Of a DNA stretch of 64,000 bases, positions 1 to 64,000 are shown in pieces; position 1 is the stretch's first letter, and every line of letters begins with the position of its first letter. This DNA is from Streptomyces hygroscopicus. Lineage in GTDB: Bacteria > Actinomycetota > Actinomycetes > Streptomycetales > Streptomycetaceae. The notes beneath the pieces are model-generated. The model made no database searches. It saw nothing but the letters and a program-made list of their open reading frames with translations, and had not been told where the DNA came from. A program made the translations under genes and the position numbers. The stretch is taken from contig CP018627.1 in assembly GCA_002021875.1 (NCBI GenBank), positions 5,828,001-5,892,000 on the forward strand, given 5' to 3'.

Positions 1-408
1 CGCGCAGCCGCGGCGGTACGCCTGCTCGACAAGGCGCGGAAGGCCCGGTTCCGTACCGTCCGGCGTCGCGACGACCAGCAGGTCGAGCGGGCCCGCCCAG
101 CCGGGCAGCGTCCAGCGCAGGGCGCCCGGCGCGGGGGCCACGCCGGTGGGCGCGATCAGGCTGACCGGGCAGTTGCCCCCGCTGAGCGCGCCGAGGAGGT
201 CGGCGGTGCAGGTTCCGGCCGCCCCTGGGCCCGCGACCATGACGGCGCGCGGCCGCCCGTCCGGCTTGAGATCACCGATCCCCGCCTCGGTGGCATGCCG
301 GGCGGCGGTGCGGATGCGGGCGCCGGATTCGGCTGCTCCGCGGAGCAGCCCGCAGCTATCGGCGCGGGCTAGGGCCTCTGGGGCGTCGAGGAGGGATTCG
401 TCGAGCAT
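1..408 (-). CDS. SIS-domain protein (phosphosugar isomerase-like), 3' part cut by window edge
   Basis: The frame reads without a stop from ATG at 408 to the window edge (136 codons), so this is the N-terminal part. A GGAGG box lies 9 nt before the ATG. The segment AVMVAGPGAAGT followed by a Rossmann-like strand pattern (LDLLVVATPDG) fits a sugar-isomerase (SIS) fold, as in the bifunctional phosphoglucose/phosphomannose isomerase-like proteins found beside manB in actinobacteria. It is the third gene of a minus-strand run manB - Trm112-like - this gene, which suggests a role in mannose/glucose phosphate metabolism. The catalytic part is outside the window, so activity cannot be judged; many actinobacterial members may be regulatory. 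Confidence 0.75.
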   Translation of the reverse strand, partial: MLDESLLDAPEALARADSCGLLRGAAESGARIRTAARHATEAGIGDLKPDGRPRAVMVAGPGAAGTCTADLLGALSGGNCPVSLIAPTGVAPAPGALRWTLPGWAGPLDLLVVATPDGTEPGLPRLVEQAYRRGCA

Positions 409-486
409 CGTGCTTCGGCCTCCGATCGCCGTGGCGGGCGGTACGCGCGGGACCGCGCGGGGCTGGGGCTCCGGCGGGCCGCCGGG

Positions 487-669
487 TCAGGCCGGGCGGC
501 GGGCCTCGTCGACGAGCAGCACGGGGATGCCGTCCCGGACGGGGTACGCGAGACCGCACCCCTCGCCCGTGCACACCAGCTCGGGGGTCTCCGGGGACTG
601 CTCCTCGCGCAGCGGGGCGTGGCACGCCGGGCAGGCGAGGATGTCCAGAAGACCGGCTTCGAGCGGCAT
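487..669 (-). CDS. Trm112 family small zinc-ribbon-like protein
   Basis: This 60-residue protein has the four-cysteine pattern of Trm112/UPF0434 proteins: Cys13 and Cys16 in LACPACHAPL, and Cys33 and Cys38 in LVCTGEGCGLAYPV, followed by RDGIPVLL. In eukaryotes and archaea Trm112 activates methyltransferases; in actinobacteria it is a conserved small protein without proven function that commonly sits between manB and the SIS gene, as here. An AAGGGA ribosome site precedes the ATG. It lies 78 nt upstream of the SIS gene in the same direction and downstream of a strong hairpin that follows manB. Confidence 0.85.
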   Translation of the reverse strand: MPLEAGLLDILACPACHAPLREEQSPETPELVCTGEGCGLAYPVRDGIPVLLVDEARRPA

Positions 670-758
670 GGGGCGTCCCTTCGGGTATGGGTCCAGCCGG
701 ACATCGGCCCGGCGTGGTCAGCGTACCGCCGGGCGGGGGCGCGGCGCGGCCGGTGGGC

Positions 759-792
759 ACCGGAGCCCGGGGGCTCGCCCCCGGGCTCCGGT
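759..792 (-). terminator. Hairpin between manB and the Trm112-like gene
   Basis: A perfect 16-bp inverted repeat with a 2-nt centre (arms 759-774 and 777-792) lies 80 nt past the manB stop. There is no T-run, as is common in Streptomyces. It may terminate or attenuate transcription between manB and the downstream genes. Confidence 0.6.
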
Positions 793-871
793 AACGCCGT
801 GCGCCCCGCGTGCGGTGTCCGCCGTAAGGACGCGGACGGCCGCGGGGTCCGCGCGCGGACGGCCGTAAGGC

Positions 872-2230
872 TTACGCGCGGACGATGGAGAGGACCTCGT
901 CGCGGACCCCGGCCACCCGCTCCGCGTCCCGCGCCTCCACGTTCAGCCGCAGCAGCGGCTCGGTGTTGGAGGGGCGGAGGTTGAACCACCAGTCGGCGGC
1001 GGTGACCGTAAGGCCGTCGAGTTCATCGAGCTCGACGCCTTCGCGGTCCTCGTACGCCGCCCTGACCGCCTCCATGCGCCCGGTCTGGTCGTCGACGGTG
1101 CTGTTGATCTCCCCGGAGGCCGCGTACCGGTCGTACTGCGCGACCAGCTCCGACAGCGGGCCCTTCTGGCCGCCGAGCGCGGCCAGGACGTGCAGGGCGG
1201 CCAGCATGCCGGTGTCGGCGTTCCAGAAGTCGCGGAAGTAGTAGTGCGCGGAGTGCTCACCGCCGAAGATCGCGCCGGTGCGGGCCATCTCGGCCTTGAT
1301 GAAGGAGTGGCCCACGCGGGTGCGGACGGGGGCGCCGCCGTTCTCCTTGACGACCTCCGGGACCGACCACGAGGTGATGCAGTTGTGGATGACCGTCCCG
1401 CCCGGGTGCTTGCCCAGCTCGCGGGCGGCGACCAGGGCGGTGATGGCGGAGGGGGACACCGGCTCGCCGCTCCCGTCCACGACGAAGCAGCGGTCGGCGT
1501 CGCCGTCGAAGGCGAGCCCGAGGTCGGCGCCGGTCTCCAGGACCCGGGCCTGCAGATCGACGATGTTCTTGGGGTCGAGCGGGTTGGCCTCGTGGTTGGG
1601 GAAGGTGCCGTCCAGCTCGAAGTAGAGGGCGTCGAGCTCGAGCGGGAGCCCCTCGAAGACGGTCGGGACGGTGTGGCCGCCCATGCCGTTGCCCGCGTCC
1701 ACGACGACCTTCAGCGGCCGGATGGCGGTCAGGTCCACCAGCGAGCGCAGATGGGCGGCGTAGTCGGCGAGGACGTCCCGCTGGGTGATGGTGCCGGCCT
1801 CGGCGGCGGGCGCGGGCGCGCCACTGTCGGCCCATTCCTCGACCAGGGCGCGGATGTCGGCGAGCCCGCTGTCCTGGCCGATGGGGGCGGCGCCCGCGCG
1901 GCACATCTTGATGCCGTTGTACTGCGCGGGGTTGTGGCTGGCGGTGAACATCGCGCCGGGCAGGCCGAGATGTCCGCTCGCGAAGTAGAGCTGATCGGTC
2001 GAGCACAGCCCGATCTCGGTCACGTCCACCCCGAGCGAGGCGGCGCCACGCGCGAAGGCCCGCGCCAGACCGGGCGAGGAGGGGCGCATGTCATGGCCGA
2101 CGACGATCGCGTCCGCGCCGGTCACCCGGGCGAAGGCGGCGCCGAAGAGTTCCGAGAGCGACTCGTCCCACTGGTCCGGGACCACACCGCGCACGTCGTA
2201 CGCCTTCACGATCTGCGACAAGTCGGGCAC
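872..2230 (-). CDS. manB: Phosphomannomutase / phosphoglucomutase
   Basis: This 452-residue alpha-D-phosphohexomutase interconverts mannose-6-phosphate and mannose-1-phosphate for GDP-mannose and glycan synthesis in the cytoplasm. The catalytic serine loop TASHNPAQYNGIK (about residue 100), the magnesium loop DGDADR (about 240) and the sugar-binding GEHSAHYYF loop (about 325) are all intact, and length is normal. The chosen GTG at 2230 has AAGGGG 6 nt upstream; a TTG at 2236 is also possible but has a poorer site. It leads a minus-strand group with Trm112-like and SIS proteins and fits with the sugar-nucleotide genes at 18 and 33 kb. Confidence 0.93.
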   Translation of the reverse strand: MPDLSQIVKAYDVRGVVPDQWDESLSELFGAAFARVTGADAIVVGHDMRPSSPGLARAFARGAASLGVDVTEIGLCSTDQLYFASGHLGLPGAMFTASHNPAQYNGIKMCRAGAAPIGQDSGLADIRALVEEWADSGAPAPAAEAGTITQRDVLADYAAHLRSLVDLTAIRPLKVVVDAGNGMGGHTVPTVFEGLPLELDALYFELDGTFPNHEANPLDPKNIVDLQARVLETGADLGLAFDGDADRCFVVDGSGEPVSPSAITALVAARELGKHPGGTVIHNCITSWSVPEVVKENGGAPVRTRVGHSFIKAEMARTGAIFGGEHSAHYYFRDFWNADTGMLAALHVLAALGGQKGPLSELVAQYDRYAASGEINSTVDDQTGRMEAVRAAYEDREGVELDELDGLTVTAADWWFNLRPSNTEPLLRLNVEARDAERVAGVRDEVLSIVRA

Positions 2231-2350
2231 AGCCAACCCCTTCTGGAGGTCCTGGTGAAGATGTATCTGCGGACGCCTCTGGGGACGTCCCTACGGACCT
2301 CAAAACCTACCCGCAGGACCTGGGCCGGAACTGTGAGCCCCGTCGCGCGG

Positions 2351-2430
2351 CGTGCTGCCGGGCCTCCCGGGCCGGGTCACGACAGCATGGCGTACTGCCG
2401 GGCGTCCCCGGGCGGGTCACGGCAGCATCC
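2351..2430. repeat. Tandem 40-bp duplication covering the permease stop codon
   Basis: Units 2351-2390 and 2391-2430 align without gaps and differ at a few bases. The second unit contains the last codons and stop (Met-Leu-Pro-stop) of the permease gene at 2417; the first is an out-of-gene copy of the same 3' end. Confidence 0.8.
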
Positions 2431-4033
2431 AGCTCAGCAGGAACGACGACTGCGCGACGACGATGAGGCACATCACCAGCAGCAGCGCGAGGCTCCACGG
2501 CAGCACCTTACGGAGCAGATCCCCCTCGCGCCCCTTCAGCCCGACCGCCGCGCAGGCGATGGTGAGGTTCTGCGGGGAGATCATCTTGCCGAGCACCCCG
2601 CCCGAGCTGTTGGCCGCGGCCAGCAGATCCGGGGAGAGCCCGGACTCATGGGCGGCGGTCACCTGGAGGGCACCGAAGAGGGCGTTCGCGGAGGTGTCCG
2701 AGCCGGAGACGGCGACGCCGAACCAGCCGAGCACCGGAGAGAGGAAGGCCAGCCCGGCCCCGGCGGCCGCGACGAAGTGCCCGATGCTGGCGGCCTGCCC
2801 GGAGAGATTCATGACATAGGCGAGCGCGAGCACCGAAGTGACCGTAAGGATCGCATGACGCAGTTCGTGCACCGTCGCTGTCCACTCCCGCGCGGCGTCA
2901 CGGGCGGTCACCCCCAGCACAGCGACGGTGGCCACCCCGGCCACCAGCACCAGGGTCCCGCCGGTGGCGATCAGCGGCAGCGAGAAGACATTGGCGCCGA
3001 CCGGCTTGCCGTCGGGCGCCGCGACGTCCAGGAAGGGCCAGTCGAAGGTGCGGGTGGCCTTGGCCAGGAGATCCTTGACCGGGCCGATCTGGGCTATGGA
3101 GAAGATCGCCACGATGAGCGCGTACGGGGCGTAGGCGCGCAGCACCTCGGGGCGCGGGTCCTCGCGGTCCAGATCGTCGCTGCGTACGCCGGTGAGCACG
3201 GCGGCGCGCACCGGCTCCTCGGCCGGGCGCCGGGCGGCGGGCATGGCCACCAGCACGGCCGCGCCGACCAGCGCCGCCGCGATGTCGGCGAGCTGGACGG
3301 AGAGGTAGTTGGAGACGGTGAACTGGGCGACGGCGAAGGCGACCCCGCAGGCGAGCGCGGGCGCCCAGGTCTCGCGCAGTCCGCGCCGGCCGTCCACGAG
3401 CGCGACCAGCAGCAGCGGGACGACGAGGGCGAGCAGCGGGGTCTGCCGCCCCACGACGGAGGCGACGGAGTCCAGCGGCAGCCCGGTGACCTGAGCCAGC
3501 GTCACCACGGGGGTGGCCATGGCGCCGAAGGCGACCGGCGCGGTGTTGGCGACGAGCGCGACCACGGCGGCGCGCACCGGGTCGAAGCCGAGCGCCACGA
3601 GCATGACCGAGCAGATCGCCACGGGTGCGCCGAACCCGGCGAGCGCCTCCAGGAGCGCACCGAAGCAGAAGGCGATGACGAGTGCCTGGACGCGGGGGTC
3701 GTCCGAGAGCCGGCCGAAGGAGCGGCGCAGCACGTCGAAGTGGTCGGTGCGGACGGTCATCCGGTACACCCACAGGGCGTTGACGACGATCCACAAGATG
3801 GGGAAGAGACCGAAGAGCGCCCCCTGGACGGCGCTGGAGAGAGCCTGGCCGACGGGCATTCCGTACGGGAGGCAGGCGACGAGCGCGGCGACGACGAGCC
3901 CTATGGGGCCCGCGTAGTGGGCGCGCATCCGCACCCCGCCGAGCAGGACGAGGACGGTGACGAGGGGAAGGGCGGCGACGAGGGCGGACAGGGAGAGTGA
4001 ATCGGCGACGGGGTCCAACTGCTGCACGAACAC
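2417..4033 (-). CDS. L-lactate permease family transporter
   Basis: This 538-residue hydrophobic protein with roughly 13 membrane segments matches the LctP/LldP lactate permease family (PF02652), which takes up lactate or glycolate with protons. Recognisable segments include FGALLEALAGFGAPVAI (about residue 105) and a C-terminal SGSDTSANALFG followed by ANSSGGVLGKMISPQN (about 440-490), which are family hallmarks. The GTG start at 4033 has GGGAGG 5 nt upstream. No lactate dehydrogenase is adjacent, so the substrate is assigned by family only. Its 3' end is duplicated in tandem just downstream. Confidence 0.88.
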   Translation of the reverse strand: MFVQQLDPVADSLSLSALVAALPLVTVLVLLGGVRMRAHYAGPIGLVVAALVACLPYGMPVGQALSSAVQGALFGLFPILWIVVNALWVYRMTVRTDHFDVLRRSFGRLSDDPRVQALVIAFCFGALLEALAGFGAPVAICSVMLVALGFDPVRAAVVALVANTAPVAFGAMATPVVTLAQVTGLPLDSVASVVGRQTPLLALVVPLLLVALVDGRRGLRETWAPALACGVAFAVAQFTVSNYLSVQLADIAAALVGAAVLVAMPAARRPAEEPVRAAVLTGVRSDDLDREDPRPEVLRAYAPYALIVAIFSIAQIGPVKDLLAKATRTFDWPFLDVAAPDGKPVGANVFSLPLIATGGTLVLVAGVATVAVLGVTARDAAREWTATVHELRHAILTVTSVLALAYVMNLSGQAASIGHFVAAAGAGLAFLSPVLGWFGVAVSGSDTSANALFGALQVTAAHESGLSPDLLAAANSSGGVLGKMISPQNLTIACAAVGLKGREGDLLRKVLPWSLALLLVMCLIVVAQSSFLLSWMLP

Positions 4034-4265
4034 ACGGGCCTCCCGGCATGGGCCATCCCTGGAAGGTCACATCCGTAATGCGGAAACGGAGGACCCTGGC
4101 GTGCAGGCATGGTCGTGTCCGCGCCAAGTCACAGTCAATGCTCCGTCAGCAAGTGATCCCAACAAGGGGCCGGAGAGGACCGCGAGACGTTCGCGAGAAG
4201 ATCGCGGGGAAAGATCGCGGGGAAAGTGCGGGAAGGCCGCGGGGGAAAGTGCGGCTAGCGGCCGA
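4034..4265. other. Intergenic gap upstream of the permease
   Basis: 232 nt between the DUF3499 gene and the permease. It contains a short direct repeat (GATCGCGGGGAAA twice, about 4200-4226) and the permease ribosome site. No gene is seen. Confidence 0.5.
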
Positions 4266-4721
4266 TCAGGGCTCGGGCGACCGCAGGACCCGCAGATGGC
4301 CACGGCGCGCGACCTCACGCGGGTCGCCCTCCCGGCCGCCGTGTCCGCTCCCGGCCCCGGAGCCTCCCGAACCGGACGCCGCCCCCGCCGCGCGCTCATG
4401 CGGGCGGGCGGCCTCGCGGACCGCGTTGGCCAGCGCCTCCAGATCGTCACCGCTGGGCCGGGTCGGGCCGGTGTCGACGGCGAGCCGGACGACCTCCCAG
4501 CCACGCGGGGCGGTCAGCCGCTCGGAGTGCTCCGAGCACAGGTCGTAGCAGTGGGGCTCGGCGTAGGTGGCGAGCGGCCCGAGAACGGCGGTCGAGTCCG
4601 CATAGACGTACGTCAGCGTCGCGACGGCGGGGCGGCCGCAGGCGGTGCGCGAACAGCGACGTACAGGGCTCACGACGTTGGACGGTACCGCACTCTTGAG
4701 CGGGCCGCGACGACTCTCCAC
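4266..4721 (-). CDS. DUF3499 family protein (cysteine-rich, zinc-ribbon-like)
   Basis: This 151-residue soluble protein has an N-terminal cysteine cluster (RRCSRTACGRPAVATLTYVY, then EPHCYDLCSEHSERL) typical of the actinobacterial DUF3499 family, followed by a conserved GWEVVRL segment and a low-complexity Gly/Ser tail. The function is unknown; the cysteines could bind zinc. The GTG at 4721 is chosen because GGAGTGAG lies just upstream; a longer frame exists but has no ribosome site. It is divergent from the zincin-like gene, a pairing I recall in other Streptomyces. Confidence 0.85.
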   Translation of the reverse strand: MESRRGPLKSAVPSNVVSPVRRCSRTACGRPAVATLTYVYADSTAVLGPLATYAEPHCYDLCSEHSERLTAPRGWEVVRLAVDTGPTRPSGDDLEALANAVREAARPHERAAGAASGSGGSGAGSGHGGREGDPREVARRGHLRVLRSPEP

Positions 4722-4991
4722 CAGCTCACTCCGCCGTGTCGTCCTGGTTCGCCCCGTGCACCCGAAACGTGAACTTACCGGTTGACCAGCATGGACTTCC
4801 GGCGCGACAAAAACCGCCGACAACGAATCCGGTCAGCACTCGAACCGAGAGAGATCATCCTGGGCCAGGGAAGCGACGCAAGAGACGTCCGTTTTTGGAC
4901 CCAAGCATGGCTGGAATGCTCATTTGGCGACATCCGGCACGGCTGTCCGGTAAGCGCATGGGGGGTGGGCAGGCGACGGCTACCCTCGTGA

Positions 4992-5483
4992 GTGATGACC
5001 AGGCCCGTACATCCCCAACAGTCCGAGCCGCGCCCTCGCCGTCGCGACCGCCACGGACGAGGTATGCGCGGCCCTATCGCGCCGCCCCAGGTGCCGCTCT
5101 CGGTCAGTCGTGCGGAGTCCTTCGTCGATCTGGTGCAGGACTCGGCGGAGCGGCTGGAGAGACGCTGGCCACAGCTTTCCGGAGTCGACTTCACGGTGCT
5201 GGAGGTGCCCACGTCGGGACTCGGCGGCCCGGGGCCGGGCGAGGGCCCGGACGGGCACGGCGGACCGGACGGCTGGGACGGCGAGTCCGTGCCGCTCGGG
5301 CGCTTCATCGCGGCTCGCGGGGACGCGCCGGACCGGATCGTGATCTACCGCCGCCCGGTCGAGATCCGGGCGAAGAACCGGGACGAGCGGGCGCTGCTGG
5401 TGCACGAGGTCGTGGTCGAGCAGGTGGCGGAGCTGCTGGGGCTGGCTCCGGAGTCCGTGGACCCGCGGTACGGGCAGGACTAG
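4992..5483 (+). CDS. Metallopeptidase-family (zincin-like, PF06262 type) protein with degenerate active site
   Basis: This protein of about 163 residues matches the small actinobacterial zincin-like family: ESFVDLVQDSAERLERRWP, then a PDRIVIYRRPVEIRAKNRDE strand region, then the position of the usual HExxH helix. Here that helix reads HEVVVEQVAELLG, so the first His and Glu remain but the second zinc-ligand His is replaced by Val. It may be a non-catalytic family member. GTG at 4992 and ATG at 4995 are adjacent candidate starts. It is divergent from the DUF3499 gene with a 270-nt shared promoter region. Confidence 0.75.
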   Translation: MMTRPVHPQQSEPRPRRRDRHGRGMRGPIAPPQVPLSVSRAESFVDLVQDSAERLERRWPQLSGVDFTVLEVPTSGLGGPGPGEGPDGHGGPDGWDGESVPLGRFIAARGDAPDRIVIYRRPVEIRAKNRDERALLVHEVVVEQVAELLGLAPESVDPRYGQD

Positions 5484-5571
5484 CGGGCGGCGGCGCCCCA
5501 AGGCGCGAGGCGCTCCGAGGCACGCGACGCCCAGAGACGCGACGCGCCCCGAGGGACGAGACGCCCAGAGA

Positions 5572-5597
5572 CGCGGTCCGCCCCGGGGCGGACCGCG
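5572..5597. terminator. Perfect palindrome between convergent genes
   Basis: Arms 5572-5584 and 5585-5597 are perfectly complementary (13 bp each) and lie between two genes whose 3' ends face each other, as expected for a shared bidirectional terminator. The surrounding 200 nt is low-complexity with two copies of ACGCCCAGAGACGCG. Confidence 0.55.
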
Positions 5598-5684
5598 AAC
5601 CTCCGTGGCACGCCCCGGCACGGGCCGCAGGACCCCAGGCCCCCAGGCCCCGGGAGCCGGCCCTAGACGTCCCCAGGCGCGGCC

Positions 5685-7244
5685 CTAGTCGTCGTTGAGC
5701 AGGGACAGGTCCTGGCCCGCCTCGGGCACCGCGACCATGCCCCGGTCGTCCGGCAGCGGCTGGATCGTGAACATCGGGACCCCGTCCTGCGGCAGCGCCA
5801 GCATCCGCGAGGCGTGCACCGGGCCGCCGGAGAGCCGCTCGACCGTCACCGCGTACGGGCCCTTGCCCGAGGCCGGGCGCGGTGGCTCCAGGGCCTGGGT
5901 GGTGCCGCCCTTGACCTCGTAGGTCTTGCTGACCGGGCTGCCGCCGCCGGCGCCCGCCGAAGCGGTGATCCGCACCTTGGCGGTCGCTCCCGGCGCCACC
6001 AGGGAGAGCGTCGAGCCCTTGGTGCGGTTGTCGGCCGCGGTGGCGCTGCGCTCGATCGCGCCGGTCGCCGGGATGAACGCCGTCTCCTGGTCGCTCCCCT
6101 TGCCCCGGGTCACCTGGAGCCCGGCCACCACCGGTGTGGCCGGGCCGTCGCCGCCCTCGGGGGTGAGCAGCAGCGAGCCGGGCTCGCCCTTGGTCACGTC
6201 GCCGAGGTCGATCGCGGTCGTCATCCCGCTCTTGACGTGCAGCGACTCATGTCCGGCGGGGGTGATCGAGTTGTTCGGCCCGGCCAGCCGCACCTTGAGG
6301 TCCGCGTCGTCGGCCCCGGGCGCGAAGACGACCAGGCGCGCCGAGGTGGCGTCCTTGGGGAGGCCGGGAATCGCCACGCTCGTCGAGGGCACGGCGGAGG
6401 CGGGAAGCCAGTCGCTCCCCGCCTTCTGGTCCACGGCCTGTACGGCCGCGCCGATCCGGCCGGTGCGGGCCGTCACGCGGAGCGAGGCGCTGGCCGCCCG
6501 CTGGTCGGTGAGGGTCGAGAGCAGGACCGGGACCGTGGAGCGCGGCGGGACCGTGATCGACTCGTCGGTCGAGGGCTTCAGCCGGCCGCTCGGTCCGTAG
6601 AGCTTCAGATCCACCTCGGCGGCGGCGTCGTCCGGGTTCGTCAGATGGACGAAGTCCTGGCGGTTCCGGTCGGTGCTGACACCGGGGAACCAGAAGTCCG
6701 TGTCGGGCGCCGTGCACGCGGTGCCCAGGATGCCGCGTCCGCTGCCCGCGTCGATCGTGGTGGTCTGCTGGACGGTCCAGCCGGGCGCGAAGCGGCCGTC
6801 GGCGGTGCCGATGAGCGCGGGGGCGCCCTCGCTGTCCTGGTCGGTGGTGACGGGCTTGCCGGGCTCATTCAGGGGCAGTATGGGCTTGTCGCCGCCCGGG
6901 GACGGCTGGCCGCCCTTCTTGCCGTCCTTGCCGCCCTTACCGCCGTCGTCGCCGCCGGGATCCGCCACGTCGTCAGCGGGGTTCTGGGCGGGCAGCAGTT
7001 CGGCGGTGCCGTCCTTGGCGTCCACGCCGTCCCGCTTGGGCGTGTACGCGGTGTAGGTGGTGCTGCTCACATCCGAGGAGGAGGGCGTCGGGCACAGCAG
7101 CGTCGAGCGCTGCACCGGCAGCCGGGTGGCGGCCTTCGCGACGGAGTCCGCGTCATCGGAGGAGCCCCCGGTGAGGGCCGCGACGCCGGTGACGGCGGCC
7201 AGCGCCGTGGCGGCGCCGATCAGGGACAGGGTGGTGCGGTTCAT
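5685..7244 (-). CDS. Secreted/anchored DUF5719 family protein
   Basis: This 519-residue protein has an N-terminal membrane segment or signal (LSLIGAATALAAVTGVAALTGG), a polar Gly/Asp/Lys linker at about residues 85-130, then a long beta-rich extracellular region. Its segments TDFWFPGVSTDRNRQDFVHL, VDLKLYGPSGRLKPSTDESI and TVPPRSTVPVLLSTL fit the DUF5719 family. Function is unknown. It starts within the last codons of the upstream glycosyltransferase (4-nt ATGA overlap), so the two are translationally coupled and probably act together at the envelope. Confidence 0.82.
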   Translation of the reverse strand: MNRTTLSLIGAATALAAVTGVAALTGGSSDDADSVAKAATRLPVQRSTLLCPTPSSSDVSSTTYTAYTPKRDGVDAKDGTAELLPAQNPADDVADPGGDDGGKGGKDGKKGGQPSPGGDKPILPLNEPGKPVTTDQDSEGAPALIGTADGRFAPGWTVQQTTTIDAGSGRGILGTACTAPDTDFWFPGVSTDRNRQDFVHLTNPDDAAAEVDLKLYGPSGRLKPSTDESITVPPRSTVPVLLSTLTDQRAASASLRVTARTGRIGAAVQAVDQKAGSDWLPASAVPSTSVAIPGLPKDATSARLVVFAPGADDADLKVRLAGPNNSITPAGHESLHVKSGMTTAIDLGDVTKGEPGSLLLTPEGGDGPATPVVAGLQVTRGKGSDQETAFIPATGAIERSATAADNRTKGSTLSLVAPGATAKVRITASAGAGGGSPVSKTYEVKGGTTQALEPPRPASGKGPYAVTVERLSGGPVHASRMLALPQDGVPMFTIQPLPDDRGMVAVPEAGQDLSLLNDD

Positions 7245-10200
7245 CGCTGCTGCTCGCTCCCGTCGCGGCGGTCCTCGGGGTCGGCGCCGCCGTACGTCGT
7301 ATCGCCCTGCGGGGGGTAGCCGCCGTCGGGGTAGGGCTGCTGCTGGTCGTAGCCGTAAGGATCGGCGTACTGGCCGCCCGCGTACGGGTCCGCCGGGTAC
7401 TGGCCCTCCTGGTACTGGCCCTGGCCCTCCTGGTAGCCGGCCGGATAGCCGGTGTCCTGATAGCCGCCCTGGTAGTCACCGGCCGGGTACTGGCCGCCGG
7501 GGTACTGACCCGGGTAGCCCTCGCCCTGGTACTGCTCGCCTTGGTACTGCTCCCCCTGGTACTGACCGGCCGGGTACTGGCCGTATCCGGCGTCGGCGTA
7601 CGTCTGCGCGTCCCACTGCTGCCCGTACTGCTCCTGATGCGGCACGGCCTGCTGCTGATGCGGCACCGCCGCGTACGGATCACCGGCGGCCGTCTGGTCG
7701 CCGTACGGATCGTTCGCCACCGCCTGGTCACCGTAAGGGTCGTTCGCCGCGGCCTGGTCACCGTAAGGGTCGTTCGCCGCGGCCTGGTCGCCGTAAGGGT
7801 CACCCATGGCGGCCGGCTCGACGGGCGGCCGCATCGGCGGCTCGCCCGGCTGCGGGGGAATCTCGTCCGGCTGCGGGGGCATGGCGTCCGGCAGCGGGGG
7901 CATGGCGTCCGGCAGCGGGGGCATGGCGTCCGCGGCGGCCGGATCCGCCTCCGGCCGCCCCTGGGCGGCCTCGGCCCGCACGGCCTGCGCCTCCGCGGCG
8001 GCCCGCAGCCGCCGCGCCCGGCGTCCGTCGCCCGCCATGTCCTCGGCGGTGATGACGGCGGCCGCGGCCTCCGCGTCCGGCAGGTCGTCGTCGACGTTCC
8101 GACGGCGGCCCGGCAGGGCGAGCACCAGCAGCACGACCGCGAGCAGCCCCTGCGCCCACACCCACGCCGTGTGCGTGATGGGTGTGTCGTAGGTGAGGTC
8201 CAACCGGCCGCCGTTCGCCGGGAGTTCGAAGCCCTGCGCCCAGCCGTCGACCGTCGTCGCCTTCAGCGGCTTGCCGTCGAGCGTGGCCTGCCAGTCGGGC
8301 GCGGACCGGTCGGCGATCCGCAGCACCCGCCCGGCCGTGCCGTCGGGCACCGTGGTGTGCGCCTCGACGGGGCCGGACGCCACATGCACCGGCTTGGCCG
8401 CCGCGCCGCCCGCCGGACGGCCCGAGGACTCCGCCGGGACGATGGAGACCCGCGAGACGCGCTGGTCGACCCGCCACAGCACGCCGCCGTGCTCCCGGCT
8501 GAGCTGAGTGAGGCCCGGGGTCGCGTTCAGCACCCGCTCCATCTCGGACGGCGCGCCCTTCTGGACGTACACGTAGCGCACCGCGTAGCCGCCGAGCTGA
8601 CGGGTCTGGTCGGCGCCGGAGCCCGCGATCAGATTGGCCACGACACCGTCGAGCCGGGTGTCGGCGCCGCCGGCCGCCGCGAGTTCGCCCTCGCCCAGCC
8701 GGGCGCCGGAGCCGCGCACCAGGGCGTAGTCGGCGTGGGCGGCGCTGCTGCCGCCGCCGAGCACCAGGGTGCGGGCCTGGTCCTCGGTGGCGCTCTCGGC
8801 CGCCACGAACGCCGGAACCTGCGAGGGGTCGCGCCGCTCCACCGGGCCGTCCGCGCCGCTCACCATCCAGCTGACGGCGGCGTACAGCGGCGCGGCGACC
8901 GTGGCGACCGCGATCAGCAGCGCCACCGGCTGGCGCCAGCCGAAGCTCTGCGCCGCGACCCGCTCGCGTGCGTTCTCGGCGGCGACCACACCTGCGGTCA
9001 GCAGCGCCAGGCCGTAGACGAGGGTCGCGGGCCCGGCCCAGCCGGAGCCGCCCGTGAACGCCGCGAAGAGGAAGCCGGTGAGCGCCACGACCCACGCGGT
9101 GCGCACGACCGTCTGCCGCTCCCCGCGCATCAGCGCGGCGAGCGCGGCCAGGACGAAGCCGAGCAGCAGCAGCGTGCCGCCGCCCTTGGGACCGCCGGGG
9201 CTGAGCGCGAGCAGGTCCAGGGCGGACGCGGAACCGGCGCCGCGGTCCAGCCCGGCCTCCTCGAGGAAGCGGGCGGGGTCGGTAAGGAGGTCCAGCGACC
9301 AGGGGGCGAGCACGACGAGCGGGGTGACGACCACGGTCAGGAACCGCAGCCCGTACCCCATGAGCTGCTCGGTGCCGCTCTGCCGGTAGCGCAGTACGAG
9401 CACGCCGACGCCCAGGAGGACCGCCATCGGCCAGACGACCGGGGTGAAGGCCATGGTGAACGTCAGCAGCAGCGCGTACGCCCACGCCGCCCGCCAGCTC
9501 GGCAGCCGCGTCCCATCGCTCGTGAACCCGCTCGCCGCGGCAGCGGCCCGGGCCATCAGCGGCAGCAGTATGGCGAGCACGGCGGTGCCGAGCCGCCCGC
9601 CCGCGAGCGCCCCGGTCGCGGCCGGGAGGAAGGCGTACGCGACGCTCCCCCAGGCACGCAGCAGCCGGGACTCGACCAGGGGCCGGGAGGCGAAGTACGC
9701 GATGAACCCGGCCAGCGGCACCGAACAGACCAGCAGCAGGGTCAGCGTGAAGCCCGTGGAGCCCAGGAAGACCGTGCCCAGCGCGGCGAGGGCGGCCAGA
9801 TACGGCGGCGCGGACTGCGTCCCGCCGGTGCCGACCGGATGCCAGCCGTCCACATAGCTCGACCACAGCTCGGAGACATGAGCGGGCGCGGGCAGCAGGG
9901 CGCCGCCCGCGAGCGCGCCCGCACCGAGCAGATCCCGGCAGGCGACCAGCGAGACCACCAGCAGGACGAGGAAGAGCATCGGCCCGGGCTTGCGCGCGAT
10001 CCGCTTGAGCCGGGCGAACTGCTCGACCTCCAGGAAGTCGGCGTCATCGCCGCCGGGCCCGGACTCGACCGCGCCGTGCCGCCCGCCGGAGGACAGCTCG
10101 GGCTCGGAACGGCCGCCTATATTGCTGGCGACCTGCTCGACCGTCGCCCTTACGGTCGCGCCGGGCGGCGGGAACAGCGGCCGCAGCTCGCTCGGCTCCG

Positions 10201-11353
10201 CCGCGGGGCGGCCTCTGCGCTTGCGCGCGGCGAGGATCCGCCCCGGCCGCAACAGGATGCCGAAGAGACCGGCGACCTCGTCCAGGGCCTGCCCCGGCAC
10301 CTTGCCCACGAGATAGGCCAGGGTGCGCAGCAGCGTGCCGAACAGAAGCCGCAGCATCACATAGGGCAGCAGCGCGCCGCGGGTGTTGACCAGCAGGGTG
10401 TAGACGGCGCCGGCCTTGTCCACGCGATGGGGGTTCGCCACGGAGCGCCCCACGCAGTCGATGGGCCGCCGCTCGCGCGCGGACGCCTCCGCATGCCGCA
10501 GTACGGCGTCCGGAGCGATCAGCACCTGGTGCCCGGCCGCCTGGGCGCGCCAGCACAGGTCGACGTCGTCCCGCATCAGGGGCAGCCGGGTGTCGAAACC
10601 GCCCAGCTCCTCCCATACGTCGCGGCGCACCAGCATGCCCGCGCTGGACACCGACAGCACGGGGCGCACCTGGTCGTGCTGGCCCTGGTCCTGCTCGCGC
10701 CGCTCCAGACCGGTCCAGCGGCGGCCACTGCGGGCAATACTGACGCCGACTTCGAGCAGCTGCCGGCGGTCGTACCAGCCGCGCAGCTTGGGGCCGACGA
10801 TCGCGGGCTCGCGGTTGGCGGTGAGCTCGGCGTCGACGACCCGCAGCAGCTCGGCCAGCGCGTCGGGCTCGGGCGCGCAGTCGTCGTGCAGCAGCCACAG
10901 CCACTGGACGGGCTCGCCGTGCGGCAACTCCGGCAGGTCGTACGCGTCATCGCGCCAGGCCCGGTTGACGGGGTCCCAGCCGCTGGGGCGCTTGAGGTAC
11001 GTGAGCTCCTCGGGGCCGAGCTCCGGGGCCGTACGGACCGCCTCGGCGACGGCCGTGCCGAAGCCGCTGCGGCGCGCCATATGCAGCACCCGCTGCTCGC
11101 CGAGGGTCTCGGTGAGCAGCCGGGCGGAGTCGTCGGCGCTGCCGGTGTCGGCCGCGACGACGCTCTGGACGGGGCGCTCCTGGCCGAGCAGACCGGACAG
11201 CGCGTCGGGCAGCCAGCGGGCGCCGTCGTGGGCGACCAGGACGGCGGTGACGACATGACGCGGATAGGCCGGTGCCTGAACCGGTTCTTGAGCGGGCGCA
11301 AACGCGGCGTTGGCGGCCGGATATTGGGCCGCCTGGTGGCTGTGCACGGACAT
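7241..11353 (-). CDS. Large membrane glycosyltransferase family 2 protein with repeat-rich tail
   Basis: This 1,370-residue protein has an N-terminal GT2 domain (residues about 30-330) with VTAVLVAHDGARWLPDAL, the acidic LLHDDCAPEPDAL motif and RDDVDLCWRAQAAGH. About a dozen membrane segments follow (about 440-830) with an extracellular beta-rich region, then a last membrane helix (VWAQGLLAVVLLVLALPG). The final 250 residues are a hydrophilic tail rich in Pro, Gln, Tyr and Gly, built of repeats (PDAMPPLP, NDPYGDQAA, YQGEQ). It probably transfers sugar to a lipid carrier or wall polymer; donor and acceptor are unknown. It overlaps the DUF5719 gene by 4 nt. Confidence 0.85.
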   Translation of the reverse strand: MSVHSHQAAQYPAANAAFAPAQEPVQAPAYPRHVVTAVLVAHDGARWLPDALSGLLGQERPVQSVVAADTGSADDSARLLTETLGEQRVLHMARRSGFGTAVAEAVRTAPELGPEELTYLKRPSGWDPVNRAWRDDAYDLPELPHGEPVQWLWLLHDDCAPEPDALAELLRVVDAELTANREPAIVGPKLRGWYDRRQLLEVGVSIARSGRRWTGLERREQDQGQHDQVRPVLSVSSAGMLVRRDVWEELGGFDTRLPLMRDDVDLCWRAQAAGHQVLIAPDAVLRHAEASARERRPIDCVGRSVANPHRVDKAGAVYTLLVNTRGALLPYVMLRLLFGTLLRTLAYLVGKVPGQALDEVAGLFGILLRPGRILAARKRRGRPAAEPSELRPLFPPPGATVRATVEQVASNIGGRSEPELSSGGRHGAVESGPGGDDADFLEVEQFARLKRIARKPGPMLFLVLLVVSLVACRDLLGAGALAGGALLPAPAHVSELWSSYVDGWHPVGTGGTQSAPPYLAALAALGTVFLGSTGFTLTLLLVCSVPLAGFIAYFASRPLVESRLLRAWGSVAYAFLPAATGALAGGRLGTAVLAILLPLMARAAAAASGFTSDGTRLPSWRAAWAYALLLTFTMAFTPVVWPMAVLLGVGVLVLRYRQSGTEQLMGYGLRFLTVVVTPLVVLAPWSLDLLTDPARFLEEAGLDRGAGSASALDLLALSPGGPKGGGTLLLLGFVLAALAALMRGERQTVVRTAWVVALTGFLFAAFTGGSGWAGPATLVYGLALLTAGVVAAENARERVAAQSFGWRQPVALLIAVATVAAPLYAAVSWMVSGADGPVERRDPSQVPAFVAAESATEDQARTLVLGGGSSAAHADYALVRGSGARLGEGELAAAGGADTRLDGVVANLIAGSGADQTRQLGGYAVRYVYVQKGAPSEMERVLNATPGLTQLSREHGGVLWRVDQRVSRVSIVPAESSGRPAGGAAAKPVHVASGPVEAHTTVPDGTAGRVLRIADRSAPDWQATLDGKPLKATTVDGWAQGFELPANGGRLDLTYDTPITHTAWVWAQGLLAVVLLVLALPGRRRNVDDDLPDAEAAAAVITAEDMAGDGRRARRLRAAAEAQAVRAEAAQGRPEADPAAADAMPPLPDAMPPLPDAMPPQPDEIPPQPGEPPMRPPVEPAAMGDPYGDQAAANDPYGDQAAANDPYGDQAVANDPYGDQTAAGDPYAAVPHQQQAVPHQEQYGQQWDAQTYADAGYGQYPAGQYQGEQYQGEQYQGEGYPGQYPGGQYPAGDYQGGYQDTGYPAGYQEGQGQYQEGQYPADPYAGGQYADPYGYDQQQPYPDGGYPPQGDTTYGGADPEDRRDGSEQQR
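7681..7800. repeat. Four tandem 30-bp units in the glycosyltransferase tail
   Basis: Units begin at 7681, 7711, 7741 and 7771. The last two are almost identical, and together they encode the NDPYGDQAA decapeptide repeats. The in-frame period keeps copy-number changes from shifting the frame. Confidence 0.85.
7857..7931. repeat. 21-bp tandem repeat coding for a PDAMPPL heptapeptide
   Basis: Near-identical 21-bp units start at 7878, 7899 and 7920, with a diverged unit at 7857. They encode a proline-rich heptad in the glycosyltransferase tail. Confidence 0.8.
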
Positions 11354-11601
11354 CGAGGTACGGGCCCCGGTTCGCTGGACTGCGGTGGACGCGCGCGCCC
11401 CCTGGGGGCGTTGGAGCGTCTCGGACGGGGCCCCACACTAACGGCTGTGTATGCGACCGGTCCGCCTCCCGTCACCATGCGGGCAGGGGGCGGACCGGTC
11501 GCGGTGGCTCAGCCCGCCGCGAACTGTGCGGATATGTCAGCGCGGGTCATACGGTTCCGGCAGGTCTGACGGGCCCGACGAGTCGACGGGACCGACGGGT
11601 C

Positions 11602-11637
11602 CGGCGGGTCCGGCGGGTCCGGCGGGTCCGGCGTCGG
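11602..11637. repeat. 9-bp tandem repeat between whiB and the glycosyltransferase
   Basis: CGGCGGGTC is repeated about four times just past the whiB stop codon. The rest of the 287-nt gap (11354-11640) shows no gene. Confidence 0.7.
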
Positions 11638-11640
11638 GTG

Positions 11641-11904
11641 TCAGACGGCGGCCTTCTTCAGTCGGCGGCGCTCACGCTCGGACAGACCACCCCAGATGCC
11701 GAACCGCTCGTCGTTGGCGAGGGCGTACTCAAGGCACTCGGAACGGACCTCACAGGCGAGGCAGACCTTCTTCGCCTCACGGGTGGATCCGCCCTTTTCC
11801 GGGAAGAACGATTCGGGATCGGTCTGGGCGCACAGTGCGCGCTCCTGCCAACCGAGCTCCTCGTCCGCCTCTTCGACCAGCAGTTGCTGGAACAACTCGG
11901 TCAT
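11641..11904 (-). CDS. whiB: WhiB sporulation regulator, iron-sulfur protein
   Basis: This 87-residue Wbl protein has all four cluster cysteines (Cys25, Cys48, Cys51, Cys57), the GIWGG turn at 69-73 and a basic C-terminus (RRRLKKAAV). WhiB binds a 4Fe-4S cluster and, from work on the Streptomyces family, acts with WhiA to trigger sporulation septation. The sequence and its place next to the large glycosyltransferase match WhiB rather than other Wbl paralogues. ATG at 11904 has GAGGGG upstream. More than 700 nt separate it from the divergent dioxygenase gene, leaving room for complex regulation. Confidence 0.93.
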   Translation of the reverse strand: MTELFQQLLVEEADEELGWQERALCAQTDPESFFPEKGGSTREAKKVCLACEVRSECLEYALANDERFGIWGGLSERERRRLKKAAV

Positions 11905-11976
11905 GTGCGCCCCTCGTCTGTCTTTGCGTCCCCGTGCCTGATGCCGTCGATGAACCGGCAGAACGACACGAGTGAA

Positions 11977-12006
11977 ATTACAAGTGCGCCGATCCGGGCC
12001 AGTCAA
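11977..12006 (-). promoter_or_regulatory. Candidate whiB promoter
   Basis: On the minus strand TTGACT (12001-12006) and TGTAAT (11977-11982) are separated by 18 nt and lie about 75 nt upstream of the whiB start. This resembles a vegetative sigma promoter. No transcript data. Confidence 0.45.
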
Positions 12007-12616
12007 GCCGAGATCTGCTATTGGGCCTCTTATTCACTCTGCGGAACCAAGGCTGCGCGGAAAGTGTTCAAATCGGCCTAAACGCGACACCTTCCCCATC
12101 CGACGCCCGGGCCCCTCCTCTCACGCTCACTGAGGAGGACGCCATCGACGCCGGTCCCGTTGCATCGCGCGGGAGATGGTGCGGGGTGGCGCGGGGGTCG
12201 TGCAGGGATCGTGCAGGGGTCGTGCGGGGGTGGTGCGCGTCGATGCGCGTTGGTGCGCCCTCTCACCGGTACAACGCGCGCACAAACCTTTCTGCCTCCA
12301 TAGCGACCTGATGAGGTGAACCTTGAGCTGAAACGTGAGATCAAGTTGACAGCGGCGCGGCGATCCGGGTCTCCTTGGTCGCATGTCAGTGACCCACGCG
12401 CCCCTGCCGACCCGTGACCACGGGTTCCGCTGCGCTGTGCAGGCTCGCTGTCGCTGTTCGAGCTGTTGATGCCCCCCGAGCTCCAGCTTTCTCCGCGTTT
12501 CTCTCGCATCGCTTACGGCGTCTCGTCCTGAGACCGCGTTCGCACCGCACTTCGCGCCCTTACCGCGTCCCCTACGGCGCACCTCTCCGCGCCCTTCCCG
12601 CCGAGGAACCCCCGCC
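12007..12616. other. Long divergent intergenic region between whiB and the cupin gene
   Basis: 610 nt without a convincing gene on either strand. A TTGACA occurs at 12346-12351 on the plus strand but lacks a good partner -10 box. A GAGGAA ribosome site precedes the cupin ATG. Confidence 0.5.
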
Positions 12617-13150
12617 ATGAACAGCGACGTCCAGATCGCCGGTGACCCGCTCGCCATCCCGCATCTGCTGCCGCCCGTACCCGCGCACCCCTCCACCGTC
12701 TCCGCCTTCGCGGGCCTGGCCCGCACCATCGCGGCCGACCGCGACGGCTGGGCGTCCCTCGTCCAGTACGACGCCACCAGCCGCTGGTACCACCGGCTGC
12801 GCACCGGCCCCGGCTATGAGGTGTGGCTGCTCAGCTGGGTGCCCGGACAGGGCAGCGGAGCCCATGACCACGGCCGCTCCTCCGGGGTGCTGACCGTGCT
12901 CCAGGGCGAGCTCACCGAACGGGTGGGAACGCGCGGCGCGCGGCATGCGCTGCGCGCCGGCGCACAGCGCGTCTTCGCGCCCGGTTATGTGCACGACGTC
13001 GTCAACGACGCCCTCGAACCGGCCGTCAGTCTGCACATCTACTTCCCCGGGCTGACCGAGATGCCGCTGCACCCCACCCAGAGCGCCGAGTTGTCCGCCC
13101 CCGCGCGCCCTGTCGCTGCCCCCGGCACGCTGGGCGTCCCGGGTCGCTGA
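12617..13150 (+). CDS. Cysteine dioxygenase family cupin protein
   Basis: This 177-residue cupin matches bacterial type I cysteine dioxygenase, which oxidises L-cysteine to cysteine sulfinate with a mononuclear iron. Three candidate iron ligands are visible: His83 and His85 in AHDHGRSSGVLTVLQGEL, and His125 in PGYVHDVVN. Length is normal for bacterial members. No other sulfur gene is nearby, so the exact thiol substrate (cysteine or 3-mercaptopropionate) is uncertain. It precedes fbiA by 49 nt and could share its transcript. Confidence 0.85.
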   Translation: MNSDVQIAGDPLAIPHLLPPVPAHPSTVSAFAGLARTIAADRDGWASLVQYDATSRWYHRLRTGPGYEVWLLSWVPGQGSGAHDHGRSSGVLTVLQGELTERVGTRGARHALRAGAQRVFAPGYVHDVVNDALEPAVSLHIYFPGLTEMPLHPTQSAELSAPARPVAAPGTLGVPGR

Positions 13151-13199
13151 GCCGCCCCGAACGCCCGCGATGTCCGGGGCTGCTGCCAGACTGTCTCCC

Positions 13200-14171
13200 A
13201 TGCGCATTGTGGTTCTGGCAGGCGGTATCGGCGGCGCCCGTTTCCTTCGCGGTCTGATGTCGGCGGCTCCGGACGCCGACATCACCGTCATCGGGAACAC
13301 CGGCGACGACATCCACCTCTTCGGCCTCAAGGTCTGCCCCGACCTCGACACCGTGATGTACACCCTCGGCGGTGGCATCCACGAGGAGCAGGGGTGGGGC
13401 CGGGCCGACGAGACCTTCACCGTCAAGGAGGAGCTGGCGGCGTACGGGGTGGGGCCCGAGTGGTTCGGCCTCGGCGACCGCGACTTCGCCACGCACATAG
13501 TCCGTACGCAGATGATCGGCGCGGGCTATCCGCTGAGCGCCGTCACCGAGGCGCTGTGCGCCCGGTGGCAGCCGGGGGTGCGGCTGCTGCCCATGACGGA
13601 CGACCGCGTCGAGACCCATGTCCTGATCGACGACCCGGACGCCCCGGACGGCGAGAGCCGTAAGGCCGTCCACTTCCAGGAGTACTGGGTGCGGCTGCGC
13701 GCCTCCGTGCCCGCCCACGCCGTCGTCCCCGTCGGCGCCGACCAGGCCAAACCGGCGCCCGGCGTCCTGGAGGCCATCGCCGACGCCGACGTCGTCCTCT
13801 TCCCGCCGTCCAACCCGGTCGTCAGCGTCGGCACGATCCTCGCCGTGCCCGGCGTGCGCGAGGCCATCGCCGATGCCGGGATCCCGGTCGTGGGCCTGTC
13901 CCCCATCGTGGGCGACGCGCCCGTGCGCGGCATGGCCGACAAGGTGCTCGCCGCCGTCGGCGTCGAGTCCACCGCCGCCGCCGTCGCCAAGCACTACGGC
14001 TCCGGGCTGCTGGACGGCTGGCTCGTCGACACCGTGGACGCGGGCGCGGTCGACGAGGTCGAGGCCGCCGGGATCCGCTGCCGGGCGATCCCGCTGATGA
14101 TGACGGACCTTGAGGCCACGGCGGCGATGGCGGCCGAGGCGCTGGTACTGGCGGAAGAGGTGCGGGGATGA
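13200..14171 (+). CDS. fbiA: 2-phospho-L-lactate transferase / F420-0 synthase (CofD/FbiA)
   Basis: This 323-residue CofD-family enzyme joins a phosphoenolpyruvyl or phospholactyl group to Fo in coenzyme F420 synthesis. The N-terminal [19 protein letters not shown] loop, [19 protein letters not shown], and [14 protein letters not shown] with [19 protein letters not shown] are family signatures. The ATG at 13200 is preferred over a GTG 30 nt upstream because it begins directly at the conserved strand. Its stop overlaps the fbiB start by 4 nt, so the pair is translationally coupled. Confidence 0.93.
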
Positions 14172-15673
14172 GCGCGTTGCGGGACGGGGTGGCGGGCGTG
14201 CCGGGTGGCGCGTCGCAGGAGCTGCCGTCGTATCAGGTGTGGGCCCTCCCCGGTATGCCCGAGGTCCGGCCCGGTGACGACCTCGCCAAGCTCATCGCCG
14301 ACGCCGCGACCTCCGGCGGTCTGCCGGGGCTCGCGCACGGCGATGTGCTGTTGGTCACCTCCAAGATCGTCAGCAAGGCGGAGGGGCGTGTCGTCGAGGC
14401 GACCGACCGCGAGGCGGCCATAGACGCCGAGACGGTGCGGGTCGTGGCGCGACGCGGCCGCACCCGGATCGTCGAGACCCGTCACGGCCTGGTCATGGCC
14501 GCCGCCGGGGTCGACGCCTCCAACACCCCTTCCGGCACGGTCCTGTTGCTCCCCGAGGACCCCGACGCATCGGCGCGGGCGATCCGGGCCGGGCTGCGGG
14601 AAGTACTCGGCGTGGAGGTCGGCGTCATCGTCACCGACACCTTTGGCCGACCGTGGCGGACCGGGGTCACCGACGTCGCCATCGGGGCCGCCGGTGTGCG
14701 GGTCCTGGACGATCTGCGCGGCGGCGTCGACGCGTACGGAAACGCGCTGAGCGCGACCATCGTCGCCACCGCCGATGAGCTGGCCGCGGCGGGTGACCTG
14801 GTCAAGGGCAAGGCCGAGGGGTTGCCGGTGGCGGTGCTGCGGGGGCTTCCGCAGGTGGTCGCGTTCGAGGGGCTGGGCGACGGGCCCGACGGGGCGAGCG
14901 GGCTTGGCGGGTCTGACGGGGCAGCAGGCGGGCTTGGCGGGTCTGACGGGGCGGACGGGCTTGGCGGGCCTGACGGGGCGGACGGGCTTGGCGGCTCTGG
15001 TGAGCACGAGGTCGATGAAGGCGCGCGGGCGCTGGTGCGCGGTGCCGCGGACGACATGTTCCGGCTGGGCACCTCCGAGGCCGTACGGGAGGCCGTGACG
15101 CTGCGCCGTACGGTCCGGGAGTTCACCGACGAGCCGGTGGACGGCTCGGCGGTGCGGCGTGCGGTCGCCGCCGCCGTCACCGCACCGGCGCCGCACCATA
15201 CGACGCCGTGGCGCTTCGTCCTGCTGGAGTCGGAGGAGTCGCGGACGCGGCTGCTGGACGCGATGCGGGATGCCTGGATCGCCGACCTGCGGGAGGACGG
15301 CTTCTCCGAGGAGAGCATCGCCAAGCGGGTGCGGCGCGGCGATGTGCTGCGCAAGGCGCCGTACCTGGTGGTCCCCTGCCTGGTCGCGGACGGCGCCCAC
15401 ACCTACCCCGACCCGCGGCGGAACACGGCGGAGCGCGAGATGTTCGTGGTCGCGGCGGGCGCCGGGGTGCAGAACCTGCTGGTCGCGCTGGCGGGTGAGG
15501 GGCTGGGGTCGGCGTGGGTGTCGTCCACGATGTTCTGCCGCCCGGTGGTGCGTGAGGTACTGAGCCTGCCGGACGACTGGGACCCGATGGGCACGGTCGC
15601 GGTGGGCCAGGCGGCAGTTCCGCCGGTGGCACGGCCGGAGCGGGGGGTCGAGGGGTTCGTGGTGGTGCGGTAG
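14168..15673 (+). CDS. fbiB: Bifunctional F420:gamma-L-glutamyl ligase / FMN reductase (FbiB)
   Basis: This 501-residue fusion has an N-terminal CofE-type ligase (about residues 15-240; [35 protein letters not shown]) and a C-terminal nitroreductase-like domain (about 300-500; [34 protein letters not shown]). The first adds glutamates to F420-0; in mycobacterial FbiB the second reduces dehydro-F420. The linker (about 244-278) carries a Gly/Asp/Ser repeat (GLGGSDGAD) encoded by tandem DNA repeats, making this protein longer than I recall for the family. It overlaps fbiA by 4 nt. Confidence 0.93.
14899..15000. repeat. 27/30-bp tandem repeat in the fbiB linker
   Basis: Units start at 14899 (30 bp), 14929, 14956 (27 bp each) and a partial unit at 14983. 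All lengths are multiples of three, so the frame is kept. Confidence 0.85.
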
Positions 15674-15992
15674 GACGTCGGGTCCGGGGGGCGGGGCCGG
15701 GGGTCGAGGTGGGGGTCTGGGCGGGGGGTCGGGCGGGGGGTCGGGCCTGGTGACCGGGGCCGAGGTTGTGCGAGCCGGTTGTGCGAGCCGGTTGTGCGGT
15801 GGGGTCGTGTGCGCGGGGGCAGGGGGGCGCGCGTTGTGCGGGGTGGGGGCACGGGTGCGGGAGCGTTTGCTGGGGTGCGCCGCGGGGTTGCCCTTGAGGC
15901 GGGGCGCCCTTGGATGCGCGGTGGGGTGTGTGGTGGGTGCGGGTCCGGCTTGCGGGTGCGGGTGCGTGGGTGGTGCGCGGTGGCGTGTGTGG
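15674..15992. repeat. G-rich intergenic region after fbiB with short repeats
   Basis: Runs of G with spacing suggestive of G-quadruplexes (about 15690-15745), then a 13-bp direct repeat (TTGTGCGAGCCGG) about 15765-15800. From about 15880 on, segments such as GTGCGGGTGCGTGGGTGGTG are also found reversed at 18200-18290. No gene is seen. Confidence 0.6.
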
Positions 15993-16151
15993 TGGGTGCC
16001 GGGTGCGGGGCCTCCGGGGCGGCGCCCTGGACCGTATATTTACGGCGCCATTGACCGGGGGCGTTGGGTGGGCCGGAGATTGGCGCCACAAATACACGTA
16101 AGCGTCCAGGACACCACCCCTGCGACCCCGCCCCCTCCCGCCTCGTCGGCG
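15993..16151 (+). repeat. 159-bp inverted repeat, copy A
   Basis: Identical to the reverse complement of 18033-18191 at 157 of 159 positions; the two mismatches fall in the central part. The copy itself contains an imperfect foldback (16021-16115) whose ends read GGCGCCCTGGAC and, reversed, GGTGTCCTGGAC, each followed by a GTATATTT or GTGTATTT and GGCGCC block. The layout resembles a small palindromic non-autonomous element, but no transposase is present. Confidence 0.85.
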
Positions 16152-16154
16152 TCC

Positions 16155-16745
16155 ATGCCTCGGTGGCACAGGGCGCCTGCCCGTCCCGCGTCCAGCCCCG
16201 AGGCCAGGTGCTGGGCGGGGGCGGCAGCGACCCCCCACCCCTCCCGCCGTCCCGCGGCCACCGCCGATGACACCGGGCGCCTGCCCGGCCCACGTCCAGC
16301 CCCAGGGCCGGGTGCTGGGCGGAGGTGGCAGCGACCCCCCACCCCTCCCGCCGTCCCCCGGCCACCGCCGATGACACCGGGCGCCCGCCCGGCCCACGTC
16401 CAGCCCCAGGGCCGGGTGCTGGGCGGGGGTGGGAACGACCCCCACTCCCTGCCGTCGTCTTGCGGCCACCCGCCGGTGGCACCGGGCGCCTGCCCGGCCC
16501 CGGCCAGTCCGGGGGTGGGAGCGCCCCGCCCCCTACCGCCGTCCCGCGACCATCTGCCAGTGGCGCGAGCCGCCTGTCCGGTTCCGGATCGCCCGAGGAC
16601 GAGTGCGGCCCTCGCTGGCGACCGTGCCGCGATGACACCGGCCCCGCCCTGGTGGCCCTCCAGGGGCCGAGTGTTGGGCGGGGATGGGCGCGGCCCTCGC
16701 CCTCCCAGCTCCTCGGCGAGCGGGCGCCAGTGGCACACCCCCGGG
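16155..16745 (+). repeat. Tandem array of about 104-bp units (minisatellite)
   Basis: Unit starts are seen at 16162, 16266, 16370 and 16475 with a 104-105 bp period; later units (about 16559, 16631, 16728) are shorter and diverged. Each unit carries a block like CACCGGGCGCCTGCCCGG and GGGCCGGGTGCTGGGCGG. A related array lies in reverse orientation at 17701-18032. Confidence 0.8.
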
Positions 16746-16785
16746 GCGGGGGAAGTGTGGATTGGGTGGGTCGTAGGGTGGCGGG

Positions 16786-17697
16786 GTGTGTGTGAGACGT
16801 ACCTGGAGCCCTTCGGGGCCCTGCGACCTCGCGCGTAACCTCGGCGTGCTGCAGCGAGGCCCAGGGGATCCCGCGTTTCAGGTCGGCGCGGACGGCGCCT
16901 TCTGGCGGGCGAGCCGGACGCCGGCCGGGCCCGGGACCATACGGATCGCGCGCAAAGGTGCGGAGGTCGAAGGCCGGGCCTGGGGGCCGGGCGCGGAGTG
17001 GCTGCTGGACGGCCTGCCCGCCCTCCTCGGGGCGGACGACGACCCGTCCGCGTTCGTGCCCCGCCATCGGCTCGTCCACGAGGCGCACCGCCGCCACCCC
17101 GGTCTCCGGCTCATCCGCACCGGGCTGGTCCTGGAATCCCTGATTCCGTCGATCCTGGAGCAGAAGGTCACCGGCGTCGAGGCGTACCGCGCCTGGCGGC
17201 TGCTGCTCCAGCGCCATGGCGAGCCCGCGCCCGGTCCGGCCGAGGGGATGCGGATGCGGGTCATGCCCGATCCGCGTGCCTGGGCGTTGATCCCGTCGTG
17301 GGAGTGGCACCGCGCGGGCGTGGACACCAAGCGCTCCTCGACGATCCTGCGGGCCGTCCGGGTCGCCCTACGGCTGGAGGAGGCCACGTCCATGGACCTC
17401 GCCACCGCCTCCGCCCGGCTACAACTCATCCCGGGTATCGGGCCCTGGACGGCGGCGGAGACCCTGCAGCGCAGCAATGGCACCCCGGACGCGATCACGG
17501 TCGGGGATCTGCATCTGCCGCAGATCGTCGGCTACGCGCTCACCGGAGAGCGGGGTGCGGACGACGAGGCGATGCTCGAACTCCTGGCCCCCTACGCGGG
17601 CCAGCGCTACCGCGCGACCCGGCTGATCCTCCTGTCCGGCCGCACCCCACCCCGCCGCGCCCCCCGCTTCGCGGTCAGGGACTTCCGGACGATATAG
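16786..17697 (+). CDS. DNA-3-methyladenine glycosylase family protein (HhH-GPD)
   Basis: This 303-residue protein resembles AlkA-type base-excision glycosylases, which remove alkylated purines. The helix-hairpin-helix LIPGIGPWTAAETL (about 222-235) is followed by DAITVGDLHLPQIVGYALTG, where the Asp after Gly is the likely catalytic residue. LESLIPSILEQKVTGVEAYRAW upstream is also typical. The N-terminal 40 residues may be a divergent start (GTG at 16786 or 16792). The gene is isolated between inverted repeat blocks that face inward from both sides, which is unusual for a housekeeping repair gene. Confidence 0.85.
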   Translation: MCVRRTWSPSGPCDLARNLGVLQRGPGDPAFQVGADGAFWRASRTPAGPGTIRIARKGAEVEGRAWGPGAEWLLDGLPALLGADDDPSAFVPRHRLVHEAHRRHPGLRLIRTGLVLESLIPSILEQKVTGVEAYRAWRLLLQRHGEPAPGPAEGMRMRVMPDPRAWALIPSWEWHRAGVDTKRSSTILRAVRVALRLEEATSMDLATASARLQLIPGIGPWTAAETLQRSNGTPDAITVGDLHLPQIVGYALTGERGADDEAMLELLAPYAGQRYRATRLILLSGRTPPRRAPRFAVRDFRTI

Positions 17698-17700
17698 TCC

Positions 17701-18032
17701 CCGGTCCGCCTGTCACCGGGCAGGCGATCGGGCCACCGGCGGGAAGCCATCGGTGAGGCGGGAGGCTCCCGCCTCCGCCCAGTATGCGGATCCAGGTGCC
17801 ACCGGCGGTCCGGAGCCGGGAAAGCGGCCTGTGCCATTAGCGCGCGGCGGCCGGAGGGGCACTCCCCTCGTCCATCCGGCGCCCTCACGCTGAACGCGGG
17901 ACGGGCTGACGTCCTGTGCCACCGGCGGATGACCGCGGGCCGACGGAAGGGGGCGGGGGCCACCCCCGCCCAGCACCCGGCCTCGGGGCTGAACACAGGA
18001 CGGGCAGGCGCCCTGCGCCACCGGCGGGCGGT
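17701..18032 (-). repeat. Inverted counterpart of the repeat array downstream of the glycosylase
   Basis: Read on the minus strand, this stretch has the same blocks as the 16155-16745 array (GGTGGCACAGG, GGGCGCCTGCCCGTCC, CAGCCCCGAGGCCGGGTGCT), with about four diverged units. It lies inside copy B of the 159-bp repeat, mirroring the left side. Confidence 0.65.
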
Positions 18033-18191
18033 CGCCGACGAGGCGGGAGGGGGCGGGGTCGCAGGGGTGGTGTCCTGGACGCTTACGTGTATTTGTGGCG
18101 CCAATCTCCGACCCACCCAACGCCCCCGGCCAATGGCGCCGTAAATATACGGTCCAGGGCGCCGCCCCGGAGGCCCCGCACCCGGCACCCA
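18033..18191 (-). repeat. 159-bp inverted repeat, copy B
   Basis: Reverse-complement partner of 15993-16151 with two mismatches. Its foldback core is at 18069-18163. It lies between the glycosylase 3' end and the convergent nucleotidyltransferase gene. Confidence 0.85.
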
Positions 18192-18303
18192 TCCCCGGAC
18201 CCACCGCGCACCACCCACGCACCCGCACCGCACCACGCACCCGCACCGCACCCCACCGCGCAACCCAGCGCCCCCAGGGCAACCCCGCCCTACGGCACCC
18301 CCG
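18192..18303. other. C-rich spacer before the nucleotidyltransferase stop
   Basis: Low-complexity CACCGCACC-type sequence with short repeats (CACGCACCCGCACCGCACC). It mirrors, loosely, the region left of copy A. No gene. Confidence 0.5.
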
Positions 18304-19410
18304 TCACTGGTCGGACGAGAAGCGGACCGCCCCCGCCGGGATGTCCGCCCCGCACCACACGCGTACGCCGTCCCGCAGCTCGTTGTCCGGGCCGACCAGC
18401 GCGCCGTCCCCGACCACCGCGCCCTGCAGCACCGTACGGGCACCGATGCGTGCCCCCGCGCCGACGAGCGAGTCGCGCACCTGAGCGCCCTCCTCCACGA
18501 CGGCGCCCTCCAGCAACGTGCTGCCGTCGATGCGCGCGCCCGCGCCCACCCGGGCCTGGGGGCCGATGACCGTGCCGCCGGTCAGCTTGGCGTCGCCCGC
18601 GACCGAGGCGCTGTCCAGGACGAGGCGGTCACCGCAGCGCCCCGGTACGGCCGGGGAGGGGGCCCGGCCCAGCACCAGGTCCGCGGAGCCGCGGACGAAG
18701 GCTTGGGGGGTGCCGAGGTCGAGCCAGTACGTGGAGTCGACCATGCCCTGCAGATGCGCGCCCGCGGCCAGCAGACCGGGGAAGGTCTCGCGTTCGACGG
18801 AGACGGGGCGGTCGGCGGGGATGGTGTCGATGACCGAGCGGTTGAAGACGTACGCGCCCGCGTTGATCTGGTCGGTGACGATCTCCTCGGGGGTCTGCGG
18901 CTTCTCCAGGAAGGCGGTGACCCGGCCCTGCTCGTCGGTGGGCACCAGCCCGTACGCGCGGGGGTCGGGGACCCGGGTGAGGTGCAGCGAGACATCGGCG
19001 CCCGTCGTGCGGTGGTTGTCGACGAGGGCGCGGATGTCGAGGCCGGTGAGGATGTCGCCGTTGAAGATCAGCACCGGGTCGTCGGGGCCCGAGCGCAGCC
19101 GGGAGGCGACGTTGCGGATGGCGCCGCCGGTGCCGAGGGGTTCCTCCTCCGTGACGTACTCCAGGTGCAGGCCGAGCGCGGAGCCGTCACCGAAGTACGG
19201 CTCGAAGACCTCCGCCAGATAGGAGGTGGCGAGCACGATGTGCTCGACCCCGGCGGCGCGGGCGCGGGCGAGTTGGTGGGTCAGAAACGGAACGCCGGCC
19301 GCCGGGACCATCGGCTTGGGAGTGTGCACCGTCATCGGGCGCAACCGGGTTCCCTTGCCGCCGACCAGGAGGATCGCCTCTGGCGATGGCGTTGCTGGCG
19401 CAATGGTCAC
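18304..19410 (-). CDS. Sugar-1-phosphate nucleotidyltransferase (mannose-1-P guanylyltransferase-like)
   Basis: This 368-residue protein has the nucleotidyltransferase signature ILLVGGKGTRLRPMT with PKPM (residues about 13-35), the LIFNGDILTGLD metal site (about 110) and a C-terminal left-handed beta-helix of hexapeptide repeats (about 255-360). It would make an NDP-sugar, most likely GDP-mannose, from the product of ManB at 0.9-2.2 kb; nucleotide specificity cannot be proven from sequence. ATG at 19410 is the start. It is followed downstream by the inverted-repeat block. Confidence 0.88.
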   Translation of the reverse strand: MTIAPATPSPEAILLVGGKGTRLRPMTVHTPKPMVPAAGVPFLTHQLARARAAGVEHIVLATSYLAEVFEPYFGDGSALGLHLEYVTEEEPLGTGGAIRNVASRLRSGPDDPVLIFNGDILTGLDIRALVDNHRTTGADVSLHLTRVPDPRAYGLVPTDEQGRVTAFLEKPQTPEEIVTDQINAGAYVFNRSVIDTIPADRPVSVERETFPGLLAAGAHLQGMVDSTYWLDLGTPQAFVRGSADLVLGRAPSPAVPGRCGDRLVLDSASVAGDAKLTGGTVIGPQARVGAGARIDGSTLLEGAVVEEGAQVRDSLVGAGARIGARTVLQGAVVGDGALVGPDNELRDGVRVWCGADIPAGAVRFSSDQ

Positions 19411-19482
19411 GTAACGTCTCTGCTTCCTGCTGGGGCTCGCCGGTCGGCGGCCAGTGTATGCAGATCCCCGGACCGCGCCTGA

Positions 19483-21177
19483 TCAGCGCCCCTGGAGGCG
19501 GGCGGCTGTCTTCCGTACCGAACCGAGCTTCTTGTAGAGGTCCTTGCCCGGGCACTCGGTGGCAAAGCCGTCGCGGTGACCTGCGATCACATGGAGCTTC
19601 ACGTTGGCGCCCTTTTTGTACTTGTTGCCGCCGCCGGACACCAGATGCGTGGTGCCACGCGGATTTCGCTTGAAGAGGCCCAGTTTCCACGCGGTGAGCT
19701 TGGCGATGGCCTTCACGGCCTTGGCCGGGGGCTTCTTGGCGGAGAAAGTACCGAGGACAGCGACGCCCATGCTGTTGGTGTTGAAGCCCAGCGTGTGCGC
19801 TCCGCGTACGGCTTTGGTCACACCACCGGAGCGGCCTTCGTAGATTTTTCCGCACTTGTCGATGGTGAAGTTGTAGCCGTAATCGCGCCATCCCAGGCTC
19901 TTCACGTGGTAGCGGTAGATACTGCGCAAAACGGAGGGCGCCTGGGAGCAGCTGTACTTATTGCCCGTCACGGTGTGGTGGACGAAGGTGACCTTCACGG
20001 TCTTGCTGTAGACGTGGCCCGTTTCACGGATCTTCTCGTCGGCGCCCCAGCCCGCGCGGGTGACGATGCTGGGCCGCGGCGCGCTGTAGCGGGCGGCGTT
20101 CGCCTTGGCCGCCTCCTCGGCGAGTGCGCTGGGCGGCGGGGTGATGGCGCCGGGCGGCGGCGTGGGCTGGGTGGAGTGAGTGGAGTGGGTGGAGGGGTAC
20201 GGCAGCGGCTTGGCGGATGACCCGGAGGGTCTGGGGGACGGCTTCGCGGACCACCTGGAGGGCCAGGACGGCTTGACGGATGGCCTGGAGGGCCTGGGGG
20301 GTCTGAGGGACGGCCTCGCGGACCACCTCGAGGGCCCCCAGGACGGCCCCGCCGACGGCCTCGCACCCGGCGCGGCACCCCCTGCCGTCGGCGCCGGATG
20401 CGCCGGAAGGGCACGCAGTACGGCCCGGTCCGGGGGTGGCGGCGCCGGGGCCTCGCCGGGATCGATCAGCTCCAGCCGCAGCCCGGACGGCAGCGCCGCC
20501 GACCGGGCACCGGCGCCTGGGCCCCCATCCGCACTCGCGTCTGCGGCAGCGCCCCCGCCCGCGTCCACACCGGCACCCCCACCCGCATCAGCGCCCCCAC
20601 CCGCATCCACACCGGCACCCCCACCCGCATCAGCGCCCCCACCCGCATCCGCACCCGCGCCCGCACCCCCGCCGGTCACCGCCACCCCTTCCGGCCGCAC
20701 CCGCGCCTGGACCCCGTCCGAGTCGCCCACCCACAGCGGTGCGGTGCCGCCGTGGGCCCGTACGCCCCGGAGTTCGGGCGAGTCGGGGTCGGGGCCCTCG
20801 TCCCCGTACGGCAGCAGCTCGCGCCATGGGGACCATTCGCCGCCGACCGCGCGGGTGCGGACCTGCACCCGGCCGTGGAGGTCGGCGGAGGGCTGGTCCC
20901 AGACGACGCCGACGAGCGAGAACGGCCGTACGCGCGACGCGGCGACCCCCCGGTCGGCCGGGGCCGGGGCCGGGGCCGGAGCGTCGCCGCCGGGCGCGAC
21001 CACACCCCGGTCGAGTCCGTCCGCCACGAGGGGAAGGAGCGGCAGCGACTGCGTGGAGCCGGAGGATGCGGCGGTCCGCTCGGCCCGGGCGTGGGCGGGG
21101 CCGGGATAGACGGCGAGGGGCAGGGCGAGGGCGGCGGTGCACGCGACGCCGATCGAGGATGCCAGGTATGCACGCAT
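19483..21177 (-). CDS. Secreted N-acetylmuramoyl-L-alanine amidase (PGRP/Amidase_2)
   Basis: This 564-residue exported protein has a signal peptide (residues about 1-31), a beta-rich region to about 140, a long low-complexity Gly/Ala/Asp then Pro/Ser/Arg linker (about 170-345), and a C-terminal peptidoglycan-recognition amidase domain. Zinc-site elements are FVHHTVTG, GYNFTID and AGHRDGFATECPG, so it should cleave the MurNAc-L-Ala bond. ATRAGWGADE-type sequence (TRAGWGADEKIRE) marks the domain start. It follows the nucleotidyltransferase in reverse order, 72 nt upstream on the same strand. Confidence 0.9.
   Translation of the reverse strand: MRAYLASSIGVACTAALALPLAVYPGPAHARAERTAASSGSTQSLPLLPLVADGLDRGVVAPGGDAPAPAPAPADRGVAASRVRPFSLVGVVWDQPSADLHGRVQVRTRAVGGEWSPWRELLPYGDEGPDPDSPELRGVRAHGGTAPLWVGDSDGVQARVRPEGVAVTGGGAGAGADAGGGADAGGGAGVDAGGGADAGGGAGVDAGGGAAADASADGGPGAGARSAALPSGLRLELIDPGEAPAPPPPDRAVLRALPAHPAPTAGGAAPGARPSAGPSWGPSRWSARPSLRPPRPSRPSVKPSWPSRWSAKPSPRPSGSSAKPLPYPSTHSTHSTQPTPPPGAITPPPSALAEEAAKANAARYSAPRPSIVTRAGWGADEKIRETGHVYSKTVKVTFVHHTVTGNKYSCSQAPSVLRSIYRYHVKSLGWRDYGYNFTIDKCGKIYEGRSGGVTKAVRGAHTLGFNTNSMGVAVLGTFSAKKPPAKAVKAIAKLTAWKLGLFKRNPRGTTHLVSGGGNKYKKGANVKLHVIAGHRDGFATECPGKDLYKKLGSVRKTAARLQGR
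20560..20655. repeat. 42-bp tandem repeat in the amidase linker
   Basis: About two copies of a 42-bp unit (CACCGGCACCCCCACCCGCA and onward) code for GGGADAGGGAGVDA-type peptide in the amidase linker. Boundaries are approximate. Confidence 0.65.
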
Positions 21178-21305
21178 GATTGAAATCGTCTACATAAGGG
21201 GACAAACCTGTCCATTCGGAAGAGCGGGCAGGTCGCGGACCGTCCGCTTGGCCAAGCCCCACCGACCCCGTCCGCGCCGCATCTTCGGCGCGTAGTCTTG
21301 CGCGC

Positions 21306-22058
21306 GTGAACGCCACCGATCGCACCCCCGCCGACCTGCTGGGATCCGCGCTCGCCGCGGACCCGCCCCGCCCGCTCGTGACCTTCTACGACGACGCCAC
21401 GGGCGAACGTGTCGAACTCTCCGTGGCCACCTTCGCCAATTGGGTGGCGAAGACCGCCAATCTGCTCCAGGACGATCTGGCCGCCGCGCCGGGCGACCGA
21501 TGCGCACTGCTGCTGCCCGCCCACTGGCAGACCGCCGTGTGGCTGGTGGCCTGCTCCTCGGTCGGGGTCCTCGTGGACATCGGGGGCGACCCGGCCTCCG
21601 CCGATCTCGTCGTCAGCGGCCCGGACACCCTCAAGGAGGCACGGGAGTGCTCCGGTGAGCGGGTGGCGCTGTCGCTGCAGCCGCTGGGTGGCCGGTTCCC
21701 CCAGCTGCCGGAGGGGTTCGCGGACTACGCCGTGGAGGTGCCCAGCCAGGGCGACCGTTTCGCCCCGTACTCCCCGGTGGATCCGGAGGCGCCCGCGCTG
21801 GCCGTCGGCGGTGTGGAGCTGACGAGCGCGGAGGTGGTGGAGCGGGCGCAGGCCGACGCCGCGGCGCAGGGGCTCGGGCCCGGTTCGCGGATCCTCTCGG
21901 GGCTTGCTTACGACCACTGGGAGGGACTGTCGTACGGGCTGTACGCACCGCTGGCCACCGGCGGTTCGGTGGTGCTCTGCCGCCATCTGGACCGGCTGGA
22001 CGAGAAGGGGCTGGCGGGGCGCAAGGAGAGCGAGCGCGTCACCGCCACCATGCCCTGA
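21306..22058 (+). CDS. TIGR03089 family protein
   Basis: This 250-residue protein resembles the N-terminal part of AMP-binding enzymes (LLGSALAADPPRPLVTFYDD, TFANWVAKTANLLQDDL, CALLLPAHWQTAVWLVACSSVG) but lacks the phosphate-binding loop and the C-terminal domain, as in the actinobacterial TIGR03089 family. Function is unknown and adenylation is unlikely. GTG at 21306 is the start. It is divergent from the amidase gene and upstream of the LCP genes. Confidence 0.85.
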   Translation: MNATDRTPADLLGSALAADPPRPLVTFYDDATGERVELSVATFANWVAKTANLLQDDLAAAPGDRCALLLPAHWQTAVWLVACSSVGVLVDIGGDPASADLVVSGPDTLKEARECSGERVALSLQPLGGRFPQLPEGFADYAVEVPSQGDRFAPYSPVDPEAPALAVGGVELTSAEVVERAQADAAAQGLGPGSRILSGLAYDHWEGLSYGLYAPLATGGSVVLCRHLDRLDEKGLAGRKESERVTATMP

Positions 22059-22372
22059 GGCCACGGCCACAGCCACGGCCACAACTCCCTGGGGCCGACC
22101 ACCCCACCCCGAAACCACCCCGAGACGACTCCGAAACCACTCCGCAGCCGCCCCACCCCAGACCTCAGACCCCACGCCCCACCCCCCTTCCCACCCCTGA
22201 CCCGTCCGGCGGACCGCGGGCCGAGTCCACGGGCCGCGTCGCCCACCCCGCGCGATGATCTACGGATACGTACAACCATGTACGGGCTTCGCATGTCTGT
22301 TCCGTCAATCGGTATCCCGGCATGCGATGCCGCTCCGCCCGCCGGGCGGAAGACGGGTGGGAGGACGCGGAC
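22059..22372. other. Gap before the first LCP gene with a short palindrome
   Basis: The first 150 nt are a low-complexity ACC/CCA-rich stretch. A 16-bp palindrome, CGTACA-acca-TGTACG, lies at 22269-22284, about 90 nt before the LCP start, and is a candidate operator. No gene is seen. Confidence 0.5.
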
Positions 22373-23491
22373 GTGACGACCGACAGCTCTGAGCCTGCGC
22401 CGAGACGCAGGCGCCGCTGGCCGCGTGTTCTCGCGCTGGGCGTGGCCATGCTGGTGCTGTCGGTCGCCGGGGCGGGGTGGTGGTTCTACGAGCGCCTCGA
22501 CGGCAATATCCGCACCGATACCCGGACCGCGGACGAGCTGAGGAAGTACGAGGCCGAGCGGCCGGTGTCGGTGGTGCGGGACGCGCAGAACATCCTGCTG
22601 ATCGGCTCCGACAACCGGGGCGGCAAGGGCAACGGCAAATACGGCAAGGACACCGGCACTCAGCGCTCGGACACCACGATCCTGCTGCATCTGCAGGCCG
22701 GTGGAAAGAGCGCCACCGCCGTCTCCATCCCCCGCGATCTGATGGTGGACATCCCGGCCTGCGACCAGCCGGACGGAAAGCGGGCCCGGGCCCGGTTCGC
22801 CCAATTCAATTGGGCGTTCGAGGCCGGTGGCGCGGCCTGTTCGATCCGCACCGTCGAGAAGCTGACCGGGATCCGCGTCGACCACCATCTGATCGTGGAC
22901 TTCAGCGGCTTCAAGCGGCTGGTGAACGCGGTCGGCGGGGTGGAGATGTGCCTGAAGGAGCCCGTGGACGACGATGACGCGCATCTGAAGCTGCCCGCGG
23001 GCCGTCAGGTCCTCCACGGGGAACAGGCGCTGGGCTATGTGCGCGCCCGGTACAGCATCGGCGACGGCAGCGACACGGAGCGCATCGGCAGACAACAGGA
23101 GTTCATGGGCTCGCTTGTGAAGAAAGTGCAGAGCAATGGTGTGCTGCTCAATCCGGCGAAGCTGTATCCGGTGCTCAACGCGGCGACGTCCTCGCTGACC
23201 ACGGATCCGGGGCTGGATTCGCTCAAAGATCTGTACGCGCTGGTGCGCGGAGTGCGGGACATCCCGCGGGAGAAGATCCGGTTCCTCACGATTCCGCGGC
23301 AGCCCTACACGTACAACAAGAACCGGGATGAGCTCGTCCAGCCCGACGCCGACCACTTGTTCCGGCAGTTGCGGCTGGATCGCCCGGTGCCGGTGGCCCA
23401 TACCGTCACCGCCTCGACGGGCGGCGACCAGAAGGCCGGCAACCTCAACCCGTACCAAGGGACGACGGCCGCGCGAGGCATCTGCGAGTAA
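22373..23491 (+). CDS. LCP family wall-polymer ligase, short form
   Basis: This 372-residue protein has an N-terminal membrane helix (residues about 15-36) and an extracytoplasmic LytR-CpsA-Psr domain: ILLIGSDNRGGKG, RSDTTILLHL, SIPRDLMVDIPAC, YVRARYSIGDGSDTERIGRQQ. LCP proteins move lipid-linked glycopolymers onto peptidoglycan or arabinogalactan-like acceptors. It has no C-terminal LytR_C domain. GTG at 22373 is chosen because GGAGGA lies 7 nt upstream; the frame extends further 5' without a good site. It is the first of three LCP genes in a row. Confidence 0.9.
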   Translation: MTTDSSEPAPRRRRRWPRVLALGVAMLVLSVAGAGWWFYERLDGNIRTDTRTADELRKYEAERPVSVVRDAQNILLIGSDNRGGKGNGKYGKDTGTQRSDTTILLHLQAGGKSATAVSIPRDLMVDIPACDQPDGKRARARFAQFNWAFEAGGAACSIRTVEKLTGIRVDHHLIVDFSGFKRLVNAVGGVEMCLKEPVDDDDAHLKLPAGRQVLHGEQALGYVRARYSIGDGSDTERIGRQQEFMGSLVKKVQSNGVLLNPAKLYPVLNAATSSLTTDPGLDSLKDLYALVRGVRDIPREKIRFLTIPRQPYTYNKNRDELVQPDADHLFRQLRLDRPVPVAHTVTASTGGDQKAGNLNPYQGTTAARGICE

Positions 23492-23718
23492 AAGCACGTT
23501 AAGGGCGGGCCACGAATCGTGAAGGATGAGATAAGGATTGGGCAGATTGCCCAGTTGTAGGGAAGTGGAATTTGTCACCGGCGTCGCTTGACGCTGATCT
23601 GGGCGGATAGTGTGAGCGATCCGGTGCGCTCTACGAGGTGGCCGCGCACTGCACCAAGACAGATGGAGCGCCTTGAGGGGGAGGCGCCGCGTGGCACCGA
23701 CGGAGGACACAGACGACC
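23492..23718. promoter_or_regulatory. Leader between two LCP genes
   Basis: A 6-bp hairpin, TGGGCA-gat-TGCCCA (23539-23553), lies 50 nt after the first LCP stop, and a GGAGGA ribosome site precedes the next GTG. A TTGACG near 23588 lacks a well-spaced -10 box. No gene. Confidence 0.35.
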
Positions 23719-25413
23719 GTGGACGCGCAAGGCCCTGGCGGGGCAGGTGACTTCGACCCAGCCGATCAGTGGGTGTTCGACCCGAATACGGGCAATTACG
23801 AGCTGCGGCTGAACGACGCCGAGACATCGGCGGACGACACCACGGAGCTGCGACGGGTCTCCAGATCGTCGAGCCGTGACGACGCCACCGACTCCGAACC
23901 CAGGGGGCGCCGGCGGGCGGCCAAACGGGAGTCGGAGAAGGAGAAGGCGACGGGCCCGGTCAGCCGTCGCAAGCCGAAGCCGAAGAAGTCGAAGACGAGG
24001 AAGGCGCTGTACTGGGGCAGCGGCACCCTGGCCTTCCTGCTGGTGGGCGGTTCTGCCGCGGCGTACTTCGTCTATCAGCAGCTCAACAACAACATCAGCA
24101 AGGTCGACGTCGGCGAGAACAACGCCGCGGTCTCCGACGGCCCGATGAACATCCTGCTGATCGGCACCGACCGGCGCGACGGCAAGGGCAACGAGGGGTA
24201 CGGCGACGCGGGGAGCGTCGGTCACGCCGACACCACGCTGCTCTTCCATGTCTCGGAGGACCGGTCCAACGCGACCGTGCTGTCCATTCCGCGCGACATG
24301 ATCACCGACATCCCGAACTGTCGTACGAAGCAGAAAGACGGTTCCTTCAAGAGCATCCCGGGCGAGTCGGAGGTGCGCTTCAACACCAGCCTGGGCCAGG
24401 AGGGGCGCGACCCCGGCTGCACCTGGCAGACGGTCGAGAAGCTCACCGGGCTGGAGATCGACCACTTCATGATGGCCGACTTCAACGCGGTCAAGGAGAT
24501 GTCCTCGGCGGTCGGCGGGGTCGAGGTGTGTCTCGCCAAGGACGTCAACGACCCCAAGTCGCATCTGAACCTCAAGAAGGGCCGCCATACGATCAAGGGC
24601 GAGGAGGCGCTGGCGTTCGTCCGGACCCGGCACACCGTCGGCTTCGGCGGCGACCTGGACCGCATCAAGCTCCAGCAGCAGTTCCTGAGCTCGCTGATGC
24701 GCAAGATGAAGGACAGCGGGACGCTCACCAGCCCGGGCAAGATGTGGGACCTGGCCCAGACCGCCACCAAGGCGCTCACCGTGGACACCGGGATCGGCAC
24801 CGTCAACAAGCTGGCCTCGCTGGGGAAGAACCTGAGCAAGGTCGACCTCAAGAACGTCACCTTCGCGACCGTCCCGGTCGTCGACAACACCGACGGTGCG
24901 ACCGTGCTGCTCGACAAGACCAAGGCCGAGCCGCTGTTCTCCATGGTCCGCCAGGACGTGTCCCTGACCGAGGTCAAGAAGAAGGAGAAGGCGGCCAAGG
25001 ACGAGCAGGCGGCGCGGCTGAAGGGGCCCAAGTCCGATCCCGCCGATGTCCGGGTCAAGGTGCTCAACGGCAGCGGGCAGTTCGGCGCCGCCCAGGAGAC
25101 CGTCGACTGGATGCAGAACACCGAGGGGATGCTCCTCACCAGCAACGGCGGAAACGCTCCGGCAGAGCTGAAGAAGTCGACGCTCGAGTACGCTCCCAAC
25201 CAGGCCGACCAGGCGCGTCGGCTGGCCGACAGCATGGGGCTGCCCGCCTCCGCCATGAAGGAAGGCACGAAGGACGCCGAGCCTAAGGCGGAGATGAACC
25301 TGACGCTGGGCGCGGACTTCAAGGGCGCCGGCACACCGATCTCCGCTCCGGCGAAGGCGCCGAAGGACATTCAGAGGGTCGAGGCCGACGACAAGAACGT
25401 CTGCGCCAAGTGA
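23719..25413 (+). CDS. LCP family protein with LytR_C domain
   Basis: This 564-residue protein has a charged cytoplasmic N-terminus (about 1-95), a membrane helix (about 97-118), an LCP domain (about 140-330; NILLIGTDRRDGKGNEGYGD, HADTTLLFHV, SIPRDMITDIPNC, FVRTRHTVGFGGDLDRIKLQ) and a C-terminal LytR_C domain (about 445-545; DVRVKVLNGSGQFGAAQE). The role is attachment of wall glycopolymers. GTG at 23719 is the start. Its stop overlaps a possible GTG of the next LCP gene. Confidence 0.92.
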   Translation: MDAQGPGGAGDFDPADQWVFDPNTGNYELRLNDAETSADDTTELRRVSRSSSRDDATDSEPRGRRRAAKRESEKEKATGPVSRRKPKPKKSKTRKALYWGSGTLAFLLVGGSAAAYFVYQQLNNNISKVDVGENNAAVSDGPMNILLIGTDRRDGKGNEGYGDAGSVGHADTTLLFHVSEDRSNATVLSIPRDMITDIPNCRTKQKDGSFKSIPGESEVRFNTSLGQEGRDPGCTWQTVEKLTGLEIDHFMMADFNAVKEMSSAVGGVEVCLAKDVNDPKSHLNLKKGRHTIKGEEALAFVRTRHTVGFGGDLDRIKLQQQFLSSLMRKMKDSGTLTSPGKMWDLAQTATKALTVDTGIGTVNKLASLGKNLSKVDLKNVTFATVPVVDNTDGATVLLDKTKAEPLFSMVRQDVSLTEVKKKEKAAKDEQAARLKGPKSDPADVRVKVLNGSGQFGAAQETVDWMQNTEGMLLTSNGGNAPAELKKSTLEYAPNQADQARRLADSMGLPASAMKEGTKDAEPKAEMNLTLGADFKGAGTPISAPAKAPKDIQRVEADDKNVCAK

Positions 25414-25475
25414 CCTCACCGGCCAATCCACCCTCTTCCATTGGGCCGGACGACAGACAGACGGCAGGAGGCCCG

Positions 25476-27104
25476 ATGCGGCAGAGCAGTGTGCGGGGGA
25501 AAAGAGGGCGGCGGGCCACCGTTCCCGAACCCCGTGAGCACGGTGAGGACGACAGCCCGCCGCAAGGGGAGGGCCTCGCGTCGAACGGCGCGGGGCGCCG
25601 GCCGGGCGGTCGGCTGCGGCCAAAGCCAAAGCGGAGTCGCGGGGTGCGGATCCTGCGCTGGACCGCCCTGACGCTGGCCGTGCTGGTACTCGGCGGGGCC
25701 GGCGCCGGATACTTCTACTACGAACACCTGAACGGCAATCTGAAGAAGGCGGATCTGGACCTCGGCGACAGCAAGCTCGGCAGACCCGAGCCCAACGCCG
25801 CCGGACAGACCCCCCTCAACATCCTGCTCATCGGCTCCGACGGCCGGAACACCGCGGAGAACATCAAGCTCGGCGGCGCCAAGCGGGACGCGGACCGCAA
25901 ACCGCTGGCCGATGTGCAGATGCTGGTGCATGTCTCGGCCGACCGCAGCAATATGTCGGTGGTCAGCATTCCGCGCGACACCCGGGTGACCATCCCCCGG
26001 TGCACCGATCCGGAGGACGGGACGGTCTACCCGAAGACCGTGGGGCCCATCAACGAGTCGCTCCAGTACGGCGGTCCGGGCTGCACGGTCGCCACCTGGA
26101 AGGAACTCACCGGCGTCTACATCGATCACTTCATGATGATCGACTTCTCCGGGGTGGTCTCCATTGCGGACGCCATCGGCGGCGTACCGGTGTGCGTGAA
26201 CAACAACGTCTACTCCCATGACAGCGAGGGCCACGGCTCCGGTCTGAAGCTGACCAAGGGCACCCACAACGTCAAGGGCGTCCAGGCACTCCAGTGGCTG
26301 CGCACCCGCTACGGCTTCGAGGACAACACCGACATAGGCCGGGCCAAGGCCCAGCACATGTACATGACCTCGATGATCCGCCAGCTCAAGTCGGGGACCA
26401 AGCTCAGCGACCCGGGCAAGCTGATGGACCTCACGGAGGCCGCCACCAAGGCGCTGACTGTCGACCACGGCCTCGGCTCCCCCAAGAAGCTGTACGACCT
26501 GGGCAATGACCTCAAGCGGGTGCCGACCAAGCGCACCACCATGATCACCATGCCCTGGGTGTACGGCGAAGGCGAGAAGTACGTGCTGCCCAAGCCGGGC
26601 GACGCCGAGCAGACCTTCTCGCTGCTGCGCAACGACATAAGCCTGGACGGCAAGGACAAGAAGAAGCCCGACGCGACCCCGAAGCCCACCGCGCCCAAGG
26701 ACCAGCTCCCGGTGGTGGTGCAGAACGGCACCGCCAGCACCGTCCTGGGGCCGGCCTCCGGCCGGGCCTCGGAGATCACATCCGAGCTGGTGCGGCTGGG
26801 CTACGCCAAGGCCACCGCGAACTCGGTGCTGATCTCGCAGGCCGACACCACCGTCCTCTACCCGGGCGAGGACCGGCAGGGCGACGGCCTGGCGGTGGCC
26901 AAGGCGCTGAAGCTGCCGAAGTCCGCGGCGAAGTCGTCGACGTCGGTCCAGGAGATCACCCTGGTGGTCGGCAACGACTGGCGCGAGGGCGCCACCTATC
27001 CGAAGGCGGCGACGGACGACGACAGCAAGACGCCCGAGAGCGCGGACGCGCTCAACGGCGAGCAGAAGGGCTGTATGAAGGTCAACCCGGGCTACAGCTT
27101 CTGA
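25476..27104 (+). CDS. LCP family protein with LytR_C domain
   Basis: This 542-residue protein repeats the layout of its neighbour: basic N-terminus, membrane helix (TALTLAVLVLGGAGAGYFYY, about 55-75), LCP domain (NILLIGSDGRNTAENIKLGG, SIPRDTRVTIPRC, WLRTRYGFEDNTDIGRAKAQ) and LytR_C (PVVVQNGTASTVLGPASG, about 430-520). ATG at 25476 is preferred because AGGAGG lies 5 nt upstream; a GTG at 25410 overlapping the previous stop would add 22 residues. It ends shortly before a strong terminator. Confidence 0.92.
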   Translation: MRQSSVRGKRGRRATVPEPREHGEDDSPPQGEGLASNGAGRRPGGRLRPKPKRSRGVRILRWTALTLAVLVLGGAGAGYFYYEHLNGNLKKADLDLGDSKLGRPEPNAAGQTPLNILLIGSDGRNTAENIKLGGAKRDADRKPLADVQMLVHVSADRSNMSVVSIPRDTRVTIPRCTDPEDGTVYPKTVGPINESLQYGGPGCTVATWKELTGVYIDHFMMIDFSGVVSIADAIGGVPVCVNNNVYSHDSEGHGSGLKLTKGTHNVKGVQALQWLRTRYGFEDNTDIGRAKAQHMYMTSMIRQLKSGTKLSDPGKLMDLTEAATKALTVDHGLGSPKKLYDLGNDLKRVPTKRTTMITMPWVYGEGEKYVLPKPGDAEQTFSLLRNDISLDGKDKKKPDATPKPTAPKDQLPVVVQNGTASTVLGPASGRASEITSELVRLGYAKATANSVLISQADTTVLYPGEDRQGDGLAVAKALKLPKSAAKSSTSVQEITLVVGNDWREGATYPKAATDDDSKTPESADALNGEQKGCMKVNPGYSF

Positions 27105-27144
27105 CGCCCCCGTGAGGGCACGATGCCTCCGTGACGGCACGACA

Positions 27145-27177
27145 AAGGGGCCGGACCCGCGGCGGGTCCGGCCCCTT
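27145..27177. terminator. Bidirectional terminator between LCP and glycosyltransferase genes
   Basis: Perfect inverted repeat: arms 27145-27160 and 27162-27177 (AAGGGGCCGGACCCGC and its complement), flanked by A and T residues on each side. It lies 40 nt after the LCP stop and 10 nt before the stop of the convergent gene. Confidence 0.85.
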
Positions 27178-27186
27178 CGCGTAGGG

Positions 27187-28203
27187 CTACGGGGCCATGA
27201 CCGCCGGGCGGCGGCTGGCGATGACCCGCTTGGCGAGCGCGCGCGGGCTGGTCAGAAAGCCCCAGCCCCAGGACATGTGCATGGTCGCGAGCGCCACCGG
27301 GACCCGCAGCCGGGCCATCGCCGGAAGCCCCTTGCCCGCCGGGATCGAGCCCGCGACGATCGCGGCCAGATAGCCGCCGGGGATCACGAAGGCCCACGGG
27401 GTGACGGCCGCGCCCACCACGATGCCCGCCGCGATGGCGACGACGGCGGTCGGCGGGGCGAGATAGCGCAGATTGATCGAGCCCTGATGGAAGCGGGCGA
27501 CGACATGGCGCCAGCGTCCGTAGTCCTTGTACTGCTTGGCCAGGGCCCGCACGCTCGGCCGCGGCCGGTAGGAGACCTTCAGCTCGGGCGAGAACCAGAT
27601 CAGCCCGCCGGCCTCGCGGATCCGGAAGTTCAGCTCCCAGTCCTGGGCGCGGATGAACTCCTCGTTGTAGCCGCCCTGTTGCTCCAGCGCCTCGCGCCGG
27701 AAGACGCCCAGATAGACGGTCTCGGCGGGGGCCGCGTCGCCGCCGGTGTGGAAGGCGGCGTTGCCCACCCCGATCTTGGAGGTCATGGCGGCGGCGACGG
27801 CCTTCTCCCAGTCGTTCTCGCCCTCGGCGTGCATGATCCCGCCGACGTTCTGCGCGCCGGTCTCCTCCAGGAGCCGGACGGCGGTCGCGATGTAGTTCGG
27901 CGAGAGCATGCCGTGGCCGTCGACCCGCACCACCACCGGATGGCGGGATGCCTTGATCGCCGCGTTCAGGGCGGCGGGGGTGCGGCCCGTGGGATTGGGG
28001 ACCGTATGCACCCGGGGGTCCTCCGCCACCAGTTCGGCGGCGATCTCGTCGGTACGGTCCGCGGACGGGCCGAGCGCGATCACCACCTCCATCTCACCGT
28101 CGTACTCCTGCTCCAGGATGTGCCGCACGGCGTTGCGCAGATGGCGTTCCTCATTGAGCACCGGCATGATCACGGAGACGGCCGGGAGCTGATGCGGGGG
28201 CAT
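27187..28203 (-). CDS. Glycosyltransferase family 2, ExoA-like
   Basis: This 338-residue GT2 enzyme opens with PAVSVIMPVLNEERHLRNAV, has HPVVVRVDGHGMLSPNYI as the acidic nucleotide-sugar site (about 95-110), QDWELNFRIREAGG (about 190) and two C-terminal membrane segments (about 255-300). It resembles succinoglycan-type ExoA transferases, which extend lipid-linked glycans at the inner membrane face. ATG at 28203 has GAGGT upstream; the frame is open 150 nt further but without a site. It is embedded between LCP genes on the opposite strand, which suggests the same polymer pathway. Confidence 0.87.
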   Translation of the reverse strand: MPPHQLPAVSVIMPVLNEERHLRNAVRHILEQEYDGEMEVVIALGPSADRTDEIAAELVAEDPRVHTVPNPTGRTPAALNAAIKASRHPVVVRVDGHGMLSPNYIATAVRLLEETGAQNVGGIMHAEGENDWEKAVAAAMTSKIGVGNAAFHTGGDAAPAETVYLGVFRREALEQQGGYNEEFIRAQDWELNFRIREAGGLIWFSPELKVSYRPRPSVRALAKQYKDYGRWRHVVARFHQGSINLRYLAPPTAVVAIAAGIVVGAAVTPWAFVIPGGYLAAIVAGSIPAGKGLPAMARLRVPVALATMHMSWGWGFLTSPRALAKRVIASRRPAVMAP

Positions 28204-28433
28204 GGCACCTCGGGGTTCGGGGGCCGGGCCCCAGGAGACTGGGGGTGGGGCCCCAAAAGGCTGCGATATCGCGCCCACGTTACCGCGAATGGTGGACACC
28301 GGGACGCGCCGCCCGGGTGGCAGCGCGCCACCCGGGCGGCGTGGGGCCGTCAAAGCGATCGTCGTATGGGCCTACGGTGAGGCGGTTCCGCCCAGCCCAC
28401 CCGTTCGCCCACCCGTTCACGGAGGTCCCCGGA

Positions 28434-29888
28434 GTGAGTGCACCGGCCCGATCGCCGCGCCCGCCGCGCCCCCGCTCCCGTCGCCCCCGCTGGGGGCTGC
28501 GGCTCGCCACGGGCGGCGCCGCTCTGGTGCTGGCGGTCAGCGGCATCGGGCATCTGCTGGTCAGTGAGCTCGAATCCGGGATCCACCGGGTGGATGCCTT
28601 CGGCGGCCTGGACAACCGTCCGAAGAACACCGGCGGGGGCGTCAACTTCCTCGTGGTCGGCACGGACGGACGGGAGAAGATCACGCCTCGGGAGAAGGCG
28701 CTGTACCGGCTGGGCGGAGCCCCCTGCCGCTGCACCGACACGATCATGCTGATGCATCTGTCGGCCGACCACCGCCGGGTCAGCGCGGTCAGCCTGCCCC
28801 GCGACTCGTACGCCCAGATCCCCGCGTACACCGACGCCACCGGCAAGCGCCATCCGCACCATCCGCGGAAGCTCAACGCCGCGTACGCCGAGGGCGGGCC
28901 GAGCCTGACCGTGCGCACCGTGGAGCAGCTGACCGGCATCCACATCGACCACTACCTCGAGGTGGACTTCACCAGCTTCATGAAGACGGTCGATGTGCTC
29001 GGCGGGGTCAAGATCTGCACCGCGCGGCCGCTCAAGGACGACCACACGGGGCTTGACCTGGCGGCCGGCACCCATGTCCTGAACGGCGGCCAGGCGCTGC
29101 AGTACGTCCGCTCCCGGCATGTCGACGGCACCTCCGACCTGGGCCGGATCCAGCGCCAGCAGCGCTTCCTGGCCGCCGTGGTCCACCAGACCACGGCCGG
29201 TGGCATCCTGCTCAACCCGGTGCGGTTCAACCGGGTGGCCGGGGCCCTGCTGGGCTCGGTCCGCGCCGACCACGGCTTCGGGGCGGCGGACATGGTCGCC
29301 CTGGGGCGGGCGATGAGCGGCGTCACCCCCTCGTCCTCGGAGTTCGCCTCGGTTCCGGTGATCCTGCCCGGCGTCCCGGTGAAGGGGGCCGGCTCCACAC
29401 TGCGCTGGGACCAGCCCAAGGCCGAGCGGCTCTTCACCACCCTCCGCGAGGACCGGCCGCTGGTCGCCCACCGGCCGAAGCGACCCGGCGCCACCCCGGT
29501 CGACGTGGACCCGGGCCGGGTCCGGGTCCATGTGCTCAACGGCACCGATACGGCGGGGCTCGCCCGCCGCGCGGACCGCGCGCTGCACGCCACCGGCTTC
29601 GCCACCACCGGCTCCCCCGCCGACGCCGCGACCCCCGACGTCCGGCGCACGGTGATCGTGTACGACCCCGTCTGGGACCGCTCGGTGCGCTCGCTGGCCG
29701 CCGCGCTGCCCGGGGCCCGGCTGAAGCCGGTGGTCGGGCAGGGCGCCGTGATGCAGATCACGATCGGCGCGGACTACACGGGTGTGCGGCCGGTCCGGGT
29801 CGAGAAGCCGCGGAGCGACACGGCCGGGTTCGGGGCCATCACCGGCGACGAGGTCGTCTGCCCCGAGGGCGCCACTCACTCCCTCTGA
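28434..29888 (+). CDS. LCP family protein with LytR_C domain
   Basis: This 484-residue protein has an Arg/Pro-rich N-terminus, a membrane helix (about 22-45), an LCP domain (NFLVVGTDGREKITPREKAL, CTDTIMLMHLSADHRRVSAV, SLPRDSYAQIPAYTD, YVRSRHVDGTSDLGRIQRQQ) and a LytR_C domain (RVRVHVLNGTDTAGLARRAD, about 360-455). GTG at 28434 has GGAGGT 7 nt upstream and is preferred over a longer frame. It is divergent from the ExoA-like gene and convergent with the thioesterase gene, whose stop is 9 nt away. Confidence 0.92.
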   Translation: MSAPARSPRPPRPRSRRPRWGLRLATGGAALVLAVSGIGHLLVSELESGIHRVDAFGGLDNRPKNTGGGVNFLVVGTDGREKITPREKALYRLGGAPCRCTDTIMLMHLSADHRRVSAVSLPRDSYAQIPAYTDATGKRHPHHPRKLNAAYAEGGPSLTVRTVEQLTGIHIDHYLEVDFTSFMKTVDVLGGVKICTARPLKDDHTGLDLAAGTHVLNGGQALQYVRSRHVDGTSDLGRIQRQQRFLAAVVHQTTAGGILLNPVRFNRVAGALLGSVRADHGFGAADMVALGRAMSGVTPSSSEFASVPVILPGVPVKGAGSTLRWDQPKAERLFTTLREDRPLVAHRPKRPGATPVDVDPGRVRVHVLNGTDTAGLARRADRALHATGFATTGSPADAATPDVRRTVIVYDPVWDRSVRSLAAALPGARLKPVVGQGAVMQITIGADYTGVRPVRVEKPRSDTAGFGAITGDEVVCPEGATHSL

Positions 29889-29897
29889 CCCGAGGGG

Positions 29898-30467
29898 TCA
29901 TCGCCCGGCGTCCTCGGTGTCGTCGTCGGCGCGCGGGGCGACGCGCCGGGCACGGAGTTCCTTGATCGCGCGGCGGCGGGCCAGCCGGTGGGTCCGGCGG
30001 ATCTCGGCCTCCTGGTAGCGCCGCTTGTCCCGCTCGGTCTCCGGGATGACCGGGGGCACCGGCCGGGGCTTGCCGTCGGCGTCGACGGCGGCGAAGACGA
30101 GATAGGCGCTGCCGACCTGGGTGGCGGGCGTGGACTCGTTCCACCGCTCGGCCAGCACCCGCACCCCGATCTCCATGGAGGACCGGCCGGTCCAGTTGAC
30201 CTGGGCCTTCACATGAACGAGGTCGCCGACCCTGACCGGTTCGAGGAAGACCATCTCGTCCATCGACGCGGTGACCGCGGGCCCCTCGGAGTGGCGTCCG
30301 GCGACCGCTCCGGCCGCGTCGTCCACCAGTTTCATGATCACGCCGCCGTGGACGGTACCGAGGAGATTGGTGTCACTGCCCGTCATGATGTGTGACAGCG
30401 TGGTACGGGAGGCGGAGGTGGGCTTTCCCGGAAGCTCCGGTTCCGCACCGTGGGCCTGATTGGTCAT
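29898..30467 (-). CDS. Acyl-CoA thioesterase (hotdog fold)
   Basis: This 189-residue protein belongs to the acyl-CoA hydrolase (YciA/BACH-like) hotdog family: SHIMTGSDTNLLGTVHGGVI and MKLVDDAAGAVAGRHS carry the conserved Asn-His-Gly-Gly and Asp positions, and DEMVFLEPVRVGDLVHVKAQ follows. It hydrolyses acyl-CoA to free acid and CoA; chain length is unknown. The C-terminal 50 residues are highly charged (KRRYQEAEIRRTHRLARRRA) and extend past the fold. ATG at 30467 is chosen; another ATG lies 9 nt upstream. Confidence 0.88.
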   Translation of the reverse strand: MTNQAHGAEPELPGKPTSASRTTLSHIMTGSDTNLLGTVHGGVIMKLVDDAAGAVAGRHSEGPAVTASMDEMVFLEPVRVGDLVHVKAQVNWTGRSSMEIGVRVLAERWNESTPATQVGSAYLVFAAVDADGKPRPVPPVIPETERDKRRYQEAEIRRTHRLARRRAIKELRARRVAPRADDDTEDAGR

Positions 30468-30574
30468 GCCGTCCACCTTATGCGGACCAGATTCTTATCA
30501 GGTCTGCAACAGCCGTGCCCCGATCCGGCCCCCGCCCTGTAAGGCGACCCACCCGACCAGGCACACTGCCTTGC

Positions 30575-31897
30575 ATGAGCGAATGGCCCCAGGGATCGAC
30601 CGGCGACCGCAGCGGCCGGTACGGACGTGGTAGCGGCAGCCCTGACCCAGAGGGGGCGCGTGCTATGCCGCAAGTGAGGCGCTCGGCGCCCGGTGCGGGC
30701 GGTCCGCCGCCGTACAACGAGCCGCCGCTGCCGCCCGACCTCTCGCCCCACGGCACCATTCCGCGGCAGCAGGCGTCCCAGGGCTATGACGACTACGACG
30801 ACGGCTACAACACGGGGCAGGTCTACGGCCACGGCCCCGGCGGACCGGGCGGCGGCGACCCCCACGGCCCCGGCGGTCCGGGCGGCCCCGGCCCGCGTCC
30901 GGTGAGGCCGAAGAACTGGAAGCGCCGGATAACCATCGGCCTGGTCACCCTGGTCGTCCTGCTGCTCGCCGTCGGCATCGGCACCTACATCTGGGCCGAC
31001 TCCAAGCTCCGCAACGAGGTGGACCTGAGCAAGGTCGAGGACCGGCCGGGCGGCGGCAAGGGCACCAACTACCTCATCGTGGGTTCGGACAGCCGCGAGG
31101 GCATGTCCGACGAGGACAAGAAGAAGCTGCACACCGGCTCGGCCGATGGCCGCCGCACCGACTCCATGATCCTTCTCCATGTCGGTGAGAACGGGAACAC
31201 CATGGTCAGCCTCCCGCGTGACTCCTGGGTCACCATCCCGGCCTTCACCGGCTCGGAGAGCGGCCGGCGGATCCCGCAGAGCCAGAACAAGCTGAACGCG
31301 TCGTACTCCTCCGAGGGCCCCTCGCTGCTCGTCCGCACGATCGAGTACAACACCGGCCTGAAGATCGACCACTACGCGGAGATCGGCTTCGACGGCTTCG
31401 CCAATCTCGTGGACGGGGTCGGCGGCGTCGACATCGACGTCCCGCAGGACATGAAGGACAAGAAGTCCGGCAATGACCTGAAGAAGGGCAAGCAGACGCT
31501 GGACGGCCAGCAGGCGCTCGCCTTCGTCCGGCAGCGCTACGGCCTCGCGGGCGGCGACCTGGACCGCACCAAGAACCAGCAGAAGTTCCTCTCCGCGCTG
31601 GCCAACAAGGCGGCCTCGCCGAGCACGATCATGAACCCCTTCAAGCTCTACCCGACGATGGGCGCCGGCCTGGACAACCTGGTCGTCGACAAGGACATGA
31701 GCCTGTGGGACGTGAAGGACATGTTCTTCGCGATGAAGAGCGTCTCCGGCGGTGACGGCAAGCAGATGAACATGCCGATCTCCAACCCCGGCCTGGCCAC
31801 CTCCAAGGGCAGCGCGGTGCAGTGGGACATGACCAAGGTCAAGCAGCTCATGGGCGAGCTGAAGAACGACGACACGGTCACGGTCTCCAGCAACTGA
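30575..31897 (+). CDS. LCP family protein, no LytR_C domain
   Basis: This 440-residue protein has a long Pro/Gly/Tyr-rich cytoplasmic N-terminus (about 1-110), one membrane helix (ITIGLVTLVVLLLAVGIGTY, about 122-142) and an LCP domain (YLIVGSDSREGMSDEDKKKL, RTDSMILLHVGENGNTMVSL, PRDSWVTIPAFTG, FVRQRYGLAGGDLDRTKNQQ). It is the fifth LCP in under 10 kb. ATG at 30575 is used; ATG at 30665 is also possible. It ends in front of a strong palindromic terminator. Confidence 0.92.
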   Translation: MSEWPQGSTGDRSGRYGRGSGSPDPEGARAMPQVRRSAPGAGGPPPYNEPPLPPDLSPHGTIPRQQASQGYDDYDDGYNTGQVYGHGPGGPGGGDPHGPGGPGGPGPRPVRPKNWKRRITIGLVTLVVLLLAVGIGTYIWADSKLRNEVDLSKVEDRPGGGKGTNYLIVGSDSREGMSDEDKKKLHTGSADGRRTDSMILLHVGENGNTMVSLPRDSWVTIPAFTGSESGRRIPQSQNKLNASYSSEGPSLLVRTIEYNTGLKIDHYAEIGFDGFANLVDGVGGVDIDVPQDMKDKKSGNDLKKGKQTLDGQQALAFVRQRYGLAGGDLDRTKNQQKFLSALANKAASPSTIMNPFKLYPTMGAGLDNLVVDKDMSLWDVKDMFFAMKSVSGGDGKQMNMPISNPGLATSKGSAVQWDMTKVKQLMGELKNDDTVTVSSN

Positions 31898-31911
31898 TCC
31901 GAGCGGGAGAG

Positions 31912-31950
31912 ACGAGCGGCGCCGGGCCCGTCGGGCCCGGCGCCGCTCGT
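31912..31950. terminator. Perfect 19-bp palindromic terminator
   Basis: Arms 31912-31930 and 31932-31950 are fully complementary around a single central base. It lies 14 nt after the LCP stop and 14 nt from the stop of the convergent acyl-CoA dehydrogenase gene, so it likely serves both. Confidence 0.85.
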
Positions 31951-31963
31951 TCGTATCGACGGA

Positions 31964-33148
31964 CTACGGCAGGTTGCGCGCCATCACGATGCGCTGGACC
32001 TGGTTGGTGCCCTCGTAGATCTGCGTGATCTTGGCGTCGCGCATCATCCGCTCGAGCGGGTAGTCACGGGTGTAGCCGTAGCCGCCGAGGAGCTGGACGG
32101 CGTCCGTGGTGATCTCCATGGCGGCGTCCGAGGCGTAGCACTTGGCCGCGGCGCCGAAGAACGTCAGGTCCTCCTTGCCGCCTCCGGCGGAGACCCGCTC
32201 GGACTTGGCCGCCGCCGCGTAGGTGAGCTGCCGGGCGGCCTCCAGCTTCATGGCCATGTCGGCGAGCATGAACTGGACGCCCTGGAAGTCGCCGATCGGC
32301 TTGCCGAACTGCTTGCGCTCCTGGACGTACCCCTTGGCGTAGTCCAGGGCGCCCTGGGCGATGCCGAGGGCCTGCGCGGCGATGGTGATCCGGGTGTGGT
32401 CGAGGGTCTTCATCGCGGTGGCGAAGCCGGTGCCCTCGGCGCCGATCATCCGGTCGGCGGGAATCCGGACGTTGTCGAGATAGACCTCACGGGTCGGGGA
32501 GCCCTTGATACCGAGCTTCTTCTCCGGGGCGCCGAAGGAGACGCCCGGGTCGGACTTCTCGACGACGAAGGCGGAGATGCCCTTGGAGCGCTTCTCGGGG
32601 TCGGTGACGGCCATCACCGTGTAGTACTCGGAGACCCCGGCGTTGGTGATCCAGCGCTTGACGCCGTTGAGGACGTAGAAGTCGCCGTCGCGCACCGCCT
32701 TGGTCTTCATCCCCGCCGCGTCCGAGCCCGCGTCCGGCTCGGAGAGGCAGTAGGAGAACATCGCGTCGCCCTTGGCGAGCGGGGCCAGGTACTTCTTCTT
32801 CAGCTCCTCGGAGGCGGAGAGGATGACCGGCAGCGACCCCAGCTTGTTGACCGCGGGGATCAGGGAGGACGAGGCGCAGACCCGGGCGACCTCCTCGATG
32901 ACGATCACGGTGGCCAGCGCGTCCGCGCCGGAGCCGCCGTAGGACTCGGGGACGTGCACCGCGTGCAGATCGTTCGCGACCAGGGCGTCGAGCGCCTCCT
33001 GGGGGAAGCGGGCCCCCTCGTCGACCTCTGCCGCGAAGGGGGCTATCTTCGCCTCGGCGAGAGAGCGGACGGCGTCCCGGAGCATGTCATGCTCCTCGGA
33101 CGGCCGGTACAGGTCGAAGTCGTTCACCGAGGACGCCAAGCCTCTCAC
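31964..33148 (-). CDS. Acyl-CoA dehydrogenase
   Basis: This FAD-dependent enzyme (up to 394 residues) makes trans-2-enoyl-CoA from acyl-CoA. Seen are YCLSEPDAGSDAAGMKTKAV, WITNAGVSEYYTVMAV, MKTLDHTRITIAAQALGIAQ, QLLGGYGYTRDYPLERMMRD, and the catalytic-base region IYEGTNQVQRIVMARNL. Length is normal. The GTG at 33148 gives the longest frame, but a TTG at 33139 has the better-spaced GGGGAG site. A TAAC-tacc-GTTA dyad just upstream is a possible repressor site. Confidence 0.92.
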   Translation of the reverse strand: MRGLASSVNDFDLYRPSEEHDMLRDAVRSLAEAKIAPFAAEVDEGARFPQEALDALVANDLHAVHVPESYGGSGADALATVIVIEEVARVCASSSLIPAVNKLGSLPVILSASEELKKKYLAPLAKGDAMFSYCLSEPDAGSDAAGMKTKAVRDGDFYVLNGVKRWITNAGVSEYYTVMAVTDPEKRSKGISAFVVEKSDPGVSFGAPEKKLGIKGSPTREVYLDNVRIPADRMIGAEGTGFATAMKTLDHTRITIAAQALGIAQGALDYAKGYVQERKQFGKPIGDFQGVQFMLADMAMKLEAARQLTYAAAAKSERVSAGGGKEDLTFFGAAAKCYASDAAMEITTDAVQLLGGYGYTRDYPLERMMRDAKITQIYEGTNQVQRIVMARNLP

Positions 33149-33161
33149 TCCCCAAGAGTGC

Positions 33162-33219
33162 TAACTACCGTTAAGTAACTGAATTCTAGGGGCGACGCCC
33201 CGGTAGGTATACGTGAGTT
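33162..33219. promoter_or_regulatory. Dyad-rich divergent control region (acyl-CoA dehydrogenase / udg)
   Basis: TAAC-tacc-GTTA (33162-33173), a 13-bp palindrome GGGGCG-a-CGCCCC (33189-33201) and flanking GTAACT / AGTTAC elements form a nested symmetric region between two divergent genes. A repressor site is inferred, for example of the TetR type that controls fatty-acid genes. Confidence 0.35.
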
Positions 33220-33303
33220 ACCTGACAGAGTCGGCTGAGCCCGTCCCGGGGTCCCGACTATGCTCAGGCACCGCATCTGCGATCGACCGTTCTGGAGCAC
33301 TGC

Positions 33304-34644
33304 ATGGCCCTCAAGATCACTGTGATCGGCACCGGCTACCTCGGCGCCACCCACGCAGCGGCCATGGCGGAACTGGGCTTCGAGGTGCTCGGCCTCGACA
33401 TCGTGCCCGAGAAGATCGCGATGCTCACCGAGGGCCGGGTGCCCATGTACGAGCCCGGCCTCGAGGACCTGCTGCGGCGCCACGTCGCGGGGATCGAGGG
33501 CGCCACCGGGCGGCTGCGCTTCACCACCTCCTACGAGGAGGCCGGGGAGTTCGGCGACATCCACTTCATCTGCGTGAACACCCCGCAGAAGCACGGCGAG
33601 TACGCCTGTGACATGAGTTACGTGAACGCCGCGGTGGACTCGCTCGCCCCGCATCTGCGCCGCCCCGCGCTGGTCGTGGGCAAGTCCACGGTGCCGGTCG
33701 GCAGCGCCGACCTGCTCGCGGCCCGGCTGGCCGAGCTGGCCCCGGTGGGGGCGGACGCGGAGCTCGCCTGGAACCCGGAGTTCCTGCGCGAGGGGTTCGC
33801 CGTCCAGGACACCCTGCACCCGGACCGGATCGTGGTCGGCGTCGCCGGCGACCGGGCCGAGAAGCTGCTCCGCGAGGTGTACGAGACGCCCATCGCCGAG
33901 GGCTCGCCCTTCGTGGTGACCGACTTCCCGACCGCCGAGCTGGTGAAGGTCGCGGCCAACTCCTTCCTGGCGACGAAGATCTCCTTCATCAACGCCATGG
34001 CCGAGGTCTGCGAGGCCGCTGGCGGCGATGTGGTCAAGCTGGCCGAGGCCATCGGCTACGACGAGCGCATCGGCAAGAAGTTCCTGCGGGCCGGGATCGG
34101 CTTCGGCGGCGGCTGTCTGCCCAAGGACATCCGTGCCTTCATGGCGCGCGCCGGTGAGCTCGGCGCCGACCAGGCGCTGACCTTCCTCCGCGAGGTCGAC
34201 TCGATCAACATGCGGCGCCGCGGCCACATGGTCGAGCTGGCCCGCGAGGCCGTCGGCGGCAGCTTCCTGGGCAAGCGGGTCGCCGTGCTGGGCGCGACCT
34301 TCAAGCCGGACTCCGACGACGTCCGGGACTCCCCCGCACTCAACGTGGCCGGTCAGATACAGCTCCAGGGCGCCCAGGTCACCGTCTTCGACCCCAAGGG
34401 CATGGAGAACGCCCGGGCCCTCTTCCCGACCCTCGCCTACGCGGCGACGGCGGCCGAGGCGGCACAGGGCGCCCATGCGGTGCTGCATCTCACCGAGTGG
34501 CGCGAGTTCCGCGAGCTGGACCCGGCGGCCCTCGGCAGCGTCGTCGCCGAGCGCCGCATCCTGGATGGGCGCAACGCCCTGGACCCCGACCACTGGCGCG
34601 AGGCCGGCTGGACCTACCGCGCGCTGGGGCGCCCGCTGGCGTAG
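33304..34644 (+). CDS. UDP-glucose 6-dehydrogenase
   Basis: This 446-residue enzyme oxidises UDP-glucose to UDP-glucuronate with two NAD. The N-terminal Rossmann motif VIGTGYLGATHAAAMAELGF, the middle TAELVKVAANSFLATKISFI, the catalytic cysteine in GFGGGCLPKDIRAFM (about residue 265) and the C-terminal VLGATFKPDSDDVRDSPAL are all intact. UDP-glucuronate feeds uronic-acid-containing wall polymers, consistent with the LCP cluster just upstream. Start is ATG 33304. Confidence 0.93.
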   Translation: MALKITVIGTGYLGATHAAAMAELGFEVLGLDIVPEKIAMLTEGRVPMYEPGLEDLLRRHVAGIEGATGRLRFTTSYEEAGEFGDIHFICVNTPQKHGEYACDMSYVNAAVDSLAPHLRRPALVVGKSTVPVGSADLLAARLAELAPVGADAELAWNPEFLREGFAVQDTLHPDRIVVGVAGDRAEKLLREVYETPIAEGSPFVVTDFPTAELVKVAANSFLATKISFINAMAEVCEAAGGDVVKLAEAIGYDERIGKKFLRAGIGFGGGCLPKDIRAFMARAGELGADQALTFLREVDSINMRRRGHMVELAREAVGGSFLGKRVAVLGATFKPDSDDVRDSPALNVAGQIQLQGAQVTVFDPKGMENARALFPTLAYAATAAEAAQGAHAVLHLTEWREFRELDPAALGSVVAERRILDGRNALDPDHWREAGWTYRALGRPLA

Positions 34645-34670
34645 CCGTCGCCCTCCCCCGACATAGCCGT

Positions 34671-34701
34671 CGCCCCCGCCGGACGGTCTCCGGCGGGGGC
34701 G
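34671..34701. terminator. Terminator hairpin between convergent genes
   Basis: 13-bp perfect stem (arms 34671-34683 and 34689-34701, CGCCCCCGCCGGA and complement) with a 5-nt loop, 26 nt after the UDP-glucose dehydrogenase stop. Confidence 0.8.
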
Positions 34702-34715
34702 GCGTCGGGTCGGTT

Positions 34716-36143
34716 TCAGCGGCGGGGGCGGTGGCCGCGTTCCTGCCGCGGGGGCTTCTGGTCGGCGCCCGGCAGGGTCGGCTTGGGGAGGTTCTCGACG
34801 TCCTTCTTGGCCTGCTCCAACTGCTCGGCCGTGTCGTCCGGCAGCTTCGGCGGCTTCGGCGCGGCGTGCGAGAAGCCGAAAGCCGAGGTGAGGTCGCCGA
34901 AGGTACGGCGGCGCCACTGGCTGATGTTCGGCTCCTCGACCCCGGTCAGCCGCTCCAGGAACTGCAGTACCGAGGTGTGGTCGAACGCCTGGCCCGCGGC
35001 CCAGCCGCCCACCGTCCACGGCGAGACGATCAGGCAGGGCACCCGGAAGCCGCCGCCGATGGGCAGGCCGCCCACGAACTCGTCCACGGTCCCCTGCTTG
35101 GGGGTGGGCGGCGGGACGTGGTCGAACAGACCGTCGTTCTCGTCGTAGTTGAGGACGAAGACGGTCTTGCGCCAGACCTCCGGGTTCGACGCGATGGCCT
35201 CGATCTTCGAGGCCACGTAGTCGGCGCCGGCGGCGGGCAGATAGTCCGGGTGCTCGGACTGGGTGCTGGTGGGGATGATCCAGGAGACAGTCGGCAGCCG
35301 GTCGTTGCGGGCGTCTTCCTCGAACGTCCCGGCGGGGCTGACCACCATGCCGCGGTCGTGCAGCGGATCGCCGGGCTTGGCATCCCGGAACTGCTGGAAC
35401 TGCTCCAGCAGATTGCAGCCGTAGTCGTCCTCCTCCTGGTACACCTTCCAGCTCACACCCGCCTGCTGGAGGCGCTCGGCGTACGTCGTCCAGCGGTACG
35501 GCCGCGGGGCGGTGTTGTCCAGGATCGGGCCGCCCTTGCCGCCCGTCGGGTCGATGGTGCCCGTCATCCAGTACAGCCGGTTGGGCCAGGTGGGGCCGAA
35601 GACCGAGCAGAAGTAGTTGTCGCAGATCGTGAACGCCTCGGCGAGCGCGAACTGGAACGGGATGTCCGCACGGGTGTGGTAGCCCATGACGTACGGGCCG
35701 TTCTTGCCGTCGGCCTTACGGTGCGCGGGCAGCCACTTGTCCATGGCGCCGTTGTTCCACGCCTCGTGCTGCACCGACCAGGCGTGACTGGTGGAGGGGA
35801 TCGCCTGGGCGCTGGTGGAGTGGGTGTCCAGGTGGAACGGGAGCAGATAGCCGTCCGGGTTCTCCTCGTCCGGCTGGTAGAAGACGGACTTGCCGGTGGA
35901 GAGGGTCAGGGCGTCCGGGTCCGCGAAACCGCGCACTCCCTTGAGGGTGCCGAAGTAGTGGTCGAACGAGCGGTTCTCCTGCATCAGCAGGACGACGTGC
36001 TCGATGTCGTGGAGGGAGCCGCCCTTGGCCGGGCCGGCGGCTATCGCCCGCTGCACACTCGGCGGCAACAGCGACGCCGCCGCGCCCACACCGAGCGAGC
36101 CGGCGGCGGCACCGAGAAGTCTACGGCGGGTGAAGTCGGGCAT
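34716..36143 (-). CDS. Tat-exported phosphoesterase / phospholipase C-like protein
   Basis: This 475-residue protein starts with a twin-arginine signal (FTRRRLLGAAAGSLGVGAAA) and belongs to the phosphoesterase family PF04185 that includes bacterial phospholipase C and acid phosphatases. Family motifs are HVVLLMQENRSFDHYFGTL, FCSVFGPTWPNRLYWMTG, VLNYDENDGLFDHVPPP and PCLIVSPWTVGG. It would act outside the cell on phospholipid or phosphate esters; the substrate is unknown. ATG 36143 is chosen because it begins directly at the signal peptide; the frame extends 21 codons upstream. The C-terminus is Pro/Lys/Arg-rich. Confidence 0.87.
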   Translation of the reverse strand: MPDFTRRRLLGAAAGSLGVGAAASLLPPSVQRAIAAGPAKGGSLHDIEHVVLLMQENRSFDHYFGTLKGVRGFADPDALTLSTGKSVFYQPDEENPDGYLLPFHLDTHSTSAQAIPSTSHAWSVQHEAWNNGAMDKWLPAHRKADGKNGPYVMGYHTRADIPFQFALAEAFTICDNYFCSVFGPTWPNRLYWMTGTIDPTGGKGGPILDNTAPRPYRWTTYAERLQQAGVSWKVYQEEDDYGCNLLEQFQQFRDAKPGDPLHDRGMVVSPAGTFEEDARNDRLPTVSWIIPTSTQSEHPDYLPAAGADYVASKIEAIASNPEVWRKTVFVLNYDENDGLFDHVPPPTPKQGTVDEFVGGLPIGGGFRVPCLIVSPWTVGGWAAGQAFDHTSVLQFLERLTGVEEPNISQWRRRTFGDLTSAFGFSHAAPKPPKLPDDTAEQLEQAKKDVENLPKPTLPGADQKPPRQERGHRPRR

Positions 36144-36258
36144 AACGCCTCTTTCTCGTTGAGCGCGTGAGAGATCGTCAGACCGCTTCGACTCTCTCGC
36201 CCGCAAGGCAACGAGGAAGAGGAGAATTGCGTGAACGATGCATCAAGGCATCGCAAAG

Positions 36259-36290
36259 GCACCAAGAGCCGCTAAAGCGGCTCTTGGTGC
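36259..36290 (-). terminator. Terminator downstream of the dipeptidase gene
   Basis: Perfect 15-bp inverted repeat (arms 36259-36273 and 36276-36290, GCACCAAGAGCCGCT and complement) 33 nt after the dipeptidase stop and upstream of the phosphoesterase start. Confidence 0.8.
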
Positions 36291-36323
36291 GTCAGGTTGG
36301 TCAGTGCGCCGGGCGGCGGTGCG

Positions 36324-37523
<1,200 letters not shown>

Positions 37524-37836
37524 CCTGGCATTTTCGTCCGTGGCTCGGCCGAAGTCACGTGTTGGGGTGCGGCGCGTGTGCGGTGGGGGGCGCCTGCGGC
37601 GGGCCATGCCCCCACCCCGCCCCTTCCCGAAACTGGGGGCTTCGCCCCCAACCCCCCGCTTTCGGGGGCTCCGCCCCCGGGCCCCCGCCCCGGACCCCGC
37701 TCCTCAAACGCCGGAGGGGCTGGATATGGCGATCCTGGTCCGGACCCCGCTCCTCAATCGCCGGAGAGGCTGGAAAACGCGGCCCGGGCCGGGAGGCACC
37801 GGCCCGGACCGGGATGCGCCTCCCGGGGCACGGGAT
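37524..37836. repeat. Intergenic block of Streptomyces-type interspersed repeats
   Basis: 313 nt without a gene. It holds a GGGGGCTTCGCCCCC-type hairpin block (about 37636-37690) and two copies 50 bp apart of a 34-bp element beginning CGGACCCCGCTCCTCAA (37691-37724 and 37741-37774, differing at a few positions). I recall elements of this kind scattered through many Streptomyces genomes. Confidence 0.7.
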
Positions 37837-38361
37837 TCAGCGGCCGAAGCCGAAAGCGTCGGCCCCGTCCACCTTGGCCCGCAGGCGCTTGCCCTTTTCC
37901 GTGGCCTGGGCGTTGAGTTCGTCCTGGAACTCGCACATGCGCGCCTGGAGTCCGGGGTCGTGTGCGGCCAGGATTCGGGCGGCGAGCAGGCCCGCGTTGC
38001 GGGCGCCGCCGACGGAGACGGTGGCCACCGGGACGCCCGCGGGCATCTGGACGATCGACAGCAGGGAGTCCATGCCGTCGAGGTACTTCAGCGGTACGGG
38101 CACCCCGATGACCGGCAGCGGGGTGACGGACGCGAGCATGCCCGGGAGGTGGGCGGCGCCGCCCGCGCCCGCGATGATGGCCTTGAGGCCGCGGGACGCC
38201 GCGTTCTCCCCGTAGGCGACCATCTCGCGCGGCATGCGGTGGGCCGAGACGACGTCCACCTCATACGGGATCTCGAACTCGTCGAGGGCCTTGGCCGCTT
38301 CTTCCATGACGGGCCAGTCGGAGTCGGAGCCCATGACGATGCCGATCACAGGAGCGCTCAT
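37837..38361 (-). CDS. purE: N5-carboxyaminoimidazole ribonucleotide mutase
   Basis: This 174-residue PurE converts N5-CAIR to CAIR in purine synthesis. The signature [20 protein letters not shown], the active-site [31 protein letters not shown] and [20 protein letters not shown] are all present. The start overlaps the purK stop by 4 nt, so translation is coupled. The C-terminus ([17 protein letters not shown]) is slightly extended. Confidence 0.95.
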
Positions 38362-39506
38362 TCGGTGATGGTCCCTCGGAGGTAGTCGGCAGCGTGCCGG
38401 CCGCGCTCGCGCACATCGGCCAGGTCGTCGCCATAGGTGTTGACGTGGCCGACCTTGCGCCCGGGCTTCACGTCCTTGCCATACATATGGATCTTGAGCG
38501 CCGGGTCGCGCGCCATGCAGTGCAGATACGCCCCGTACATATCGGGGTAGTCGCCGCCGAGCACATTGGTCATCACGGTCCACGGCGCGCGCGGCCGCGG
38601 ATCGCCGAGCGGGAGGTCCAGCACGGCCCGCACATGGTTGGCGAACTGGGAGGTGACGGCGCCGTCCTGGGTCCAGTGACCGGAGTTGTGCGGGCGCATC
38701 GCCAGCTCGTTGACCAGCAGCCGGCCGTCGCGGGTCTCGAACAGCTCGACCGCGAGATGGCCGACCACCCCGAGCTCCGCCGCGATCTTCAGCGCCATCT
38801 CCTGCGCCGTGCCGGACAGCTCCTCGGAGAGGCCGGGGGCCGGGGCGATCACGGTGTCGCAGACCCCGTCCACCTGGATCGACTCCACGACGGGGTAGGC
38901 CACGGCCTGGCCGTGCGGGGACCGTACGACATTGGCGGCGAGCTCACGGGCGAAGTCGACCATCTCCTCGGCGAGGACAGGGACCCCCGCGCGGAACGGC
39001 TCGGCCGCCTCCTCCACGCCGCGGACGACCCAGACGCCCTTGCCGTCGTAACCGCCGCGCACCGTCTTGAGGACGACCGGAAATCCGTCGCCCTCCCCCG
39101 CTTCCGCCGCGAACCGCGCGACGTCCTCGGGGTCGGCCACGATGCGGTGGCGGGGGCACGGCACACCGGCCTCGCTCAGCCGCTCGCGCATCACCCCCTT
39201 GTCCTGGGCGTGCAGCAGCGCCTCGACTCCGGGGCGGATAACCACGCCATCCGCTTCCAGGGCGCGCAGATGCTCCGCCGGGACATGCTCGTGGTCGAAC
39301 GTGACCACATCACAGCCTTGTGCGAAAGCCCGAAGAACGTCCAGGTCGCGGTAGTCGCCGATGACGACATCGCTGACCACCTGGGCCGCCGAGTCCTGGG
39401 GGGTGTCACTGAGCAGCTTGAACCTGATGCCGAGGGGGATGCCCGCCTCATGGGTCATACGGGCGAGCTGGCCGCCACCGACCATGCCGACTACCGGGAA
39501 TGTCAC
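38358..39506 (-). CDS. purK: 5-(carboxyamino)imidazole ribonucleotide synthase
   Basis: This 382-residue ATP-grasp enzyme makes N5-CAIR from AIR, bicarbonate and ATP, feeding Pur[79 protein letters not shown] and [16 protein letters not shown] are typical. GTG 39506 is used; GGGAGG sits directly against it, closer than usual. It is divergent from the GtrA gene. Confidence 0.94.
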
Positions 39507-39669
39507 CCTCCCAGGGTAACTTCCTCCGCCGACCGGCCCTGACCTGCGTTGGAGGAACCTCCAGAGATACGCACCGGACACTTGATCGCGGCCTGAAGGG
39601 CACGGGGCACGGCCGCTGGTTAGCATGGGGGGATGGACGACACCGACGGGACGGGGCTGAACGATCACC

Positions 39670-40197
39670 ATGAGTGAACGGAGCACACTCGGCGGGCTGC
39701 GCGCCCAGATGGGGCAACTGGCCCGCGAGATCGCGAAGTTCGGGGTGGTCGGCGGTGCCGGCGTCTTCGTCAATCTCGCGGTGTTCAACCTGGTCCGCAG
39801 CGTCACCGAACTGCCGGTGGTGCGGGCCAGCATCGTGGCCACGGTGGTCGCCACCGGCTTCAACTACGTGGGCTACCGCTACTTCACCTACCGGGACCGC
39901 GACAAGCAGGGCCGCACCAAGGAGCTCAGCCTCTTTCTGCTGTTCAGCGCCATCGGCCTGATCATCGAGAACGGTGTGCTCTACGCCGCCACCTACGGCT
40001 TCGGGTGGGACAGCTCGCTGCAGAGCAATGTGTTCAAGTTCCTCGGCATCGGCCTGGGCACCCTCTTCCGCTTCTGGTCCTACCGGACCTGGGTGTTCCG
40101 GACACTGCCCGCGCGGGACACCGTCGTGTGCGCGGAAGCCTTCCTGTCGGACGCGCCGCCCGCCCAGGCCACCCGTAAGCAGCCGGTCCGCAAGTAG
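39670..40197 (+). CDS. GtrA family membrane protein
   Basis: This 175-residue protein has four predicted membrane segments (about 22-45, 52-73, 88-110, 122-142) and the family motifs KFGVVGGAGVFVNLAVFNLV, VATGFNYVGYRYFTYRDRD and FWSYRTWVF. GtrA proteins are thought to help flip or carry lipid-linked sugars in wall or O-antigen modification. ATG 39670 overlaps a small gap of 163 nt from the divergent purK. The cytoplasmic tail is polar. Confidence 0.88.
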   Translation: MSERSTLGGLRAQMGQLAREIAKFGVVGGAGVFVNLAVFNLVRSVTELPVVRASIVATVVATGFNYVGYRYFTYRDRDKQGRTKELSLFLLFSAIGLIIENGVLYAATYGFGWDSSLQSNVFKFLGIGLGTLFRFWSYRTWVFRTLPARDTVVCAEAFLSDAPPAQATRKQPVRK

Positions 40198-40221
40198 CGC
40201 CCGAGGGGCCTCGGGCGCCGC

Positions 40222-41472
40222 TCAGGAGCCCGAGGCGTCCTCGGCCTCCCGGCTGAGGAAGAGCGCGAACACCGGCGGATACTGCTGCAGCAGCTCCAGC
40301 CGCCCGCCGTCCGCCTCGGCCAGATCCCGTGCGACGGCCAGCCCGAGCCCGGTGGAGTTCCGTCCGCTGACCGTCCGCTCGAAGACCCGCGCCCCCAGGT
40401 CCGGGGAGACCCCCGGACCCTCGTCGGAGACCTCCACCACGGCCTGGTTGCCGGTGACCCGGGTACGCAGCGCGACCGTGCCGTCACCGTGCATCAGCGA
40501 GTTCTCGATCAGCGTCGCCAGCACCTGGGCGACCGCGCCCGGGGTGCCCACGGCGCGCAGCCCCTTCTTGCCCGAGCGCACGATGGCGCGGCCCTCGCTG
40601 CGCGAGGCCGGGCGCCACTCCTCGATCTGCTGCTTGACGACCTCGTCCAGGTCGAAGGCGACCGCGGAGCCGCTGCGCGGATCGCGCGAATTGGTCAGCA
40701 GCCGCTGGACGACGTCGGTGAGCCGCTCCACCTGCCCCAGCGCGATCGTCGCCTCCTCCTTGACCGTCTCCGGGTCGTCGGTGAGCGTGATCTCCTCCAG
40801 CCGCATCGACAGCGCGGTCAGCGGCGTACGGAGCTGATGCGAGGCGTCGGCGGCCAGCCGCCGCTCCGCGGTGAGCATCCGGGCGATGCGCTCGGCGCTC
40901 CCGTCCAGCACATCGGCGACCCGGTCCAGCTCCGGCACCCCGTAGCGCCGGTGGCGCGGCCGGGGGTCCCCGGAGCCCAGCCGCTCGGCGGTCTCCGCGA
41001 GGTCGGTGAGCGGGGCGGAGAGCCGGTGCGCCTGGCGTACGGCGAGGGCGACGGCGGCGAGCACGGCGAGCAGCGCGACGGCGAGGATGATCAGCATGGT
41101 GCGGCCGACCTCGCGGCTCACCGTGGTCCGGGACGCCTCGACCCGTACGACCTCGCCCTGCTCACCCGGCTCCTCGGCGGAGATGACGCTGCCCGTGGGG
41201 CGCTTGCCGATCTCCACATTGCGGTGGTCGGGCATCCTGATCAGGGCATAGCGGCCGGGCTCGATCTGCTCGCGCAGCACTCTGGGGGTGACCCCCTCGC
41301 CCCCCAGCAGCCTGCTGTCGACGATGCTGACCAGGCGCACCGCGTCGGAGCTCACGCTCTCCTGGGCGCTGTTCTCGATGGTCCGCGTCTCGACGATGAC
41401 CAGCGACAGGCCGAAGACCGCGATGACGACGAGCACCACGGCCAGCGTGGAGTTGATCAAGCGACGGCGCAT
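40222..41472 (-). CDS. Sensor histidine kinase
   Basis: This 416-residue kinase has two membrane helices (about 9-30 and 123-147) enclosing an extracytoplasmic sensor of about 90 residues, a HAMP region, the phosphoacceptor box DASHQLRTPLTALSMRLEEI (about 210), and ATPase motifs LIENSLMHGDG, DEGPGVSPDLG and NSTGLGLAVARDLAEADGG. It would phosphorylate the response regulator whose stop lies 31 nt upstream. The signal is unknown. The gene is convergent with GtrA. Confidence 0.93.
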   Translation of the reverse strand: MRRRLINSTLAVVLVVIAVFGLSLVIVETRTIENSAQESVSSDAVRLVSIVDSRLLGGEGVTPRVLREQIEPGRYALIRMPDHRNVEIGKRPTGSVISAEEPGEQGEVVRVEASRTTVSREVGRTMLIILAVALLAVLAAVALAVRQAHRLSAPLTDLAETAERLGSGDPRPRHRRYGVPELDRVADVLDGSAERIARMLTAERRLAADASHQLRTPLTALSMRLEEITLTDDPETVKEEATIALGQVERLTDVVQRLLTNSRDPRSGSAVAFDLDEVVKQQIEEWRPASRSEGRAIVRSGKKGLRAVGTPGAVAQVLATLIENSLMHGDGTVALRTRVTGNQAVVEVSDEGPGVSPDLGARVFERTVSGRNSTGLGLAVARDLAEADGGRLELLQQYPPVFALFLSREAEDASGS

Positions 41473-41503
41473 TGCCCTACCGTGTCAGCCCTGGTCAGTT
41501 TCT

Positions 41504-42184
<681 letters not shown>

Positions 42185-42339
42185 GGGGGTGATGGTAGTC
42201 CGCTGAGGTCGGGGCACGGGGCGCGTACGGCGCGACGGACGGAGCACGGAAGGTTGCACGCCTCCGCCGTGAGCTATCTCTCACCGTCTCCAAGAGTGTC
42301 AAGTACGTGTCGTATGGTGAAACAACGTCTGTAGCACTC

Positions 42340-42433
42340 CTCCGGGACCTTTGGTGACGACGACGCACCCAAAGGTCTCTGTCATGTCCGGAGCGAGGAA
42401 GGGGCCGGCACGACCGGCCCGGACCACGTCCGG
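42340..42433 (+). promoter_or_regulatory. Structured 5' leader upstream of the POT transporter
   Basis: Nested complementary segments are seen: CTCCGG (42340-42345) with CCGGAG (42388-42393), and inside it GACCTTTGG (42346-42354) with CCAAAGGTC (42369-42377). Two further hairpins follow: GGGCCGG / CCGGCCC (42402-42420) and CCGGAC / GTCCGG (42419-42433). If transcribed this is a folded RNA leader; I do not recognise a known riboswitch class. Confidence 0.45.
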
Positions 42434-42509
42434 CGCTCAGTCGCTCAGCCATCCCCCCATGGGCGCTGGCCCTGTCGGCAGCGCTCTCTGAGCACGCAAG
42501 GAAACCACC

Positions 42510-44036
42510 ATGGCGTCCAGCCTGACGAAGGGCGCCACCGCGCAGGGGACCCCTGCCGGCGGCAAGACCTTCTTCGGCCACCCCCGCGGCCTGGCCACTC
42601 TCTTCATGATCGAGATGTGGGAGCGGTTCAGCTTCTACGGCATGCGGGCCCTCCTCGTGGTCTATCTGATCTCCGGCGGCCCCGACGCCAAGGCCGGCGG
42701 GCAGGGCGGCGGGCTCGGGCTGACCGAGGGCAACGCGGTGGCCATCTACTCGGTCTACCTGGCCATGGTCTATCTGCTGGCCATGCCGGGCGGCTGGTTC
42801 GGCGACCGGGTGTGGGGCCCGCGCAAGACGGTGATCATCGCGTCCGGGATCGTCATGGCCGGGCATCTGGCGCTCTCCGTCCCCGGCCAGGCGACCTTCT
42901 TCGTCGGCCTCGCCCTGGTGGCGCTCGGCTCCGGTCTGATCAAGGCCAACATCTCGACGATGGTGGGCCAGCTCTACGACGGTCCGCAGGACCCGCGCCG
43001 GGACGGCGGCTTCACCCTCTTCTACATCGGCATCAACGTTGGTGCCTTCGCCGCTCCGTTGGTGATCGGCACCGTCGGCCAGTCGTACAACTGGCACCTG
43101 GGCTTCGCGCTCGCCGCGCTGGGCATGGCACTGGGTCTGGTCCAGTTCCTGATCGGCACCCGCCATCTGAGCCCGGAGAGCAACGTCGTCCCCACCCCGC
43201 TGGCGACCGAGGAGCGCCGCTCCTGGCTGCGCAAGGCGATGATCTGGCTGATCGTCGCCGCGGTCTTCTACACCGGCGTGGTGCTCAGCGGGAGCTGGAC
43301 CCTCAACTGGGTGCTGATCCCGATCACCATCCTGGGCCTGATCATCCCGACCGGCGTGCTCATCCGGATCAAGCGCGACCGGGACCTCTCGGCCGTCGAG
43401 CAGACCAAGGTGAGCGGCTACATCTGGTTCTTCGTGGCCGCCGCCGTGTTCTGGATGATCTACGACCAGGGCGGTTCGACGCTGTCCGCCTTCGCCGAGT
43501 CCAAGACCGCGGACACGATCTTCGGGCTGCACTTCCCGTCCTCGTGGTTCCAGTCGGTCAACCCGCTGATGATCATGGCACTGGCCCCGGTCTTCGCCTG
43601 GCTGTGGCTGTGGCTGGCGCGGCGTGACCGGGAGCCGAACACCACGCTGAAGTTCGCGATGGCCCTGGTCCTGATCGGCGCCTCGTTCTTCGTCTTCGTC
43701 GTGCCGATGGGGATGGCCCAGGACGGGACCAAGGTCAGCCCGCTGTGGCTGGTGTCGATCTACATGGTCCAGACGATGGGTGAGCTGTGCCTGTCGCCGG
43801 TCGGCCTGTCGGTGACCACCAAGATGGCGCCGGCGAAGTACGCCAGCCAGATGATGGGCGTGTGGTTCCTGGCCGTGACCGCGGGCGACTGCGTCACGGG
43901 GCTGCTGTCCATCGCCGGGGTCGACCTGAGCGGCGTCGGGGTGATCACGCTGGAGGCGGCCCTGGCGGCGCTCGCGGGCTTCGCGGTCTTCATGTACCGG
44001 AAGAAGGTCGTGGCCCTGATGGCCGACGTCCACTGA
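42510..44036 (+). CDS. POT/PTR family proton-dependent peptide transporter
   Basis: This 508-residue protein has about 14 membrane segments. The POT signature MWERFSFYGMRALLVVYL (about 35-52), with Glu-x-x-Phe-x-Tyr, and GTGLIKANIS-type sequence (GSGLIKANISTMVGQLY, about 143-160) followed by FTLFYIGINVGAFAAPL are clear. It imports di- or tripeptides with protons. ATG 42510 has an AAGGAAA site. The 325-nt upstream region contains strong RNA-like hairpins, and a terminator follows the gene. Confidence 0.93.
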   Translation: MASSLTKGATAQGTPAGGKTFFGHPRGLATLFMIEMWERFSFYGMRALLVVYLISGGPDAKAGGQGGGLGLTEGNAVAIYSVYLAMVYLLAMPGGWFGDRVWGPRKTVIIASGIVMAGHLALSVPGQATFFVGLALVALGSGLIKANISTMVGQLYDGPQDPRRDGGFTLFYIGINVGAFAAPLVIGTVGQSYNWHLGFALAALGMALGLVQFLIGTRHLSPESNVVPTPLATEERRSWLRKAMIWLIVAAVFYTGVVLSGSWTLNWVLIPITILGLIIPTGVLIRIKRDRDLSAVEQTKVSGYIWFFVAAAVFWMIYDQGGSTLSAFAESKTADTIFGLHFPSSWFQSVNPLMIMALAPVFAWLWLWLARRDREPNTTLKFAMALVLIGASFFVFVVPMGMAQDGTKVSPLWLVSIYMVQTMGELCLSPVGLSVTTKMAPAKYASQMMGVWFLAVTAGDCVTGLLSIAGVDLSGVGVITLEAALAALAGFAVFMYRKKVVALMADVH

Positions 44037-44074
44037 CGTTCGCAGTGGTACGCCGCACTCGGTAGCGATACGAG

Positions 44075-44104
44075 GGGCCCGGCGCGGGAAACCGCGCCGG
44101 GCCC
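44075..44104. terminator. Terminator between the POT gene and the surface operon
   Basis: 13-bp perfect stem with GAAA loop (arms 44075-44087 and 44092-44104, GGGCCCGGCGCGG and complement). It lies between convergent stops at 44036 and 44131 and likely serves both. Confidence 0.85.
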
Positions 44105-44130
44105 TTCGCCGTTCGGTGTGGCCACTCGGT

Positions 44131-45501
44131 TCAGCGGGTGGTGCCACGCAGCTTGCGCCACGGGGTGAGGGTGAAGATGGCGCCGCCGAGCAGAACGGTG
44201 GTACCGGCGATCAGGGCGAGCGCCTTCAGCCCGCCGTGGTCACTGGCGCCGGTGTCGGCGAGCCCACCGCTGGTGGCCGAACCGCCGCTGCCCGAGGTGC
44301 CGCTGCCGCCGGAGGTGCCACCCCCGGAGCCGCTGCCCCCGGTCGTGCCACCGCCGGTCGTGTCACCGCCGGTGGTGCCGCCGGGCTGACCGGTGGTGTC
44401 CAGTTCGAGCGAGGCGCCGGGGTCCTTGGACGGGGTGCAGGTGGTGGTCGTACCGAGCGCCTTGACCGTCAGCACGCCGGGAGTGAGCGTCGACTTGCCG
44501 CTCGCGCCCGGCTTGTAGGTGCCGGTGAGGTCGGGGATCTCGATCGGATCACCGGACTTGATGGGCCCCTTGTTGGTCGGCCCCGCCACGGCGACGGTGC
44601 CCTTGTCGGCACCGCCGACCTTGACGGCCATCGACGGCTTGACCGAATCGGCGGGGATATCGGCCGGGCTGTCCATCACGGACTTGCCGAACTTCACGGT
44701 CAGCGCGAAGCTCCCGCCGCTCTTGGTGGCGTTGATCTGGACCGGGGAGGTCGCGTTCTTGTCGCCGATGGGGGTCTTGCAGGCGTAGGCGACCTCAACC
44801 TCCTTACCGGTGTACGAATCGTCTCCGCCGCCCCCGCCACCGGTGTTCCCGCTGGTCGTGCCGCTTGTGGTGCCGCTCGTGGTGCCACTGGTGGTACCGC
44901 TGGTCGTCCCGCTCGTCGTACCACTGGTGGTGCCGCTTGTCGTGCCGCCCGAACCGCTGCCGCCGTCCGTCACCTTGATGGTCGCGGCGGCCTTGACGGC
45001 CTCCTTCGCCGAGCACTTGGTGTCCGTGGACAGCGGCTTGCTGACGTTGATGTTGTAGCCGCCGGGCGTCAGCGTCACCTCGCCCGCCTTCGTGAGCTTC
45101 AGCTTCCCCTTCATGTCGGAGAGCTTCATCTCACCGCCCTTGGGGATCGCCGGGTTCTCCCGCGGCCCCTCCAGGGACAGGTCACCGGTCTGTGCGCCGC
45201 CCACCGTGATGGTGCCGGTCGGCAGGATGGTGTTGGCCTCCAGGTCGAGGATCGGCGGGTTCTTGGAGGCGGCCTGCACCGTCTTCCACACCACCTCGAC
45301 CTCCTCCCCGACCTTGGCCGTCGCCGGTGCCGTCACGGCCACGGTCGTGGTGCCCTCCACCGGCGGCAGACCGGAGATCGGAGGCGGTAGACACTCGGTC
45401 TTGTACGAGACCTCGGCGCCCGCCGCGCTGCCCGCGCCGAGCAGCACGCCCGCACCGCCGAGCAGCAGCGCGACAGCGGCCGCACTCACTCTTCGTCGCA
45501 T
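44131..45501 (-). CDS. Sortase-anchored surface protein (LADTG) with two Cys-pair domains
   Basis: This 456-residue protein has a signal peptide (1-30), two related beta-rich domains (about 31-155 and 205-345), each beginning with a Cys (TECLPPP; YACKTPIGDK) and ending with one (DTKCSA; TTTCTP), joined by a (TTSG)n linker. A second Gly/Ser/Thr spacer leads to LADTG, a membrane helix and a basic tail (TPWRKLRGTTR). That is a cell-wall sorting signal; LAxTG is the class E sortase type known in Streptomyces. The start lies 1 nt past the upstream stop. Function is unknown. Confidence 0.85.
   Translation of the reverse strand: MRRRVSAAAVALLLGGAGVLLGAGSAAGAEVSYKTECLPPPISGLPPVEGTTTVAVTAPATAKVGEEVEVVWKTVQAASKNPPILDLEANTILPTGTITVGGAQTGDLSLEGPRENPAIPKGGEMKLSDMKGKLKLTKAGEVTLTPGGYNINVSKPLSTDTKCSAKEAVKAAATIKVTDGGSGSGGTTSGTTSGTTSGTTSGTTSGTTSGTTSGTTSGNTGGGGGGDDSYTGKEVEVAYACKTPIGDKNATSPVQINATKSGGSFALTVKFGKSVMDSPADIPADSVKPSMAVKVGGADKGTVAVAGPTNKGPIKSGDPIEIPDLTGTYKPGASGKSTLTPGVLTVKALGTTTTCTPSKDPGASLELDTTGQPGGTTGGDTTGGGTTGGSGSGGGTSGGSGTSGSGGSATSGGLADTGASDHGGLKALALIAGTTVLLGGAIFTLTPWRKLRGTTR
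44849..44945. repeat. 12-bp tandem repeats coding for a Thr-Ser-Gly linker
   Basis: About eight variants of a 12-bp unit (such as GGTGCCGCTTGT) encode the (TTSG)n hinge between the two domains of the LADTG protein. Confidence 0.8.
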
Positions 45502-45502
45502 C

Positions 45503-46579
45503 TCAGGTGGTTCCTTTCGGAGTCGATCGGATCTCCTCGGACGGTGCGGAAATCTGGTGGTGCGGCGGTGCCTCCGGCGCCGTGTCGGGGGTGAACCAGG
45601 GCAGCGCCGGATGCGCGCCGTTCGCCGCGGCCGGTCCGGACGCGCTTGATCCGGACGACGGGGGCGTGGACGGGCGCGGCGGTGGCACGGCCCGGGACGT
45701 ACGGGGCCGTACCTTGTCCACGACGGCCATGCCGATCCGGAAGACCGTCGCCGCGACCACCACGCACAGCAGGACCCAGAAGAGCGTGACGCCCCAGGGC
45801 CGCCCCACCGTCCACGGCTGTTCGACGAGCAGCTTGGCTCGGTAGCGCAGCGAGACCAGATAGTCGCCATGGGCCCCGGCCGACAGTTCGACGTCCAGCT
45901 TGACCTGCGTCTTCTTCCCCGGCTGGAGCGTCCCGCGCCATCGCTGCTCCTCCCAGGAGGGGGCGAAGACGCCATGCGAGGTGCCCACTTCGAAGACCGG
46001 ATCACGGGCGGGGGTCGAGCCGAGATTGCCGACGGTGACGACGAGCCGTCGACTCGGCGGCGCGCCGAACCAGGTCAGCAGCCCGCTGGACCCGTCGAGC
46101 CGGGCCGAGAGCACGCTCAGCCGCTCGCCTCCGCTCCGCTCCTTCGGCAGCGGCGCGACCGGATGCCCGGCGACCTTGAACGCCACGTCCGCGGCGGCGG
46201 CCTCACCGGTCGCGGTCGCTATATGGATGACACAGGGACAGGGTTTGGACGGCTCGGCGACCGGCAGCTTCTTGGTGAAGGTGCCGTCCGCGCCGACGGT
46301 GACCGCCCTGCCGTCGCCGTTGGCACAGGAGTTGGTGCCGCCGATCATGTTCTGCCCGCAGATGAGCAGCGTGAGCAGGGCGCGCGGCCGCCATCGGGCG
46401 CCGGTCACGGTGACCGTGCCGCCCGTGCCCGCCTCGGCCTGGGAGACCTTCGCGGTCGGGCCCTCGGCCGCCTTGGCGCCGCCCGTAAGGGGCGCGCCGA
46501 GGGTGAGGAGGACCAGGGCGAGCACGGTGACCACGGCGGAGGGCCGGGCCGGGGTGCCTGCGAATCGGCATGCGTTCAC
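45503..46579 (-). CDS. Single-pass membrane protein with extracytoplasmic beta domain
   Basis: This 358-residue protein has a signal sequence (VVTVLALVLLTLGAPLTGGA), an extracellular domain beginning KVSQAEAGTGGTVTVTGARW with three cysteines plus CPC (ICGQNMIGGTNSCANGDG, SKPCPCVIH), a second beta domain (LVVTVGNLGSTPARDPVFEV) and a C-terminal membrane helix (TLFWVLLCVVVAATVFRIGM) with a Pro-rich cytoplasmic tail. GTG 46579 overlaps the previous stop by 4 nt. I do not recognise the family; an exported adhesion or transport-assist role would be a guess. Confidence 0.75.
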   Translation of the reverse strand: MNACRFAGTPARPSAVVTVLALVLLTLGAPLTGGAKAAEGPTAKVSQAEAGTGGTVTVTGARWRPRALLTLLICGQNMIGGTNSCANGDGRAVTVGADGTFTKKLPVAEPSKPCPCVIHIATATGEAAAADVAFKVAGHPVAPLPKERSGGERLSVLSARLDGSSGLLTWFGAPPSRRLVVTVGNLGSTPARDPVFEVGTSHGVFAPSWEEQRWRGTLQPGKKTQVKLDVELSAGAHGDYLVSLRYRAKLLVEQPWTVGRPWGVTLFWVLLCVVVAATVFRIGMAVVDKVRPRTSRAVPPPRPSTPPSSGSSASGPAAANGAHPALPWFTPDTAPEAPPHHQISAPSEEIRSTPKGTT

Positions 46580-47544
46580 GTGGTCGCTCCTGCCCCTGTG
46601 CTCTGCGGTTGTGGCTGAGGTCGCGGGGTGCGGGGTCGGCGCCGTCGTCTCCGCAGCAGCCAGACGCCTCCGCCGGTGCCCGCGCCCACCAGAGCCGCCG
46701 CCGCGGGGGCGAGCAGCCACCAGGGGACGGCCGTGTATCCGGCGCTCGCCGTGGCGTGCGCGCCCCCGTCCGCGGTGACCGTGAGCCGCACGTCCACCGA
46801 GTCGAGGGCGGGCGGGTGCGGCCAGCTCTCGGTGAGCCGCACCCGTTTGCCCGGCGGCAGCTCGACCGGCAGGGTGCGGGGGTCCCGGCGCAGCACCTGG
46901 CCGAAGAGCCCGTCGGCGCGTACGGCCAGCCGCGGGGTGAGCACGGTGTTGCCGCGGTTGACGAGGGCGTAGCGGATGGCCGCCCGGTCGCCGCGGCCCT
47001 GGATCGTCACGTCCTCCACGGCGAGGGCGGACAGCGTCGCGCCGCTGATCCGCAGCCGCAGCCGGACCGCGATCTCGCGGTCGCCGGAGGAGACCATGAT
47101 CGCGCCGGGCCGTTCGCCGGGCACCGCGTCGGAGGGGACGGTGACGGTGAAGGGGATGTCGGCGCGGGTACGGGGCGGCACCGTCACCCGCCGTTCGGCG
47201 AGCGCGATACGGGCGCCGTCGGCGCCGCGGAGCCGGACGGTGCGGGGGCGCTCGCCCTTGTTGGTGACCGACAGCTTGTCCTCCAGGACGGCGCCGGGCC
47301 CGCCTTCGAGGTAGATGTACGGCCGGTCGCCCGCGCCCGGTGCGCTGCCGCCCCCGGCGGCGGGAGCAGCCGACCAGTCGGGTCCGGCGGCGGCAGCCGG
47401 GGAGGCCCCGGACACCGGGCTCGCCGGGGTCACCAGGGAGGCGGCCAGCAGGGCCGGGGCACAGACGCGGACGGCTGGGCGGATGACGGTGTGCACGGCC
47501 GCACGGCCGACCGCTCGGCTCACTGCGCGGATACGCGACGGCAT
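46576..47544 (-). CDS. Membrane-anchored DUF916/WxL-like extracytoplasmic protein
   Basis: This 322-residue protein has a signal sequence, then beta-sandwich sequence (RPYIYLEGGPGAVLEDKLSV, TVPPRTRADIPFTVTVPSDA, VPGERPGAIMVSS, RYALVNRGNTVLTPRLAVRA) resembling the DUF916 peptidoglycan-binding domains associated with WxL surface systems. A late membrane helix (about 273-295) is followed by an Arg/Pro-rich tail. The family assignment is tentative. It is translationally coupled to the next gene (4-nt overlap) and sits between the two sortase substrates. Confidence 0.7.
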   Translation of the reverse strand: MPSRIRAVSRAVGRAAVHTVIRPAVRVCAPALLAASLVTPASPVSGASPAAAAGPDWSAAPAAGGGSAPGAGDRPYIYLEGGPGAVLEDKLSVTNKGERPRTVRLRGADGARIALAERRVTVPPRTRADIPFTVTVPSDAVPGERPGAIMVSSGDREIAVRLRLRISGATLSALAVEDVTIQGRGDRAAIRYALVNRGNTVLTPRLAVRADGLFGQVLRRDPRTLPVELPPGKRVRLTESWPHPPALDSVDVRLTVTADGGAHATASAGYTAVPWWLLAPAAAALVGAGTGGGVWLLRRRRRRPRTPRPQPQPQSTGAGATT

Positions 47545-47570
47545 CGGCGGCTCCTCGGCTGCCGCGAGCG

Positions 47571-48326
47571 TCAGGGGGTCCGCTGACGGCGGGTCAGCCA
47601 GAGCGCCCCGGCCACTCCGGCGAGCAGCACCGTGCCGCCGAGGGTGCCGAGCGCGACGGCGGAGTCCGCTGGTCCGGTCTGTGGCAGTTGGTCGTTGCCG
47701 GAGCCGCCCTGCGCACCGCCGGATCCGCCCGTGCCGCCCGTACTCGTACCGCCCGTACCGCCCGTACCGCCGGTGGAGCCGGAGTCCCCGCCGCCGCCCG
47801 CGCCCTTGACGTCCAGCGTCAGCGAGGGCTTGGGGTTGTTGCCCGGGGTGCAGGTGGTGGTCGTTCCCAGCGCCTTGATGGTGAGGGTGGAGGCGGTGAA
47901 GGTGACCTTTCCGCTCTTCTTGGGGGTGTAGGTGCCCGACAGATCACTGATCTTGATCGGGGTGTTGGCCGGGATGGCCTTGTCGTTGGCGGGCCCCGAC
48001 ACCGACAGCGTGCCGCTCTCCGCCCCGCCCAGTTTGATGAGCGCGCTGGGGTGCATGGCGCCCTTGCCGAGCTCGACGGGACTGGAGGAGACGCCCTTCT
48101 CGAAGGACATCGTGAGCTTGTAGGAGCCGCCGCTCGCGACGCTCTTGATGTCGATGGGCGATACGGCGCTCTTGTCGCCGATCGGTGTCTTGCACTGGTA
48201 GTCGACGTCCACGGTGTCGGCGTGCGCGGCCGGGGCGGTGAGGAGCACCACGGAGCCGGCCAGGGCCGCCGCGAGCGTGAGGGCGCCGCCACGGCCGGCC
48301 GGGCGCCGTTGGTTGTGGGACACCAC
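47571..48326 (-). CDS. Sortase-anchored surface protein (LPQTG), one Cys-pair domain
   Basis: This 251-residue protein has a signal peptide, one beta-rich domain framed by YQCKTPIGDK and TTTCTP, and a Gly/Thr spacer. It ends with LPQTG, a membrane helix (LGGTVLLAGVAGALWL) and a basic tail, a standard cell-wall sorting signal. The domain closely matches the second domain of the LADTG protein at the other end of the operon (shared CKTPIGDK, KALGTTTTCTP). GTG 48326 has GAGGGGAT upstream; GTG 48323 is adjacent. It heads the four-gene minus-strand operon. Confidence 0.85.
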   Translation of the reverse strand: MVSHNQRRPAGRGGALTLAAALAGSVVLLTAPAAHADTVDVDYQCKTPIGDKSAVSPIDIKSVASGGSYKLTMSFEKGVSSSPVELGKGAMHPSALIKLGGAESGTLSVSGPANDKAIPANTPIKISDLSGTYTPKKSGKVTFTASTLTIKALGTTTTCTPGNNPKPSLTLDVKGAGGGGDSGSTGGTGGTGGTSTGGTGGSGGAQGGSGNDQLPQTGPADSAVALGTLGGTVLLAGVAGALWLTRRQRTP

Positions 48327-48630
48327 GAGATCCCCTCTCGTCAAGCGCCGCAGCCGAATGTAACTGACGGCACATCAGATTGGGCGCTGACGGTACGCCG
48401 GGGACCTTGCCAAGGGAAGACAAAAAGCACGCCGGATCGGCGCGAAGCGGAGAAGAGGGGTGAAGTGGCCGCCGTGGCGGCGGGGATCAGACGGGCTCGG
48501 GGCCGGAAAAGCCGGAGGAGACCCCGGCCGTGGATGGCACGGCCGGGTCGACCACGGCCGGACCGGCGCGACGGATCAGCCGGGCCTGCGAGTGGACGGT
48601 GGCATCGCGGTGGGGCCTGGGCCGCGCTCT
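48327..48630. other. Gap between surface operon and anti-sigma gene
   Basis: 304 nt on the upstream side of the surface operon; it should hold that operon's promoter. No clear -10/-35 pair or gene could be recognised. Confidence 0.4.
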
Positions 48631-49149
48631 TCAGCCCGGCGCGGCGAGTTCGGCCCAGACCGTCTTGCCGGATCCCTCCACGTTCCGCACGACCCCCCAG
48701 TCGAGGCACAGCCGCTGGACGATGAACATGCCGTGGCCGCCGGGCCGGCCGGCGCGGTGCGGGGTGCGCGGTGCGGGCGTGCCGGTGCCGAGGTCCACGA
48801 CCTCGAGGCGGAGCACCTTGGCGTTGCAGCTCACGCGCAGCTCCTCGGGACCCTCGGCGTGCAGACAGGCGTTGGTGACCAGTTCGGAGACGACGAGCAG
48901 GACGTCCTCGGCGGCGGCCCGGTGGTCGGCGGTCGCGGCCGGAAGCCACCCCCAGTCGCGCAGCGCCTCGCGTGTGAAGTCGCGCGCGCGCGGAACGGCC
49001 CCGCTGGCCCCGATCAGATGGAGCCTGCGGGTCTGGCGGATGGGGCCGGCGGTCGGGGGTGGCGGGGGCGCCGGTGGGGAGGCCGAAGCCGCGGGGCCGT
49101 CCGGGTCCGGGCCGCGGTCGCCCGGCGGGTACGGCCGGGTGGTGCTCAT
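48631..49149 (-). CDS. Anti-sigma regulatory kinase (RsbW-like ATPase)
   Basis: This 172-residue protein has a Pro-rich N-terminus (about 1-40) and an HATPase_c domain with VVSELVTNACLHA (N box) and GHGMFIVQRLCLDWG (G box). RsbW-type proteins hold SigB/F-type sigma factors and phosphorylate a STAS antagonist. The STAS gene lies just upstream on the same strand and a sigma gene diverges beyond it, so the three form a likely partner-switching module. Several similar ATPases exist in Streptomyces, so partner identity is inferred. Confidence 0.85.
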   Translation of the reverse strand: MSTTRPYPPGDRGPDPDGPAASASPPAPPPPPTAGPIRQTRRLHLIGASGAVPRARDFTREALRDWGWLPAATADHRAAAEDVLLVVSELVTNACLHAEGPEELRVSCNAKVLRLEVVDLGTGTPAPRTPHRAGRPGGHGMFIVQRLCLDWGVVRNVEGSGKTVWAELAAPG

Positions 49150-49332
49150 CAGCGCTTCACCTCACCGATTCACCGATTCAGGGTCAAGGGATACCTGATC
49201 TCTTCAACAGTTTCAGCCTGTCTCCTGCCCGGCCAAAGCGTGAGAACACCCACTACTTCCGCCCCACCGATGTGACGCGGGCAACGCATCGATGACCTAC
49301 CGATGACACGCCGGAAACAGGAGTGATCTACG
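49150..49332. other. Short gap between STAS and anti-sigma genes
   Basis: 183 nt with an ACCGATTC direct repeat near 49166-49182. Nothing else recognised. Confidence 0.4.
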
Positions 49333-49701
49333 TCACTCGACAAGGGCCGCGTCAAGCGACTCATGCACCGTAAAGACGGCGTCCGCGCCCGTGATCTCGA
49401 ACACTCGGGCAACGATCGGCAGCATCCCGGCCAGATGGACGCCGCCGCCTTCGGCCTCGGCCTTGAGCCGTGCGCCGAGGAGGACATTGAGCCCGGTGGA
49501 GTCGCAGAACTCCAGCTTCGAGCAGTCCACCACCAGCCGGACACGTCCCCCCTCTACGCACTTCTCGAGCGGCTCGCGCAGCACTTCGGCGGTGTGGTGA
49601 TCCAGCTCACCCGCCGGTGTCACGATCGCGCTCGCCCCGTGGTGCCGAACCTCGACCTGGAGCCGGCCTTTGCTGGCGCTGCCGACCATCCCGCGGTCCA
49701 T
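49333..49701 (-). CDS. STAS-domain anti-anti-sigma factor
   Basis: This 122-residue STAS protein has VTPAGELDHHTAEVLREPLE, VVDCSKLEFCDSTGLNVLLG (Ser68 is the likely phosphorylation site) and LAGMLPIVARVFEITGADAV. Unphosphorylated, such proteins release the sigma factor from its RsbW-like partner. ATG 49701 has AGAGGT upstream. It is divergent from the sigma gene with 261 nt between, and a SigB-like promoter appears to precede it. Confidence 0.87.
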   Translation of the reverse strand: MDRGMVGSASKGRLQVEVRHHGASAIVTPAGELDHHTAEVLREPLEKCVEGGRVRLVVDCSKLEFCDSTGLNVLLGARLKAEAEGGGVHLAGMLPIVARVFEITGADAVFTVHESLDAALVE

Positions 49702-49760
49702 CTGCGCACCTCTTCTGGCGTCTCGTTGCTTTCGATTGCGCGCATCGAACCCTACGCCTT

Positions 49761-49785
49761 CTACCCGGTCCTCTGGTAGCTGAAC
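49761..49785 (-). promoter_or_regulatory. Candidate SigB/SigF-type promoter of the STAS gene
   Basis: On the minus strand GTTC (49782-49785) and GGGTAG (49761-49766) are 15 nt apart, close to the GTTT-N14-16-GGGTAT pattern of SigB-type promoters, about 60 nt upstream of the STAS start. Confidence 0.4.
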
Positions 49786-49962
49786 ATTTCGCATAGTTCG
49801 GCAAATTCGGCAAATATGGACAACGTGGACTTGCCACTTGGTGGCCGATGCAGGTAGGCGTAGAGGGTCACATCCGCTTACGGCCCGGCTTTGGAGGCGC
49901 CGCTCACCGGAGCAGCACGTTATGGCACCGGCAGCCATATGCCGAGAACGATGGAGGAGACT

Positions 49963-50910
49963 ATGTCACCCCGCCTCGACGACACGCGTACCGAACCCTC
50001 GGGGAGTACTCGGACCACCGTTTCGTCGGCTCCCCTGCCCGAGCAGTTCACCCCCGACGCGGACGCCCAGGCGGCCGTTGGCCACCTTTTCGACGAACTG
50101 CCGGAATTGTCCGATCTGCCGGAAATACCTCCTTATGACACGGTAGCACCGGTGGACGCGAGGGCTCTGTCGAAGACCCTTTTCGAGCGTCTCGAGGTGC
50201 TGGAGGAAGGCACCCACGAATACGCCTATGTGCGTAACACCCTGGTCGAGCTCAACTTGGCGCTGGTCAAGTTCGCCGCCTCCCGGTTCCGCTCCCGCAG
50301 CGAACCGATGGAGGACATCGTCCAGGTCGGCACCATCGGCCTGATCAAGGCCATCGACCGCTTCGAGACCGGCCGGGGCGTCGAGTTCCCGACCTTCGCG
50401 ATGCCGACGATCGTCGGCGAGATCAAGCGCTTCTTCCGCGACACGAGCTGGTCGGTGCGCGTACCGCGGCGGCTGCAGGAGCTCCGTCTCGACCTGGCCA
50501 AGGCCGGCGACGAACTCGCCCAGCGGCTGGACCGCGCCCCCACCGTCAGCGAGCTGGCCCAGCGGCTGGACATCAGCCAGGCCGAGGTCGTCGAGGGCAT
50601 GGCCGCGAGCAACGCGTACACCGCGAGCTCGCTGGACGCCCAGCCGGAGGAGGACGACTCCGAGGGAGCGCTGGCGGACCGGATCGGCTACGAGGACCAC
50701 GGACTCGAAGGCATCGAGTACGTCGAGTCCCTGAAGCCGCTGATCGCCGATCTGTCCGCGCGCGACCGGAAGATCCTCTCCCTGCGCTTCGTGGCGAATA
50801 TGACGCAGTCGGAGATCGGTGAGGAGCTGGGCATCTCCCAGATGCACGTCTCGCGGCTGCTGTCGCGCACCCTCCGTCGGCTCCGTAAGGGTCTGATGAT
50901 CGAGGAGTGA
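49963..50910 (+). CDS. RNA polymerase sigma factor, SigB/SigF/SigG family
   Basis: This 315-residue sigma-70 factor has regions 2 (VQVGTIGLIKAIDRFETGRG, FPTFAMPTIVGEIKRFFRDT, WSVRVPRRLQELRLDLAKAG), 3 and 4 (LSARDRKILSLRFVANMTQS, LGISQMHVSRLLSRTLRRLR), typical of the stress/sporulation SigB/F group. It may correspond to the SigI locus of S. coelicolor, but I cannot confirm this. ATG 49963 is chosen for GGAGGA just upstream. The flanking STAS and RsbW-like genes suggest post-translational control. Confidence 0.92.
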   Translation: MSPRLDDTRTEPSGSTRTTVSSAPLPEQFTPDADAQAAVGHLFDELPELSDLPEIPPYDTVAPVDARALSKTLFERLEVLEEGTHEYAYVRNTLVELNLALVKFAASRFRSRSEPMEDIVQVGTIGLIKAIDRFETGRGVEFPTFAMPTIVGEIKRFFRDTSWSVRVPRRLQELRLDLAKAGDELAQRLDRAPTVSELAQRLDISQAEVVEGMAASNAYTASSLDAQPEEDDSEGALADRIGYEDHGLEGIEYVESLKPLIADLSARDRKILSLRFVANMTQSEIGEELGISQMHVSRLLSRTLRRLRKGLMIEE

Positions 50911-50921
50911 CGCCTCCGCAG

Positions 50922-50968
50922 ACGGGTAAGGGCCCGCCCCCGGCCGACCGGGACGGGCCCTTATCCGT
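50922..50968. terminator. Terminator between sigma gene and hutI
   Basis: 18-nt arms with two mismatches (50922-50939 and 50951-50968, ACGGGTAAGGGCCCG and complement) lie between two convergent stops. Confidence 0.8.
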
Positions 50969-50984
50969 GCGCGCTGCCGTTCCG

Positions 50985-52202
50985 TCAGGCCAGGTCAAGG
51001 TCAGATCTGAGCAGGGTGCCGTTGTGCCACACCGCCGAGACCAGCGGGACACCGGGACGGTAGGCGAGGTGCACATGGGACGGGGCGTCCAGCAGCACCA
51101 GATCGGCGCGGGCACCCGGGCTCACCCGGCCCACATCGGTACGGTGCAGGGCCCGCGCCCCACCGGCCGTGGCGGCCCACACCGCCTCGTCGGGCGTCAT
51201 TCCCATCTCCCGTACGGCCAGGGCGACGCAGAACGGCATGGAGCTGGTGAAGGACGAGCCCGGGTTGCAGTCCGGGGACAGCGCGACCGTGGCGCCCGCG
51301 TCGAGCAGCCGGCGCGCGTCCGGATAGGTCGAGCGGGTGGAGAACTCCGCTCCGGGGAGCAGGGTTGCGACCGTCTCCCCCTGGGCCAGCGCGTCGACGT
51401 CCGCATCGGTCAGATGGGTGCAGTGGTCGGCTGAGGCGGCGCCCAGCTCCACCGCGAGCTGCACGCCTGGGCCGTAGGAGAGCTGGTTGGCGTGGACTCG
51501 CGGGATCAGCCCGCGCTCCTTGCCCGCGGTCAGGATGGTGCGGGCCTGGTCGCCGTCGAAGGCGCCCTGCTCACAGAAGACATCGATCCAGCGGGCGTAC
51601 GGGGCGCAGGCGTCCAGCATCGGGCCGGTGACCAGATCCACGTACGCGGCCGGATCGTCGGCGAACTCGGGGGCGACGATATGCGCCCCGAGGAAGGTCA
51701 CCTCGTCGGTGTGGGCACCGGCGATGGTCAGCGCGCGGGCCTCGTCCTGCGAGGTCAGCCCGTAGCCGGACTTGATCTCGACGGTCGTGGTGCCCTGGCG
51801 GCGCGCCTCGGCCACATAGCGGCCGACGTTGGCGTGCAGCACGTTGTTCGACGCGGCGCGGGTGGCGGCGACGGTCGTGCGGATGCCGCCGGCGCTGTAC
51901 GGGCGGCCGGACATCCGGGCGTTGAACTCCTCGGTCCGGTCGCCCGCGAAGACCAGATGGGAGTGGGAGTCCACAAAGCCCGGAATGGCGGCCCGGCCAC
52001 CGGCGTCGACCCGGTTGTCGGTGGCGGGTGCTTTGCTGGACTCACCGACCCAGGCGATGCGGTCGCCGTCGATGACGACGGCCGCGTCCCGGATCAGGCC
52101 GAGGGGGCCTTCACCGAGGGAGGGGTCATTGGTGACCAGACCGGCGATGTCGGTGATGGCGGTCGTGGTCGGCGTGGTCGTCGCAGTCGTCGCGGTGGTC
52201 AT
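50985..52202 (-). CDS. hutI: Imidazolonepropionase
   Basis: This 405-residue amidohydrolase opens imidazolone-propionate to N-formimino-L-glutamate, the third histidine-degradation step. [20 protein letters not shown] (metal site), [39 protein letters not shown] and [19 protein letters not shown] are typical. ATG 52202 is chosen; the frame extends 16 codons further but a GGAG site lies between. The first 15 residues are a Thr-rich run ([16 protein letters not shown]). It is the last gene of the hutU-amidohydrolase-hutF-hutI set. Confidence 0.94.
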
Positions 52203-52246
52203 CGTGGGGGTGTTCTCCTTCGTCGGCCGTTGCGGTGGCGGCCGGA

Positions 52247-53629
52247 TCACCGTCCGTGCAGGGCTTCGATGGACTCGGCCAGCGCTTGCGGGACGCGCGG
52301 GACGAGCTGATGGGTGCCGTCCCGTACGACATGGCGGCCCCCGACCACGGTGTGCCGGACGTCCGCGTTGGTCGCCGCGAATACGGCGGTCTCGGCGCCC
52401 AGCCGGGGCGGCGGCCCCGCCGTGCGCACCGAGTCCAGCGCGACCGTGGTGAGGTCGGCGAGCGCGCCCACCTCGATCCGGCCGGCCTCCGCACCCCAGC
52501 CGAGCGCCGCGTGACCGTCCACGGTGGCGGCCCGCAGCAGCTGGGCCGCGGTCCAGTGGCCCCTTGCGCGGGTGTGCAGCCGCTCGTCGAGCTCCATGGC
52601 GCGGGCCTCCTCCAGGATGTCGATCACGGCATGGCTGTCGCTGCCCAGCGAGAGCGGTGAGCCCGCACGCTGCAGCTCGGCGGCCGGGCCGATCCCGTCG
52701 GCGAGGTCACGCTCGGTGGTCGGGCACATGCAGACACCGGTGGCGGCATGGCCCAGCAGCCGGATGTCGCCGGGGGTGAGGTGGGTGGCGTGCACGGCGG
52801 TCGTCTCCGGGCCCAGCACACCGTGGTCGGCGAGCAGCCGGGTGGGGGTGAAGCCGTGCGCCTCCACACAGGCGTCGTTCTCCGCGGTCTGCTCGGAGAG
52901 ATGGACGTGCAGGGGCGCCGTGCGCTCCTGGGCCCACCCGGCCACGGTCGCGAGCTGATCGGCGGGGACGGCCCGCACCGAGTGGATCGCCGCGCCGATG
53001 CGGGTGTTGCCGTCGCTCTTCAGCTCGGAGACCCGCTCGGCCCAGGCTTCCGCCGTGCCGTCGGAGAAGCGCAACTGATGCTCGTTGGGCTCGGCCCCGA
53101 AACCGGAGGAGAGATAGCAGGTGTCGAGCAGGGTGATCCGGATACCGGCCTCGGCCGCGGCCGCGATCAGGGCCTCCCCCATCGCGTTGGGGTTGCCGTA
53201 GCGGGCGCCGCCGGGCGCGTGGTGGAGGTAGTGGAACTCCCCCACGCAGGTGATCCCGGCCATCGCCATCTCGGCGTAGACGGCGCGGGCCAGCTCGAAG
53301 TAGCTGTCCGGGGTCAGCCGGTCGGCGACCCCGTACATCACCTCGCGCCAGGTCCAGAAGGAGTCCGGCGCGCCCGCCGCCTCGGTCTCCGCCTCGCTCT
53401 CCGCCTGTACGACACCGCGCAGGGCCCGGTGGAAGGCGTGGCTGTGGGCGTTGGCCAGACCGGGGATCGTCAGACCACGGAGAGTGACGGATCCGGCGGG
53501 CGGGCGCGGACTCCCGGGCACCACCGCCGTGATCCGTCCGTTGGCCGCGGCCACGATCACCACGTCCGACCGCACGCTTCCGTTCACCCAGGCGTGCTCC
53601 GCCCAGTACGTCTGCGCCGTCAGTGACAC
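52247..53629 (-). CDS. hutF: Formimidoylglutamate deiminase
   Basis: This 460-residue amidohydrolase converts N-formimino-L-glutamate to N-formyl-L-glutamate and ammonia. [20 protein letters not shown] is the metal-binding segment, with [40 protein letters not shown] and [20 protein letters not shown] further on. GTG 53629 has GGAGG 7 nt upstream and overlaps the previous gene by 10 nt. A HutF-type route requires a formylglutamate deformylase downstream. Confidence 0.93.
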
Positions 53630-54945
53630 GCCAGGCCCTCCAGTACCTCCGCGAGTGCGGCCACACCGGCGAGGCAATCGTCCTCGCCCGCCGTCTCCGC
53701 GGGTGAATGCGAGACGCCGGTGGGGTTCCTTACAAACAGCATGGCCGTAGGAACGGACGCGGACAAAATGCCGGCGTCGTGCCCGGCTCCGGTGGGGAGG
53801 ATCGGAACGCCGCCCAGCAGCCCGGACAGCCGGTCCCGAAGGTCGTGGGCGAACTCGACGACCGGAGTGAACGACTCCCGGGTGACCCGCACGTCCACCC
53901 CGTCGCGCTCCCCGCGCTCCAGCGCGGCGCGCTCGATCTCGCCGACCACGGCGGCCAGGGTCTCCTCGTCGGCGGCGCGCGAGTCCAGCCAGCCGCGGAC
54001 CAGGCTCGCGATCGCGTTGACCCCGTTCGGCTCGACGCTGACCTTGCCGAACGTCGCCAGCGCCCCGGCGATCCTGGCCTTCTTACGGGCCGCGAGGACG
54101 GTGTTGGCGTAGGTGAGCATCGGATCGCGGCGGTCCTCGATCCGGGTCGTCCCGGCGTGGTTGGCCTCGCCGTGGAAGTCGAACCGCCAGCGGCCGTGCG
54201 GCCAGATCGCGGACGCGACGCCCACGGCGTCGTCAGTGTCCGCCAGGGCACGACCCTGCTCGATATGCAGCTCGACGAACGCGCCGATGCGGGCCAGCCG
54301 CTCCGGGTCGGGGCCGATGGCGTCCGGATCGTATCCGGCGCGCTCCATCGCCTGCGGGAGGCTCAGCCCGTCCGCATCGCGCAGCAGGTGCGCCTGGTCC
54401 GTGGTGAGCTGCCCGGCGGTCAGCCGGGAGCCTACGCAGGCCAGGCCGAAGCGGGCGCCCTCCTCGTCGCCGAAGTTGACGATGGCGAGCGGTTTGGTGG
54501 GGTGCGCACCCCGTGCTCGCAGCTCGTCGAGGGCGGCGAAGGAGGAGACGACGCCCAGCGGGCCGTCGAAGGCGCCGCCGTCGGGGACGGAGTCGAGGTG
54601 GGAGCCGGTGACCACGGCGCCTTGGGCGGTGGGGTCACCGAGCCAGGCCCATTGGTTGCCGTTGCGGTCCACCTCGTAGGTGAGGCCGCGGTTCTGGGCT
54701 TGCTCCTTGAACCACGTTCGGCAGTCGGCGTCGGCTTCCGTCCAGGCGTAGCGGCGGTAGCCGTTTGTTGTCGTGTTGCGGCCGATGGGCGCCAGGTCGC
54801 GCCACATCTCGTGGAACGACGCACCCGTGGTCGCGGGTGCGCCTGCCGCCGCCGGTCCTTCCGTTTCGTGCGCGGGTGCGGCCGAGTGGGTGGGCTGTGC
54901 CCACCCGTCCCGCCCTGCGGGACGATTGCCCACAACGCGGCTCAC
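53620..54945 (-). CDS. M20-family amidohydrolase (allantoate/N-carbamoyl amino-acid amidohydrolase-like)
   Basis: This 441-residue metal hydrolase has [80 protein letters not shown] and [20 protein letters not shown]. These give all the metal and substrate positions of allantoate amidohydrolases and carbamoylases. It is held inside the hut operon by a 4-nt overlap with hutU and a 10-nt overlap with hutF. There is no recognisable HutG here, so it may deformylate N-formylglutamate. Confidence in the family is high and in the substrate low. Confidence 0.88.
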
Positions 54946-56600
54946 TGCGCTTCCCTCATGGGGATCCTCACGTTCCGCTCCTCCGCCACCTCGTCCGCGC
55001 GGTCGTAGCCCGCGTCCACGTGGCGGATCACGCCCATGCCGGGGTCGTTCGTCAGCACCCGGCGGATCTTCTCGCCCGCCAGCGCGGTGCCGTCGGCGAC
55101 CGTGACCTGGCCCGCGTGGATCGAGCGGCCCATGCCGACGCCGCCGCCGTGGTGGATGGAGACCCAGGACGCGCCCGAGGCCACGTTGACCATGGCGTTG
55201 AGCAGCGGCCAGTCGGCGATCGCGTCCGAGCCGTCCAGCATGGCCTCGGTCTCGCGGTACGGGGAGGCCACCGAGCCGCAGTCGAGGTGGTCGCGGCCGA
55301 TCGCCAGCGGTGCGGCGAGCGTGCCGTCGGCGACCATCTCGTTGAACCGCTCGCCCGCCTTGTCGCGCTCGCCGTAGCCGAGCCAGCAGATACGGGCGGG
55401 CAGCCCCTGGAAGTGGACCCGCTCCCCCGCCATCTTGATCCAGCGGGCCAGCGACTCGTTCTCCGGGAAGAGCTCCAGCATCGCCTTGTCCGTGGCCGCG
55501 ATGTCCCTCGCGTCGCCGGACAGGGCGGCCCAGCGGAAGGGGCCCTTGCCCTCGCAGAAGAGCGGCCGGATGTAAGCGGGCACGAAGCCGGGGAAGGCGA
55601 AGGCGCGGTCGTAGCCCGCGAGCTGGGCCTCGCCGCGGATCGAGTTGCCGTAGTCGAAGACCTCGGCGCCCGCGTCCATGAAGCCGACCATGGCCTCCAC
55701 GTGGCGGGCCATCGCCTCGCGCGCCCGCTGGGTGAAGTCGGCGGGCTTCTCGGCGGCGTACGACGCCATCTCGTCGAAGTCCACGCCGATCGGCAGATAC
55801 GCCAGCGGGTCGTGGGCGCTGGTCTGGTCGGTGACGATGTCGATCGGGGCGTTCATCGCGAGGAGCTGCGGGACCAGCTCGGCCGCGTTCCCCAGCACGC
55901 CGATCGACAGGGGGCGCCGGGCGTCGCGCGCCTCGGTGGCCAGCCGCAGGGCGTGGTCCAGGCTGTCGGCGCGGACGTCCAGGTAGCGGTGCTCGATACG
56001 GCGCTCGATGGCGCGCGGGTCGCAGTCGATGCAGATCGCGACGCCGTCGTTCATGGTGACCGCCAGCGGCTGGGCGCCGCCCATGCCGCCGAGGCCCGCG
56101 GTGAGGGTGATCGTCCCGGCCAGGGTGCCGTTGAACTTCTTCGCCGCCACGGCCGCGAACGTCTCGTACGTGCCCTGCAGGATGCCCTGGGTGCCGATGT
56201 AGATCCAGGAGCCCGCGGTCATCTGGCCGTACATGGTCAGGCCCAGCGCCTCCAGGCGGCGGAACTCCTCCCAGTTGGCCCAGTCGCCGACCAGGTTGGA
56301 GTTGGCGATCAGCACCCGCGGCGCCCATTCGTGCGTCTGCATGACGCCCACCGGGCGGCCCGACTGGACCAGCATCGTCTCGTCCTGCTTGAGCGTGCGC
56401 AGAGTGCGGACCATGGCGTCGAAGGAGCGCCAGTCGCGGGCCGCCTTACCGGTGCCGCCGTAGACGACGAGCTTGTCGGGGTGCTCGGCGACCTCCGGGT
56501 CGAGGTTGTTCTGCAGCATCCGCAGGGCGGCTTCCTGCTGCCACCCCCGAGCGCTGAGCTCTGCACCACGCGGCGCCCGTACGGGTCGCGGTCCTGTCAT
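54942..56600 (-). CDS. hutU: Urocanate hydratase
   Basis: This 552-residue enzyme turns urocanate into imidazolone-propionate with a tightly bound [58 protein letters not shown] and [20 protein letters not shown] are typical. ATG 56600 has GGGAGG 9 nt upstream; GTG-like or ATG starts further up lie in the palindromic control region. It is the first gene of the operon, with the next gene overlapping by 4 nt. Confidence 0.94.
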
Positions 56601-56661
56601 GGGGCCAAGCCTCCCTGCCATCGATTGGATCGAGTTATTCACATCTTGATGCCGATGAATA

Positions 56662-56671
56662 TGACTAGTCA
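56662..56671. promoter_or_regulatory. Candidate hut operator palindrome
   Basis: TGACTAGTCA is a perfect 10-bp palindrome 62 nt upstream of the hutU start, between divergent genes. It overlaps a TTGACT on the minus strand that could be a -35 box. Confidence 0.35.
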
Positions 56672-56800
56672 ATACCGTGGAGCTGCGCATACACCCGGGT
56701 GGTTCAGCGGCGCGGGCTCGCGGTGGCACGAACGGCACGGTCCGGCCCTCCGGGGTAGCGTCAGCGGGAGGTGTCCGCTCCGCCCGCCGAGGAGCCCCGC

Positions 56801-57817
56801 GTGTCCCTTCCCGCCACCCACCGCGAGGTCCGTCTGGCGGCCCTGCCCGAAGGGGCGCTCACCCCCGGTCACTTCGAGGTCGTCACCGCTCCCGTCCCCA
56901 CCCCCGGCCCCGGACAGGTGCTGGTGCGCAACCGGCTGATGAGCGTCTCCGCCGTGATGCGCCCGCTCACGCTCACCGCCCCCGACACCCTCGGCCTTCC
57001 CCGGCTGCTGCACAAGGCCGGCGAGGTGATGCGGGGCCCGGCCCTCGGGGAAGTGATCAGCTCGCCCGGCACGGAACTCGCCCCCGGGACCCTCGTCCGC
57101 CACCGCGCGGGCTGGCGCGAATACGCGCTGCTCGACGCCGCGCGGGCGTCGCCCATCGACCCCGAGGCGCTGCCGGATCCCGCCGCCCATCTGTCGCAGG
57201 GGTTCGCCGCCTGGCTGGGCGTGGTGCGCGGGGCCGGGGTGCGGCGCGGCGACACGGTGTTCGTCACCGGCGCGGCGGGCGGCGTGGGCTCCCTGGCCGG
57301 GCAGTTCGCCCGGCTGCACGGGGCCGAACGGGTCATCGGCTCCACCGGCTCCCGCCACAAGGCCGACCGGCTGACGCGGGAGCTGGGCTACGACGCGGTC
57401 GTCCTCCGGGGCGCCGGGCCGATCGAGGAGCGGCTCCGCGCGACCGCCCCCGACGGCATCGACGTCCTCTTCGACACCGTCGGCGGCGAACAGCTCCGGG
57501 CCGCCCTGGCGCTGGCCCGCCGCAACGCCCGTTTCGCCCTGGTCGGCGCGCTGGCCACGCAGCTCTCGGACGATGCGTCGGCCCCGACCGGGATCAGCAC
57601 GCCGGCCCTCATCGCCCGGGGCGTCACGCTGCGCGGCATCAGCGCGATGGACCACCAGGACGCCATGCCCGCGTACACGCGCGAGTTCGGCCGGGCGCTG
57701 CGCGAGGGCACCCTCACGTATCCGTACACCCGGCTGACGGGGATCGGCCAAGCGCCGCGCGCGCTCTGCGAGTTGGTGGCGGGCCATCACCTCGGGGCGG
57801 TGCTGGTGGAGCTGTAG
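56801..57817 (+). CDS. NADP-dependent MDR-family oxidoreductase
   Basis: This 338-residue medium-chain reductase resembles 2-alkenal/leukotriene B4-type reductases: [25 protein letters not shown]-like region then [20 protein letters not shown] (nucleotide loop), [20 protein letters not shown] and [14 protein letters not shown]. No zinc ligands are apparent. GTG 56801 has GAGGAG upstream; a GTG at 56771 is less likely. It is divergent from hutU and convergent with the SDR gene; the substrate is unknown. Confidence 0.87.
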
Positions 57818-57879
57818 ACGTGGGCGGTGTGCTGGGGGTGGTAGCCCTCGGCGGCGCTGGTGGGGGTTGTCGAGCGCGG

Positions 57880-58821
57880 TCAGTCCGAGGCCAGGAGCCG
57901 CTCCGACGTCGCCCAGAGGCGGTCGGCGCCCTCCGGGTCGAGGGCGTACGGGGCGACCCCCGCCATCATGGCGATGAGGTCCTCGGGGCGGCGGCTCACC
58001 GGCTCGGCCTCGGCGCAGTCCGCGAAGTAGCGCCCGCCGACGCCCTCCAGCAGTGGCGAGGCGGCCAGCAGCACCGAGGTGGCCGCCCCCTGCTCCGGGG
58101 TCTTCCACACCATCGCAGGGGCCGTGATGTTCCCGACGTGGCGCTGCAGATTGGTCCGGATGCCCCCGGGGCTGAGGGCGTTGGCCGTGATGCCGTCGCC
58201 CGCCCAGCGCGCGTGGGCGCCGACCGCGAAGAGCACGTTCGCGGTCTTGGACTGCCCGTACGCCTGCATCGGTTCGTACGGCCGGTAGTGGAAGTGGAGG
58301 TCGTCGAAGACGACCGGTGAGCGCAGATGCGCGGCCGAGCTGACCGAGACGATCCGCGCGGCCCCGGCCGCCGCCAGGGCGCCGTGCAGGCCGCGCGCCA
58401 GCGCGAAGTGGCCGAGGTGGTTGACGGTGAACTGCCGGTCCCAGCCCTCGGGCGTACGCCCCTCGGGCAGGGCCATGACGCCCGCGTTGTTCACCAGGAT
58501 GTCCAGCGGCCCGTCCCAGACGTCGGCGAACGCGGCGACCGAGACCCGGTCGGCCAGGTCCAGCGGTGCGACCCGCAGCCGCTTGTTGCCGGTGCTGGCG
58601 GTGATGTCCTCGGCGACCCGGGCCCCGGCCTCGAGGTTCCGCACCGCGAGGGTCACCTCGGCCCCCGCCCCGGCCAGCGCCCGCGCGGTCTCGACGCCGA
58701 TGCCGGAGGCGGCCCCGGTGACCACCGCGCGCTTGCCCGACAGGTCGATGCCGTCGATCACCTCGGCGGCGGTGGAACGGGCGCCGAAAGGTGTCGTCAT
58801 ACGTGTTTCGTTACGGTCCAT
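57880..58821 (-). CDS. Short-chain dehydrogenase/reductase
   Basis: This 313-residue SDR has GKRAVVTGAASGIGVETARA (NADP loop), LDILVNNAGVMAL, IVSVSSAAHLRS and the catalytic YGQSKTAN (Tyr and Lys). It resembles the retinol-dehydrogenase-like or oxidoreductase group. Two starts are possible, ATG 58821 and ATG 58800, neither with a strong ribosome site. A 36-bp element repeated before the divergent XRE gene lies just upstream, so the XRE protein may regulate it. Confidence 0.88.
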   Translation of the reverse strand: MDRNETRMTTPFGARSTAAEVIDGIDLSGKRAVVTGAASGIGVETARALAGAGAEVTLAVRNLEAGARVAEDITASTGNKRLRVAPLDLADRVSVAAFADVWDGPLDILVNNAGVMALPEGRTPEGWDRQFTVNHLGHFALARGLHGALAAAGAARIVSVSSAAHLRSPVVFDDLHFHYRPYEPMQAYGQSKTANVLFAVGAHARWAGDGITANALSPGGIRTNLQRHVGNITAPAMVWKTPEQGAATSVLLAASPLLEGVGGRYFADCAEAEPVSRRPEDLIAMMAGVAPYALDPEGADRLWATSERLLASD

Positions 58822-58867
58822 GCCCCTAGCGTCACCCCGCCCACCACCCCCAGCCAGGACCCCACGC

Positions 58868-58903
58868 ATCCTGGGAGTCACAGGGACAGGCTCAGATCGC
58901 GCC
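58868..58903. promoter_or_regulatory. Repeated control element, copy 1
   Basis: 36 bp identical at 35 positions to 59193-59228. It contains the 15-bp near-palindrome CCTGGGAGTCACAGG (58870-58884). It lies about 50 nt upstream of the SDR start. Confidence 0.6.
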
Positions 58904-59192
58904 ACCGCCCCCACGGCCACGCGGACCGCGCCCACGGCCACGCGGACCGCGCCCGCGCCCCGGGCGGCACGGGGCCCTCGTCGGCACGCCGGGAGGGCAG
59001 CCGCCCGCCCGCCGCGATCAACCGGACTCACGGCTGATCGCTTGTCCCGGGGGCGGACAGGCACGGGCCGCCCGCGCCGGGCGCCCCACTCCACCTACGA
59101 CCTCATGCCGGGCGACGGACGGGCCGCTCCCGGCGGGCGGCGGGGCCGCGCCCCTCCCCACCGCCCGCCGGTCCAGCCCGCCGCACAGCCGG
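58904..59192. other. Spacer between the repeated control elements
   Basis: 289 nt of GC-rich low-complexity sequence with a tandem CACGGCCACGCGGACCGCGC repeat. No gene is seen. Confidence 0.5.
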
Positions 59193-59228
59193 ATCCTGGG
59201 AGTCACAGGGACAGGCTCAAATCGCGCC
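59193..59228. promoter_or_regulatory. Repeated control element, copy 2
   Basis: Second copy of the 36-bp element, with the palindrome at 59195-59209, ending 20 nt upstream of the XRE start codon at 59248, as expected for an autoregulatory operator. Confidence 0.6.
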
Positions 59229-59247
59229 GGGCGCCTAGCGTGGAGGT

Positions 59248-60162
59248 ATGGCGGAGAGCGCGAATCGGCTGGGCGAGTATCTGCGGGCGCGCCGCGAGCT
59301 GGTGCGGCCCGAGGACGTCGGGCTGCCCGCCGTGGGGCGGCGCCGGGTGCCGGGGCTGCGCCGTGAGGAGCTCGCGCTCCTCGCGGGCATCAGCAGCGAC
59401 TACTACCTGCGGCTGGAGCAGGGCCGCGACCGCCACCCCTCCGAGCAGGTGCTCGACGCCCTGGCCCGCGTGCTGCGGCTCGACGACGACGCCACCGCCC
59501 ATCTGCACCGGCTGGCCCGCCCCGCGCCCCGCCGCCGTCGTCCGCGGCGGCCGGAGCGGGTGCCCGCCGGGATCCAGCAGCTCGTGCTGTCCTGGACGCG
59601 GAACCCCGCCTTCGTCCAGAGCCGCTATATGGACATCCTCTTCGCCAATCCGCCGGCCATCGCCCTCTCCCCGCTCTGCAGGCCCGGCGTGAACGTCGTC
59701 CGCGCGCTGTTCCTCGACCCGGAGATCCGTGAGGCGCACGGCAGCGAGGCCGCCACCGCCGGTGTCGTGGCCGGCCTGCGCGCGCTCGTCGGCACCGATG
59801 TCGACGATCCGCCCCTCGCCGAGCTGGTGGGTGAGCTGTCGGTCAGGAGCGAGCGGTTCCGGCGGCTGTGGGCCCGCCATGACGTCAAGCCCAAGGCCGG
59901 CGCCGGTACGTCCACCTTCCAGCACCCGCAGATCGGCCCGATCGAGCTGAGCTACGAGAAGCTGGCCGTCACCGGCACCGAGGGCCAGCTCCTGGTGGTC
60001 TACCACGCCGCCCCGGGCAGCCCCGCCGAACAGGCCCTGGCGCTGCTGTCGGGGCTCGCTGCCGACGCCGGGCAAGGCCCCCGGAACACCGGGAGCAGCC
60101 CCGGGAGCAGCCCTGGGGCAGTTGGTCCGCGGCCGTCCCCGGATGGTTGGCTGAGGTCATGA
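59248..60162 (+). CDS. XRE-family regulator with MmyB-like ligand domain
   Basis: This 304-residue regulator has an N-terminal helix-turn-helix (LRREELALLAGISSDYYLRL, about residues 35-55) and a C-terminal MmyB-like domain (about 100-270; SRYMDILFANPPAIALSPLC, FQHPQIGPIELSYEKLAVTG). Such proteins often repress a neighbouring short-chain dehydrogenase, here the divergent SDR gene with a matching duplicated operator. Its stop overlaps the decarboxylase start by 4 nt. The C-terminal tail is Gly/Ser/Pro-rich. Confidence 0.9.
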   Translation: MAESANRLGEYLRARRELVRPEDVGLPAVGRRRVPGLRREELALLAGISSDYYLRLEQGRDRHPSEQVLDALARVLRLDDDATAHLHRLARPAPRRRRPRRPERVPAGIQQLVLSWTRNPAFVQSRYMDILFANPPAIALSPLCRPGVNVVRALFLDPEIREAHGSEAATAGVVAGLRALVGTDVDDPPLAELVGELSVRSERFRRLWARHDVKPKAGAGTSTFQHPQIGPIELSYEKLAVTGTEGQLLVVYHAAPGSPAEQALALLSGLAADAGQGPRNTGSSPGSSPGAVGPRPSPDGWLRS

Positions 60163-61514
60163 CTTCGAAACCGGTTGCGATGGCCGCCCGGCGCGAACGG
60201 ACCGTTCGGGCCGCCGTGGAGCAGGGGCTGCTCGGCCCGGATCAGCCCGTCGTCGGGCTGCTGGACGTGGCGGGAATCCGCGCCGCCGCCGCCGAACTGC
60301 GCGCGGCCTTCGAGGAGGTCGTCCCGCCCGGCACCCCCGTCCTGCACGCCTTCGCGGTCAAGGCCGCCGCGCTCGTCCCGGTCCTGCGGCTGCTGGCCGA
60401 CGAGGGCCTGGGCTGCGAGGTGGCCAGCCCCGGCGAGCTGGCGCTGGCCCGCGCGGCGGGGGTGACGCCCGACCGGATCGTCCTGGACTCCCCCGCCAAG
60501 ACCCCGGCGGAGCTGCGCGAGGCCCTCGACCTGGGTATCGCCCTCAACGCCGACAACCCACAGGAGCTGGACCGGCTCGGCGTGCTGGTGGGGCACCGCG
60601 CGGACCCGCCCGCACCCCTGGGCCTGCGGATCAACCCGCAGGTGGGCGGCGGCAGCATCGACGCGATGAGCACGGCCACCGCGACTTCCAAGTTCGGCGT
60701 CGCCCTCCAGGACCCCGGGGCACGCGAGTGGGTCGTCCGCACCTTCACCGAGCGCCCCTGGCTGACCCGGCTGCACGCCCACGTCGGCTCCCAGGGCTGT
60801 CCGCTGGAGCTGATGGCGGCGGGCATACGGGCGGCCTACGAACTGGCCGAAGAGATCAACGGGGCGGTCGGCCGACAGCAGATCGACGCCCTCGACATCG
60901 GCGGCGGCCTCCCGGTGAACTTCGCCTCCGACGAGATCACCCCCAGCTACCGGGAGTACGCACAGCTCCTGCGGACCACCGTGCCGGGGCTCTTCGACGG
61001 GCGGTACAAGCTGGTCACCGAGTTCGGACGGTCCCTCCTGGCCAAGTCCGGCCTGGTGCTGGCGCGGGTCGAGTACGCGAAGTCCGCGGGCGGCCGCCCG
61101 ATCGCGGTCACCCACGCGGGCGCCCAGCTCGCCACCCGTACGGTCTTCGCCCCCGAGGTCTGGCCGCTGCGCGTCCTGGCCTACGACGCGGAGGGCCGCC
61201 CCAAGGCGGAGACCGGCGACGGCCAGCTCCCCCAGGACATCGCCGGTCCCTGCTGTTTCGCGGGCGACCTGGTCGCACGAGACCGGCCCCTGCCGGAGCT
61301 GGCGGCGGGCGACCTGGTCGGCCTGCTGGACACGGGCGCGTACTACTTCTCCAACCACTTCGCGTACAACAGCCTGCCCCGGCCCGGGGTCTACGGCTTC
61401 GACGCCACCGGCGACCAGGTGCGCTTCGCGACGGTGCGGGAGCCGCAGACGGTGGACGAGATCGTGGCCGAGAGCGGCGCGGCGCATGCTCTGGGGCTGA
61501 GCCGTCTGCGGTAG
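60159..61514 (+). CDS. PLP-dependent decarboxylase (DAP/ornithine/arginine decarboxylase family)
   Basis: This 451-residue fold-type III PLP enzyme has the cofactor lysine Lys68 in HAFAVKAAALVPVLRL, LGCEVASPGELALARAAGV, LHAHVGSQGC, LDIGGGLPVNFASDE and the C-terminal GPCCFAGDLVARDRPLPEL plus GAYYFSNHFAYNSLP. It resembles diaminopimelate decarboxylases but lacks a dap context; the specific amino acid is unknown. The start overlaps the XRE stop by 4 nt (ATGA), so the two are translationally coupled. Confidence 0.87.
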   Translation: MTSKPVAMAARRERTVRAAVEQGLLGPDQPVVGLLDVAGIRAAAAELRAAFEEVVPPGTPVLHAFAVKAAALVPVLRLLADEGLGCEVASPGELALARAAGVTPDRIVLDSPAKTPAELREALDLGIALNADNPQELDRLGVLVGHRADPPAPLGLRINPQVGGGSIDAMSTATATSKFGVALQDPGAREWVVRTFTERPWLTRLHAHVGSQGCPLELMAAGIRAAYELAEEINGAVGRQQIDALDIGGGLPVNFASDEITPSYREYAQLLRTTVPGLFDGRYKLVTEFGRSLLAKSGLVLARVEYAKSAGGRPIAVTHAGAQLATRTVFAPEVWPLRVLAYDAEGRPKAETGDGQLPQDIAGPCCFAGDLVARDRPLPELAAGDLVGLLDTGAYYFSNHFAYNSLPRPGVYGFDATGDQVRFATVREPQTVDEIVAESGAAHALGLSRLR

Positions 61515-61539
61515 CCCTCCGCGCCGCGCCCGCGACCTC

Positions 61540-62127
61540 TCAGCGCGTGGCCGCCGCCACCGCCCGCGAGCGGCGCGCGCCGCCCGGGCCCGCGTCCCCG
61601 GCCACGATTCCCGTCGTCTGGTAGGCGTCCACCGCCTTGCCCGCGGGCCGCCCGCCGGAGACCCGCTCGGTGCGTACCCACAGCAGCACATCGTTCGCGC
61701 GCTCCCAGCGGCCCAGCCACCGCGCCTTGGCCCACAGCCCGGCGCCGAGCCCCGCCATCAGCATCCCGCCCGCCGCCGGAACGGCGAAGGACGAGCCCAT
61801 CGCGGCGAGGAAGGCCAGCAGCAGCCACCACCGCAGGGCGCGTCGGCGCGCCTTCACGGTCACCGCGCGGTCCTGGAGGAAGACCGACTTGCTCGCGCGC
61901 GAGGCACCGCGCGCCAACTCCAGATACCGCTTCCGACGCATCACGAACACCACGACCGCCGCGATCAGGAAGAGCGCCGCCCCGGCGAGCACTCCGATCC
62001 GGCGCCCGGTCAGCCCCGGCACCAGCGCTCCGATCCCCGCGGCCAGCACACCGGGCCACCACAGCCATCCGGCAGGGGCCCTCACGACCACCGCCACCCG
62101 TGCCAGCGCATACGCCCCGCGCCCCAC
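61540..62127 (-). CDS. Small multi-pass membrane protein, unknown
   Basis: This 195-residue protein has about four membrane segments in two pairs (about 16-50 and 95-135), joined by a basic loop (VMRRKRYLELARGASRASKS), and ends with a soluble tail of about 55 residues including LLWVRTERVSGGRPAGK. I do not recognise a family. GTG 62127 has GGAGG 6 nt upstream. It is convergent with the decarboxylase. A 12-bp tandem repeat lies just upstream. Confidence 0.7.
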   Translation of the reverse strand: MGRGAYALARVAVVVRAPAGWLWWPGVLAAGIGALVPGLTGRRIGVLAGAALFLIAAVVVFVMRRKRYLELARGASRASKSVFLQDRAVTVKARRRALRWWLLLAFLAAMGSSFAVPAAGGMLMAGLGAGLWAKARWLGRWERANDVLLWVRTERVSGGRPAGKAVDAYQTTGIVAGDAGPGGARRSRAVAAATR

Positions 62128-62148
62128 GACCGACCTCCTCACCCTGGC

Positions 62149-62187
62149 GAATCCCTGATGAAATCCCTGTCGAAATCCCTGACGAAT
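62149..62187. repeat. 12-bp tandem repeat upstream of the membrane protein gene
   Basis: Three to four units of GAAATCCCTGTC-type sequence lie directly before the ribosome site of the membrane protein gene. They could alter promoter spacing. Confidence 0.75.
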
Positions 62188-62266
62188 CGAAGAATCTAGC
62201 CAGGATGCCTGAGAATTGGGTGAGAGGGACGGGGGTTGGCATACAGAGCGGCGCGGAAGCCCGGGC

Positions 62267-63226
62267 TCACTCCACGAACAGGCCCCGCTCCGACGCCTTC
62301 GCGTCGAACTCCTCCAGCCGCGCCTGCGCATCCGGCAGCGCGTCGCACATCGCCTCCAGCAGCACCCGCCCCAGCAGCATCGGCGCACACGCGGTGTCGA
62401 AGGCCAGGCCCGTACCGACCGCCGCGGGCAGCAGCAGATCGCTGTGGCGGGCGATCGGGGCGAAGGCGCTGTCGGCGACGGCGACCACGGTCAGGCCCGC
62501 CTCCTGGGCGTACTCCAGACCCTCCACGACCTCCCGCGGATGCCGCGGCAGCGCGAAGCACAGCAGCGCCGTCGCGCCCGCGCGCTTCGCCGCGTCGACG
62601 CGGTCGGCGAGCATCGTGCCGCCCTCGTCGAGCAGCCGGACGTCCGGATGGACCTTGCGCGCGAAGTAGGTGAAGCCGCGCGCCTGCGCGGAGGCGGCGC
62701 GCAGCCCGAGGACCAGCAGCGGGCGGGAGTCGGCGAGCAGCCGGCCGGCGCGGACGACGGGGGCGGGGTCGGCCAGCAGCGCGGCGAGATGGCGCAGATT
62801 GTCGATCTCGGACTGCACGGCCTGCTGGTACTCGTTGTACGACCCCTCGTCCGCCTCCGGCTCGGCGGGGGCGACATCGCGCAGATGCTTGCGCAGCGCC
62901 GGATAGCCGTCGAAGCCGAGGGCGACCGCGAAGCGGGTCACGGACGGCTGGCTGACGCCCGCGAGTTCGGCCAGCTCGACGCTGGAGAGGAACGGCGCGT
63001 CGGCGGCCCGCCGCACCATGCAGTGGGCGATCCGCCGCTGGGTCGGGGTCAGCCGGTGGCCCTCGAAGAGCGCCTGCAGCCGAGCGGCGGTCGAGGCACC
63101 GGAACCCGTCGTAGCGACCAAGCCACCCGCATCGCCCGCGCCCGCCGACGCCCCCGCGACATCCTCGCCCACTGGCTCCATCCGAACACCGCTCACCCCG
63201 TCGCTCACCCCATGGTCCGTACTCAT
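62267..63226 (-). CDS. MurR/RpiR family transcriptional regulator
   Basis: This 319-residue regulator has an N-terminal RpiR-type helix-turn-helix (LTPTQRRIAHCMVRRAADAP and VSQPSVTRFAVALGFDGYPA, about 55-115) and a C-terminal SIS domain (LLVLGLRAASAQARGFTYFA to about 300) that normally binds a phosphosugar. ATG 63226 has GGGAGG upstream. It is the gene after hutH on the same strand, 31 nt from its stop, so it may be co-transcribed with and control hutH, although RpiR proteins more often sense sugar phosphates. Confidence 0.9.
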   Translation of the reverse strand: MSTDHGVSDGVSGVRMEPVGEDVAGASAGAGDAGGLVATTGSGASTAARLQALFEGHRLTPTQRRIAHCMVRRAADAPFLSSVELAELAGVSQPSVTRFAVALGFDGYPALRKHLRDVAPAEPEADEGSYNEYQQAVQSEIDNLRHLAALLADPAPVVRAGRLLADSRPLLVLGLRAASAQARGFTYFARKVHPDVRLLDEGGTMLADRVDAAKRAGATALLCFALPRHPREVVEGLEYAQEAGLTVVAVADSAFAPIARHSDLLLPAAVGTGLAFDTACAPMLLGRVLLEAMCDALPDAQARLEEFDAKASERGLFVE

Positions 63227-63257
63227 CGCGTCCTCCCGAACCTCGTACCCTCGTCCC

Positions 63258-64000
63258 TCATACCCCTGCCAGCCGGTCGAGCAGACGCGCGGCCACCGCC
63301 ACATCCTCCGTCAACGGCCGGTCCTCCATGCGGGGATCGAGCACTTCCGACGCCATGGCGAAGGCGACACCGGCCGGGAGCTCCGGGTCCGGTTCCAGCC
63401 CGCGCTGGCGCAACGCCCGTACGGCCGCGACCAGTTCACAGCCCAGCACCAGCCGGTAGTGGTCGGCGACCCGGAGCGTCTGGCGGGCGCCGAGCGAGGC
63501 GAAACTGGCCTGTTCCTCGACACCGCGGGAGAGTACGGCATGGCCCAGCGAGGCGGGGTGGGAGACCGCGCGCATCTCGCCGAGGGCCGCTCCCGCCGCG
63601 TATTCGAGGATCATCACGCCCGAGCTCGCGGGCGCGGCGTCGCCGAGGAAGGGGCGCAGCCGGGTGAAGTCGGGTTCGCTGAGCGCGGCGAGCCGGGCCG
63701 TGGAGAGCCGGGCGGTCTGCAGCGCGGCGAGCCGGAAGGCGTCCAGGGCGAGGGCGGCGTGCGCGGCGTAGAAGTTGCCGTGGTGGTAGGCGGCCTCGTC
63801 GGCGGAGCTGATCAGCGGGTTCTCGGTGGCCGCGTTGAAGTCGACGGTCAGCACCCGTTCCAGCGACTCCGCCGCGTCCAGCGCCGGTCCGTGGATCTGC
63901 GGCAGACAGCGGAAGCCGTACGGGTCCTGTATGCGCCCGAGCGGCGGGGTGGGCCGGGCCGGGGCGCCGAGCAGCGCGCGCATCCGGGCGGCGGCCGCGA
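63258..64000 (-). CDS. hutH: Histidine ammonia-lyase, C-terminal part (5' end cut by window edge)
   Basis: The frame reads without a stop from the window edge to the stop at 63258 (247 codons). The region around IQDPYGFRCLPQIHGPALDA, LTVDFNAATENPLISSADEA, HGNFYAAHAALALDAFRLAA, SSGVMILEYAAGAAL and GVEEQASFASLGARQTLRVA is typical of histidine ammonia-lyases, which remove ammonia from histidine to give urocanate. The catalytic MIO (Ala-Ser-Gly) loop and N-terminal half are outside the window. It supplies the substrate for HutU about 7 kb away. Confidence 0.93.
   Translation of the reverse strand, partial: AAAARMRALLGAPARPTPPLGRIQDPYGFRCLPQIHGPALDAAESLERVLTVDFNAATENPLISSADEAAYHHGNFYAAHAALALDAFRLAALQTARLSTARLAALSEPDFTRLRPFLGDAAPASSGVMILEYAAGAALGEMRAVSHPASLGHAVLSRGVEEQASFASLGARQTLRVADHYRLVLGCELVAAVRALRQRGLEPDPELPAGVAFAMASEVLDPRMEDRPLTEDVAVAARLLDRLAGV

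Follow-up and report, generated by a model that had tools for sequence, protein, structure and literature searches.

The four-gene surface operon A–D of Streptomyces hygroscopicus, coded at 44131..48326 on the minus strand of the window (the whole analysed stretch of 64,000 nt, positions 5,828,001 to 5,892,000 of contig CP018627.1), is probably derived from an actinobacterial WxL/WxLIP surface locus, with WxL lost and the display domains turned into sortase substrates. Most knowledge of the WxL wall-attachment system comes from gut bacteria, among them Enterococcus. The operon is real and conserved, and it is best read as a variant of the WxL/WxLIP systems, not as a new system.

Operon layout and gene products

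Genes A, B, C, and D lie head to tail, all on the minus strand, with 26 nt between A and B, a 4-nt overlap of B and C, and 1 nt between C and D. An operon of four genes had been proposed in an earlier note made from the sequence alone, and the frames, at the coordinates given there and tightly spaced on one strand, agree with it. Gene A (47571..48326, with a GTG start codon at 48326) codes for a protein with a signal peptide, one two-cysteine domain (47799..48221), a Gly/Ser-rich linker, and an LPQTG anchor (motif at 47673..47687). Gene B (46576..47544) codes for a WxLIP-like membrane protein with two Ig-like domains and a C-terminal membrane helix (46645..46722, helix 226-251 of the structure model). 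The product of gene C (45503..46579) has a signal peptide, neocarzinostatin-like and NEW3-like regions, a membrane helix, and a tail of about 80 residues beyond this helix that the earlier note had not mentioned. Its matches to neocarzinostatin (PF00960, 21.0 of 25 bits), to the NCBIfam enediyne chromoprotein profile (24.6 of 86 bits), and in the NEW3-like region were all under the cut-off. B and C had been described as signal-peptide proteins with late helices, and each does have a hydrophobic stretch at the N-terminus and a membrane helix late in the chain. Gene D (44131..45501, ending at 44131) codes for a signal peptide, two copies of the two-cysteine domain (a diverged first copy at 44968..45420, and a second at 44398..44817), a Thr/Ser/Gly linker, and an LADTG anchor (motif at 44248..44262).

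The flanks at 39670-44036 and 48631-52250 are kept around the operon in most orthologous loci. Genes of a peptide transporter, a two-component pair, an anti-sigma-type ATPase, a STAS protein, a sigma factor, and imidazolonepropionase were read there.

The two-cysteine domain

The domain of A served as the query for the genome and multi-genome searches. On the complete genome (12.0 Mb, single contig) it was found three times at E < 1, in A itself, in the second copy of D (52% identity, E 1.8e-39), and in the first copy of D (35% identity, E 2.2e-8); two more rows both had E > 1. These similarities lie far beyond chance. Each copy has two cysteines, at positions 45/159 of A, 37/163 of D (copy 1), and 241/355 of D (copy 2). 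Three copies of a shared domain in one operon, as claimed earlier, are recovered by the genome search.

A profile search of the domain, suggested in the same note, matched no family in Pfam or NCBIfam, and DUF6801 (PF20611) was rejected as its identity, having no match anywhere in the genome. No homology of the A/D domain to the WxL domain was detectable. PDB searches with the sequence of A alone gave weak rows read as noise; the D profile gave one weak match, 9ifr_A (OmpA-like domain-containing, E 0.0046), and did not match the putative membrane anchored protein of Corynebacterium diphtheriae (3lso) at E up to 10.

Some remote matches were also seen. The L063 protein is distantly related and has an LPxTG-like tail of its own; no PDB match and, at E 0.1, no Pfam match was found for it. 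One genome (G151) codes at three places (L060-L062) for small proteins that combine a distant A-type domain with a membrane tail lacking LPxTG, and a Pfam search with them gave nothing convincing. Weak matches at L064, L066, L067, and L069 look like chance, because the frames are unlike surface proteins of the A–D kind.

Sorting signals and sortases

Behind both LPQTG on A and LADTG on D, noted already from the sequence, come a hydrophobic stretch and a basic tail, as is characteristic for sortase substrates. The anchor of A matched TIGR01167 over and PF00746 under the cut-off, and no curated family matched that of D; the anchor of A is the only part of A and D recognized by Pfam or NCBIfam. 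Seven sortase matches were over the cut-off in the complete genome; by reading of the seven sequences, four are class E and three are class F sortases. A clear ortholog of SrtE1 is among the genome's sortases (E 1.9e-93 to 5cuw), and passages of PMC5148588 describe SrtE1 as preferring LAXTG over LPXTG. The signal of D would fit a class E sortase, and the use of different sortases for the two motifs seems plausible.

Conservation of the operon

The sample comprised 296 genomes of Actinomycetes from 114 genera, 28 of them Streptomyces. The A domain was matched in 18 of the 28 Streptomyces genomes (source genome counted), and weakly in eight other genomes. Among the matches listed, there were 97 orthologous loci (17 and 80 in two sets, with at least one strain apparently in both). 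Searched with profiles, 83 of these 97 listed loci have all four genes, always on one strand, and in 75 of the 83 complete loci the order is A-B-C-D. For the other eight of these listed complete loci, ordering by the starts of overlapping stop-to-stop frames gives BACD or ACBD, which is taken as an artefact. These counts, together with the 18 of 28 Streptomyces genomes, support the conserved co-occurrence of the four genes. In seven of the 97 listed loci (L046, L163, L166, L171, L180, L182, and L186), A, C, and D are present without B, which suggests that B was lost more than once. In another seven of the 97 listed loci A was not found, each having less than 2.2 kb upstream of D in the locus. 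At the operon site of genome G285 (L134), B and C are present, and the A-domain search of this genome gave nothing.

The two motifs are fixed on their proteins. Among the matches listed, A ends in LPxTG in all 90 loci where A was found, and D ends in LAxTG in 95 of 97, the motif being unread in L174 (contig end) and L179; no crossover between A and D occurs in these loci where the motif was read.

Gene B as a relative of WxLIP

The product of gene B is 322 aa long and has, with its N-terminal hydrophobic stretch and modelled helix near the C-terminus, the size and topology of a WxLIP. The first Foldseek match of the B model was the solved WxLIP of E. faecium, with other Ig-like chains scoring near it. 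A second beta-sandwich is present in the model, and the alignment to 9i1y spans both domains. The B-family profile retrieves the solved WxLIP at E 8e-4, and a PDB sequence search with B alone gave weak rows read as noise. B scored under the cut-off against PF06030 (PGBD/DUF916; 16.6 of 27.3 bits), and its paralogs scored above it (41.1 and 31.5 bits). No match of B to PF11797/DUF3324 was listed in the Pfam search, FixG_C being the sole Pfam family above the cut-off. Named relatives of B are mostly "COG1470 family" or "hypothetical", and some are DUF916 or "WxL protein peptidoglycan domain". The family to which B is related, WxLIP/DUF916, is known, and the set is therefore not wholly undescribed; the suggestion that it could be an undescribed system is not supported as stated, the operon being best read as derived from an actinobacterial WxL locus.

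WxL/WxLIP loci in Actinomycetes

The B profile matched 100 of the 296 Actinomycetes genomes, belonging to 40 of the 114 genera. From these, 40 WxLIP-like loci (L102-L141) were taken. In 32 loci, the gene immediately upstream of the WxLIP-like gene, on the same strand, codes for a WxL-like domain; in three (L102, L103, and L112) this domain is coded elsewhere in the stretch, and in five (L119, L132, L133 at a contig end, L134, which is the G285 site, and L141) it was not found. It is also carried by L058, L059, L065, and L070. The custom WxL profile, 22 rows of which match their own genomes by construction, matched 76 of the 296 genomes; 73 of these also match the B profile. The statistic for this overlap is inflated by the building of the WxL profile from loci beside WxLIP genes and by leaving relatedness out of account, and no argument is built on it. 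PF13731, the Pfam WxL model, matched 22 of the 296 genomes, 14 of them over the cut-off, and at E 0.01 it matched nine of 39 proteins from these loci, several of the 39 not being WxL candidates. In the aligned WxL-like C-termini, the first Trp region is mostly kept and the second Trp mostly lacking. Pairs of WxLIP-like and WxL-like neighbours are common in Actinomycetes, far more so than the 14 genomes of the Pfam model would indicate.

HtaA was matched by five (best E 5e-42) and Big_3_5 by nine of the 39 proteins from the WxL loci, hinting at haem or ligand binding in some of these loci. WxLIP-like genes adjoin metallophosphatase-like genes in L119 (4970-7709) and L141 (4951-8572), where no WxL frame was found and loop 2 (see below) has an intermediate length of 31 aa; these loci perhaps represent a second, separate loss of WxL. 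In L065 (7567-8346), a sortase gene adjoins the WxL-type gene in divergent orientation.

Descent from a WxL locus

The descent of the A–D operon from a WxL locus is well supported, because WxL is absent, the first domain of D matches WxL proteins, a loop of B is short, and the B clade is nested among WxL-paired relatives. No WxL frame was found at 40000-53000 of the window or in the 17 orthologous A–D loci, and the operon thus lacks the WxL gene that characterizes a WxLIP cluster. In the source genome, no WxL was found by the custom profile (E 1e-4) or by PF13731 (E 0.001). Five of the 18 A-domain genomes, the source genome among them, are without a WxL match at E 1e-4, and 13 have one.

A profile of the first domain copy of D, built from the 17 orthologs and searched against 12 sequences, matched the N-terminal part of the WxL proteins of L058 (E 3.8e-38), L059, L070, and L065 (E 3.5e-21), with the best reversed control at 0.029; it was not significant against L136 and L137. 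In the same 12-sequence set, the A profile also matched the N-terminal part of these four proteins (E 5.9e-14 to 2e-9). The N-terminal profile of C weakly matched the middle of the sister WxL proteins (E 5e-4 to 2.2e-3, best reversed control 0.42).

In 27 A–D-type rows, which are the window, 15 loci, and 11 database proteins with gene context unseen, loop 2 of B measures 22-31 aa, against 32-40 aa in the 34 rows whose stretch contains WxL. Five of the 39 non-A–D rows were left out of this comparison: L119 and L141 (31 aa each), L132 and L133 (38 aa each), and L134 (25 aa). Loop 1 is 10-43 aa long in A–D-type rows and 34-45 aa in 37 of the 39 others. Five of the 40 WxLIP frames, missed by the gene caller (L106, L112, L116, L121, and L129), have neither loop length nor tree tip; L056 (insertion in B) was omitted from the B alignment and L131 (broken frame) from the tree. 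According to passages of PMC10599100, a hairpin of DUF916 reaches into WxL in the published model of WxLIP, and a separate loop acts as a buttress. Loop 1 or loop 2 of B may or may not correspond to either of these. In the tree of B computed with both loops removed and midpoint rooting, the 28 A–D-type tips form one clade (support 62), nested in a 34-tip clade (support 97) with WxL-paired Streptomyces B proteins and L065. The family of B, the shared domain, the absence of WxL at the locus, the loop change, the nested position, and the fixed motif split are all results of computation.

Comparison with known systems

In the Bacillota WxL locus or csc cluster, the WxLIP consists of DUF916, DUF3324, and a membrane helix, and is accompanied by small and large WxL proteins and often by an LPxTG protein. 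The A–D operon is likewise composed of surface proteins only, with one WxLIP-like membrane protein and an LPxTG protein, and B is, with 322 aa, within the 320-380 aa published for these WxLIPs. It differs in having no WxL domain, an additional membrane protein C, a shortened loop in B, and two sortase substrates with a common domain. Among the actinobacterial WxL/WxLIP loci, the Streptomyces loci L058, L059, and L070 have B homologs with 36-40% identity and a D-type domain, and L065 has homologs of B (35%) and C (30%) and a D-type domain. In these four loci, however, the protein with the D-type domain also contains a WxL domain, fused to it, and lacks a sorting signal at that end, whereas A and D have sorting signals. 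The signal of D is of the same type as in the LAXTG substrates of class E sortases, such as the chaplins of S. coelicolor, whereas A carries LPxTG. The displayed domain of chaplins differs from that of D.

The WxLIP and WxL cluster are defined in passages of PMC10599100, and csc clusters are described in passages of PMC1534035. Passages of PMC10599100 assign WxL systems almost wholly to Lactobacillales and Bacillales and give these systems a role at host surfaces. More than 91% of 938 WxL sequences were from Firmicutes according to passages of PMC9772566, and some outside Firmicutes were therefore already known. No report of WxL loci in Streptomyces or of a WxL-free WxLIP operon was found among the open-licence papers listed, judged by titles and abstract openings.

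Alternative explanations

B could be merely a generic Ig-like membrane protein of the COG1470/FixG_C type, its likeness to WxLIP being that of a common beta-sandwich and the operon being an unrelated Streptomyces set. The FixG_C match, the prevailing names of the relatives, and the near scores of other Ig-like chains agree with this, but the paralogs over the WxLIP cut-off, the relatives named after DUF916 or WxL, the position of B-like genes beside WxL-like genes, and the D-type domain in sister WxL proteins make it very unlikely. If the descent from a WxL locus is right, B could still be a decaying leftover with little role, and A and D stand-alone wall proteins. Loop 1 of B is variable and B is missing in seven of 90 loci with A, C, and D among the matches listed; yet it is intact in 83 of these 90, and in G285 both B and C persist where A and D were not found. 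Such a decay is rather unlikely.

As to the sorting motifs, two of them need not mean two enzymes, and one class E sortase might anchor both A and D. The SrtE1 ortholog and the four class E sortases, read beside three of class F, leave room for this, which we consider possible but doubtful, as it stands against the preference of SrtE1 and the motif split without crossover.

Proposed function and significance

Under the preferred derivation from a WxL locus, the related arrangement is a secreted protein with an A/D-type display domain and a C-terminal WxL, coded beside a membrane-anchored WxLIP. In the A–D operon, WxL is missing and the display domain stands in two proteins ending in LPxTG (A) and LAxTG (D). 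The C-like Ig region, weakly seen inside sister WxL proteins, here belongs to the separate membrane protein C, and B retains the WxLIP-like fold and membrane helix with a shortened loop. Contacts between the proteins, the sortases assigned to them, the ligand, and the role in the cell are inferred. A and D would be secreted, cleaved at T-G, and linked to peptidoglycan; a class E sortase would attach D, and either this enzyme or a different sortase would attach A. The Ig-like outer parts of B and C would extend into the wall and hold or organize A and D, and the outcome would be a membrane-to-wall complex displaying the two-cysteine domain. A further step is proposed tentatively and with some doubt: after the loss of WxL, the WxLIP could have been rewired, so that B and C now hold sortase-anchored partners and two sortases place A and D separately in place or time. 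If true, it would be a natural swap of a non-covalent wall anchor for two covalent ones in one surface complex.

The operon is probably a WxL-free offshoot inside one free-living genus, beside WxL-bearing loci of the same genus. A further question is why each of two proteins with a common domain keeps its own sorting motif. Since WxLIP-like proteins with and without WxL occur in one genus, and in 13 of the 18 operon-bearing genomes in one cell, they offer a testable contrast on the role of WxLIP.
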